From contig CALUHQ010000034.1 in NCBI GenBank assembly GCA_944320485.1, forward strand, positions 1 through 39,265: a stretch of DNA of 39,265 nt, given 5' to 3'. This document shows, one piece after another, positions 1 to 39,265 of this stretch. The translations under genes and the position numbers were made by a program. This stretch comes from Candidatus Methanomethylophilaceae archaeon (GTDB lineage: Archaea; Thermoplasmatota; Thermoplasmata; Methanomassiliicoccales; Methanomethylophilaceae). Below the pieces are notes generated by a model. That model had not been told where the DNA came from, did no database searches, and saw only the letters and a list, made by a program, of their open reading frames with translations. Each line of letters opens with the position of its first letter. The stretch's first letter is position 1.

Positions 1-6
1 TTTCAT
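1..6 (-). CDS. possible 5' end of the next minus-strand gene
   Basis: On the minus strand an ATG-AAA begins 10 nt after the L15e stop codon and reads out of the window. Only two codons are visible, so no product can be named. The tight spacing behind the L15e gene would fit an operon continuing to the left, but no clear Shine-Dalgarno sequence precedes it. Confidence 0.3.
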
Positions 7-16
7 GACAGGAATC

Positions 17-640
17 TCACTTGATCCTTCTCTGGTTCGCCCTGACGGAAGGCCTGGCCTTCTCGGCACCCTTTCCGGTGTGCCTCATTCCACGTCCCTT
101 CTGTCCGGCGGAGGTCTTACCGCGGTAGACACGGTTCTTGTGAGTCTCGTCGCAGATCCAGTTGATCTTGGGGTCGGCCTTGATGACGGGGTGCGCGGGG
201 TCGACGAGGATGACCTCGTACCACTCCTGCTGTCCGTCGGCTCCGACCCAGTAGGAGTTCAGGACCTCGAGGTTGGGGTACCTCTTGGCGGTCCTCTCCT
301 CGGCCATCCTCTGGAGGGACTTACCGACAGTGATCTGGTTGATTCCCTTCCTCTTGGCCCTCCTACCGGTCACGATGGCCCTCTTCTGGAAGCTTCCCTT
401 CCTGACCCTGGCCCTGACGACGACGTAGCCCTGTTTCGCCTTGTATCCGAGGGCCCTGGCCCTGTCGAGGCGGGTGGGCCTCTCGATGCGGCAGAAGTTC
501 TCCTCCTTTCTCCACTGGATCCTGCGCTCGTAGTTGAGCTCCTTCACGTAGGATTTGGAGGGTACGTTCCATGCGTCGGCGATGTAGCTGTACATGCTCT
601 TCCCGTTGACCGGGCGTGTCTCCTGAGTCTCTTCGCTCAT
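17..640 (-). CDS. rpl15e: 50S ribosomal protein L15e
   Basis: This 207-residue protein is the archaeal/eukaryotic ribosomal protein L15e, a structural part of the large subunit that binds 23S rRNA. It is strongly basic, with the typical early segment [10 protein letters not shown], the motif [20 protein letters not shown], and a C-terminal RNA-binding tail rich in Arg, Lys and Gly ([17 protein letters not shown]). The open frame extends upstream to 781, but the ATG at 640 is chosen because a ribosome-binding site (AAGGTGAT) sits just before it and the family starts about here. The longer frame would add 47 residues unlike the family. A TATA box about 88 bp upstream implies a leader of roughly 60 nt. 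The call is secure. Confidence 0.95.
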
Positions 641-723
641 TTGTATCACCTTTACGGATTCACCTTGCGGCACATTTCCGTTCGCGCCCCTAATCGGAGC
701 ACAGGGTCGGGCACGGATGGCGC

Positions 724-732
724 ATATATAAA
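724..732 (-). promoter_or_regulatory. TATA box for rpl15e
   Basis: On the minus strand the sequence reads TTTATATAT, a near-perfect archaeal box A. Transcription would start near 702, leaving a leader of about 60 nt that includes the L15e ribosome-binding site. The element is nearly symmetric, so a role for the divergent bud32 gene cannot be excluded. Confidence 0.55.
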
Positions 733-782
733 CCCTGTCACACCGAGGATGCGCCCCGCGTCCAGGCGGGCGGACAGACAAC

Positions 783-790
783 GATATCTA
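783..790 (+). promoter_or_regulatory. weak TATA-like box for bud32
   Basis: GATATCTA is centred about 27 bp upstream of the ATG at 814. That spacing would give a leaderless bud32 mRNA and favours the 814 start over the internal ATG at 838. Confidence 0.3.
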
Positions 791-813
791 TCCGCCAGCG
801 GTTACCACGGGGC

Positions 814-1437
814 ATGGATGCGGGAACCGATTGCGCCATGGGAGCCGAGGCGACGATCACCGAATCAGATTTCCTCGGGATGGACGCCGTAGTCAAGCAG
901 AGGCCGCCGAAGACATACAGGCTGCCGGAGCTGGACCATCACATAAGGTCGTCCCGCACCCGCAACGAGGCGCGTATAATGCACGAGGCCAGGGCCGCGG
1001 GCGTCAGGACGCCGTGCATCTACGACATAGACCTGAAGGAGTGCTCCATAACCATGGAGCGCATGGACGGTCGCATGGTCAAGGACGTCCTGGACTCGGA
1101 GCCGGAGAGGGCGGAGGAGGTGTGCAGGAGGGTCGGCGAGACCATAGCCAGGCTCCACAGCGCACGCATCTGCCACGGCGACCTGACCACATCCAACATG
1201 ATCCTCATGGACGACGGGGAGGTGTGCCTCATAGACCTCTCCATGGGATGCACGCGTGCGGAGACCGAGGACATCGGAGTGGACGTCAGGCTGATGGAGC
1301 GTGCCTTCACATCGGCGCATGTGGAGCTGGAGGATGCGTTCTCCGTCCTTATGGACGCTTACTACTCCAATGTGCCAGACGCGAAGTCCGTCAAGAGGAA
1401 GGTCGAGGAGATCCGCAACAGGGGGAGGTACACATGA
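814..1437 (+). CDS. bud32: Bud32-type protein kinase of the KEOPS complex
   Basis: The 207-residue protein is a minimal RIO/Bud32-like kinase. In KEOPS, Bud32 works with Kae1 to make the t6A modification at position 37 of ANN-decoding tRNAs. Visible motifs are the catalytic loop HGDLTTSN (about residues 121-128, with Asp123 and Asn128), the metal-binding Asp in LIDLSMG (about 139-145, where canonical kinases have DFG), and an invariant Glu near residue 52. Many euryarchaea fuse Kae1 to Bud32; here Bud32 stands alone and Kae1 is not in the window. ATG 814 fits a leaderless transcript; ATG 838 is an alternative. Its last bases overlap rdgB (ATGA), so the two are probably co-translated. Confidence 0.85.
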   Translation: MDAGTDCAMGAEATITESDFLGMDAVVKQRPPKTYRLPELDHHIRSSRTRNEARIMHEARAAGVRTPCIYDIDLKECSITMERMDGRMVKDVLDSEPERAEEVCRRVGETIARLHSARICHGDLTTSNMILMDDGEVCLIDLSMGCTRAETEDIGVDVRLMERAFTSAHVELEDAFSVLMDAYYSNVPDAKSVKRKVEEIRNRGRYT

Positions 1438-1991
1438 AGCTCAAGGTCATAACATCGAATCCCGGCAAGGTCGCCGAGTATCAGAGGGAGTTCTCCGACC
1501 TCGGCATAGAGATGGAGCATGTGAGGCTGCCCTACGACGAGGTCCAGACGTCCGATCTGGAGGAGGTGGTCTCCAAGGGCATGGACGCGATAGTCGCACA
1601 GGGGGCCAGGGACTTCATAATCGACGACTCCGGACTGTTCGTGGACGCCCTGAAGGGATTCCCCGGCGTGTGGTCCGCTTACGCCCAGAAGACCATCGGC
1701 AATCCGGGCATCCTGAGGCTAATGCAGGGCGTCCCCGACCGCGGCGCCGAGTTCAGGTGCTGCATCGGATGCGACATCTCCGGAAGGAGGATCATCGTGA
1801 CCGGCGTCTGCAGGGGGGTCATAACGGATTCGGAGCGCGGTGACGGCGGCTTCGGGTTCGACCCCATCTTCTCCCATGACGGCGAGCGCACCTTCGCCGA
1901 GATCCACATGGACGAGAAGAACTCCATCTCACACAGGGGCAACGCGGTCAGGCTGCTCATCGAGGCGATGAAGGCGCAGGGGCTCGTCTGA
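1434..1991 (+). CDS. rdgB: non-canonical purine NTP pyrophosphatase (ITP/XTP, RdgB/HAM1 family)
   Basis: This 185-residue house-cleaning enzyme hydrolyses ITP, dITP and XTP to the monophosphate plus pyrophosphate, keeping deaminated purines out of nucleic acids. Family signatures are the N-terminal ITSNPGKVAEY (residues 7-17), the metal/substrate region IIDDSGLFVDALKGFPGVWS (about 63-82), and near the C-terminus GFGFDPIF followed by the SHRGNA segment. The length equals the usual size of about 185-200. The ATG overlaps the bud32 stop as ATGA, indicating translational coupling of these unrelated housekeeping functions. Confident call. Confidence 0.93.
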   Translation: MKLKVITSNPGKVAEYQREFSDLGIEMEHVRLPYDEVQTSDLEEVVSKGMDAIVAQGARDFIIDDSGLFVDALKGFPGVWSAYAQKTIGNPGILRLMQGVPDRGAEFRCCIGCDISGRRIIVTGVCRGVITDSERGDGGFGFDPIFSHDGERTFAEIHMDEKNSISHRGNAVRLLIEAMKAQGLV

Positions 1992-2029
1992 TCCGGTCCG
2001 ATAAAAGGAAGGGTGTTGGGAAGGGGGTT

Positions 2030-2401
2030 TCAGAGGACCGTGTGGAACGGTTCGTTGCTGAACAGGATGCATATTCCGAGGGCCAGCATGAGGAACAGCA
2101 GGTAGTTCCCGAGCATGGACTTCGTCTCGAGCATGTCGACCCTGAACTTCAGGAGTCCGAGGATCTTCGTGAGGCCCGCGCATACCGCGAACGAGATTAT
2201 CGTAGCCAGCCACCACATGCCCGTGTGGTTGCATATGATGGCGCCAATTATGCCAACGACGATGGCGAACACGGTGACGACCATGAAGACCTTCGTCATG
2301 TAGATGTCCTTCAGGATGAACTCCCTCTCGTTGAACTCGGTGGGAGTGAACTCGTACTCTTCCTGAGGCTCCTCGACTATGCGCCTCTTCTTCTTTGCCA
2401 T
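2030..2401 (-). CDS. small three-helix membrane protein of unknown function
   Basis: The 123-residue product is not recognised. It opens with a charged cytoplasmic stretch (MAKKKRRIVEEPQEEYEF, residues 1-18). Three probable membrane helices follow, at about residues 38-57, 62-84 and 98-115, and the tail is short. No catalytic motif is visible. It is a monocistron convergent with rdgB (38 bp apart), and its stop-proximal side abuts no obvious hairpin. A TATA box lies about 25 bp before the ATG, giving a leaderless message. The positive N-terminus predicts that end in the cytoplasm. Confidence 0.7.
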   Translation of the reverse strand: MAKKKRRIVEEPQEEYEFTPTEFNEREFILKDIYMTKVFMVVTVFAIVVGIIGAIICNHTGMWWLATIISFAVCAGLTKILGLLKFRVDMLETKSMLGNYLLFLMLALGICILFSNEPFHTVL

Positions 2402-2420
2402 CGGGACCGCATCCTGATGT

Positions 2421-2430
2421 TATTTAAAAA
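2421..2430 (-). promoter_or_regulatory. TATA box for the 2030-2401 membrane protein
   Basis: The minus strand reads TTTTTAAATA, centred about 25 bp upstream of the ATG at 2401, which predicts a leaderless transcript. Confidence 0.5.
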
Positions 2431-2446
2431 GGTTATTCGCGGACGT

Positions 2447-3682
2447 TCACTGTCCGCCGAATTCCCTCCTCGAGTACTTCAGGGCCTCAACCACGGGCAG
2501 CGGCTCGCCCAGCAGGAACGTCTCCAGGGCGCCCCCTCCGGTGCTGACGTACGAGAACCTGTCCGCCAGGTCGAACCTCTCCGCGGCTCCGCCGGTGTGT
2601 CCCCCTCCGATGACGGACTGTCCGCCGCTGTCCACCATGGCGGTCATGATGACGCGGGTTCCGACCTCGAAGCCCTCCTTCTCTATCATCCCGGCGGGTC
2701 CGGACATGAAGCAGGTCTTGGACGATCCGACGACCTTGCGGAACTTCTCGGCCGATGCGTCGCCGATGTCCAGTGCGGGTTCGGGCGTGGGCAGGTCCCC
2801 GATGTTGACGGACACCCTCTTCCCGTCCCTCTCGACGGCGACGTCGACGGGCAGGAGAACCCTCTGGCCGTACTTGGCCAGGACGTCCTTGGCCGCCTGG
2901 AGGTTCTCCGGCGTGAGCTCGTCCTCCAGAACCTTCCTGCTGGCATCGCCTATGTCGACCCCCCTGGCCAGGAGGTACGCGTTGCCGGCGAGCCCGACCA
3001 GTATGACGGTGTCGGCCATGTTGTTGCCGAGGACCCTGTCGATCATCTCGGACACGTCCCCGAACTTGGCCCCTCCGAGGATGAACACGGACGGCCTGCG
3101 CGGGTTGCCGAATATGGCGTTCAGCGCGAACAGCTCCTTCGCCATCAGCCTGCCGGACGCGGACGGGACCTTGACGGGGAATCCCACAAGGGAGCACTGC
3201 GACCTGTGGGACGCGCCGAACGCGTCGCAGACGTAGTAGTCTATGAGAGGCGCGAGGGTCTCGACGATCTCACCCTCGGCCTGCTTGAACATGTCGCCCT
3301 TGGCGGTCTCGCTGTCGATGGACCTGACGTTCCCCAGCAGCAGGACCTGTCCGGGCTCCAGGCTGGAGATTGCCCCGACCGCATCCTGGCCGATGACGTC
3401 GTCCACGTACTTCACCGGCATTCCGAGGTGCTTGGACAGGTGGTCGGCGTGCTGGCTCAGCGGGATGAAGTCCCAGCTGCCCTTGCGGCTCTGGTGGGCC
3501 AGCATGACGACCTTGGCTCTTTTGCCGACCAGCTCCCTCACGGTGGGGACGATCCTCCTGATCCTGGCATCGTTGACGATCTCCAGCTTGTCCTTGCTCA
3601 GCGGGCAGTTGATGTCCACCCTGAGGAGCACAGTCTTGTCCCTGAAGTCGAAGTCCTCCAGCGTGTTGAAGTCCTTGGCCAT
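2447..3682 (-). CDS. pgk: phosphoglycerate kinase
   Basis: The 411-residue enzyme interconverts 1,3-bisphosphoglycerate + ADP and 3-phosphoglycerate + ATP. Visible family features are LLRVDINCP (substrate Asp/Asn near the N-terminus), AHQSRKGSWDF, DAFGASHRSQ, the nucleotide-side segments FILGGAKFGDV and FMSGPAGMIEKEG, and the C-terminal STGGGALETFLLGEPLP. The usual LLENVR segment reads LLLGNVR here. A GTG two codons upstream (3688) keeps the frame open, but the ATG at 3682 follows an AGGGGTG ribosome-binding site at good spacing and is preferred. It lies 9 nt behind gap on the same strand, so the two consecutive glycolytic/gluconeogenic steps form one operon. Confidence 0.95.
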   Translation of the reverse strand: MAKDFNTLEDFDFRDKTVLLRVDINCPLSKDKLEIVNDARIRRIVPTVRELVGKRAKVVMLAHQSRKGSWDFIPLSQHADHLSKHLGMPVKYVDDVIGQDAVGAISSLEPGQVLLLGNVRSIDSETAKGDMFKQAEGEIVETLAPLIDYYVCDAFGASHRSQCSLVGFPVKVPSASGRLMAKELFALNAIFGNPRRPSVFILGGAKFGDVSEMIDRVLGNNMADTVILVGLAGNAYLLARGVDIGDASRKVLEDELTPENLQAAKDVLAKYGQRVLLPVDVAVERDGKRVSVNIGDLPTPEPALDIGDASAEKFRKVVGSSKTCFMSGPAGMIEKEGFEVGTRVIMTAMVDSGGQSVIGGGHTGGAAERFDLADRFSYVSTGGGALETFLLGEPLPVVEALKYSRREFGGQ

Positions 3683-3691
3683 GGGCACCCC

Positions 3692-4714
3692 TCACATCTT
3701 CTGCGGGATCCCGAGGGACTCGTTGGTCTTCCTGACGGATTCTGCGGGGTCCTGGATCATCTTGCACATCGACCTGATGCAGTCGATGTTCTCGGGGATG
3801 ACGTCGGACTCCTGGTGGACCGCCTGGTAGAAGTACAGCGTCTTGCCGACGACCTTGATGCCGTCCTCCCAGACGATGATCTCGTACATGTCCGAGCGGT
3901 CGCGGCCGAGGTCCCTGGCCAGCTCCATGACCTGGGCGGTGGTCTTGATGCCGTCCTTGCTGCTCACGAGCCTCACGCGGGGCGCGGCCTTCAGAACCTC
4001 GATGACGTCCGCGGTCGTCGTCTCGGTGGCGAGCTCGGCGACCACGGTGTGGACGTGCATGAGGGTGGTCGACGCCTTCACGGCCATGGTGCTGATGTTC
4101 AGCCAGGGCATGACGCTCTGTACGTCCGGTCCGTGGTGGGTGGGCAGCTTGACGGAAGGCTCCAGCCCGTTGATCGGGCCGTTCTTGCTGTCGCCGGGGT
4201 CGGCCGCGCGGCGGACGATGGTGACGAACGCCTTCTCGATCTTGAACTCCTTGTCGATGGGGCAGAGGGTCCTGAGCAGACCTGTCGTGTTGCAGGATAC
4301 CACGCGGGAGAGCTGGGCGCCCCAGGACTCGGCGTAGTTGGCGGTGGAGTTGAACGAGATCCCCGTGAGGCTGTGGTCCTCCCCGCCCTGGAATATGGCC
4401 TTGACGCCGGCCGCCTTGTACTGGTCCCTGTACATCTCCCCGACGTTTCCGGGTGTGCAGTCGACCACGATGTCGACCTTCCCGTACATGTCCTTCAGTG
4501 TCCCGGCTATCGGGACCCCGGCAGCATTGAACGCCTCGACGCTCTCGTCCGGCACGTAGATGTCGTATCCCCTCTCCAGTGCGGCGCGGGCCTCGAAGTT
4601 GGGTCTCGTCTTGGTGATCCCAACGAGCTCCATGTCGTCCTGTTTGGCGACCGCGGAGGCCACCCTCTTGCCGATGGTACCGTATCCGTTGACTGCTACC
4701 CTGATCTTGGACAT
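3692..4714 (-). CDS. gap: type II (archaeal) glyceraldehyde-3-phosphate dehydrogenase
   Basis: The 340-residue enzyme catalyses reversible phosphorylating oxidation of glyceraldehyde 3-phosphate with NAD(P). It belongs to the archaeal class. The N-terminal Rossmann motif is VAVNGYGTIGKRVA (about residues 6-19), the catalytic cysteine is in SCNTTGLLR (Cys141), and the length matches the 335-345 typical of archaeal enzymes. It is the first gene of the gap-pgk operon. The messenger starts from a probable TATA box near 4748-4756, leaving a short leader with an AGGT ribosome-binding site. Presence of the phosphorylating archaeal enzyme suits gluconeogenesis in an anaerobic archaeon. Confidence 0.95.
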   Translation of the reverse strand: MSKIRVAVNGYGTIGKRVASAVAKQDDMELVGITKTRPNFEARAALERGYDIYVPDESVEAFNAAGVPIAGTLKDMYGKVDIVVDCTPGNVGEMYRDQYKAAGVKAIFQGGEDHSLTGISFNSTANYAESWGAQLSRVVSCNTTGLLRTLCPIDKEFKIEKAFVTIVRRAADPGDSKNGPINGLEPSVKLPTHHGPDVQSVMPWLNISTMAVKASTTLMHVHTVVAELATETTTADVIEVLKAAPRVRLVSSKDGIKTTAQVMELARDLGRDRSDMYEIIVWEDGIKVVGKTLYFYQAVHQESDVIPENIDCIRSMCKMIQDPAESVRKTNESLGIPQKM

Positions 4715-4747
4715 GATGTCTACCTGCTGAACGCATCGCCTACGGTT

Positions 4748-4756
4748 CTAATAACC
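4748..4756 (-). promoter_or_regulatory. candidate TATA box for gap-pgk
   Basis: The minus strand reads GGTTATTAG about 38 bp upstream of the gap ATG. Transcription would start near 4726, with a roughly 12-nt leader carrying an AGGT site. Confidence 0.35.
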
Positions 4757-4880
4757 TTGCGGCTGGATGGGTGCCGGACGGTGCTCTGACCCCCTTATAA
4801 CAATGTTTAAGTCATGAACATACAATTGAAAGAACGATTCAAGTGTCACATAATTGTCTCAACGGAATCGGTGCGTGAAC

Positions 4881-6140
4881 ATGGATCTGACCATAATTTA
4901 CGCCTGTCTGATTGTATTATTGGTAATCTGTTCGGCATTCTTCTCCCTCACCGAGACCGCCTTCACCGGCGCCAACCGTGTCAGGCTCAAGAAGATGTCC
5001 AATGACGGGGACAAGAGGGCTGACAAGGCCCTCGAGATGCTCGAGGACTATGACAAGTTCCTCACCACGAACCTCATCGGTGTCAACGTGGTCAACATCG
5101 CGTCCAGCACCATCGCGACCGTGATGTTCGTCGCCATCTTCGGCGACCTGGGCAGTGTCGTGAACATCGTCGTCATGACCCTGGTGTCGCTCACGTTCTG
5201 CGAGATCATCCCCAAGTCGGTGGCCAAGAAGAGCCCCGAGAAGTGGTGCGTCAAGACCTGCAAGTCCTTCGGCGTGCTGCTGAAGGTCCTCTCGCCCGTG
5301 TCCTGGCTGTTCACCAAGCTGACCAAGGCGATCGGCGAGGAGGAGAGCAGCACCATGAGCGACGAGGAGCTGGAGGTTCTCATCGACGAGTGCGAGGACG
5401 ACGGGGTCCTCAAGGGCAACGAGAGCGAGCTGATCAAGTCCGCCATCAGGTTCGACGACGTCCAGGTCGGGGAGCTCTGCATCCCCAGGATGGACATAAC
5501 GGCCGTCTCCAAGGACGCCACCCCCAAGGAGCTCGCGGACCTCATCTCCGAGTCCGGGTTCTCCAGGATCCCCGTGTACAGCGGGACCATCGACGACATC
5601 GTCGGCGTGGTCTACGCGAAGGAGTACTTCACCAGGGACCACAGGGGAGAGCCCTGCGCCATCGAGGACCTGATGAAGCCCGTCAAGTACGTGCCCGAGT
5701 CCATGAAGGCCTCGGAGCTCCTGAACGACTTCCAGAGGACCAAGGTCCACATGGCCGTCGTCCTGGACTCCTACGGCGGGACGATAGGCATAATCACCCT
5801 CGAGGACGTCCTGGAGGCACTGGTCGGGGAGATCTGGGACGAGAGCGACGAGGTTCTGGAGGACATAGTCGCCAATGTCGACGGGTCCCTCACGGTGAAG
5901 GGCTCCGCCAGCGTGTACGACGTCATGGACGCTCTCGGCAGGGACTTCAGCCTCGGAGGGTACGAGGAGCAGACCATCACGGGCTACATCATGTTCAGGA
6001 CCGGACGCTCCCCCGTCGTGGGGGACACCGTGGACTCCGACGGCGTGACCATAAGGGTCCTCAGCGTGGAGGGCCACAGGGTCAGGGAGTGCCGTGTGAT
6101 GGACCACAGGGCCCCTCCCGACGAGCAGGCGGAATCCTGA
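4881..6140 (+). CDS. CNNM/CorC (HlyC) family CBS-domain membrane transporter
   Basis: This 419-residue integral membrane protein belongs to the CNNM/CorC/TlyC group, linked in other organisms to Mg2+ or Co2+ efflux or homeostasis. Domains in order are: an N-terminal DUF21 membrane domain (about residues 1-135, with the family-like segments FFSLTETAFTGANRVRLKKM and FCEIIPKSVAKKSPEKW); an acidic linker (EEESSTMSDEELEVLIDECE); a CBS pair (about 190-320, with VYSGTIDDIVGVVYAKEYF and GGTIGIITLEDVLEALVGEI); and a C-terminal CorC/HlyC domain (about 335-410). The frame is open back to a TTG at 4854, but ATG 4881, after GGTGCGTGA, gives the normal membrane start. The transported ion cannot be read from the sequence. 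It is a single gene ending at a strong hairpin. Confidence 0.88.
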   Translation: MDLTIIYACLIVLLVICSAFFSLTETAFTGANRVRLKKMSNDGDKRADKALEMLEDYDKFLTTNLIGVNVVNIASSTIATVMFVAIFGDLGSVVNIVVMTLVSLTFCEIIPKSVAKKSPEKWCVKTCKSFGVLLKVLSPVSWLFTKLTKAIGEEESSTMSDEELEVLIDECEDDGVLKGNESELIKSAIRFDDVQVGELCIPRMDITAVSKDATPKELADLISESGFSRIPVYSGTIDDIVGVVYAKEYFTRDHRGEPCAIEDLMKPVKYVPESMKASELLNDFQRTKVHMAVVLDSYGGTIGIITLEDVLEALVGEIWDESDEVLEDIVANVDGSLTVKGSASVYDVMDALGRDFSLGGYEEQTITGYIMFRTGRSPVVGDTVDSDGVTIRVLSVEGHRVRECRVMDHRAPPDEQAES

Positions 6141-6149
6141 TGATGAAAC

Positions 6150-6169
6150 GGGCCCCCGTCCGGGGGCCC
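6150..6169. terminator. hairpin between convergent genes, likely bidirectional terminator
   Basis: A perfect 9-bp arm GGGCCCCCG pairs with CGGGGGCCC across a TC centre. It lies 10 nt after the stop of the CBS protein and 31 nt after the stop of the convergent small gene. No long T run follows on either strand, so the terminator role is inferred from position. Confidence 0.5.
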
Positions 6170-6199
6170 TCAAAACATTTCAAAAGGATCCGAATCAAA

Positions 6200-6433
6200 T
6201 CATCCGACGTTCTTCTCGGACCTCTTGCGAAGGAGATCCTTCACGAACCCGTACCAGATCACACCGATGGCACCGACTATCATCAGGATGGTCAGTATGT
6301 CGCCGATGAACGTAAGCTGGTCAACATACGGGGCGGCGAACTGTTGTTCGTGCCAGAACACGAACATATGGTGAAGGTAGCCGATAACTATCACGGATAT
6401 CGAGACTATCAGTTTCCTGTCGTCAGGTTCCAT
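6200..6433 (-). CDS. 77-residue membrane protein of unknown function
   Basis: The product is short and hydrophobic. A charged start (MEPDDRKLI) is followed by a helix at about residues 9-27. A polar loop with several His residues (HHMFVFWHEQQ) leads to a second helix at about 43-64, and the tail is basic (KDLLRKRSEK). The family is not recognised. A TATA box lies about 26 bp before the ATG, predicting a leaderless message, and a hairpin follows the gene. Length, start context and separate promoter make it a plausible real gene. Confidence 0.55.
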   Translation of the reverse strand: MEPDDRKLIVSISVIVIGYLHHMFVFWHEQQFAAPYVDQLTFIGDILTILMIVGAIGVIWYGFVKDLLRKRSEKNVG

Positions 6434-6453
6434 GGGAGATGATGGGTTTTATG

Positions 6454-6463
6454 ACTTATACAT
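6454..6463 (-). promoter_or_regulatory. TATA box for the 77-residue membrane protein
   Basis: The minus strand reads ATGTATAAGT, centred about 26 bp upstream of the ATG at 6433. Confidence 0.45.
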
Positions 6464-6512
6464 ATGGAACAAAGAGGAAAGTGTTCCCCGAGGGACGGCG
6501 CTCAATCCGTTC

Positions 6513-6530
6513 GAGGATACGCTTATCCTC
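6513..6530. promoter_or_regulatory. perfect inverted repeat upstream of the first AHAS gene
   Basis: GAGGATA and TATCCTC form perfect 7-bp arms around a 4-nt centre (CGCT). The element sits about 14 bp upstream of the likely TATA box of the AHAS gene, a normal place for an archaeal operator. Operator function is inferred; no identical copy was noticed near the second AHAS gene or ilvC. Confidence 0.35.
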
Positions 6531-6543
6531 ACAGGAAAAGAAT

Positions 6544-6553
6544 CATTATCATA
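6544..6553 (+). promoter_or_regulatory. candidate TATA box for the first AHAS gene
   Basis: CATTATCATA would place transcription start near 6575, about 10 nt before the preferred ATG and overlapping the GAGG ribosome-binding site. It is moderately weak as a box A. Confidence 0.3.
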
Positions 6554-6585
6554 GGGGATGCTCCTTCCAGGTCCGAGGCATGGAC

Positions 6586-8250
6586 ATGAGAGGGACCAAA
6601 GCGCTCCTTAGTATGCTTGAGAAGAAGGGAGTCGACACGGTCTTCGGTTATCCCGGAGGCAGTATCATCTCCGTCTACGACGAGCTTCTGGATTCGTCGA
6701 TCAGGCATATCCTGGTAAGGCACGAGCAGTGCGCCGCCCACATGGCGGACGGCTACGCCCGCGCCAAGAACCAGCCCGGGGTCTGCATGGCCACGAGCGG
6801 TCCCGGTGCCACCAACCTGGTCACCGGCATAGCCACAGCCTTCGCCGACTCGTCGCCGATGATCGCGCTCACCGGCCAGGTCGCGGCGGGGTCCCTCGGA
6901 CAGGGGGCGTTCCAGGAGGTGGACGCCTACAGTCTCCTGATGCCTATCACCAAGCACAGCTACAGGGTCCTGGACGTCAACAGGCTGCCACATGCGGTCA
7001 GCGAGGCCTGGGAGATATGCCAGACGGGCAGGAGGGGGCCGGTCCACATCGACCTTCCCATCGACCAGATGAACGCGGACATAGACGAGTCCCTCCTCGA
7101 CGGGAGGTTCGGCGTCAAGCCGCAGACCGAGGACCTGTCCGGGCTGCACGAGGCGGTCCAGTGGATACGCGATTCCAAGAGGCCCCTGATCCTGGTCGGA
7201 GGGGGCGCCATAGACGCGTCCAAGGAGGTCATGGAGCTCGCCCGCATCATGAGGGCGCCGGTCGTCAACACCCTGATGGGCATGGGGGTCGTCCCGTCGT
7301 CCTACGAGCTGAACCTCGGCCCGCTGGGACTCCACGGCAGGCTGTCCGCCCTGGAGATGTCCACCGAAGCGGACCTGATCATATCCATCGGCAGCAGGTT
7401 CTCGGACAGGACCTATAGCCCCCACGACAGGATGACCGACCCTCAGGGCCGGGTCATACACATCGACATCGATCCCACCGAGTTCAACAAGCACAGGCAT
7501 CAGTGCGTCAACCTCCAGGCGGATGCCAGGAAGGCGATCAGGGCGCTGATATGCGCCATGGGGTCCGCCCCCATGTCGTGGGCGCAGTGGACGGAGCACG
7601 CCCTGCAGGTCAAGAGGGCCCATGTCTGCGATGACGACCGCTGCTGCATGCCGATAGCCCCGCAGAAGGTCATGCACGAGATCAACAAGCTGATCGACGA
7701 CGACACGATAGTCACCACCGACGTCGGGCAGAACCAGATGTGGGCGATGCACTACCTGAACATAGAGCATCCCAGGCAGTTCCTGACGTCGGGCACCTTC
7801 GGGACCATGGGTTTCGGCCTGCCCTCCGCCATAGGGGCCAAGGCGGCCATGCCGGGGAAGAAGGTCATGACGATCACCGGCGACGGGGGGCTCCAGATGG
7901 TCATCCAGGAGCTGGCCACGTCGGTCGCCGAGCACCTGCCGGTCACGGTCGTCCTGCTCAACAACGGATGCCTCGGCATGATCAGGCAGATGCAGAAGCA
8001 CTATTGGAACGGGAGGTACTCCGCCGAGGTCCTGGGGGACGACCCGGACTTCGTGACGGTCGCCAGGGGATTCAGATGCAACGGCATCCATGTGGAGAGG
8101 CCCGAGGAGATAGGGGACGCGCTCAGGCAGGCCATGGACTCGGACGTGACAACAATAGTCGAGGTCATGGTGGACCCGGAGGCCGACATTCTCCCGATGC
8201 TCCCGATGAACCCGAGGATACCGATCATCAAGGGAGACTGCCACTACTGA
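6586..8250 (+). CDS. ilvB: acetohydroxyacid synthase-like catalytic subunit, copy 1 (Trp-to-Met variant)
   Basis: This 554-residue ThDP enzyme would condense pyruvate into 2-acetolactate, the first step of Val/Leu synthesis. Seen: the catalytic Glu47 in VRHEQCAAHMADGYAR, the ThDP motif from GDGGLQMV (about residue 432) to the Asn pair at 459-460, and the GAFQE segment. At residue 469 the motif reads RQMQ, where classical AHAS (and copy 2) has RQWQ. That Trp (Trp464 of E. coli AHAS II) favours 2-ketobutyrate, so copy 1 may make mainly acetolactate, or act on other keto acids. Of two near starts (6580, 6586), 6586 lies 7 nt after GAGG and matches the start of copy 2. No regulatory subunit is adjacent. 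The paralogue follows 91 bp downstream. Confidence 0.88.
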   Translation: MRGTKALLSMLEKKGVDTVFGYPGGSIISVYDELLDSSIRHILVRHEQCAAHMADGYARAKNQPGVCMATSGPGATNLVTGIATAFADSSPMIALTGQVAAGSLGQGAFQEVDAYSLLMPITKHSYRVLDVNRLPHAVSEAWEICQTGRRGPVHIDLPIDQMNADIDESLLDGRFGVKPQTEDLSGLHEAVQWIRDSKRPLILVGGGAIDASKEVMELARIMRAPVVNTLMGMGVVPSSYELNLGPLGLHGRLSALEMSTEADLIISIGSRFSDRTYSPHDRMTDPQGRVIHIDIDPTEFNKHRHQCVNLQADARKAIRALICAMGSAPMSWAQWTEHALQVKRAHVCDDDRCCMPIAPQKVMHEINKLIDDDTIVTTDVGQNQMWAMHYLNIEHPRQFLTSGTFGTMGFGLPSAIGAKAAMPGKKVMTITGDGGLQMVIQELATSVAEHLPVTVVLLNNGCLGMIRQMQKHYWNGRYSAEVLGDDPDFVTVARGFRCNGIHVERPEEIGDALRQAMDSDVTTIVEVMVDPEADILPMLPMNPRIPIIKGDCHY

Positions 8251-8300
8251 CGATTGGTCGCGGCCATCGTTCCGGAACACCATATGTCCGTGCGCGAAAC

Positions 8301-8308
8301 ATTATTAC
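8301..8308 (+). promoter_or_regulatory. candidate TATA box for the second AHAS gene
   Basis: ATTATTAC lies about 37 bp before the ATG at 8342. The second copy may thus have its own start site, with a very short leader carrying an AAGG site. Confidence 0.35.
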
Positions 8309-8341
8309 AGCCGCCCGGATACATCCCGCGAAGGCTTGCAT

Positions 8342-10012
8342 ATGAAAGGAACGAAGGCACTCGTCACGATGCTCGAGAGGAAGGGCGTCGACATAATTTT
8401 CGGATACCCGGGCGGAAGCGTCATCCCGATCTACGACGAGCTATACGACTCCAACCTCAGGCACATCCTCGTCAGGCACGAGCAGTGCGCGGCCCACATG
8501 GCGGACGGGTTCGCCAGGGCGTCCGGGAGGCCCGGGGTCTGTCTGTCCACCAGCGGACCGGGTGCGACCAACATGGTCACCGGGGTGGCCACGGCCTTCG
8601 CGGACTCGGTCCCGATGATCGCCCTGACGGGGCAGGTCGGCACCGGCTCGCTCGGCCTCGGAGCCTTCCAGGAGGTCGACGCCTACAGTCTCCTGATGCC
8701 GATCACCAAGCACAACTACAGGGTCCTGGACATCAACAGGCTGCCCCATGCCATCAAGGAGGCCTGGGAGCTGTGCCAGACCGGGCGTCCCGGGCCGGTG
8801 CACATCGACCTCCCGGTCGACCAGATGAACGGCGACATGGACGAGAGGTACCTGGACGAGGAGTACGGCATCAAGCCCCTGTGCGAGGACCTCTCCGACT
8901 TCGAGGAGGCCGTCCAGTGGATCAGGGCCGCGAAGCGCCCCGTCATACTTGTCGGGGGAGGGGCCGTCGGAGCATGCGACGAGGTCATGGAGCTGTCCCA
9001 GCTCCTCCAGGCCCCCGTGGACACGACCCTGATGAGCATGGGCGTCGTCCCGTCGACCTACGATCTCTGCATGGGCCCCCTCGGGATGCACGGCAGGATG
9101 TCCGCTCTCCACGCCATGAACGAGGCGGACCTGATCATCTCGATCGGCAGCAGGTTCTCGGACAGGACCTACAGCCAGAGGAGCCGCATGAGGAGCCCGG
9201 ACGGCAAGGTCGTCCACATAGACCTGGATGCCACGGAGTTCAACAAGCACAAGCACCCCGCGGCCAACCTCCAGTGCGATTCGAAGAAGGCCGTCCGCAT
9301 GCTGATCGACGCCCTGAGGCCCTCGTACGCCCCCAACACCGAATGGTCCGACAGGGCCAGGATGTTCAAGGGACACTGCGCATGCGACCCGGACTTCGAC
9401 ATCACGCCGATCGTGCCCCAGAAGGTCATGCACGAGATCAACAAGGTCATCGGCGACGACACGATAGTCACCACCGACGTCGGACAGAACCAGATGTGGG
9501 CGATGCACTACCTGGACATCGAGAAGCCCCGCAGGTTCCTGTCCTCGGGGACGTTCGGGACCATGGGGTATGGGCTCCCCGCGGCCATCGGGGCCAAGGC
9601 CGCCAAACCGGACATGAACGTCATGGCGATCACCGGCGACGGGGGGCTCCAGATGGTCATGCAGGAGCTGGCAACCTCCCTCGCCGAGGACCTGCCCGTC
9701 ACCGTGGTGCTGCTGAACAACGGCACCCTCGGCATGGTCAGGCAGTGGCAGAAGCTGTTCTGGAACGAGAGGTACTCCGCCACCACGCTGAGGTGCGACC
9801 CCGACTTCGTCAAGCTGGCCGAGTCGTTCGGTGCCAAGGGGATACGCGTGGAGAAACCGGGGGAGATCGCCGACGCCCTCAAGGAGGCCCGCGACTGCGG
9901 CAGGACATGCATAGTGGACATCACCGTCGACCCCGACGAGCACGTGCTCCCCATGATCCCGGCGGACCCCAAGGAGGACATCGTCATGGGCCGTTGCGGG
10001 TTCAGGATCTGA
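8342..10012 (+). CDS. ilvB: acetohydroxyacid synthase catalytic subunit, copy 2 (canonical)
   Basis: The 556-residue enzyme makes 2-acetolactate from two pyruvates, and 2-aceto-2-hydroxybutyrate from pyruvate plus 2-ketobutyrate, for Val/Leu/Ile. Motifs are the catalytic Glu47 in VRHEQCAAHMADGFAR, the GAFQEVDAYSLLMP segment, the ThDP motif GDGGLQMV followed about 27 residues later by NN, and GMVRQWQ with the substrate-selecting Trp469. It aligns without large gaps to copy 1, including the start MxGTKAL and the linker QKVMHEINK, so the pair is a tandem duplication. An in-frame TTG two codons earlier is rejected in favour of the ATG after AAGG. The partner ilvC lies 21 kb away; no small regulatory subunit is in the window. 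Confidence 0.93.
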   Translation: MKGTKALVTMLERKGVDIIFGYPGGSVIPIYDELYDSNLRHILVRHEQCAAHMADGFARASGRPGVCLSTSGPGATNMVTGVATAFADSVPMIALTGQVGTGSLGLGAFQEVDAYSLLMPITKHNYRVLDINRLPHAIKEAWELCQTGRPGPVHIDLPVDQMNGDMDERYLDEEYGIKPLCEDLSDFEEAVQWIRAAKRPVILVGGGAVGACDEVMELSQLLQAPVDTTLMSMGVVPSTYDLCMGPLGMHGRMSALHAMNEADLIISIGSRFSDRTYSQRSRMRSPDGKVVHIDLDATEFNKHKHPAANLQCDSKKAVRMLIDALRPSYAPNTEWSDRARMFKGHCACDPDFDITPIVPQKVMHEINKVIGDDTIVTTDVGQNQMWAMHYLDIEKPRRFLSSGTFGTMGYGLPAAIGAKAAKPDMNVMAITGDGGLQMVMQELATSLAEDLPVTVVLLNNGTLGMVRQWQKLFWNERYSATTLRCDPDFVKLAESFGAKGIRVEKPGEIADALKEARDCGRTCIVDITVDPDEHVLPMIPADPKEDIVMGRCGFRI

Positions 10013-10079
10013 GCCGCCGGCCGGCGACTGGTGCGGGCGGACCATTACCACGGTCCCTCCGTGCCCTCCGCACGAAGAT

Positions 10080-10087
10080 TTTATTAC
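10080..10087 (+). promoter_or_regulatory. TATA box for cca
   Basis: TTTATTAC is centred 25 bp before the ATG at 10108 and predicts a leaderless transcript. Confidence 0.5.
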
Positions 10088-10107
10088 GTGCGGTCAATCG
10101 CGAGAGC

Positions 10108-11439
10108 ATGGACCTCGAACAGACCGTTCTGGAAAGGATAGTCCCCCCGTGCGATGTCGTCGCATCCATACAGGAGCGCGCGGACCGTCTCAAGGGCATC
10201 GTGGAGGACTACATAGCGTCCCACGGGATCGATGTCGAGGCCAAGTTCGCAGGGTCGTTCTCAAAGGGGACGTTCCTGTCGGACCCCGATCTGGACCTCT
10301 TCCTCATGTTCCCGTGCAGCGTGCCGGAGGCGGACCTCAAGCGTATCGGCCTCCAGGCCGGCGAGGACATCCTCCACGGGGAGCGCATGTTCTCGGACCA
10401 CCCTTACACGCGCGGCAGGTTCGAGGGGCTCGATGTGGACATGGTGCCATGCTACCGCATCGACAGCACGGAGCATCTCAAGAGCGCGGTGGACCGCACC
10501 CCGTTCCACACGGACTTCATCAACTCCCATCTGGACGATGCCGGCAGGAACCAGGTCCGTCTGCTCAAGAGGTTCATGAAGGGTATCGGGACCTACGGCG
10601 CGGAGCAGGACTCCCGCGGTTTCTCGGGGTACCTGTGCGAGCTGCTGGTCGTGAAGTACGGGACGTTCCGCGGCGTCCTGGAGGCGGCCGACCGCTGGAA
10701 GGACGGGACAGTCGTGGCCATCGAGGGCAGGGGCCCAAAGATCGACGCCCCGCTGGTGGTCTACGACCCGGTGGACCCGAAGAGGAACGTGGCATCCGCG
10801 GTCCACGTCGACACGCTCTCGCTGTTCATCCATGCCGCCAGGTCGTATCTGGCGGAGCCGAGGATGGAGTTCTTCTTCCCCCATCCCGTGTCTCCGCTCA
10901 CACGTGACGAGCTATCCGGACTGGCCGACACCCATGGCACACGTCTGATTTCGGTGAGGTTCGTCAGACCCGACGGCATCGATGACAACCTGCAGTCGCA
11001 ACTATGGAAGACCCAGTACGCCATCGGCAGAAAGCTCGATGATTTCGGGTTCAATGTCCTCAGAGGGGTGCATTCCATGGACGAGGAGCACATGTCGGTG
11101 GCCTTCGAGGTGGAGACTGACCGTGTGCCGGCATCGCACAAGCACTATGGGCCGCCGGTATCTGTCACCAACTCATCGTTCCTGGACAAGTGGAGGGGCA
11201 ATCCTCTCGGCGAGCCCTTCATAGAGGACGGCAGATGGGTCGTCATCGCACCGAGGCAGTATTCCATCGCATCGGAGATGCTCGCCAGAGAGGTTCCGAT
11301 GGCCGGCATAGGGAGGGAGATAGACATCTCCACAATGGTCATCATGGATCACGATTCGACGTTGGATACGCTCGATCCGGTGATGTTGACATCCCTTCTC
11401 TCTCCAAAGATGCCGTGGGAGAACCGATGGGGCCTTTGA
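10108..11439 (+). CDS. cca: CCA-adding tRNA nucleotidyltransferase (archaeal class I)
   Basis: This 443-residue enzyme builds and repairs the 3' CCA end of tRNAs without a nucleic acid template. The nucleotidyltransferase signature is clear: FAGSFSKGT (about residues 47-55), then DPDLDLFLMF with the metal ligands Asp61 and Asp63, and a third acidic residue in GLDVDMVPCYRI near residue 110. Central and C-terminal tRNA-binding regions follow. The length fits the archaeal class I family (about 440). It starts at ATG 10108, 25 bp after a TATA box. It sits just before tRNA-Pro, whose gene does not encode CCA, so this enzyme is required to finish that tRNA. Confidence 0.93.
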   Translation: MDLEQTVLERIVPPCDVVASIQERADRLKGIVEDYIASHGIDVEAKFAGSFSKGTFLSDPDLDLFLMFPCSVPEADLKRIGLQAGEDILHGERMFSDHPYTRGRFEGLDVDMVPCYRIDSTEHLKSAVDRTPFHTDFINSHLDDAGRNQVRLLKRFMKGIGTYGAEQDSRGFSGYLCELLVVKYGTFRGVLEAADRWKDGTVVAIEGRGPKIDAPLVVYDPVDPKRNVASAVHVDTLSLFIHAARSYLAEPRMEFFFPHPVSPLTRDELSGLADTHGTRLISVRFVRPDGIDDNLQSQLWKTQYAIGRKLDDFGFNVLRGVHSMDEEHMSVAFEVETDRVPASHKHYGPPVSVTNSSFLDKWRGNPLGEPFIEDGRWVVIAPRQYSIASEMLAREVPMAGIGREIDISTMVIMDHDSTLDTLDPVMLTSLLSPKMPWENRWGL

Positions 11440-11446
11440 CGGAGAG

Positions 11447-11456
11447 GCTTTAATAG
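11447..11456 (+). promoter_or_regulatory. TATA box for tRNA-Pro
   Basis: GCTTTAATAG is centred about 28 bp before the first base of the tRNA, so transcription would start at or next to the mature 5' end. Confidence 0.5.
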
Positions 11457-11479
11457 CACCGCCCGATACGAGTCGCAGT

Positions 11480-11552
11480 GGGCCTGTGGGCTAGCTTGGT
11501 ATACTTGTGGCTTTGGGAGCCATTGACTCCGGTTCAAATCCGGGCAGGCCCA
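11480..11552 (+). tRNA. tRNA-Pro (anticodon UGG)
   Basis: The 73-nt cloverleaf has a perfect 7-bp acceptor (GGGCCTG/CAGGCCC), an anticodon stem GTGGC/GCCAT with loop TTTGGGA (anticodon TGG at 11514-11516, G37), and a T arm TCCGG-TTCAAAT-CCGGG. The discriminator is A, and CCA is not encoded. No intron is seen. The D stem is weak: G10-T25 wobble, G11-C24, and a C12/A23 mismatch. The call is otherwise clean. Confidence 0.93.
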
Positions 11553-11740
11553 CTCCGTTCAGTTCATGGCGATGCCCAGCGTATCATACCCGATACTCAC
11601 AGGCATCTTGAATCTCCGGGCCTTTACCGAGAGGTCGTAGAACATACGGACGATTCAACATGGGTTTTCGCTGTGTGTGGGAATGTGCCAGGCATCCGAA
11701 TCCAGCTTTCGAGATTCGCCGTACCCCCTCTGAAACCCCA

Positions 11741-11749
11741 ATAAAATAC
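11741..11749 (+). promoter_or_regulatory. TATA box for the 11768 gene
   Basis: ATAAAATAC is centred about 23 bp before the ATG at 11768, consistent with a leaderless transcript. The rest of the 215-bp gap after the tRNA shows nothing else recognisable. Confidence 0.45.
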
Positions 11750-11767
11750 TCCACAAATCAGATACCA

Positions 11768-12583
11768 ATGGGCGCATCAGAAGCTGACATGATCGATGTG
11801 ATGGAGAAGGCGGTGTCGGAGCTGGATGACGTTCTCGGCGACAGGGTGTCAGCCATGGTCATCTCGGGATCTATGATCCCCCCTCGGAGAGGGGTGAGGA
11901 CGCAGGAGGGCCCCCAGTTCCTCACATCCAGGGTTCTGGTGTCGCCGATGGTCAGGGTGCTGGGATACACCGATGTGACGCTCATACGTCGGGAGATCGA
12001 GCACATACCCGGATTGGTCATAGCGACCGTTCCCGTGAACCATCCGCTGTCTGATGCAGTCGGGTCAGTGCTGGGGGCGATGCACCGCGAGGGTATACCC
12101 ACCGGTGTAGCCACGGACGGTATGAGGTGGATGTTGGCAGAGACGGAGAGGGGAAGGTCCCGGGTCGTCTGCATGTCCGACCTCAGGCCGTATTACATAG
12201 AGGCCCTGGACCGCAGGAGATTCAGGGTCGCTGTGATGGAGGACCGCAGGAACCTCATGCTGTTCTCCCATCTGTTCTCGAACCCTTCAGCATCTCCCCT
12301 GTCCGCAGGGCGGTCCGTCGGGGGACCCGATCCCGGCGTCCTCGACGACCGACGAGTAGAGCCTGTACCCGCCTGCGAGGTGGCTGCACTCGTAGCCGTT
12401 CTGCATGAGGATCCTCCCTGCGATGTAGCTGCGCAGGGCGCTGTGGCATATCAGGCGCACATGAACGTCCCTGGGGATCTCGGACATCCTCTCGCGGATG
12501 CAGTCCACGGGGATGTTGACCGACCCCTGCAGGTGCCCGCGGGCGTACTCCTCCGGGCTGCGCACGTCCACGAAGAGGGATGA
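11768..12583 (+). CDS. orphan protein resembling the type I restriction HsdR N-terminal fold; 3' end antisense to its neighbour
   Basis: The first 172 residues or so (to about 12285) look like a real protein. Order and spacing recall the HsdR-N/PD-(D/E)XK fold: SPMVRVLGY, a central strand GLVIATVPVN where an active nuclease would carry ExK, an HPLSDAVGSVLGAMHREGI helix, then GVATDGMRWML. If the resemblance holds, the nuclease residues are gone. After about 12286 the frame runs on to 12583 entirely antisense to the rhodanese end of the convergent CoA-disulfide reductase. That tail is compositionally an antisense shadow, so the native stop may be lost or the gene truncated. The start is set by a TATA box about 23 bp upstream. 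Function unknown. Confidence 0.5.
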   Translation: MGASEADMIDVMEKAVSELDDVLGDRVSAMVISGSMIPPRRGVRTQEGPQFLTSRVLVSPMVRVLGYTDVTLIRREIEHIPGLVIATVPVNHPLSDAVGSVLGAMHREGIPTGVATDGMRWMLAETERGRSRVVCMSDLRPYYIEALDRRRFRVAVMEDRRNLMLFSHLFSNPSASPLSAGRSVGGPDPGVLDDRRVEPVPACEVAALVAVLHEDPPCDVAAQGAVAYQAHMNVPGDLGHPLADAVHGDVDRPLQVPAGVLLRAAHVHEEG

Positions 12584-13984
12584 CGGGTCTTTCGCGATCT
12601 CGGCGACATCGTCCCAGAAGAACTGCCTGATCCTGCCGGATACGACGTTGTCTATGACGAACCCCGCCATGTTCACGGGGTCCTTGGCGGAGGAGTACGG
12701 CGGGGCGTACGCCAGGTCCAGCTCCTCCAGGAGCCTGTAGTCGCCGCCGGCGCGGATGGCGGTCGCGATGACGTCTATGCGCTTGTCGGCCCCCTCGTAC
12801 CCCACGATCTGGGCCCCGAGAATCCTGCCGGTACCTTTCTCGAACAGCGTCTTCACCGACATGTTCCTGGCGCCTGGATAGTACGTCGCGTGGGATGCGG
12901 AGTAGGTGTAGACCTTGTCGTAGTCGATGCCTGCGGCCTTCGCCGTCTTCTCGTTCAGACCGGTGGTCGCCACGGTCATGTCGAAGACCTTGATGACCGA
13001 CGAGCCCTGCGGCCCCCTGTCCTCGCTCCCGATGCCGCAGATGTTGTCCGCGGTTATGCGGCCCTGCCTGTTGGCGGGCCCAGCCAGAGATATCACCGCG
13101 TCGGTCCCGGACACGAACTCGCGGACCTGGACCGCGTCCCCCACCGCGTAGATGCAGGGGTCGGAGGTGCGCATGTGGGTGTCGGTGACGATGGCGCCCT
13201 TGATCCCCGTCTCGAGTCCCGCGGCGGAGGCCAGGTCGGACTCGGGGACGACTCCCAGTGCGACGACGGCCATGTCGGCCTCCAGCACGCGTCCGCTCCT
13301 CAGCATGACCCTGAGGCGGTCCCCGCCGCCCTCGAATCCGGTCACTGCCTCGGAGAGGAGCAGCTCCACGCCGTTCGCCCTCAGGCAGTGGTGGACGTCT
13401 GCAGCCATGTCCCTGTCCAGCGGCGGAAGCACGTGGTCCGGGCGCTGGACCAGGGTGACCCTGACGCCCATGTGCACGAGGTTCTCGGCCACCTCCAGCC
13501 CTATGTACCCTCCTCCGGCCACAACCGCATGCGTCGGCTTCCTCCCGACGACGAACCCGCGCATCGCCAGGGTGTCCTCCACTGTGCGCAGTGTCATGAC
13601 CCTGGGGTCGTCCGTGCCGGGCATGTCGGGCACCAGGGCCCTGGCCCCGGGGGAGAGGACCAGGACGTCGTAGGGCTCGTCGTACTCGGTCCCGTCATCC
13701 AGCCTCCTCACCCTCACGGTCTTCGAGGCGCGGTCGATGGACACGGCCTCGTTCCTGACCCTGACGTCTATGTCGAAGCGGCTCCTGAAGGATCCCGGGG
13801 TCTGCAGCGTCAGCCTGTCCTCGTCCGCGATGACGCCGCCCACGTAGTACGGCAGCCCGCAGTTCGCGTACGAGACGAACCTCGTGCGTTCCAGGATGAC
13901 GATCTCCGCATCCTCGTCCAGCCTCCTGAGCCTGGCGGCGGTGGAGGCACCTCCGGCGACGCCTCCCACGATAACTACCTTCAT
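12287..13984 (-). CDS. CoA-disulfide reductase-rhodanese fusion (NAD(P)H oxidoreductase)
   Basis: The 565-residue flavoprotein has an FAD Rossmann motif at its start (VVIVGGVAGGASTAARLRRL), the single redox Cys42 of the CoA-disulfide reductase/Nox group in SYANCGLPYYVGG, a second nucleotide-binding motif (VVAGGGYIGLEVAENL) and the FAD-ribityl segment IYAVGDAVQV. From about residue 455 a rhodanese domain follows (LFVDVRSPEEYARGHL, then LICHSALRSY with active Cys near 513). Such fusions reduce CoA-disulfides, persulfides or polysulfides, helping with oxidative or sulfur stress; the physiological substrate is not fixed by sequence. It has its own TATA box and an upstream inverted repeat. The last 297 nt face the open frame of the preceding plus-strand gene. 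Confidence 0.88.
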   Translation of the reverse strand: MKVVIVGGVAGGASTAARLRRLDEDAEIVILERTRFVSYANCGLPYYVGGVIADEDRLTLQTPGSFRSRFDIDVRVRNEAVSIDRASKTVRVRRLDDGTEYDEPYDVLVLSPGARALVPDMPGTDDPRVMTLRTVEDTLAMRGFVVGRKPTHAVVAGGGYIGLEVAENLVHMGVRVTLVQRPDHVLPPLDRDMAADVHHCLRANGVELLLSEAVTGFEGGGDRLRVMLRSGRVLEADMAVVALGVVPESDLASAAGLETGIKGAIVTDTHMRTSDPCIYAVGDAVQVREFVSGTDAVISLAGPANRQGRITADNICGIGSEDRGPQGSSVIKVFDMTVATTGLNEKTAKAAGIDYDKVYTYSASHATYYPGARNMSVKTLFEKGTGRILGAQIVGYEGADKRIDVIATAIRAGGDYRLLEELDLAYAPPYSSAKDPVNMAGFVIDNVVSGRIRQFFWDDVAEIAKDPSSLFVDVRSPEEYARGHLQGSVNIPVDCIRERMSEIPRDVHVRLICHSALRSYIAGRILMQNGYECSHLAGGYRLYSSVVEDAGIGSPDGPPCGQGRC

Positions 13985-14004
13985 GCGGGGGAATCGGCGG
14001 GTCC

Positions 14005-14013
14005 GATAAATAA
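14005..14013 (-). promoter_or_regulatory. TATA box for the CoA-disulfide reductase
   Basis: The minus strand reads TTATTTATC, about 25 bp upstream of the ATG at 13984, giving a leaderless transcript separate from glpK. Confidence 0.5.
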
Positions 14014-14014
14014 G

Positions 14015-14027
14015 TTAACGGAGTTAA
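14015..14027. promoter_or_regulatory. inverted repeat adjoining the CoA-disulfide reductase TATA box
   Basis: TTAAC and GTTAA flank a 3-nt centre, forming a 13-bp palindromic site directly upstream of the TATA box. A direct repeat of GGTCCG also flanks the region (14000-14005 and 14031-14036). Position suggests an operator; the regulator is unknown. Confidence 0.35.
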
Positions 14028-14037
14028 GTGGGTCCGG

Positions 14038-15546
14038 TCACGGGTCCTGGCCGGTCTCGGACCAGATCCTGGCACACCGGACGGCGCGGGTCCATCCGCG
14101 TATCAGCTCATCGCGCCTGTCTGCCGTCATGTCGGGGACGAACCTCCTGTCGAGCGACCAGTTGGAGCGGAGGTCGTCACGGTCGGTCCAGAACCCGACG
14201 GTGAGCCCCGCCATGTACGCGGTCCCGAGGGCGGTGGACTCTATGCATTTGGGGCGCTCCACCTCCATGCCGGTTATGTCGGCCAGGAACTGGCACAGGA
14301 AGTCGTTGGCGCTGGCTCCGCCGTCCACCTTGATCGAGCGTATGTCCGTGCCGGAGTCTGACCTCATCGCGCCTATGACGTCGTTGGCCTGGAACGCGAT
14401 GGACTCCAGGGCGGCCCGGGCTATGTGCATCTGGTTCGTCGCCCGGGTGAGCCCCATTATGACCCCTCTGGCGTTCTGCACCCAGTACGGCGCCCCCAGG
14501 CCTACGAACGCGGGCACGACGTAGCATCCGCAGGTGTCACCGACGCTCATGGCCATCCGCTCGGTCTCCGCGGACTCCTCGACTATCTGAAGCTCGTCCC
14601 TCAGCCATTGGATCGCGGCGCCCGCTATGTAGATGGAGCCCTCGAGCGCGTAGACCGGGTCCTCCCTCGAGCCCCAGGCGACGGTGGTCAGGAGGCCGTT
14701 GGACGTGACCTTCGCCTCCCGGCCCAGGTTCATCAGCAGGAACCCGCCGGTGCCGAACGTTATCTTGACGTCCCCGTCGTCGAAGCATGTCTGGCCGAAG
14801 AGGGCGGCCTGCTGGTCCCCGAGGGCCGAGGCGATCGGGACGGATATCCCGATGGTGTCCGGGTCGGTGGTGCCGAAGACGTGTCCCGGCGGGAACGGCT
14901 CGGGGAGCATGGCCTCCGGGATGCCGAGGGCGTCCAGCAGGAACGGGTCCCACGAAAGGTCGTGTATGTTGAACATCATCGTGCGGGACGCGTTGGAGTA
15001 GTCCGTGGCGTGGACGGCCCCTCCGGTGAGGTTCCATATTAGCCACGTCTCCACCGTTCCGAACAGTGCGTCGCCTCTCTCAGCCATGTTCCTGGCCCCG
15101 GGGACGTTGTCGAGGATCCATCCGGCCTTGGTCCCGGAGAAGTACGCGTCGACCTGCAGCCCCGTCCTGCGCAGGATCCCGTCGCCCAGTCCATCGTCCC
15201 TGAGGCGATGGCAGACGTCGAACGTCCTGCGGTCCTGCCAGACTATGGCGTTGTGCAGGGGGACGCCTGTCCGCCGGTCCCATATGACGGTCGTCTCCCT
15301 CTGGTTGGTGATCCCCATGGCCACGCATCCGGAGGGGTCGATCCCGGGTCTCGAGAGGCATTCGCGGACGGTCTCCCTGCACAGGGCCCATATCTCGAGG
15401 GCGTCGTGCTCCACCATCCCGTCCCCGGGATAGTGCTGCGTCAGGGGCCGCTGGGACACGGCCACGACCTCCCCTCCGTGGGCGAAGAGCATGCACCTGA
15501 CGCTGGTGGTTCCCGCGTCGACCGCCATTACGTACTTGGATGTCAT
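14038..15546 (-). CDS. glpK: glycerol kinase
   Basis: The 502-residue FGGY-family kinase phosphorylates glycerol to sn-glycerol 3-phosphate with ATP. Recognisable are the N-terminal ATPase motif VMAVDAGTTSVRCMLF, the substrate motif GITNQRETTVIWDRRTG with NAIVWQDRR, the glycerol-site region SGTKAGWIL, the phosphate-binding ITFGTGGFLLMN and the C-terminal KVDGGASANDFLCQF. Length equals bacterial and archaeal GlpK (about 500). Archaeal lipids use glycerol 1-phosphate, so G3P made here is likely catabolic; no G3P dehydrogenase or glycerol facilitator is in the window. Its ATG overlaps the stop of the upstream ATPase by 4 nt (ATGA), so it is probably translated from that operon. Confidence 0.93.
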   Translation of the reverse strand: MTSKYVMAVDAGTTSVRCMLFAHGGEVVAVSQRPLTQHYPGDGMVEHDALEIWALCRETVRECLSRPGIDPSGCVAMGITNQRETTVIWDRRTGVPLHNAIVWQDRRTFDVCHRLRDDGLGDGILRRTGLQVDAYFSGTKAGWILDNVPGARNMAERGDALFGTVETWLIWNLTGGAVHATDYSNASRTMMFNIHDLSWDPFLLDALGIPEAMLPEPFPPGHVFGTTDPDTIGISVPIASALGDQQAALFGQTCFDDGDVKITFGTGGFLLMNLGREAKVTSNGLLTTVAWGSREDPVYALEGSIYIAGAAIQWLRDELQIVEESAETERMAMSVGDTCGCYVVPAFVGLGAPYWVQNARGVIMGLTRATNQMHIARAALESIAFQANDVIGAMRSDSGTDIRSIKVDGGASANDFLCQFLADITGMEVERPKCIESTALGTAYMAGLTVGFWTDRDDLRSNWSLDRRFVPDMTADRRDELIRGWTRAVRCARIWSETGQDP

Positions 15547-16859
15547 CCTTTGTAGACCTCGTCCAGCGTCCTGAGGACCACGTTGTTATCGTCCCTGGCG
15601 ACCGCCTGAAGGTCCGGGTCGAACCCTGGCCCGGAGAACAGGGCGTAGAGCTTGTTCGACCCGTCGACCTTCTTGCCCCTCTCCATCAGGATGTCCAGGT
15701 CTGATTTGTTGAACGGGTCGCCGAACAGCCTGCATCTGGCGATTATGATCCTCCTCACGTCGTCCACGGTCACGGATGCGACGAAGTCTATCACGGAGTC
15801 GCGGGAATCGTCCTTCCTGCGGAGCTTCCCGATGAACGTGTAGTCGTAGTTGAACGTGACGTAGTCCATGCACACGGTCTTGAACCCGCGCTCCATGTAC
15901 GCGTCGATGTCGACGCGGGCCATCGTGAATGCGTCCTCGGGAGCCTCGAACTCCACCTGATGGGTGTACCTGTGGACGACCTCGAAGAAGAAGCGGATGA
16001 GGTTGCTGCTGATCGTGTACACGGCCCTCCTGGACACACCGGAGGACACCTCCTTCTGGATCAGTCCCTTGTGCTCCATGTCCTCCACGATCTTCCCGCA
16101 CGACGACGAGCTGATGTTCGCGCGGGACGAGATGTCCTTGACGCTCTCGGCGCCGGACGCCATCGCGGACAGCACCTTGTTGCAAGTGAGTCCGAGCCCC
16201 TCGGACGTGACGAGCCCCTCGGTCTCCAGGGAGAAGACAGACATGTGGTCGAAGAAGCTGTTCCTGATGATGTCCAGGGGCTTGCCCTGGAACAGCTTCT
16301 GGTATGCGGGGGTGCCCCCGACTATGCTGTAGGCCATCAGATGCTCGAGGGGGCTGTAGTCAGGGTGGAAGCCCTTGCACTCCAGGTACGTCATCGGCCT
16401 CAGGTCCAGGGTGTAGTAGAACCTGCCGAACACGGAGTTGTTGTTGTCGCAGACCACCAGCATCATCCTGGTGGATGCGAGGTCGCGGTTCATGAACGAC
16501 CTCAGGTAGGAGTTGAACTCGGGGAAGTTGCCGACGATGTCGGAGTAGCGGTCGATCATCACGACCACCTTCTTCTTTCCGCATATCTTGACCAGGGTCG
16601 GGAACAGGTCCAGGATGTCCTCCACGCGCACCTCCCTCCCGGCGAACCTCGAGAGCGCCACGCTGATCTCGCGGAGGTTCTCGGACTTGAGGCCGTTCAC
16701 GCCGGTGAGGTAGATGTGCGGTTTGTCGGACGAGAACCCGCGAAGTATGGTAGTCTTCCCCAGATGCCTGCGACCGCAGATGGCACAGGCCACGGGTGTC
16801 TTCCCATAGAGTTCCTCGAGGAACTTCAGCTCCTCCGTACGTCCAACGCATCCATCCAT
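15543..16859 (-). CDS. archaeal AAA ATPase with DUF234-like C-terminal domain
   Basis: This 438-residue protein belongs to the archaeal ATPase (arCOG/DUF234) group of unknown role. Walker A is CGRRHLGKTT (about residues 28-37). Walker B reads VVVMIDRYSD, with Arg where most members have the catalytic Glu. A winged-helix segment follows (about 230-300, SVKDISSRANISSSSCGKIV). The C-terminal domain resembles the PD-(D/E)XK-like DUF234 region: the Asp of VIDFVA is kept, but the ECK-like motif reads ARCR, so nuclease activity is doubtful. The start is ATG 16859, about 26 bp from a TATA box. The stop overlaps glpK by 4 nt, which is unexpected for this family. Confidence 0.78.
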   Translation of the reverse strand: MDGCVGRTEELKFLEELYGKTPVACAICGRRHLGKTTILRGFSSDKPHIYLTGVNGLKSENLREISVALSRFAGREVRVEDILDLFPTLVKICGKKKVVVMIDRYSDIVGNFPEFNSYLRSFMNRDLASTRMMLVVCDNNNSVFGRFYYTLDLRPMTYLECKGFHPDYSPLEHLMAYSIVGGTPAYQKLFQGKPLDIIRNSFFDHMSVFSLETEGLVTSEGLGLTCNKVLSAMASGAESVKDISSRANISSSSCGKIVEDMEHKGLIQKEVSSGVSRRAVYTISSNLIRFFFEVVHRYTHQVEFEAPEDAFTMARVDIDAYMERGFKTVCMDYVTFNYDYTFIGKLRRKDDSRDSVIDFVASVTVDDVRRIIIARCRLFGDPFNKSDLDILMERGKKVDGSNKLYALFSGPGFDPDLQAVARDDNNVVLRTLDEVYKG

Positions 16860-16880
16860 GCTCCCTCGAAGGGAATGTCT

Positions 16881-16890
16881 GGTATTAAAG
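16881..16890 (-). promoter_or_regulatory. TATA box for the ATPase-glpK operon
   Basis: The minus strand reads CTTTAATACC about 26 bp before the ATG at 16859. Between box and ATG lies a small inverted repeat, TCCCT-CGA-AGGGA (16862-16874), which could be an operator overlapping the start site. Confidence 0.45.
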
Positions 16891-16920
16891 GGGGCCGAAG
16901 ACGATTGAAAGACGAGTGAC

Positions 16921-16955
16921 CGCGACCCCGACGGAAGGGGATGCTTCGGGTCGCG
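16921..16955. promoter_or_regulatory. inverted repeat in the divergent ATPase/ech promoter region
   Basis: Arms CGCGACCC (16921-16928) and GGGTCGCG (16948-16955) are perfectly complementary across 19 nt. The element lies between two divergent promoters, so a terminator role is unlikely and a regulator site or RNA hairpin is possible. No family is identified. Confidence 0.3.
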
Positions 16956-16977
16956 ACGAAGGAATTTACAAGTCATC

Positions 16978-16985
16978 TTTAAATA
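16978..16985 (+). promoter_or_regulatory. TATA box for the ech operon
   Basis: TTTAAATA is a good box A. Transcription would start near 17008, about 10 nt before the echA ATG. The single box serves six overlapping or closely spaced genes. Confidence 0.55.
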
Positions 16986-17018
16986 CACAACCACAGCGAG
17001 GGCTCGTGATGTCGACCC

Positions 17019-18935
17019 ATGAATGACATACTGTTCATGATGGCGTTCCCCTTCATCGCCGCCTGCCTGCTGCTGGTCACCCGGGGCGACAGGGCGAGGG
17101 CGGTGATCGCGGAGGTCTCGGCGGCGATAATCATCGCATCGTCCGTCTGGGTCGCCTGGAACTATCTGGGCGAACCGCAGGCGTTCGAGTTCCACAGCGA
17201 GACCGTGGGACTGATGATGTTCGCGGCCGAGGTGATACTCGGGCTGGCGGTCGTCGGCCTGGGTGTCAGGCATAGGAAGTACCCGGCCGTGGCGCTGGGT
17301 ATCGTGCAACTCTGCATGTCCGTGTACTTCGAGTTCGTCCTCAAGGAGGGCATCGAGACCGAACATGCGCTCTACATCGACGACCTGTCCATCCTGATGG
17401 TCCTGATAATAGGGGTCATCGGGAGCCTGATCTGCGTCTACGCGGTCGGCTACATGCGCGATTTCCAGGAGTATCACGGCGGCGAGCCCGACAGGCGCCC
17501 GTGGTTCTTCTTCCTGCTCTACACGTTCCTGAGCGCGATGTTCGGGATCGTCCTGTCCAACGACCTCGTATGGATGTTCTTCTTCTGGGAGGTCACCACC
17601 CTGTGCTCGTTCGCCCTGATCGGATACACCAGGACGGACGAGGCCGTCAACAACTCGTTCAGGCAGCTGACGTTCAACCTGGTGGGAGGGATATGCTTCC
17701 TCGCCGCCCTGATGGTCATGGCGTCCGAGTACGGGCGCCTGGACATGGTGTCGCTCCTCGCCGGGGACTCCGGCGAGAGGTGGCTCCTGCTGATCGTGGG
17801 CCTCCTGGCCGTGGCCGGGATGATCAAGGCCGCCCAGATGCCGGTCCACACGTGGTTGCTCGGGGCGATGGTGGCGCCGACCCCCACGTCCGCGCTGCTG
17901 CATTCTTCGACCATGGTCAAGGCGGGAGTGTTCCTGCTGCTGAAGCTGTCGCCGCTGATGCTCACCGACGGCGACCCCAACGCGATCGGCTACATGGTGA
18001 TGTCCGTGGGAGGCATAACGTTCCTCCTGGCGTCCATGGCCGCGATATCCCAGACCAACGCCAAGAGGGTCCTGGCCTACTCGACCATAGCGAACCTCGG
18101 GCTGATCGTGGTGTGCGCGGGCATCGGCACGCCGGAGGCTGTCTGGGCCGGCATCATGCTGACCCTGTTCCATGCGGTCACCAAGTCCCTGCTGTTCCTC
18201 TGCGTCGGTACCGCGGAGCACCACATCGGGAGCAGGGACATCGAGGACATGGACGGGCTCTTCACCCGCATGCCCAAGCTCGCCATCATAATGATCGTCG
18301 GCATAGCCGCCATGTTCCTGGCCCCGTTCGGGATGCTGATCTCCAAGTGGGCGGCGCTGACGTCGTTCGTCGACAGCGGCTACGTGCTGACCATCGCATG
18401 CCTGGTCTTCGGCAGCGCCGTCACCTCGTTCTACTGGACCAAGTGGATGGGGAAGCTGGCCGCGGTCGTCGTACGCGGGGAGGAATGCGAGGGCACCGTG
18501 CGTCCGCAGGAGTGGTCGGTGTTCGCCGTGCTCTGCGTGCTGGTGCTCCTGTGCGTAATCGGCTACCCGCTGATATCAGAGCACATCGCGGTGCCCTGGA
18601 TCGAGGGCGCGTTCGGCGTGTTCCACGAGAGCCTGGTGCCCCTCCTGGACGTCGAGAACATGTACCTGGTGCTGATCATGCTGGTCGCGCTCATCCTCAT
18701 CCCTCTGCCGTTCTTCGGCAGGACGAAGAGGCGGGTCGTGCCCAACTACCTGTCCGGAGTCGGCATCGACAACAACACTTACACGGGCTCCATGGGCGCA
18801 ACTGTGGACGTGACCCTCCGCAACTGGTACATGGAGGACTGGTTCGGCGAGCGCAGGATCGGGAGGATCGGCGAGGCGGTGACCCTGGTGGTCATAGCCG
18901 TGGCGATCATCGCGGTCGCGGGAGGGTTCGCATGA
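17019..18935 (+). CDS. echA: Ech energy-converting hydrogenase subunit A (NuoL/MrpA-like ion pump)
   Basis: The 638-residue polytopic protein is the large antiporter-like subunit of a membrane [NiFe] hydrogenase, related to NuoL of complex I and thought to move protons or Na+. Many hydrophobic helices are evident. Hallmarks are FFFWEVTTLCSFALIGYTR (Glu in the proton path), IKAAQMPVHTWLLGAM with APTPTSALLHSSTMVKAG, and the TNAKRVLAYSTIANLG helix. A hydrophilic loop near residue 580 precedes a final helix. It is first in a six-gene cluster whose order A-F matches Methanosarcina ech. Its TGA overlaps the ATG of echB. Confidence 0.93.
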   Translation: MNDILFMMAFPFIAACLLLVTRGDRARAVIAEVSAAIIIASSVWVAWNYLGEPQAFEFHSETVGLMMFAAEVILGLAVVGLGVRHRKYPAVALGIVQLCMSVYFEFVLKEGIETEHALYIDDLSILMVLIIGVIGSLICVYAVGYMRDFQEYHGGEPDRRPWFFFLLYTFLSAMFGIVLSNDLVWMFFFWEVTTLCSFALIGYTRTDEAVNNSFRQLTFNLVGGICFLAALMVMASEYGRLDMVSLLAGDSGERWLLLIVGLLAVAGMIKAAQMPVHTWLLGAMVAPTPTSALLHSSTMVKAGVFLLLKLSPLMLTDGDPNAIGYMVMSVGGITFLLASMAAISQTNAKRVLAYSTIANLGLIVVCAGIGTPEAVWAGIMLTLFHAVTKSLLFLCVGTAEHHIGSRDIEDMDGLFTRMPKLAIIMIVGIAAMFLAPFGMLISKWAALTSFVDSGYVLTIACLVFGSAVTSFYWTKWMGKLAAVVVRGEECEGTVRPQEWSVFAVLCVLVLLCVIGYPLISEHIAVPWIEGAFGVFHESLVPLLDVENMYLVLIMLVALILIPLPFFGRTKRRVVPNYLSGVGIDNNTYTGSMGATVDVTLRNWYMEDWFGERRIGRIGEAVTLVVIAVAIIAVAGGFA

Positions 18936-19801
18936 GCGACATCGAAGCCATAATCCTGGCACTGGTGTACCTGATACTCGCCCCGGTGGCTGGTTGCGTC
19001 CTGGCGGGGGTCGACAGGAAGCTGTCCGCGAGGATGCAGGGCAGACGCGGGCCGCCCATCAGGCAGCCGTACTACGACGTCAGGAAGTTCATGGAGAAGG
19101 AGCAGATAACCTCCAACGGGGTGCAGGACTTCTACGTGGCCTGCTACCTGCTGTTCGTGATCGTCACTGGGTGCATGTTCTTCGCTGGCATGGACCTGCT
19201 GCTGGTGCTGTTCACGCTGACCCTGGGCGAGACGTTCCTGATCCTGGCGGCGTACTGCTCCGGGTCGCCGTTCTCGCAGGTCGGGGCCCAGAGGGAGCTG
19301 TACGTGGCCATGGCCTACGAGCCGATCCTGCTGCTGGCGGCGATCGCGTTCTACCTGCAGACTGGGAGCTTCGCCATCGGGGACATCGCATCGTCGGACG
19401 GCATGGCGGTCATCCCGCTGATCGGGGTCTTCGTCGCGTTCCTGTACGCGCTGACCATGAAGCTCAGGAAGTCGCCGTTCGACCTGAGCATGTCCCACCA
19501 CGCCCACCAGGACTTGGTCAGGGGTATGACCACGGAGTTCTCGGGGAGGACCCTCGCCATGCTGGAGGTCTCCCACTGGTACGAGAACATCATGCTGCTG
19601 GCCCTGGTGGCCCTGTTCTTCATGGACGGGACGTGGGTAGGCTTCGCCGTCGGCCTGGTGGTGGCCGTCCTGGCCTACCTGCTCGAGGTGTACATAGACA
19701 ACGGATTCGCCAGGATGAAGTGGCAGACGGCCCTGAAGAGCGGATGGGTCGTCGCCCTCGTCCTCGGCGTGGGGAACGTGATCGTCCTTCTGCTGATGTG
19801 A
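18932..19801 (+). CDS. echB: Ech hydrogenase subunit B (NuoH-like membrane subunit)
   Basis: The 289-residue membrane protein is the NuoH/HyfC homologue that links the hydrophilic hydrogenase module to the ion-translocating arm. It shows about eight helices. Family segments are DRKLSARMQGRRGPP (first cytoplasmic loop, contacts the N2-cluster subunit), QPYYDVRKFMEKE, and the acidic loop KLRKSPFDLSMSHHAHQD followed by GMTTEFSGRTLAMLEVSHWY. ATG overlaps the echA stop as ATGA, ensuring coupled synthesis. Located in the cytoplasmic membrane. Confidence 0.93.
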   Translation: MSDIEAIILALVYLILAPVAGCVLAGVDRKLSARMQGRRGPPIRQPYYDVRKFMEKEQITSNGVQDFYVACYLLFVIVTGCMFFAGMDLLLVLFTLTLGETFLILAAYCSGSPFSQVGAQRELYVAMAYEPILLLAAIAFYLQTGSFAIGDIASSDGMAVIPLIGVFVAFLYALTMKLRKSPFDLSMSHHAHQDLVRGMTTEFSGRTLAMLEVSHWYENIMLLALVALFFMDGTWVGFAVGLVVAVLAYLLEVYIDNGFARMKWQTALKSGWVVALVLGVGNVIVLLLM

Positions 19802-19812
19802 GGTGAGATGAC

Positions 19813-20247
19813 ATGTCATACGCGAAGAGGTCCCCATGGCTGCTGCACTACGACGCATCCAGCTGCAACGGGTGCGACATAGAGGTGCTCGCCTGCCTCA
19901 CCCCGGTATACGACGTGGAGAGGTTCGGGATCATAAACACCGGGGATCCGAAGCAGGCGGACATCCTGCTCATCACCGGTGCCGTGAACGACCAGAACAA
20001 GGAGGTCGTCAAACAGCTTTATGAACAGATGCCCGAGCCGAAGGTGGTCGTGGCGGTCGGGATCTGCGCCTGTTCGGGCGGGATCTTCAGGGACTGCTAC
20101 AACATCCTCGGCGGGGTCGACACGGTCATCCCGGTGGACGTCTACGTCCCGGGATGCGCGGCCAGGCCGGAATCCATAATCGACGGGGTCGTGAAGGGCC
20201 TCGGGGTCCTGGAGGAGAAGCAGAGGAAGATGGAGGCAGAGAGATGA
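19813..20247 (+). CDS. echC: Ech hydrogenase small subunit C (NuoB-like, proximal [4Fe-4S] cluster)
   Basis: The 144-residue subunit carries the single proximal [4Fe-4S] cluster that passes electrons to the [NiFe] site. Four cysteines in the NuoB pattern are visible: SCNGCD (Cys18, Cys21), GICACSGG and PGCAARPE. As in group 4 hydrogenases, no twin-arginine signal is present, so it faces the cytoplasm. It is 11 nt from echB, preceded by an AGGTGAGATG-type ribosome-binding site, and its stop overlaps the echD start (ATGA). Confidence 0.95.
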   Translation: MSYAKRSPWLLHYDASSCNGCDIEVLACLTPVYDVERFGIINTGDPKQADILLITGAVNDQNKEVVKQLYEQMPEPKVVVAVGICACSGGIFRDCYNILGGVDTVIPVDVYVPGCAARPESIIDGVVKGLGVLEEKQRKMEAER

Positions 20248-20603
20248 CGGAGGAGCAGATCTTCGAGGACCTGTCCCCGGCCGACGTCTACCGGACCGCG
20301 GAGGCCCTCCGCGCCGACGGGTACCGCATGGTGCAGATCTGCGGCGTCACCCGCGAGGGGTCCACGGAGGTCCTGTACTCGTTCGACAGGGACCACAGGC
20401 TAGTGAACTACAGGGTGGACGTGCCGTTCGGCACATCCGTGAGGAGCATCACGCCAGTCTACTGGGCCGCGTTCGTCTACGAGAACGAGGTCCACGACCT
20501 GTTCGGCGTGGAGTTCGAGGACAGCAAGCTGGACTACAAGGGCAACTTCTTCAGGATGTCGGCCAAGACCCCCTGGAAGGGCCCGGAGAAGGAGGTGTCC
20601 TGA
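20244..20603 (+). CDS. echD: Ech hydrogenase subunit D (NuoC-like, 30 kDa-subunit family)
   Basis: This 119-residue protein is the short NuoC-like connecting subunit. Family signature is the C-terminal run PVYWAAFVYENEVHDLFGVE, then a polar end near GNFFRMSAKTPWKGPEK. The ATG at 20244 is taken because it overlaps the echC stop; earlier in-frame codons would produce a shadow sequence of echC. The end overlaps echE by one base (TGATG). Confidence 0.92.
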   Translation: MTEEQIFEDLSPADVYRTAEALRADGYRMVQICGVTREGSTEVLYSFDRDHRLVNYRVDVPFGTSVRSITPVYWAAFVYENEVHDLFGVEFEDSKLDYKGNFFRMSAKTPWKGPEKEVS

Positions 20604-21682
20604 TGGGTAAGAGGACCATAGTGCCCTTCGGGCCGCAGCATCCCGCCCTCCCGGAGCCGGTCCATCTGGACCTGGAGCTCGAGGACGAGACCGTCGTCCG
20701 CGCGGTCCCCTCCATCGGGTACGTCCACAGGGGCCTGGAGAAGCTGACCGAGTCGTACGACTACGAATCCATGACCTACGTCATGGAGAGGGTCTGCGGC
20801 ATCTGCAGCTTCGGTCACGGGTGGGGGTACACGGGCGCCGTCGAGGGCCTCATGGGTGTGAACATCCCAGACAGGGCCGAGTACCTGAGGATAGTGTTCC
20901 ACGAGCTCTCGAGGGTGCACAGCCATCTCCTATGGCTCGGCCTCCTGGCCGACGGGCTCGGCTTCGACAGCCTGTTCATGCACTGCTGGAGGATCCGCGA
21001 GAAGGTCCTGGACGTCTTCGAGGCCGTCACCGGCGGGAGGGTCATCCTGTCCTACTGCAAGGTGGGAGGGGTGAAGAAGGACCTGACGCCGGAGATGGTC
21101 CAGAGGATAGTCTCCATGTGCGACGACATCGAGGAGGACATGAGGAGGACCGGATACGTGTTCATGAAGGACTCCTCGGTCAGGAACAGGCTGTGCGGGA
21201 CCGGGGTGCTCTCCAAGGAGGATGCCGTGGAGCTGTGCTGCGTCGGACCGGTGGCCAGGGGCTCCGGGGTGGACAACGACGTCCGCTCCGCGTCCAAATG
21301 GTACCGCGAGGTCGGATTCGAGCCTGTGCTCTACGACGAGGGCGACTGCTGGTCGAGGTGCATGGTGAGGGTCGACGAGGTCGTCCAGTCCCTGAACCTT
21401 GTCAGGACCGCACTCAGGAACCTTCCCGACGGCGACATCGCCGTACCCGTCAAGGGTCCGGCACCCGTCGGGGACTTCGCCTTCAGGGTGGAGCAGCCCC
21501 GCGGGGAGGCGTTCTACTACGTCCAGGGCAACGGGACGAAGAACCTCGGCCGCGCCAGGGTTCGCACACCGACGAACATCAACATACCCGCGATGGTCAG
21601 GACACTGCAGGGATGCAACCTGCAGGACGTGTCGATGCTGGTGATCACCATCGACCCCTGCATAAGCTGCACGGAGCGCTGA
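20603..21682 (+). CDS. echE: Ech hydrogenase large subunit E (catalytic [NiFe] subunit)
   Basis: The 359-residue catalytic subunit binds the [NiFe] centre through two CxxC pairs, both intact: ERVCGICSFGH (Cys65, Cys68) and the C-terminal DPCISCTER (Cys353, Cys356). This separates it from FpoD/NuoD, which have lost these ligands. The protein ends three residues after the last cysteine. There is thus no C-terminal extension to cleave, as known for EchE of Methanosarcina, and no maturation protease would be needed. It reversibly couples ferredoxin oxidation to H2 production and ion pumping. Confidence 0.96.
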   Translation: MGKRTIVPFGPQHPALPEPVHLDLELEDETVVRAVPSIGYVHRGLEKLTESYDYESMTYVMERVCGICSFGHGWGYTGAVEGLMGVNIPDRAEYLRIVFHELSRVHSHLLWLGLLADGLGFDSLFMHCWRIREKVLDVFEAVTGGRVILSYCKVGGVKKDLTPEMVQRIVSMCDDIEEDMRRTGYVFMKDSSVRNRLCGTGVLSKEDAVELCCVGPVARGSGVDNDVRSASKWYREVGFEPVLYDEGDCWSRCMVRVDEVVQSLNLVRTALRNLPDGDIAVPVKGPAPVGDFAFRVEQPRGEAFYYVQGNGTKNLGRARVRTPTNINIPAMVRTLQGCNLQDVSMLVITIDPCISCTER

Positions 21683-21686
21683 TACC

Positions 21687-22046
21687 ATGGGCATACTGAA
21701 GTTCGGGGGCAGGCTGCTGTCGAACATGGTGCACAAGCCGGTCACCAGGAACTATCCCGCGGAGCCACGCGAGTACACGGACCGCACACGCGGGCACGTG
21801 GAGTTCGATCCCGGGAGATGCATCCTGTGCAACATCTGCGGGAAGAAGTGCCCGACGGGCTCCATACATATGGACAAGGCCGCCAGGAAGCTGACCGTGG
21901 ACAGGATGCTCTGCATCCAGTGCGGGTACTGCGTCGATGTCTGTCCGAAGAAGTGCCTCTCCATGGCCGCGGATTACATACCTCCGGACACTGAGAAGAT
22001 CATTGACACCTACCAGGTCCCCGAGAAGCCCAAGGAAGAGGCCTGA
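21687..22046 (+). CDS. echF: Ech hydrogenase subunit F (2x[4Fe-4S] ferredoxin-like, NuoI-type)
   Basis: The 119-residue polyferredoxin-like subunit takes electrons from soluble ferredoxin. Two CxxCxxCxxxCP motifs are complete: Cys45-48-51-55 and Cys76-79-82-86. The tail is Glu/Pro/Lys-rich. It begins 4 nt after the echE stop and closes the operon, which ends in two hairpins. No hyp maturation genes are nearby. Confidence 0.94.
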   Translation: MGILKFGGRLLSNMVHKPVTRNYPAEPREYTDRTRGHVEFDPGRCILCNICGKKCPTGSIHMDKAARKLTVDRMLCIQCGYCVDVCPKKCLSMAADYIPPDTEKIIDTYQVPEKPKEEA

Positions 22047-22058
22047 TTACGAAACAGG

Positions 22059-22115
22059 GGTCCGTCGGACCTCATTCAACCCCGGGCCGTGCGGTCCGGG
22101 GAACCACTTTTCATC
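22059..22115 (+). terminator. tandem hairpins after echF
   Basis: A small hairpin GGTCC-GTC-GGACC (22059-22071) is followed by a 9-bp hairpin (22080-22088 with 22093-22101, one G-T pair, loop GTGC) and then a T-rich stretch containing CTTTTCATCCTTCT. Position and T-richness fit a terminator for the ech operon. Confidence 0.55.
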
Positions 22116-22164
22116 CTTCTGTAAACGTCAGGTAATTAGCACGGGGTGCCGGAGTTCTTCGGAG

Positions 22165-22246
22165 ATTTTAAAATAGGTGTAATTCAGGCCCTATAAGTTT
22201 TCAAAATAGGTGTATCAAAAGGCTGATCAGATTTTAAAATAGGTGT
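22165..22246 (+). repeat. three 16-bp direct repeats at exact 33-bp spacing
   Basis: Copies lie at 22165-22180, 22198-22213 and 22231-22246. Two are identical (ATTTTAAAATAGGTGT); the middle one differs at its left side (TTTTCAAAATAGGTGT). Starts are 33 bp apart in both cases, and the 17-bp spacers differ in sequence. The array is AT-rich within GC-rich surroundings and ends 22 bp before the ATG of the frameshifted ATPase. Each copy includes a TATA-like core, so it may act as a promoter/operator set. It is too short and too few for a CRISPR. Confidence 0.75.
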
Positions 22247-22268
22247 TATCATATAACAATCGAGAATG

Positions 22269-23611
22269 ATGACGACATTCAGACGGAAGATATACGCGGA
22301 GATGCTGGACTGGAAGGAGAGGTACAGCAGCAGGTATGCGTTGCTCACCGAGGGGGCCCGTCGCGTAGGGAAAACGACATTCGCCGAGGAGTTTGCGAGG
22401 AACGAGTTCGAGAACCATCTTCTGATCGATTTCACCAGGGTCGGTGAGGAGACGAAGCAACAGTTCAGGGATCTGGCCGACGATCTGGATGCGCTCTTCC
22501 GCTATCTTCAGTTCAGAGTACAGTTCTCAAGGAGGGCAAGAGCGTCATCATCTTCGACGAGGTGCAGGCGTTCCCCATAGTCAGACAGCTCATCAAGCAT
22601 CTCGTGAAGGACGGTCGTTACAGTTACATCGAGACCGGGTCACTGATCTCGCTCAAACAAAACGTCGAGGACATCCTCATACCGTCCGAGGAGATGCGCA
22701 TACAGATGCATCCCATGGACTTCGAGGAGTTCCTATGGGCACAGGGGGATGCATCCACTGCGGATCTCCTCAGGGAGTCCTTCGAATCGCTCACGCCGAT
22801 GGGCAGTTCCATCCATAAACATCTGATGCAGAAGTACACGACCTACATGCTGGTCGGGGGGATGCCTCAGGCAGTGGAGACGTTCATAGACAGCAACAAC
22901 TTCGACGAGGTCGAAGCGGTCAAAAGGACCATCCTCAGCATATACAGGGATGATACCGGGAAGATAAAATCGGACAGAGGTTCCAAGTCCAGACGTATAT
23001 TGGATCACATCCCGGCGTTGCTGTCGAGGCATGATAAAAGCTTCTCCCCATCGCAGTTGAGGAAGGGTTCGAAGACCCGCGAGTATTTCGAATCCGTGAC
23101 CTGGCTCGCCGAGTCCAAGATGGTGAACGTATGTCACTGCGCGTCGGATCCAGGGCTCGCCATGGGACTCAGCATAGACGAGCATTCGTTCAAGCTGTAC
23201 ATGCTCGACACGGGTCTTCTGGTGTCCGGATCGTTCCTGTCCAACACAGACACGTATTCGGAACTCTACGACAGGGTTCTGAAGGGGAATCTGAGCATGA
23301 ACAAGGGGATGCTCTTGGAGAATATCGTCGCCCAGGAGCTCACGGTGAGGAACCACGAACTTTTGTTCTGCAGATTCTGGGTCAAGGAGACGAAGAATCC
23401 GCAGGAGATCGATTTCATGCTCGTCAAGGACGGGAAGGTCATCCCCCTGGAGGTGAAATCGGGGGCGGACTCCACCAGGCATGTTTCTCTGGACAGGTTC
23501 ATGGATAAATTCCGGACGGTGACAGGCGGTGCCTATGTGATCCACACCAAGGACCTCAGGGTCGACGGCGACATCGTGTACCTGCCGGTGTACATGACCA
23601 TGTTCCTGTAA
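22269..23611 (+). pseudogene. AAA ATPase with DUF4143 and nuclease-like C-terminus, broken by a frameshift
   Basis: Two frames together make one protein of about 447 residues. Frame one (from ATG 22269; an ATG at 22266 also exists) gives Walker A LLTEGARRVGKTT. Frame two resumes by about 22526 with LKEGKSVIIFDEVQAFP (Walker B), then the sensor-like YIETGSLISLKQ, MHPMDFEEFLW, LVGGMPQAVETFI and, at the end, NPQEIDFMLVKDG...LEVKSG, an intact D/ExK nuclease-like motif. The shift equals loss of one base (or gain of two) between about 22490 and 22525, where no clear slippery heptamer is seen. Base use is more AT-rich than neighbours, suggesting transfer. Sequencing error or programmed frameshift remain possible. 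Confidence 0.8.
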
Positions 23612-23657
23612 TTTAGGAATGACTAAACTATTTATACTCATTTTAGGATATCCTAAA
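23612..23657 (+). promoter_or_regulatory. flavodoxin promoter: TATA box between two TTTAGG/CTAAA operator-like sites
   Basis: A perfect 18-bp palindrome TTTTAGGATATCCTAAAA (23641-23658) ends one base before the ATG. A related imperfect site, TTTAGGAATGACTAAA, lies at 23612-23627, 30 bp away. TATTTATAC (23629-23637) sits between them, about 26 bp before the ATG, so transcription starts at the ATG. A protein at either site would block TBP or polymerase. The half-site resembles the TTAGG/CCTAA of DtxR/IdeR-type metal regulators. Confidence 0.7.
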
Positions 23658-23659
23658 AC

Positions 23660-24085
23660 ATGTCAAACGTAGCAGTGGTCTACTGGAGCGACACGGGGAA
23701 CACCGAGGCCATGGCCAACCTCGTGGCCGAAGGTATCCGTTCGGCCGGAGGGACCGCCGAGGTCATCACGGCCGACGGATTCGGCCCGGACAAGGTGTCC
23801 CAATACGACGCCATAGCCTTCGGATGCCCCGCCATGGGGGACGAGATCCTCGAGGAGGATGTGTTCGAGCCGATGTTCTCGGCGGTGGAGAGTCTCCTCT
23901 CCGGCAAGAGGGTCGGGATCTTCGGCTCCTACGACTGGGGGGACGGCCAGTGGATGAGGGACTGGGCCGACAGGTGCAGGGCCGCCGGTGCGGACCTGGC
24001 AAACGAAGGCGTGATAGCGAACCTCTATCCGAACGATGCCGAGGCCGATGACTGCAGGAAGCTCGGCGAGATGATGTGCTCATGA
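23660..24085 (+). CDS. flavodoxin
   Basis: The 141-residue FMN electron carrier is a short-chain flavodoxin. The phosphate-binding loop SDTGNTEAMA is at residues 10-19, with the next FMN-contact regions FGCPAMGDE (about 54-62) and FGSYDWGDGQW (about 89-99). Flavodoxins replace ferredoxin as low-potential carriers when iron is scarce. The promoter layout (two palindromic sites around the TATA box) suggests tight control. The mRNA is predicted leaderless. A tiny frame overlaps its stop (ATGA). Confidence 0.93.
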   Translation: MSNVAVVYWSDTGNTEAMANLVAEGIRSAGGTAEVITADGFGPDKVSQYDAIAFGCPAMGDEILEEDVFEPMFSAVESLLSGKRVGIFGSYDWGDGQWMRDWADRCRAAGADLANEGVIANLYPNDAEADDCRKLGEMMCS

Positions 24086-24195
24086 CGCTGGACATACGCC
24101 AGTTGGCGAGGGGGGCTGTCTTGTCATCAGACTACGACATGCCCGAGGACAGGACGAAAGAAGACGCGAAGGAGGTGGACATAAGGAGACTCTGA
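24082..24195 (+). CDS. possible 37-residue protein coupled to flavodoxin
   Basis: The ATG overlaps the flavodoxin stop as ATGA and opens a 37-residue frame that is polar and mostly acidic in the second half (DYDMPEDRTKEDAKEVD). No motif is recognised. Support is the overlap arrangement, common in this genome for true operon neighbours, and the hairpin that follows 27 nt later. It could equally be chance. Confidence 0.35.
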   Translation: MTLDIRQLARGAVLSSDYDMPEDRTKEDAKEVDIRRL

Positions 24196-24222
24196 GGGAC
24201 AACTGCCGATACTCACATCACT

Positions 24223-24273
24223 CGCACCCGGCCCCATCATTGCCGTAACCGTAGTATCACTGGGCCGGGTGCG
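24223..24273. terminator. 12-bp perfect stem between convergent units
   Basis: CGCACCCGGCCC (24223-24234) pairs perfectly with GGGCCGGGTGCG (24262-24273) around a 27-nt loop. It lies between the flavodoxin unit and the convergent hydrolase gene, 14 bp from the latter's stop. No T run follows, so bidirectional termination or mRNA 3' protection is inferred from location only. Confidence 0.45.
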
Positions 24274-24287
24274 TACCACAGAAACAC

Positions 24288-25091
24288 TCATCTGAAGTAA
24301 AGTTCGGGACGCCTCTTGTCGAGGAAGCACAGGTCCCTCATGTTCTCGTAACCCTTCGCACGGATCCTGTCTAGCGGTTCCGACGTCAGGTCCGCTGTGA
24401 CCATGCATTCGCCGCTGTAGTCCTCCGACATGACGATACCGCGGGGATCCAGTATCGTGGCCCCGCCGCCCAGGTAGGTACCCGTTCCGGTAGGTCCGTA
24501 CGCGTTGCATGCTCCGACGTACACTGTGTTGTCGTAGGCCCTGGCCGGAAGGCACCTGCCCCACGAGGAGCGCCGGCGTTCACCGCCCAGCCCGGAGGCG
24601 AACGGCATCAGGACTATGTCCGCTCCTTTGAGGGCGTAGGTGGTCGTTATCTCGGGGAAGTGCGACTCCCAGCACAGCTGGATGCCCAAGACGGCCCTGG
24701 AGGTCTCGATCGTGTTCAGCTCGCGTCCCGCCTCGATGACGGTCTCCTCCCTGTCACCGAGGTGGGTCTTGTCGTAGTGGCCTATGAGCCTCCCGTTCTC
24801 GACCACCGCCTGGCGTATCGTCGGCCCCCTGCCGACGTATCCGAAGCATATGCACATGCCCGTGTCGGAGGACTTGTCCAGTATGGCACCGATGCGGGGG
24901 TCGTCGTCGGGCATCTCGAACGAGGCGCTGCCCGGCATGGAGTAGCCGGTCAGGCTGAGTTCCGGGAAGCAGACCATGTCCGATTCCTTGCCGCTGGCTT
25001 CGTCGCAGACAGTCAGGATCCTCGACAGGTTCCCGTCCAGGTCGCCGACGCGCGAGTTCATGCACACCATGGTCAGGCGCAGGTCCTTCAC
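24288..25091 (-). CDS. nitrilase-superfamily carbon-nitrogen hydrolase
   Basis: The 267-residue enzyme has the complete Glu-Lys-Cys triad of the nitrilase superfamily: FPELSLTGY (Glu44), HYDKTHL (Lys108) and [11 protein letters not shown] (Cys140). Members cut amide or nitrile C-N bonds (omega-amidase, N-carbamoyl amidohydrolase, and others); the substrate cannot be decided here. The start is read as a GTG at 25091 that overlaps the acetyltransferase stop (GTGA) and yields [13 protein letters not shown], as expected for the family. ATG 25070 would remove the first strand. It is the second gene of a two-gene operon. Confidence 0.88.
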
Positions 25092-25645
25092 CGGTGCAGC
25101 CTCCTGGCGGGGACTCCGGCGTAGGTCTCCTCTGGCGGGACATCCCTGGTGACCACGGCCCCGGCACCGATGATGGCGCCCTCGCCGATGGTCACACCGC
25201 CCAGCACGGTGGCGGAGGCGCCGATCCACACGTCATCCTCTATGACTATGGGCAGGGCGCGCGTGGCCGTGTGGCGCCTCATCATCGGAGGGAAATCGTG
25301 TCCCGGTGTGGCCAGGCACACTTTCGGCGCTATCAGGACATTGTCGCCGATGGTTATCTCGGCGCTGTCCAGGAACACGCAGTCGAAGTTGACCTCGACG
25401 TGCCTCCCGAGGTGGATGTTCGTTCCGACGTCGCATCTGAACGAGGGGTTGATGGACGTGCGTGGGTCCAGGGGCTGTCCGAACAGCTCCTCGAGCATGT
25501 CCCTCCGGACGTCCCTGGAGGTTCCCGGGACGTTGAAGCGCTCGCACAGCGAATGCCCCCTCTCGAGGGCATCCAGGAACTCGCCGATGTCCTCGTCCTG
25601 GTCGCTGGTTATGAGTCCTCTGCGTGCGCGTTCAAGGAAATCCAT
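25088..25645 (-). CDS. LacA/Maa-type sugar O-acetyltransferase (left-handed beta-helix)
   Basis: The 185-residue protein is a hexapeptide-repeat acetyl-CoA transferase of the maltose/galactoside acetyltransferase type. An N-terminal Mac-like helical segment (about residues 1-60) precedes the beta-helix with the active His116 in ATPGHDF and the turns [20 protein letters not shown] and [18 protein letters not shown]. It acetylates a hydroxyl of a sugar or related small molecule; the acceptor is unknown. ATG 25645 begins the conserved part; an upstream frame extension would run through the hairpin after the exporter gene and is rejected. Overlap with the hydrolase suggests a joint role. Confidence 0.88.
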
Positions 25646-25696
25646 GGGTGGTAATCGCGGATGTGATAGAAAAACTGATGATGGGAAGGGGGTTGT

Positions 25697-25717
25697 CCCC
25701 GCCCCGGTGGGGCGGGG
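25697..25717 (-). terminator. GC-rich hairpin after the DHA2 exporter gene
   Basis: Arms CCCCGCCCC and GGGGCGGGG (9 bp) flank GGT, 11 nt after the exporter stop. On the minus strand a T-rich AGTTTTTC follows about 20 nt later. This separates the exporter from the acetyltransferase-hydrolase pair. Confidence 0.55.
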
Positions 25718-25727
25718 TGGGAAGGGC

Positions 25728-27431
25728 TCACTCCTCACCGGACTCGATCTTGTGCTTCACGGCCTCGAACTCGGGGTCCTCCTCGGGTTTCTGGGCCTTG
25801 AAGATTATTCCGATGATGACCAGCAGCAGGATGATGCATCCTCCGGCCAGGAACGAGAAGTCCACGCTGTTGCTGAACGCGGTCATGATCTCGCCGGCAT
25901 ACTGGGGGAACTGGACGATCTGTCCGATGACTCCCGTATCGGGGGTCAGCTGTCCGAGGACATCGGGGTCGTCGATCCATGTGGCGAGCTCACCGGAGAG
26001 TTTGCTGTTGATGACCATGGTGAAAATGGCGGTCCCCATGGTGGTTCCGATGGACCTGATCAGGTTGACGGACGATGTGGTCATTCCCATCTCCGTGGGC
26101 TTGGAGCTGTTCTGCACTGCGGACATGACGACGGACATCATGCATCCGAGACCGAGACCGAGGATGAACGTTCCGGTCAGGTACCTGCCCATGAACGTCT
26201 CCTGAAGGTAGTCTGCGTCACCCGCGATGCCCAGCATCGGGTTGCCGATCATAGTGTCGACCATGTCGGGGTTGACGGTCATCCCGGACAGGTAGAACAG
26301 TCCGAGGAAGCACAGGATGGGACCTGCGATTAGCCAGAGCTTGTATCCAGTCCTCTCGACGAGGGCTCCGGAGGAGATGGAGGTGATCATCATTCCGACG
26401 ACCATCGCCAGGGACCAGATCCCCGCCTGCAGGGTGGTGAGGCCGAAGACACCTACGGCCAGCATGTTGGTGAACATCATGGAACCGATCATTCCGATTC
26501 CGAAGATCGCCATGAAGACGGCCGCCATGACGACGGTCTTGTTGTGGATCAGGTGGGGTGCCAGGATAGGATCGATGGCCTTGTGTTCGATCTTCACGAA
26601 CACGACAGCCAGGACGATGGCGATGACGACCATCGCGATGGACTCGACGCTGACCCACTCGAACTCCTTACCGCCGAACTCGATCAGGAGCAGGATGTCC
26701 AGAAGCAGCAGGGACAGGAACGCGATTCCCTTGACATCGATGTGCTTCTCTCCGTCGTTGACGGGAGTGGGGAACTTCTTGATTGTGAGGATGAATGCGA
26801 TGAGCGCCAGGGGGATGTTGATGTAGAAGCACCAGTGCCAGCTGATGGCGCCCTCGATGTACCCTCCGATGAGGGGTCCGATTCCGCTTCCGACACCGAA
26901 GATGGCACCGAGGATACCCTGCATCCTGGCCCTCTCGCGGGGGGAGTACAGGTCCGCGACGGCCGCGGTGGCGACGGGGATGAGGATACCTCCTCCGATT
27001 CCCTGGACAGCGCGGCATGCGATGAACATTTCCATGTTGGTGGACAGTCCGGCGAGGACGGATCCGATGGCGAACAGTCCGAGACCGATGAGGAACAGGG
27101 GCTTCCTGCCGTAGATGTCCGACAGCTTGCCGGCGATGGGGATCATGATGGTCTCGCAGAGAAGGTACGCCGTGGTCATCCAGGCGTAGAGGCTGAGACC
27201 TCCCAGGTCTTCGGCCAGTTTGGTTCCGATGGTGCCCACGATCGTACCGTCGAAGCATGCTCCGAGCATAGCGACGCACAGTCCGATCATGATGGTGTTG
27301 CGCACCTTCGGATCTATGTTTTTGTATGTGATTTGTTCGGCTGCTATACGAATCCCTCCCGAGGATTCTTTACGGAAAGACTGTTGAGAAAGATGTTGTA
27401 TATGTACATTTTGAATTGGTTTTTCAACCAA
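25728..27431 (-). CDS. DHA2-family MFS multidrug exporter
   Basis: This is a major facilitator with about 14 helices (up to 567 residues), typical of drug:H+ antiporter family 2. Visible are motif A in the first loop ([16 protein letters not shown]), a motif C-like [14 protein letters not shown] in helix 5, and a Glu/Pro-rich cytoplasmic end. Expected cargo are toxic hydrophobic compounds. The start is uncertain: there is no ATG before the first helix, and the frame opens with TTG at 27431, 25-40 nt after TATA boxes. A GGGAGGG-like site inside the frame precedes only non-standard codons. It lies next to a MarR regulator with a palindrome between them, the usual arrangement of a drug-induced exporter. 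Confidence 0.88.
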
Positions 27432-27478
27432 CGGAATCTTCTCAATCGATGGCTATGGCTGACGGTCTTTCTGTCCAG

Positions 27479-27498
27479 TTATATAAAGTATATAAAAG
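27479..27498 (-). promoter_or_regulatory. double TATA box for the DHA2 exporter
   Basis: Two box A-like sequences lie 11 bp apart on the minus strand: TTTTATATA (27490-27498) and TTTATATAA (27479-27487). They predict start sites near 27467 and 27457, upstream of the TTG start at 27431. Confidence 0.5.
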
Positions 27499-27532
27499 AG
27501 AAGTTGGGAAACGGGTTTGCAGGGTCATGATT

Positions 27533-27546
27533 TATTCAGTTGAATA
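27533..27546. promoter_or_regulatory. palindrome between marR and exporter, candidate MarR operator
   Basis: TATTCA-GT-TGAATA is a 14-bp palindrome 35-50 bp upstream of the exporter TATA boxes and just after the marR stop. MarR proteins bind AT-rich palindromes of this type. The link to this MarR is inferred. Confidence 0.4.
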
Positions 27547-27554
27547 CTAAACTA

Positions 27555-28013
27555 TCATTCCCCTTCCTGGGAGAAATCGGCCATGAGCTTGTCCAATCTG
27601 GAATCGAGCTTTCCCATTATGCCCCTGAGCGACTCCTTCTCCTCGTCTGTGAGCACGTCGAAGAGGTTCCTGTCTAGGAGGTCGAACATCATCCTGCTCA
27701 TGACGTACACGTCCCTGCCCCTGTCTGTCAGGTGGAGGCTGTGCTGCTTGCCCTCCCCGTCGTTGTAGATCAGCCCTATATCGATCATGTCGTGGACCAT
27801 GATCGAGATGTAGGACTTGTCGAAGGGGACGACCTCGTTCAGCTCCTTCTGCGATATGCCGTCGTTGGTGCCCAGATGGTATATTATGGTCAGGTACTGG
27901 GGCTTGACGCTGCTGTCCTTCAGGTACGCGCTGGCCACTAGCCTCATGCACTGGCTCATCTTCTTCGGGAACCCTAGTATCAGGGTTATGGAGTCGTCGT
28001 CGCCCGGTGCCAT
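27555..28013 (-). CDS. MarR-family transcriptional regulator
   Basis: The 152-residue protein has the MarR winged-helix layout: a helical N-terminus, LTIIYHLGTNDGISQKELNE (helix 2-3), the recognition helix near FDKSYISIMVHDMIDIGLIY, a wing with GEGKQHSLHLTDRGRD, and a C-terminal dimer helix. MarR proteins usually repress a nearby exporter and release DNA on ligand binding. ATG 28013 is chosen over the GTG one codon earlier, on the basis of a GGATGTG site. It begins 10 nt after the NSS transporter stop and may share that transcript, while the exporter follows 124 bp downstream. Confidence 0.88.
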   Translation of the reverse strand: MAPGDDDSITLILGFPKKMSQCMRLVASAYLKDSSVKPQYLTIIYHLGTNDGISQKELNEVVPFDKSYISIMVHDMIDIGLIYNDGEGKQHSLHLTDRGRDVYVMSRMMFDLLDRNLFDVLTDEEKESLRGIMGKLDSRLDKLMADFSQEGE

Positions 28014-28023
28014 CACATCCGCC

Positions 28024-29391
28024 TCAGATCGTGTACACGCCGAAGTACGAAAGCAGCCCGGTGATGAGGATCAGCGCCATGAACACGGGGCAGATGACCT
28101 TCACGAGGTACCTGTACGCGCGCTTGGTCCTGAACGGCCCGGATAGCTCGATCTCCTCCTCGACGAACCTGGTCTTCACGAAGTATCCTATGATGACGCA
28201 GGTCACGAGGGCGGCTATGGGCATCATTATCGAGTTGGTGATGAAGTCGAAGAAGTCCAGGAACGCCAGTCCCAACGGCTCGATACCCGCCAGCGGGCCG
28301 TACCCGAGGCAGGACAGCAGTCCCAGCACCACGATCATCGCCATGCACACGATGCATGCTATCGAACGCTTCCATCCCCATCTGTCGCGGAAGATGGACA
28401 CCGCGGTCTCGCACAGGGATATGGACGATGTCCAGGCTGCGAACATGGCGAGCAGGAAGAACGCCGCGCCGATGATGTGGCCGGCGGGCATGGACTCGAA
28501 GACGAGGGGCATGGTCTCGAACATGAGCCCGGGTCCACTGGAGAGTCCGGGTCCGATGAAGAGGACGACCGCGGGGACCACCATGAGTCCCGAGAGGAAC
28601 GCTACAGAGGTGTCGGTGAGGCAGATCGTCAGCGCCGACTTCTCTATGTCCACGTTCTTGCGCATGTACGACCCGTAGGTGATCATGATCCCCATCGCGA
28701 GGGAGAGCGAGTAGAACAGCTGGCCCATGGCCCCGAGGACGGTGGACATGGAGAACTCGTCGAAATTGGGGACCAGGTAGTACGACAGCCCATCTCCTAT
28801 GCCGGGGAGCGTCATCATGTACACGCACATGCCAACGAGCAGGAGTAGCAGGGCGGGCATGAGGACCTTGCTCATCCTCTCCACACCCTTCTCCACGCCG
28901 AAGGCCACCACGGCCACGGAGATCACAGCGTAGATAAGGAACCAGGTGACCGGGCTGTCGAACAAGCCGGGGAGCGACGCCGATGTGAAATCCCCGAAGA
29001 AGGTGCCGTTGGCCAGTTCGGAGCCGGCGCCCACCGTGTACTCCACGAAGTACTTGGTGACCCATCCGCCGATGACGCAGTAGTACGGGACGATGATCAG
29101 CGGGATCAGCGCGATGAACCATCCGACTATCTTGTACCTCTCCCCGAGGTCCAGGAAGGCGTCGATGCATGACTTTCCGGTGCGTCTGCCGACAGCGAGC
29201 TCGGTGATCATGAGGGCCACGCCGAACGTGACCACGAGCACGAGGTAGGTCAGCAGAAATATCCCGCCACCGTACTGCTCGGCTAGGTATGGGAAGCGCC
29301 ACAGGTTCCCGAGGCCCACCGCGGAACCGGCGGCCGCCAGGATGAACCCCAGCCTCCCCGAGAAGCTGCCGCGCGAGGTGGCTTGCTCCAT
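28024..29391 (-). CDS. sodium:neurotransmitter (NSS/SNF) family symporter, copy 1
   Basis: The 455-residue membrane protein belongs to the SLC6/NSS Na+-coupled amino acid transporter family. The N-terminal signature GRLGFILAAAGSAVGLGNLW with RFPYLAEQYGGGIFLL forms helix 1 and holds Na+ and substrate. The conserved first loop ELAVGRRTGKS follows. About 11-12 helices fit the prokaryotic LeuT/TyT1/MhsT group. The substrate is probably an amino acid but cannot be specified. It has its own TATA box 26 bp before the ATG and is followed within 10 nt by marR. It is the tandem paralogue of the next gene upstream. Confidence 0.9.
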   Translation of the reverse strand: MEQATSRGSFSGRLGFILAAAGSAVGLGNLWRFPYLAEQYGGGIFLLTYLVLVVTFGVALMITELAVGRRTGKSCIDAFLDLGERYKIVGWFIALIPLIIVPYYCVIGGWVTKYFVEYTVGAGSELANGTFFGDFTSASLPGLFDSPVTWFLIYAVISVAVVAFGVEKGVERMSKVLMPALLLLLVGMCVYMMTLPGIGDGLSYYLVPNFDEFSMSTVLGAMGQLFYSLSLAMGIMITYGSYMRKNVDIEKSALTICLTDTSVAFLSGLMVVPAVVLFIGPGLSSGPGLMFETMPLVFESMPAGHIIGAAFFLLAMFAAWTSSISLCETAVSIFRDRWGWKRSIACIVCMAMIVVLGLLSCLGYGPLAGIEPLGLAFLDFFDFITNSIMMPIAALVTCVIIGYFVKTRFVEEEIELSGPFRTKRAYRYLVKVICPVFMALILITGLLSYFGVYTI

Positions 29392-29411
29392 GCATCGTCC
29401 AGGGATTACAT

Positions 29412-29420
29412 GATATATAT
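29412..29420 (-). promoter_or_regulatory. TATA box for NSS copy 1
   Basis: The minus strand reads ATATATATC, about 25 bp upstream of the ATG at 29391, giving a leaderless message for NSS copy 1 and probably marR. Confidence 0.55.
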
Positions 29421-29469
29421 CCTTCGGTCGCCCGCATCTCCTGGCACATGGTCGGCGGGATCGGTCGGC

Positions 29470-30846
29470 TCAGATGGTGTAGATGCCGAGGCCGCCGAGG
29501 ATGCCCACGACCAGGATGATCACCAGGATCACCGGGCAGACGTACTTGATCATGAAGCCGTAGACCGTCTTTATCTTGAACTCGCATCCGGACGACTCCA
29601 CCTCCTCGACCACGTACCTGGTCTTGACGACGTATCCGATCAGGATGCACGTGATCAGGGCCACGATGGGCATCATCACGGAGTTGGTGATGAAGTCGAA
29701 GAACGCCAGGAACGTCATGCCCAACGGCTCTATGAAACTGAGCGGCCCCTCCCCGAGGCATGCCAGCATGCCCAGCACCAGTATCACAGCCGAGACTATC
29801 ACGCAGGCGCGCACGCGGGTCATGTGCCAATGGTCCTTCAGCACAGCGACCACGGCCTCCATGAGGGCTATGGACGATGTCAGCGCGGCGAACATCGCCA
29901 GCAGGAAGAACGCGATGCCGACGAATTCCCCGCCAGGCATCACATCGAAGACCTGGGGCATCGTGGTGAACAAGAGCCCGAACCCGCTGGTCATCCCCTC
30001 GGAGCTGCCTGAGAACAGCACGAAGGCGGGGACGATCATGAGTCCGGAGAGGAACGCGACGCTGGTGTCGGTCAGGGCCACGGTGTAGGCCGACTTCTCG
30101 ATGTTGTCCTGCTTCCTCATGTAGGATCCGTAGGCTATGCTGATGCCCATGGCGATCGAGAGGGAGTAGAACAGCTGGCTGACGGCGCCCGCCAGCGTGG
30201 AGAACGAGAGCTTGTCGAAGTCCGGGACGAGGTAGTACGCCAGTCCGTCGGAGATCCCCGGGATCGTGAGCATGTAGACGCATATGGCGATGAGCAGCAC
30301 GAACAGGGCGGGCATGAGGACCTTGCTGAGCCTCTCGATGCCCTTCTCGACCCCGAAAACGACGACCACGATGGTCAGCAGGGCGTAGATCAGGAACCAC
30401 GGGACGGGGCTGTCGAAGAGGCCCCCGAGGTCCATCTGCGTGAACGACCCGAAGAAGCCGTTCGCGGCCAGGTCGGACCCGTTGCCGGTGGCGTAGTCGG
30501 CGAAGTACTTGGTGACCCATCCGCCGATGACGCAGTAGTACGGGACGATGATGGCAGGGACCAGCATGGCGATCCACCCGATTATGGGGTACTTGTCGCA
30601 CAGGTCCATGAGGGCGTCGAAGCAGGACTTCCCGGTGCGCCTCCCTATGGCCAGCTCGGTGATCAGCATGACGACTCCGAACGTCACCACGAGTATGAGG
30701 TACACGAGCAGGAAGATCCCCCCGCCGTACTGTTCGGCGAGGTACGGGAAGCGCCAGAGGTTCCCGAGACCGACGGCGGCGCCGGCGGTGGCCAGGAGGA
30801 ATCCCAGCCTGCCTGAGAACCCGCCACGTTTTTCGACGGTCTCCAT
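29470..30846 (-). CDS. sodium:neurotransmitter (NSS/SNF) family symporter, copy 2
   Basis: The 458-residue paralogue of the adjacent symporter shows the same hallmark helix 1 (ATAGAAVGLGNLWRFPYLA), the ELAIGRRTGKSC loop and about 11-12 helices. End segments near VALTDTSVAFLSGLMIVPAF and EPLGMTFLAFFDFITNS match copy 1 closely, so the pair comes from a duplication. The differing substrate-site neighbourhoods suggest different amino acid preferences. It starts at ATG 30846 with a TATA box 26 bp upstream; 78 bp with a separate promoter divide the copies. Confidence 0.9.
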   Translation of the reverse strand: METVEKRGGFSGRLGFLLATAGAAVGLGNLWRFPYLAEQYGGGIFLLVYLILVVTFGVVMLITELAIGRRTGKSCFDALMDLCDKYPIIGWIAMLVPAIIVPYYCVIGGWVTKYFADYATGNGSDLAANGFFGSFTQMDLGGLFDSPVPWFLIYALLTIVVVVFGVEKGIERLSKVLMPALFVLLIAICVYMLTIPGISDGLAYYLVPDFDKLSFSTLAGAVSQLFYSLSIAMGISIAYGSYMRKQDNIEKSAYTVALTDTSVAFLSGLMIVPAFVLFSGSSEGMTSGFGLLFTTMPQVFDVMPGGEFVGIAFFLLAMFAALTSSIALMEAVVAVLKDHWHMTRVRACVIVSAVILVLGMLACLGEGPLSFIEPLGMTFLAFFDFITNSVMMPIVALITCILIGYVVKTRYVVEEVESSGCEFKIKTVYGFMIKYVCPVILVIILVVGILGGLGIYTI

Positions 30847-30867
30847 CGATGGCTAATCTGCAGATGC

Positions 30868-30876
30868 GGTATAAGC
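30868..30876 (-). promoter_or_regulatory. TATA box for NSS copy 2
   Basis: The minus strand reads GCTTATACC, centred 26 bp before the ATG at 30846. Confidence 0.45.
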
Positions 30877-30970
30877 AGGTTGCGTCCTCCGGATGTGCCA
30901 GCGGGGCGTTCGATTGTCCGCGTCATGTGCCAGAATCGAGACATACGTCGTTCGTCGCACCCGTAGACGC

Positions 30971-30989
30971 TATAAACAAGGTATAAATC
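30971..30989 (+). promoter_or_regulatory. tandem TATA boxes for ilvC
   Basis: TATAAACA (30971-30978) and TATAAATC (30982-30989) are two box A candidates 11 bp apart. Start sites near 31000 and 31011 leave a 15-26-nt leader with AGGTGTGA before the ATG at 31026. Confidence 0.55.
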
Positions 30990-31025
30990 GAACGTCAGAG
31001 TACGCACCCGCATAGGTGTGAAACC

Positions 31026-32012
31026 ATGCAGCTTTATCACGATAAAGATGCGGACCTTAAGGTCCTCGACGGAAAGAAAGTCGCCGTCCTGGGATACGGA
31101 TCCCAGGGAAGGGCGCAGGCCCTGTGCTTCAACGATTCCGGCATCGACGTCACCATCGGTGTCAGGAAGGACGGAAAGTCCTGGAACCAGGCCAAGGAGG
31201 ACGGACTCAAGGTCGCAGAGTTCGCCGATGCCGTCAAGGACGCGGACGTCGTCATGATGCTGCTCCCCGACGAGATCCAGCCCGACATCTACAAGCAGTA
31301 CGTCGAGCCCAACCTCAAGAAGGGCGCCGCCCTCGAGTTCGCCCACGGATTCGCAATCACCTACAAGCTCATCCAGCCTCCCGCAGACGTCGACGTCATC
31401 ATGATGGCCCCCAAGGCCCCCGGGGACATGGAGAGGATCGTCTTCACCGAGGGGTTCGGGGTTCCCGCCCTCATCTGCATCCACCAGGACGTCACCGGCA
31501 ACGCCAGGAAGATCGCCCTCGCCCTCGCCAAGGGACTCGGGTCCACCCGCGCAGGCGTCTTCGAGACGACCTTCGACAACGAGACCTACACCGACCTCTT
31601 CGGCGAGCAGGCCGTCCTCTGCGGAGGACTCACCGCACTGATCAGGCAGGGCTTCAAGACCCTGACCGATGCGGGATATCCCCCCGAGATGGCCTACTTC
31701 GAGGTCCTCCACGAGACCAAGCTGATCGACGACCTCATCATCAAGGGCGGCTTCGAGCTCATGTGGAACGTCGTCTCCAACACCGCCGAGTACGGCGGCA
31801 TGACCAGGAGGGACAGGGTCATCACCCCCGAGTCCGGAATGGGAATGGTCAGCATCCTCGAGGAAATCGAGAGCGGCAAGTTCAAGGACGACTGGAGGGC
31901 CGAGTGGGCCGCCGGACTCGTCAACCTCAAGAAGATGGAGGAGGACGAGAAGAAGCTGCAGCTCGAGATCACCGGCAAGGAGATCCGCCAGCTCTTCGAG
32001 AGGAAGAACTGA
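31026..32012 (+). CDS. ilvC: ketol-acid reductoisomerase (class I)
   Basis: The 328-residue enzyme isomerises and reduces acetolactate or acetohydroxybutyrate to the dihydroxy acids of Val/Leu/Ile synthesis, directly after AHAS. Visible are the Rossmann motif VAVLGYGSQGRAQALC (about residues 19-34), the cofactor loop VRKDGKSWNQA (basic residues suggest NADPH), the Mg-binding ETYTDLFGEQAVLCGG, and the C-terminal knot helices near YFEVLHETKLIDDLI and SNTAEYGG. Length is that of class I enzymes. It is followed 23 nt later by a cyclophilin-like gene, likely on the same transcript. The two AHAS genes lie about 21 kb away. Confidence 0.95.
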   Translation: MQLYHDKDADLKVLDGKKVAVLGYGSQGRAQALCFNDSGIDVTIGVRKDGKSWNQAKEDGLKVAEFADAVKDADVVMMLLPDEIQPDIYKQYVEPNLKKGAALEFAHGFAITYKLIQPPADVDVIMMAPKAPGDMERIVFTEGFGVPALICIHQDVTGNARKIALALAKGLGSTRAGVFETTFDNETYTDLFGEQAVLCGGLTALIRQGFKTLTDAGYPPEMAYFEVLHETKLIDDLIIKGGFELMWNVVSNTAEYGGMTRRDRVITPESGMGMVSILEEIESGKFKDDWRAEWAAGLVNLKKMEEDEKKLQLEITGKEIRQLFERKN

Positions 32013-32035
32013 AACGCCAACGGCCGGGTGGCGAA

Positions 32036-32416
32036 ATGAGCAGGATGAACGTCAGGACAAGGAACGGGGACTTCCCAGCCGAGCTCGACGATTCGGACAT
32101 CTCAAACGCCATCTGGCTCTCACTCCCGCTCAGCCTGGACATCAACATGCTGGGCGGGATGATCTACTGCGAGTGCCCCCTGTACGCGATACAGCCGAAG
32201 GAGGGGCGCACGACGCAGCTCGAGGTGGGCGACATCGCCTACTGGCCGGGACCGGGCGCGTTCTGCATATTCTACGGCCCGACCCCGCTCAGCGGGGAGG
32301 ACGGGAAGCCCGTCTCGCCCTACCCCGTGATCAGGATCGGCAGGATCATCGGCGACTGCTCCGGACTGGACGCCGCCGGCGACAGGCAGAAGCTGACGCT
32401 GATGCCCCCGTTCTGA
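32036..32416 (+). CDS. cyclophilin-like (TM1367/DUF369-type) protein
   Basis: The 126-residue protein resembles the small cyclophilin-like beta-barrel family typified by TM1367. Recognisable stretches are the central VGDIAYWPGPGAFCIFYGPT and the late PVIRIGRIIGDCSGLD. The typical peptidyl-prolyl isomerase catalytic Arg pattern is not evident, and the role of the family is unknown. It starts at ATG 32036 after GGTGGCGAA, 23 nt behind ilvC on the same strand. Confidence 0.75.
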   Translation: MSRMNVRTRNGDFPAELDDSDISNAIWLSLPLSLDINMLGGMIYCECPLYAIQPKEGRTTQLEVGDIAYWPGPGAFCIFYGPTPLSGEDGKPVSPYPVIRIGRIIGDCSGLDAAGDRQKLTLMPPF

Positions 32417-32447
32417 TCCGAATCACACGCCGATCGGTGCCATGGGG

Positions 32448-33878
32448 TCAGGCGTGCCTTATCCCCGTGGTCCCCGCGATCTCCGAACTCACGGTGCACA
32501 GGTCGTCCAGCGACAGCTGGGCTACGTCGGTGTGGCCGGATATCCTGAGGAACGTCCTCAGCTCGTCGTTGACGGCGTTCAGGTAGTTGGCGACGCGGAC
32601 CGCGCCGGCCTCCTGGTCGAGGCGATTCTCCAGTTCCGGGTCCTGCGTGGCTATTCCCATCGGGCACTTGCCGCTGTTGCAGACCCTGTACCTCTGGCAC
32701 CCGAGGGCCATCAGGGCCGACGAGGCTATGGCCACGGCGTCGGCGCCCATGGCCAGGGCCTTAACGAAATCGCCGCTGGTGCGCAGACCCCCGGTGATGA
32801 CCAGGTCCTGGTCCATGCCGTTCTCGTCCATGTACCTCCTTGCCCGGGCCAGGGCATAGACAGTGGGCACGGACGACGCGTCCCTCAGGAACTTCGGGGA
32901 GGATCCAGTCGCACCGCCCCTGCCGTCTATCGTTATGAAGTCGCATCCGGAATGCGATATGAACTCCAGGTCCTCCTCGATATGACCAGCCGCAATCTTG
33001 ACGCCTATCGGCAGGCCCCCGCTCCTCCTGCGAAGGGTCTCGACGAGGTCCCTCAGGTCCTCCGGGGACTCTATGCCCGGGAACCTGGACGGGCTCTGGA
33101 TGTCCTCGCCCTTCCTGCGTCCCCTCATAGCCGCGATGATGTCCGTGACCTTCTCGCCGGGGAGGTGGCCGCCCATCCCGGGCTTCGTGCCCTGGCCGAT
33201 CTTGATCTCGACCGCGCTGCAGTGCGACAGCGTCTCCAGGTTGTAGCTGTACTCGTTGGGGATGTACTCGAAGATGTACCGGTGGGCGGCCATCATCTCG
33301 TCCCACAGGGCACCGCCCTCTCCGCTGCACATCGCGGTCCTGGCCATCGCGCTTCCCTTGGACAGCGCTATCTTCGCCCTGCCGGAGAGCGCACCGAAGC
33401 TCATGTGGCTGATGTACACGGGCGATTCGATGACCATGGGCTTCGCGGCCTTCTTGCCGATCACCGTGCGGATGCTCACATCCGCATCCGCGTCGCATGG
33501 CATCCTGGCCAGCTGCGCTCCCAGGAAGAGGATGTCGTCGAACCCGGGAACAGGAATCTCCGTGTCCATGGCGCCGTCGACGCTCCTTCCGGAGAGGGCC
33601 ATCGCGTGGATGTCGTCCATGACGCCACCGTCGTGCCTGACGAGGCGGGGTTCCACATCCTGCGTATGGGGTGCATCGGCCGAGGGCTTAACCTCGGAGA
33701 CCACGGGCTCATCCGCGGTCACCGCAGTATCGGGGCCATCCTCGCCTACGAGAACGAATGCAGATTTGGGGGAGCGGCACAGCGGACACACCCAGTCGTC
33801 CGGGAGGTCCTCGAACCTCACGCCCTCATCATCCTCATCGTAGATCTCACCGCAGACGGAGCATCTGTAGACTGCCAT
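32448..33878 (-). CDS. rubredoxin-like domain fused to the FMN/3Fe-4S domain of glutamate synthase
   Basis: The 476-residue fusion begins with a compact rubredoxin-like module (Cys6, Cys9, Cys31, Cys34; [11 protein letters not shown] and [13 protein letters not shown]). A linker of about 60 residues follows, then the glutamate synthase central/FMN domain: [41 protein letters not shown], and the [3Fe-4S] triad [12 protein letters not shown]. The amidotransferase and GXGXG domains are absent, as in archaeal split glutamate synthases. It could make glutamate from 2-oxoglutarate and ammonia or glutamine, or be another FMN oxidoreductase; the attached rubredoxin would be its electron entry. It is convergent with ilvC's operon, 31 bp apart. 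ATG 33878 starts at the family-typical MAVYRC. Confidence 0.85.
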
Positions 33879-33922
33879 GAGGATGGAATCGGCTCGGATG
33901 ATTATAACGGTCTGGACGGTGT

Positions 33923-34493
33923 TCAGGGACCGAGGGCCGTTATCGGGACCACGTAGATCCCGTCCTCACGATGATACGCGTATGACGACAGTCCTACGAG
34001 AACGCAGAGGAATTCCGGAGGCCTGCGACTGTCCTGGAACTTCTCGTTCATCTTCAGAAGCTTCTCGGCCGCTTCATCCACCTGGTTCATGCCGAGTTTG
34101 ATCTCGAAAGCACCCCAGCTGCCATTGGGCAATTCGACGATCGCATCGATCTCGTTGCCTCCGCTATCACGATAGTGCTTCAAGTCGCCGTTGTGGACCT
34201 CTGCATATATCCTCGGATTACGTTCGCACATCCCCTCGAACAGGAAACCATACGTGTTCAGGCCTCCGAGCAGACTCTCCATCGTGGCATTCATCGTCGC
34301 CGCCGAAAGTGAGGGGTCTGCAAGATGCCTCGAACAACGACATTGTATGTATCTCAAGGTCGCTATGCATTATGCCTTTGCGAACCGGCGTCGATGACCC
34401 TATGAGCACATACGCGCTCCTTGAGCCTTCCAAGGATACTCGGGCATGCACTGTATCCCATATCCTCCAACCGTAGAAATTCAAACGTTTCAA
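33923..34493 (-). pseudogene. decayed DUF4143-type ATPase remnant
   Basis: Two minus-strand frames contain pieces of one family. The upstream part (34493 to about 34330) reads GWRIWDTVHARV, then YVLIGSSTPVRKGIMHS and TMSLFEA. The downstream part (about 34335-33923) continues in another frame with SRHLADPSLSAATMNA, NTYGFLFEGM and the nuclease-like NEIDAIVEL...AFEIKLG. In intact proteins about 150 residues lie between MSLFE and RHLADPSL, so an internal deletion plus frameshift has occurred. The Walker A half is absent altogether. It is related in type to the ATPase at 22269 but closer to a different subgroup (GSSTP motif). Confidence 0.8.
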
Positions 34494-34510
34494 CCCGAGA
34501 AATTCAAAGA

Positions 34511-34530
34511 TTGATAAAAGAAAAGAGTTT
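34511..34530 (-). terminator. U-rich terminator after tldE
   Basis: On the minus strand the stop of tldE is followed within 15-35 nt by a T-rich stretch containing CTCTTTTCTTTTATCAA, the usual hairpin-free archaeal termination signal. Confidence 0.45.
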
Positions 34531-34544
34531 GTGAAGGTTTGAAC

Positions 34545-35870
34545 TCAGTTCCCGACCAGCTCGGTTCCCGAGAAGCTCATCGTCGGAACGGTGACGACGC
34601 CCATCTGTCTGGGGTCGTTGCCGATCATCTCGATGTTCCTGACGGCCTCCAGCATGTTGCCCATCAGCAGGGCGTTGTTGATCGTGTCCACGACCTCCCC
34701 GTTCCTGATGATGTAACCGCACCTGACGTTGAGGCCGAACCTGCCGGTCATCTCGTCGGCTTCGGGCCATGCGAACCTCTCCACGAATATGCCGCGGTCG
34801 GTCTGCTCGATGATCTGCTCCGGGGTGTACCTGCCCGGTTTCACCGTGACGTTCAGGGCCTTGATGACCGGGGTGCGCTCGTACGCGCCCTGGGCCTCTA
34901 CGCTGGACCTGCGCATGCCGTTCCCTGTGCTGTCGCCGCAGAACGAGTCCCTGAGGAACGACCTTAGGATCCCATCCTCGACGATGGTCCTCCTCTCCGT
35001 GGGGGTGCCCTCGTCGTCGAACACGCAGGAGAGCGGGGCCGACACCGTCGGGTCGTCCACGACCGTGAACTGCTCAGATGCCACCTGCTGTCCGACGGAG
35101 TCCTTCCAGAGGCTCCTGCCGTACTTCACGTTCTCCCCGTTGACGGCTGCGACCACCGACGAGTTGGTCATGTCCCCGAGCTGTCCCGGAGGCAGGATCA
35201 TGCTCAGCTTCTCGGACCCCTTGAACTCGTGGCTCGAGGCCGCCGCGTTCGCCTGACGCGCCAGCGACTCGCCGATGGAGCGCAGGTCGATGTCGAGGTG
35301 TGTGCCGTGGTAGGTCTCCATCCCCTCGCCGGGGTGGTCCTTCGTGGTCATCGATGTGAAGTGTCCGTAGACCAGGGTGCTCATGTGGGAGCAGTCGACG
35401 CCGTTGCCGTTCATGACCCTGCAGTCGTTGGTGGAGACCCTGATCTGGGCACGGGGTATGTTCACCGGGCACGACTCTATTAGGACCTTGGCCATCTCCC
35501 TGAGGTCGTCCGGGGTCACATCCTCGACCCTCCTGTCCCAGATGTCCGGCATGGCGATTCTGGCCTGCCCGGGCTGGGCGTAGCCCTTGAACTCCATGCT
35601 CTCGGGGGAGAACCTCAGGACGGCCTCCGCCATCGACATGCATTCCATGACGGACCGGTCGTCGTTCAGGGTGACGGACGCCTTCCCCTGCCTGCCGCCG
35701 TCCGCGATGCGGATCATCAGGCCGGAGTCCAGCTTGGTCTCGATGTTGCTTATCCTGGAGTCGTCGATGTAGACCGTGTTGATCACGGCCTCGGAGACGT
35801 ACACCTCCGACTGGCCGTAGTCCCTGGACGCCTCCATGGCCTTCTCGGCGTAGTATCCGATGTCGCTCAC
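34545..35870 (-). CDS. pmbA: TldE/PmbA subunit of the TldD/E metallopeptidase
   Basis: The 441-residue protein is the non-catalytic partner of TldD; the heterodimer degrades unfolded peptides and in bacteria matures some RiPPs. It lacks HExxxH, as expected for TldE. Family segments are NTVYIDDSRISNIETKLDSG near the N-terminus, CVFDDEGTPTERRTIVEDGI in the middle, and RCGYIIRNGEVVDTINNALL towards the end. The start is a GTG at 35870 overlapping the tldD stop (GTGA), preceded by a GGGGAGGA site. It is the last gene of the M24-tldD-tldE operon and ends at a U-rich terminator. Confidence 0.9.
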   Translation of the reverse strand: MSDIGYYAEKAMEASRDYGQSEVYVSEAVINTVYIDDSRISNIETKLDSGLMIRIADGGRQGKASVTLNDDRSVMECMSMAEAVLRFSPESMEFKGYAQPGQARIAMPDIWDRRVEDVTPDDLREMAKVLIESCPVNIPRAQIRVSTNDCRVMNGNGVDCSHMSTLVYGHFTSMTTKDHPGEGMETYHGTHLDIDLRSIGESLARQANAAASSHEFKGSEKLSMILPPGQLGDMTNSSVVAAVNGENVKYGRSLWKDSVGQQVASEQFTVVDDPTVSAPLSCVFDDEGTPTERRTIVEDGILRSFLRDSFCGDSTGNGMRRSSVEAQGAYERTPVIKALNVTVKPGRYTPEQIIEQTDRGIFVERFAWPEADEMTGRFGLNVRCGYIIRNGEVVDTINNALLMGNMLEAVRNIEMIGNDPRQMGVVTVPTMSFSGTELVGN

Positions 35871-37273
35871 TGTCCTCCCCCCACGATCATCCTGGCACGC
35901 ATGTACGGCCCTCCGGACGAGACCCTCACCCAGTCCTCGATGCCCTTGCCGCACATCCCTCCGTCCAGGACGACCTCCTTGGACAGGGCGTCGGCCGAGG
36001 ACAGGATGTCCACGGACCTGCCGGTGAGGGTGAAGGACTGCAGCGGCTTGACGATCTCGCCGTTCCTGATGAGGAAGCCCCTGAGGCACTTGGCCTCGAA
36101 GCACCCTCCGACCGGATCCTCCATGCCGTTGACCATCTTGTCGCACAGGATCCCGTCCTTCGTGTCCGCGATGATCTCGTCCCTGTTCCATTCGCCGGGA
36201 CCGAAGTACGTGTTGGTCATCCTGACCCACACCCTCTTGCCGTAGTTCTCGGCCCTGCCGTTGCCGGTGGGCCTCGTGCCGAGCTGCGAGGCGGTCTCCA
36301 GGCTGTGCATGTACCCCTTGTAGACCCCGTCCTCGATGATGGTCGTGCACGAGGACGGCGTGCCCTCGTCGTCGAACGGGACCGACCCGTGAGCTCCGCG
36401 GACCGTCCCGTTGTCGTACATCGTGATTATCTCGGAGGCCACCTTCCTGCCGACGGCGTCGGTCAGGAACGACCTCCTCTTGGTTATCTCGTCCCCCTCG
36501 GACGCGTGGCCCATGGCCTCGTGGGCCAGGAGCCCGGACACCATGGGGTCGGAGATGACCGTCAGGTTCCCGGACGGGGCCCTGTCAGCCTTCAGGGTCT
36601 CGATGGCCTCCCTGGCCGTGACCCTTCCCAGCTCCTCCAGGTCGGCGTCCCTCACGACCTCGAACCCCAGGGTGCTGTCAGGACCGTCGTAGTAGCGCTC
36701 CATCCTCTGGCCGTCGGCGGCCACGGACATGGCCCTGCAGAGGGTGCGGACCTCCTCCCAGCTCAGGTCGGAGCCGGCGGAGTTGACGAGCGCGTTTGTC
36801 TTCATCTCCTCGGAGTACGAGCCTATGCGGTTGATGATGCGGTCGTCCACGGCCTGGGCCCTGTCCAGGTCCTGCGCCGCGGCGATCTTCTCGGAGAGGT
36901 CGACGGAGTCCGGATGGATGCGGACGTCCGCCCTGCGGTGCTCCCGCACGGTGGCGGGTTCGAGCATAAGGTCAGACTTCCTCTCTCCGGACGCGTTCCT
37001 GACCGCCTGCTCGGCGGCCCTCACGACGGCGTCCCTGTCGAAGCTGGTGGCGGTGCCGTATCCCCATCTCCCTCCGATCCATGCCCTGAGGCACACCCCT
37101 CCGGTGCTCTTCTGCACCAGCTGGCGGATGTCCCCGTTCATCGAGCTGACGCCCGTGACCCTGACGGTCTGGGACCTGGCGTCGGAGAACTCCGCGCCCA
37201 TGTCCTGCATCCTGTCGACGGCCTTGTGCAGGATGTCCTGGGCCTGCTCGGCCTTTGCGAGGACCGCCTGCAT
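35867..37273 (-). CDS. tldD: TldD zinc metallopeptidase subunit
   Basis: The 468-residue subunit contains the zinc motif HEAMGH (HExxxH) in GLLAHEAMGHASEGDE, near residue 250. Other TldD features are the FDDEGTPSSCTTIIEDGVYK stretch and the C-terminal GGMCGKGIEDWVRVSSGGP. It hydrolyses small unfolded peptides inside the TldD/E chamber. Two ATGs are adjacent (37276 and 37273); the second has better spacing from a GGTGG site, though this is not decisive. It overlaps the M24 peptidase stop and, by 4 nt, the GTG of tldE. Confidence 0.92.
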   Translation of the reverse strand: MQAVLAKAEQAQDILHKAVDRMQDMGAEFSDARSQTVRVTGVSSMNGDIRQLVQKSTGGVCLRAWIGGRWGYGTATSFDRDAVVRAAEQAVRNASGERKSDLMLEPATVREHRRADVRIHPDSVDLSEKIAAAQDLDRAQAVDDRIINRIGSYSEEMKTNALVNSAGSDLSWEEVRTLCRAMSVAADGQRMERYYDGPDSTLGFEVVRDADLEELGRVTAREAIETLKADRAPSGNLTVISDPMVSGLLAHEAMGHASEGDEITKRRSFLTDAVGRKVASEIITMYDNGTVRGAHGSVPFDDEGTPSSCTTIIEDGVYKGYMHSLETASQLGTRPTGNGRAENYGKRVWVRMTNTYFGPGEWNRDEIIADTKDGILCDKMVNGMEDPVGGCFEAKCLRGFLIRNGEIVKPLQSFTLTGRSVDILSSADALSKEVVLDGGMCGKGIEDWVRVSSGGPYMRARMIVGGGQ

Positions 37274-38364
37274 CATACCACCGTGAAAGAGTGGTCGAAC
37301 GACGTCAGGATCTCGCACCCGTCCTCCGTGATCAGGCAGGTGTCCTCGATCCTTATCCCGCCCACGCCGGGGATGTAGATCCCGGGCTCGGCCGAGACGA
37401 CGTTGCCCGCACGGAGGACCTGATCCGACCTGGGCGACACGGATATGGCCTGGTGGACGTCCATCCCGATGCCGTGTCCGAACGAGTGGATGAACCTGTC
37501 CTTGAACTCGGACTCGTCTATGACCTTCCTGGCGGCGAGGTCCGCGTCGCAGGCCTTGGCCCCGTCCCTGTACTGGGCTATGCCGGCCCTCTGCGCCTCC
37601 AGGACGATCTCGTAGGCCCGTTCCAGGATCTCCGGGGGCTTCCCGAGGAAGACGGTGCGGGTCATGTCCGAGCAGTACCTGTCGTACTTCGTGCCGAAGT
37701 CGAACAGGGCGGTGTCCCCCTTCCTGAGCCTGTAGTCGCACGGCATGTGGTGGGGCTGCGAGGAGTAGGCGCCGAACGCGGCGATGGTGTCGAACGCATT
37801 GCCCGTGCCACCGAGCTCCCTCATGCGGGAGTCCATTCTGGCTGCGACCTCCTTCTCGGAGACGCCCTCGGACATCATGTCGGGGATCTCCCCTGCCACG
37901 ATGGAGGATATCCTGCAGGCCTCGCGGGTCGCCGCGACCTCCTTTTCGTCCTTCACGGAGACGGTGTCGGAGATGGCCTTCCCGGCGTTCACGACCTCTA
38001 TGCCCTCCACGGTCTTCTCGACGTAGCGCACCCCGGCGTAGGTGGCGGAGCTGACGTTGAACCCGACCTTCCTGCATCCCTTCAGGGCGTCCCTGATGAA
38101 CCCGTCGCGTTCCTCGCGGTTGTGGTAGACGCGGATGTTGCCGACACCGTCGTGGGCACCCTCCTCCTCGAGTATGCTGACGATGACGTCCAGCTCGCCG
38201 TCCGGGCGCACGATGGCGAACGAACCCTCGAATGTACCGGACTTCTGCTCCGTCAGGTACCAGAACGTGGAGTCAAGGAACGGCTCGCCGTCGTTGACGA
38301 TGACGACGGCGTCCATCTCGTCCTTGGCGTTCGAAATGAGCCTCTCGGCCCTTGTTTTAGGCAT
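37273..38364 (-). CDS. M24-family Xaa-Pro aminopeptidase-like metallopeptidase
   Basis: The 363-residue protein has the creatinase N-domain (about residues 1-125) and the pita-bread catalytic domain. All five metal ligands are visible: Asp in ALFDFGTKYD, Asp in CSDMTRTVF, His in SFGHGIGMDVH, Glu in VSAEPGIYIPG and Glu in GIRIEDTC. Such enzymes remove N-terminal residues before proline. It is first in the operon with TldD/E, which fits serial trimming of peptides to amino acids. A TATA box lies about 25 bp before ATG 38364, so the message is leaderless. Confidence 0.9.
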   Translation of the reverse strand: MPKTRAERLISNAKDEMDAVVIVNDGEPFLDSTFWYLTEQKSGTFEGSFAIVRPDGELDVIVSILEEEGAHDGVGNIRVYHNREERDGFIRDALKGCRKVGFNVSSATYAGVRYVEKTVEGIEVVNAGKAISDTVSVKDEKEVAATREACRISSIVAGEIPDMMSEGVSEKEVAARMDSRMRELGGTGNAFDTIAAFGAYSSQPHHMPCDYRLRKGDTALFDFGTKYDRYCSDMTRTVFLGKPPEILERAYEIVLEAQRAGIAQYRDGAKACDADLAARKVIDESEFKDRFIHSFGHGIGMDVHQAISVSPRSDQVLRAGNVVSAEPGIYIPGVGGIRIEDTCLITEDGCEILTSFDHSFTVV

Positions 38365-38383
38365 GCCTCGACATCATTGGGGC

Positions 38384-38392
38384 AGTATATTG
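38384..38392 (-). promoter_or_regulatory. TATA box for the M24-tldD-tldE operon
   Basis: The minus strand reads CAATATACT, about 24 bp before the ATG at 38364. Confidence 0.5.
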
Positions 38393-38433
38393 CGGTGCCG
38401 ATGTCCGGCGCAGGGATGTAAAATGAAGATTAA

Positions 38434-38448
38434 GGGGCGGGTCGCCCC
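38434..38448 (-). terminator. hairpin terminator after aspartate dehydrogenase
   Basis: GGGGCG and CGCCCC flank GGT, 10 nt after the stop of the upstream gene on the minus strand. The hairpin is followed by a T-rich run (TTAATCTTCATTTTA), and the promoter of the next operon lies beyond. Confidence 0.55.
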
Positions 38449-38457
38449 GTTTTCGGA

Positions 38458-39264
38458 TCAGATGCCGATCCACTCGTTCCTGACGATCCTCTTGAGGGCG
38501 GAGATCGCGGACATGGCCGCGAGGTACGAGGTCTTGGGGTTGTCGGGTGACGGCACGTTGAACGTGTGGCACGTCATCTGTCCGAACTCGCCCTTGACCC
38601 TCAGCTCGTGGGAGTTGCTGTGGATTGAGGGGTCCACGACGATGGTGACCTTGGTCTTGTCGAAGCCGACGCCGAGGAGCGACACGGTGGCCGCGACGTT
38701 GATGTTCTTGGGGAACAGCTTGACGGCGTCCCTCGCCGTCCCGGAGAAAACCGTGGTGGGCTCGGTCAGCGAATCCACGTCGATGCCGTGGTCGACGATC
38801 CAGTCGACGCCCTCCAGGCTCTTGGGCCCCTTGGTGGTGATGAGCTCGACCTCCTCCAGCTCCCCCACCGCGGACGAGCGGAGTCCGTCCGTTCCGCACA
38901 CGGCCCCGGACGGGATGAATATCTTGGCCTCGGACTGGGTCGCCCTCTCCTTGACCATGTCCCTGAACTTGTCGTCGACCAGCGCTCCGACGGACATGAT
39001 CATGATGTCCACGCCCCTGGCGACGACCTTCGGGACGATGTTGGTGGCCGCCCTCTGGGAAGCGGCCTCGATGACCAGGTCGGTGTGGTAGAGCTCCTCC
39101 TCTATGTCGTTGATGATGATGGCCTTGTTGAGTTCGGCGGCGAGCTTCTCGGCCCTGGGAGCATCCTCGTCCATGAGGTAGATCCTCTTGACCTCGGCCA
39201 TCTCGTCGGCCGCCTTGGCGAGTTTGGACCCGATGGATCCGCACCCTACGATTGTTATGCGCAT
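38458..39264 (-). CDS. nadX: L-aspartate dehydrogenase
   Basis: The 268-residue NAD(P)-dependent enzyme oxidises L-aspartate to iminoaspartate, the precursor of quinolinate and NAD in archaea lacking NadB. The N-terminal Rossmann motif is ITIVGCGSIGSKLAKAAD (residues 3-20). Middle segments VIEAASQRA and FIPSGAVCGTDGL match the family, as does the substrate site in TIVVDPSIHSNSHELRV with the catalytic His. The gene is complete, its ATG lying one base from the window edge, so any upstream partners (nadA, nadC) would be outside. It ends in a hairpin terminator. Confidence 0.92.
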   Translation of the reverse strand: MRITIVGCGSIGSKLAKAADEMAEVKRIYLMDEDAPRAEKLAAELNKAIIINDIEEELYHTDLVIEAASQRAATNIVPKVVARGVDIMIMSVGALVDDKFRDMVKERATQSEAKIFIPSGAVCGTDGLRSSAVGELEEVELITTKGPKSLEGVDWIVDHGIDVDSLTEPTTVFSGTARDAVKLFPKNINVAATVSLLGVGFDKTKVTIVVDPSIHSNSHELRVKGEFGQMTCHTFNVPSPDNPKTSYLAAMSAISALKRIVRNEWIGI

Positions 39265-39265
39265 G

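Follow-up and report, generated by a model that had tools for sequence, protein, structure and literature searches.

A phased, largely gene-specific repeat array at the promoter of DUF4143 ATPases of the candidate defence family PDC-S01

Introduction

According to the accessible part of its description, PDC-S01, in which an ATPase is fused to a PD-(D/E)XK-type domain, ranks fourth in frequency among the defence systems (candidates) of prokaryotes, its instances numbering 9,986 in archaea and 29,494 in bacteria, and experimental validation is pending for most such candidates (PMC12988326). The available portions of two papers describe it as abundant throughout, with an enrichment in archaea and transfer from one domain to the other (PMC12988326, PMC13356809). 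The ATPase studied here likewise combines an ATPase with a PD-(D/E)XK-type domain, but PDC-S01 as described includes no promoter-linked repeat array, and the words "direct repeat" are absent from the accessible text (PMC12988326).

Archaeal STAND ATPases (2qen, PAB2304; 2fna, SSO1545) and CED-4, NLR and Avs proteins share a fold with residues 1-324 of the structure model of L163, a relative of the ATPase studied here. In contrast to the STAND ATPases, PDC-S01 has a predicted winged helix-turn-helix (wHTH) that covaries with DNA repeats, and a nuclease domain follows it. Toxin-antitoxin, restriction-modification control and plasmid rep genes have autoregulated operators with self-specific sites, and their paralogues are insulated from one another. 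The arrays described below resemble these operators in placing self-specific sites at the gene's own promoter; they differ in that the predicted reader lies inside a large ATPase-nuclease and in that the sites are three to seven direct repeats at a clade-fixed step. In the part of the source available, RptR is a repressor controlling restriction-modification systems in defence islands and is thus likewise a repressor over a phage defence locus, whereas here the candidate effector itself bears the predicted DNA-binding domain (PMC12255303). Phased direct repeats are common to our arrays and to plasmid iterons as far as the accessible text describes the latter (PMC4980987), but our arrays lie at a promoter, without an initiator or a replication context. 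CRISPR arrays have longer, near-identical repeats, unique spacers, and cas genes or a leader; the present array has 18-bp repeats in three copies at a promoter.

DUF4143, COG1373 (which we take to be this DUF4143 ATPase family) and PDC-S01 are each named in few papers of the open literature. Its accessible portion, to which the original PDC-defining paper does not belong, yielded no account of phased arrays at PDC-S01/DUF4143 ATPases, and such arrays are not mentioned in the available parts of the Methanomassiliicoccales genome paper PMC4153887 and of PMC4158269. Here we analyse a 39,265-nucleotide contig of a Candidatus Methanomethylophilaceae archaeon (the whole stretch is called the window), in which an array of this kind precedes an ATPase gene.

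Results

Three phased repeats in front of the ATPase gene

The window contains three copies of a AGATTTTAAAATAGGTGT-type repeat, each of 18 bp, together with a TATA-like stretch within the last copy:

22163..22180, plus strand: repeat copy 1, AGATTTTAAAATAGGTGT
22196..22213, plus strand: repeat copy 2, AGTTTTCAAAATAGGTGT, 16/18 identical to copy 1
22229..22246, plus strand: repeat copy 3, identical to copy 1 over 18 bp
22232..22241, plus strand: TATA-like stretch in copy 3, centred about 29 bp 5' of the ATG (from the sequence; in relatives, too, TATA-like sites are most frequent at this position)

The start-to-start steps are exactly 33 and 33 bp, as a first-pass annotation of this DNA had claimed, and none of 2000 dinucleotide-preserving shuffles of the 219-bp region equalled the three-copy score. 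The last copy stops 19 bp 5' of the ATPase ATG at 22266; the three copies reported in the annotation stood, whereas its gap of 22 bp did not, and its end coordinate of 22268 overran the array into the start codon. A scan of the whole window (spacing 15-60, score at least 9) detected no other three-copy array, and the three occurrences of the exact 11-mer AAAATAGGTGT in the 1.71-Mb assembly all lie in this one.

The spacers in the window are mutually unrelated, in agreement with the annotation, and have also diverged from those of the orthologue L151 of another genome. When the two regions were aligned on ATAGGTGT, all three copies were kept in the 33-bp register, with 41/45 repeat positions identical versus 19/54 of the remaining positions of the 33-bp unit. 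This difference indicates that the repeat sites are probably under selection and that the spacers are not. The region is AT-rich, and an array could in principle arise there by chance or as a low-complexity artefact of the promoter; the shuffles, this phylogenetic footprint and the recurrence across the family (below) contradict such an origin, which can practically be dismissed. The TATA-like core that had been noted in the repeats is present, and that of copy 3 would, judging by its position, be the core promoter of a leaderless transcript.

The gene behind the array encodes a PDC-S01 ATPase

The gene that follows the array encodes AAA_14 and DUF4143 domains and comprises the following parts:

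22266..22580, plus strand: 5' part of the ATPase gene (AAA_14, PDC-S01), whose frame ends early by a frameshift
22353..22376, plus strand: Walker A motif GARRVGKT, from sequence and translation
22562..23611, plus strand: 3' part of the ATPase gene in the other frame (DUF4143, PDC-S01)
23015..23149, plus strand: predicted wHTH, equivalent by alignment to residues 251-295 of L151; it covaries with the repeats and is seen in the L163 model
23405..23458, plus strand: PD-(D/E)XK-like motif E-x-D-F ... E-V-K, conserved in the A1 and A2 alignments

The PADLOC PDC-S01 models matched 22562-23611 with an E value of 1.5e-79 (positions 96-433 of 452) and 22266-22580 with 1e-14. The orthologue L151 (genome G016) is intact, with 448 amino acids, and matched the PDC-S01 model over residues 4-448 (E 1.1e-107). 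The ATPase and the PD-(D/E)XK-type C-terminal domain by which PDC-S01 is recognised were both found, as AAA_14, DUF4143 and the conserved E-x-D-F ... E-V-K motif, and all tested relatives, like both ORFs of the window, matched the PDC-S01 HMMs. By these matches the family is PDC-S01, a single-gene candidate antiphage ATPase-nuclease. NCBIfam gave no match for four proteins, and a PDB sequence search detected no close relative. The best named relative, Ca. Methanomethylophilus sp. 1R26, suggests that the organism probably belongs to the Methanomassiliicoccales.

The frameshift splits the gene near 22515-22560. The assembly is fragmented (83 contigs, 88% complete), and the break may be either a real mutation, which could leave the protein dead in its genome, or an assembly error.

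The array and the gene form one cassette

The array and ATPase gene lie between two genes of other function:

21687..22046, plus strand: 4Fe-4S ferredoxin-type gene, left neighbour of the cassette
23660..24085, plus strand: flavodoxin gene, right neighbour of the cassette; in four other genomes it directly follows the ferredoxin gene

A close homologue of the ferredoxin gene was found in 11 of 31 genomes of the genus. It is followed by the array and the ATPase gene in two of these (G000 and G016), while in four (G061, G096, G099 and G085) the flavodoxin gene comes directly after it and both array and ATPase gene are absent. In the other five, neither the ATPase nor the flavodoxin gene occurred in the fetched flank. 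Thus, array and ATPase gene are present or absent jointly, as a single cassette flanked by the ferredoxin and flavodoxin genes, and the first-pass description "mobile-looking" is supported in the sense of presence and absence.

A presence/absence unit with phased direct repeats resembling iterons might suggest that the repeats are iterons or element ends serving replication or transposition of a mobile cassette. However, the array stands at the gene start only, the three-copy scan of the window did not reveal a counterpart at the opposite end of the cassette, and the unit contains no replication or transposase gene. We therefore regard this explanation as highly improbable, and the term "iteron", which the annotation had used, gains no support in its replication sense for a unit flanked by ferredoxin and flavodoxin genes.

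Elsewhere in the window, three tandem pairs of similar genes were seen by eye in the ORF list, at 6439-10012, 28024-30846 and 34545-37200; they presumably encode acetolactate synthase, a sodium symporter-like transporter and a TldD/PmbA-type protein, respectively.

Phased arrays recur before DUF4143 ATPases

A PF13635 search was positive in 26/26 genomes of the genus, with 3-20 matches each and 296 in total, and we examined 140 of the 296, taken from the best-scoring matches listed (one row with an internal stop was skipped). Walker A placed 133 of the 140 loci; a frame with a usable Walker A was lacking in L008, L014, L016, L049, L063, L077 and L108. For the window locus (L010), which is frameshifted, the score was taken from the first frame, and this locus stands outside the covariation and tree analyses. 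The array score was based on three equally spaced copies within 350 bp before Walker A. At a score of at least 6, arrays were detected in 82/133 upstream regions, compared with 0/133 gene bodies and 2/665 shuffles. Among the 83 regions scoring at least 5.5, the spacing was 23 bp in 40, 24 bp in 3, 32 bp in 16, 33 bp in 18 and 34 bp in 3, and three had other spacings.

The same architecture was found in relatives from named archaea, many gut bacteria and viral contigs: 78/105 regions scored at least 6, versus 1/105 gene bodies and 11/525 shuffles, and 72 scored at least 7, versus 0/105 and 2/525. The array counts contain near-copies (for example L114/L115, L048/L065, L243/L244, L247-L250 and L161/L167). 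Spacings in these 105 relatives were almost all 32-34 bp. Relatives are present on 26 viral contigs, of which one locus (L267) lies outside the 105-relative scan. No three-copy array was detected at score 6 in 51/133 and 27/105 regions, nearly one whole clade included.

The 532 kb surrounding 80 named loci contain 63 strong arrays, of which 52 are placed at the ATPase start; the 11 elsewhere include one run of N, one that is the long array of the gene itself and one that precedes a further ATPase of broadly this kind. At about 4563 of L179, the ATPase is adjoined by another, different one (GVRRSGKST), ahead of which stands a 32-bp array of other sequence. L229 (about 4820) and L182 (about 6194) each have an additional phased array with a step of 32-33 bp, situated 1.8 and 3.2 kb beyond the start of the ATPase, respectively, with a repeat resembling that of the local ATPase array; it is possible that these second arrays mark extra target genes. 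L167 (about 4382), which is one locus with L161, has a single array, and this follows immediately on the ATPase stop instead of preceding the start.

Four other DUF4143 ATPases of the window's genome have arrays of their own: AAATCAAAGTGTATTTT in four copies at 33 bp (L013), a CTAATTTTCTTGAAAATA-like repeat in four copies at 33 bp (L012), CGCCAACTTGCAT in three copies at 23 bp (L006) and CCGGTAAACTC in four copies at 24 bp (L007). Further, a second PDC-S01 ATPase, belonging to the 23-bp class, survives as a remnant on the minus strand of the window at 33923-34510 (PDC-S01 E 2e-11); upstream of it, a TTTGAATTTCT repeat is still present twice, 23 bp apart, with starts at 34508 and 34485.

The annotation had suggested that copies of the window repeat in front of other DUF4143 ATPases would be a signature of the family. 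The architecture recurs, as shown by the counts above, but the literal word does not: its two-copy pattern occurred in 1 of 100 family genomes, the window's own, and was absent from the 99 others. A 15-mer allowed up to 3 mismatches gave 14 other matches, scattered and nearly all single, compared with 12 for a reversed-pattern control. One common word was rejected as the family signature, which lies instead in spacing and place, with a repeat that is largely specific to each gene. The signature of DUF4143 ATPases is thus an evenly spaced, largely gene-specific promoter array, of which the window is one example. Since many repeats of the 33-bp class have GTG(T)A in common, their specificity is only partly private.

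Spacing, orientation and promoter position of the arrays

The spacing class (23 versus 32-34 bp) changed once among 68 array-bearing rows of a 122-protein tree, which was built with FastTree and is to be read with modest care. Array spacing is fixed by protein clade. The orientation of the repeat is also fixed: among 105 consensuses of the 33-bp class, GTG was on the coding strand in 63 and CAC in 6, and GTGT was on the coding strand in 29 and on the other strand in 0. Arrays hold 3-7 copies. The array in the window looks like a multi-site protein-binding array, as the annotation had read it, although binding on one face of the DNA, which it had added, is only approximate: at 10.5 bp per turn, 33 bp corresponds to 3.14 turns and the 23 bp of the sister clade to 2.19. 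A strict one-face geometry was rejected by the same arithmetic (+51 and +69 degrees per step for 33 and 23 bp). Given these turns, a fixed protein-protein step would describe the arrays better than a shared DNA face.

In the archaeal genus, the median distance from the end of the array to the start codon is 22-25 bp. TATA-like sites, which array-less relatives have as well, are centred at -30 to -25, so that the last repeat abuts or overlaps the core promoter. By position, the sites overlap the gene's own core promoter as those of an operator would. When bacterial consensus promoters were mapped, the best sites fell on and between the repeats, in a procedure that is circular for AT-rich spacers.

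This scatter of promoter-like sites is compatible with some bacterial arrays lying partly downstream of the promoter, and with repeats that act in the transcript as an RNA element of the 5' leader. In archaea, however, the array lies on or upstream of TATA-like sites 25-30 bp before the start codon and is therefore mostly not transcribed; further, the spacers are unconserved and Rfam gave no match across 21950-22400 of the window. An RNA element is thus very unlikely. It could also be proposed that the array serves as a tag for targeting or immunity, by which the ATPase-nuclease recognises rival elements with the same tag or marks its own DNA, with promoter control being secondary. The description of PDC-S01 as a defence candidate, in the accessible part of the source (PMC12988326), is in keeping with such a tag, as are the relatives on the 26 viral contigs and the largely private repeats; a free tag, in contrast, would need neither the promoter location nor the fixed orientation, and we consider this proposal improbable.

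Among genus relatives lacking an array (for example L015, L034, L038, L068 and L129), a long inverted repeat was found in 22/50 upstream regions versus 2/150 shuffles and, in the separately counted loci with a GxRRCGK Walker A, in 3/5. These inverted repeats often end 20-30 bp before the start. The common principle may be that each gene has an operator of its own at its promoter, built from direct or from inverted repeats according to clade.

The repeats covary with a predicted winged helix-turn-helix of the ATPase

For 99 proteins of the 33-bp class, the similarity of repeat consensuses was weakly related to whole-protein identity (rho 0.11). One segment of the protein reached 0.24; the ATPase core gave 0.07, the nuclease part 0.10 and a reverse-complement control -0.06. 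We scanned the proteins in sliding 25-residue windows by partial correlation given whole-protein identity. The peak was at residues 251-295 of L151 (0.28, versus a maximum of 0.16 in 60 permutations); the remaining windows were mostly near or below zero, with a lower secondary rise at residues 291-335 and 356-390. The bacterial and viral rows alone (69 proteins) gave 0.308 versus 0.173, the maximum of 40 permutations, and after thinning to less than 60% identity (27 proteins) 0.379 versus 0.274, again the maximum of 40. All rows at less than 60% identity (53 proteins) were borderline (0.232 versus 0.220). Covariation was within the permutation null for the archaeal subset (30 proteins), the archaeal rows at less than 60% identity (26) and the set at less than 50% identity (29), and no clear peak was observed in the 23-bp class (41 proteins).

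Pairwise comparison gave a corresponding gradient. Among pairs with 50-60% identity in the ATPase core, similar repeats (score at least 8) were found in 21.6% of 338 pairs when the HTH was at least 50% identical, in 9.1% of 625 pairs at 30-50% HTH identity and in 1.5% of 930 pairs below 30%.

The AlphaFold model of L163 (pLDDT 91.3) contains helices at 240-253, 261-264 and 270-282 and strands at 286-292 and 303-312, a segment that we read as a winged helix-turn-helix. VIA-align, a second aligner run on the candidates of Foldseek, which alone gave only weak global matches, matched residues 1-324 of the model more strongly, to 2qen (Z 16.9), 2fna (Z 15.1), CED-4 and NLR rows (Z 11-15) and Avs5 (Z 12.0). 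The STAND arrangement, an AAA core and then a winged helix, is thus present in the model of this relative of the window protein. Because the predicted wHTH covaries with the DNA repeats, it points to a DNA-reading role, and the ATPase itself probably reads its array.

Winged helix-turn-helix regulators are common, and an array overlapping a promoter would suit any repressor, so that a separate host transcription factor might instead bind the repeats and control the genes. However, repeats differ from gene to gene in one genome and the architecture spans archaea and many bacterial groups; thus, one host factor cannot serve all. The covariation, moreover, is with the ATPase's own wHTH, and the window cassette has the ferredoxin and flavodoxin genes as its neighbours, neither of them a regulator gene. 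A host factor in place of the ATPase is accordingly quite unlikely.

Discussion

The reading that we favour, and hold with moderate confidence to be the probable one, is that the repeats are a private operator array of the PDC-S01 ATPase, bound through its wHTH with one protomer per repeat and repressing its own gene. The protein would be a STAND-type AAA ATPase that carries a PD-(D/E)XK-type nuclease domain at its C-terminus and is a candidate for antiphage defence. Each repeat would be taken by one protomer through the wHTH between the ATPase and nuclease parts, and adjacent protomers would stand in a row whose step (23 or 32-34 bp) is set by the protein clade. Such a row would cover the core promoter, and the gene would repress itself until the complex is disturbed. 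As the family is labelled PDC-S01, one would first guess that phage infection triggers the release. We infer each of these elements, namely binding by the ATPase, repression, cooperativity and release linked to infection, from comparative data.

A more far-reaching proposal, which we put forward tentatively and consider somewhat unlikely as a whole, is that PDC-S01 proteins act as self-contained tripwires. Protomers of the ATPase-nuclease, parked by their wHTH on the private array, would form a row that resembles a filament and has the clade-fixed step; invasion would disturb the row, lift self-repression and free or activate the nuclease. Lost DNA integrity, take-over of the host or a competitor with the same repeat could each be the trigger. 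On this proposal, wHTH and repeat would diversify together, like locks and keys, so that paralogues in one cell are insulated.

An array phased at 23 or 33 bp in front of a DUF4143 ATPase would provide a cheap genomic marker. Further, with a DNA site found from archaea to Bifidobacterium and a predicted reader, the question of what these ATPases sense or bind would become one of simple binding, swap and reporter experiments, and the natural variation in both the repeat and its predicted reader would offer a handle on how the uncharacterised PDC-S01 family works.
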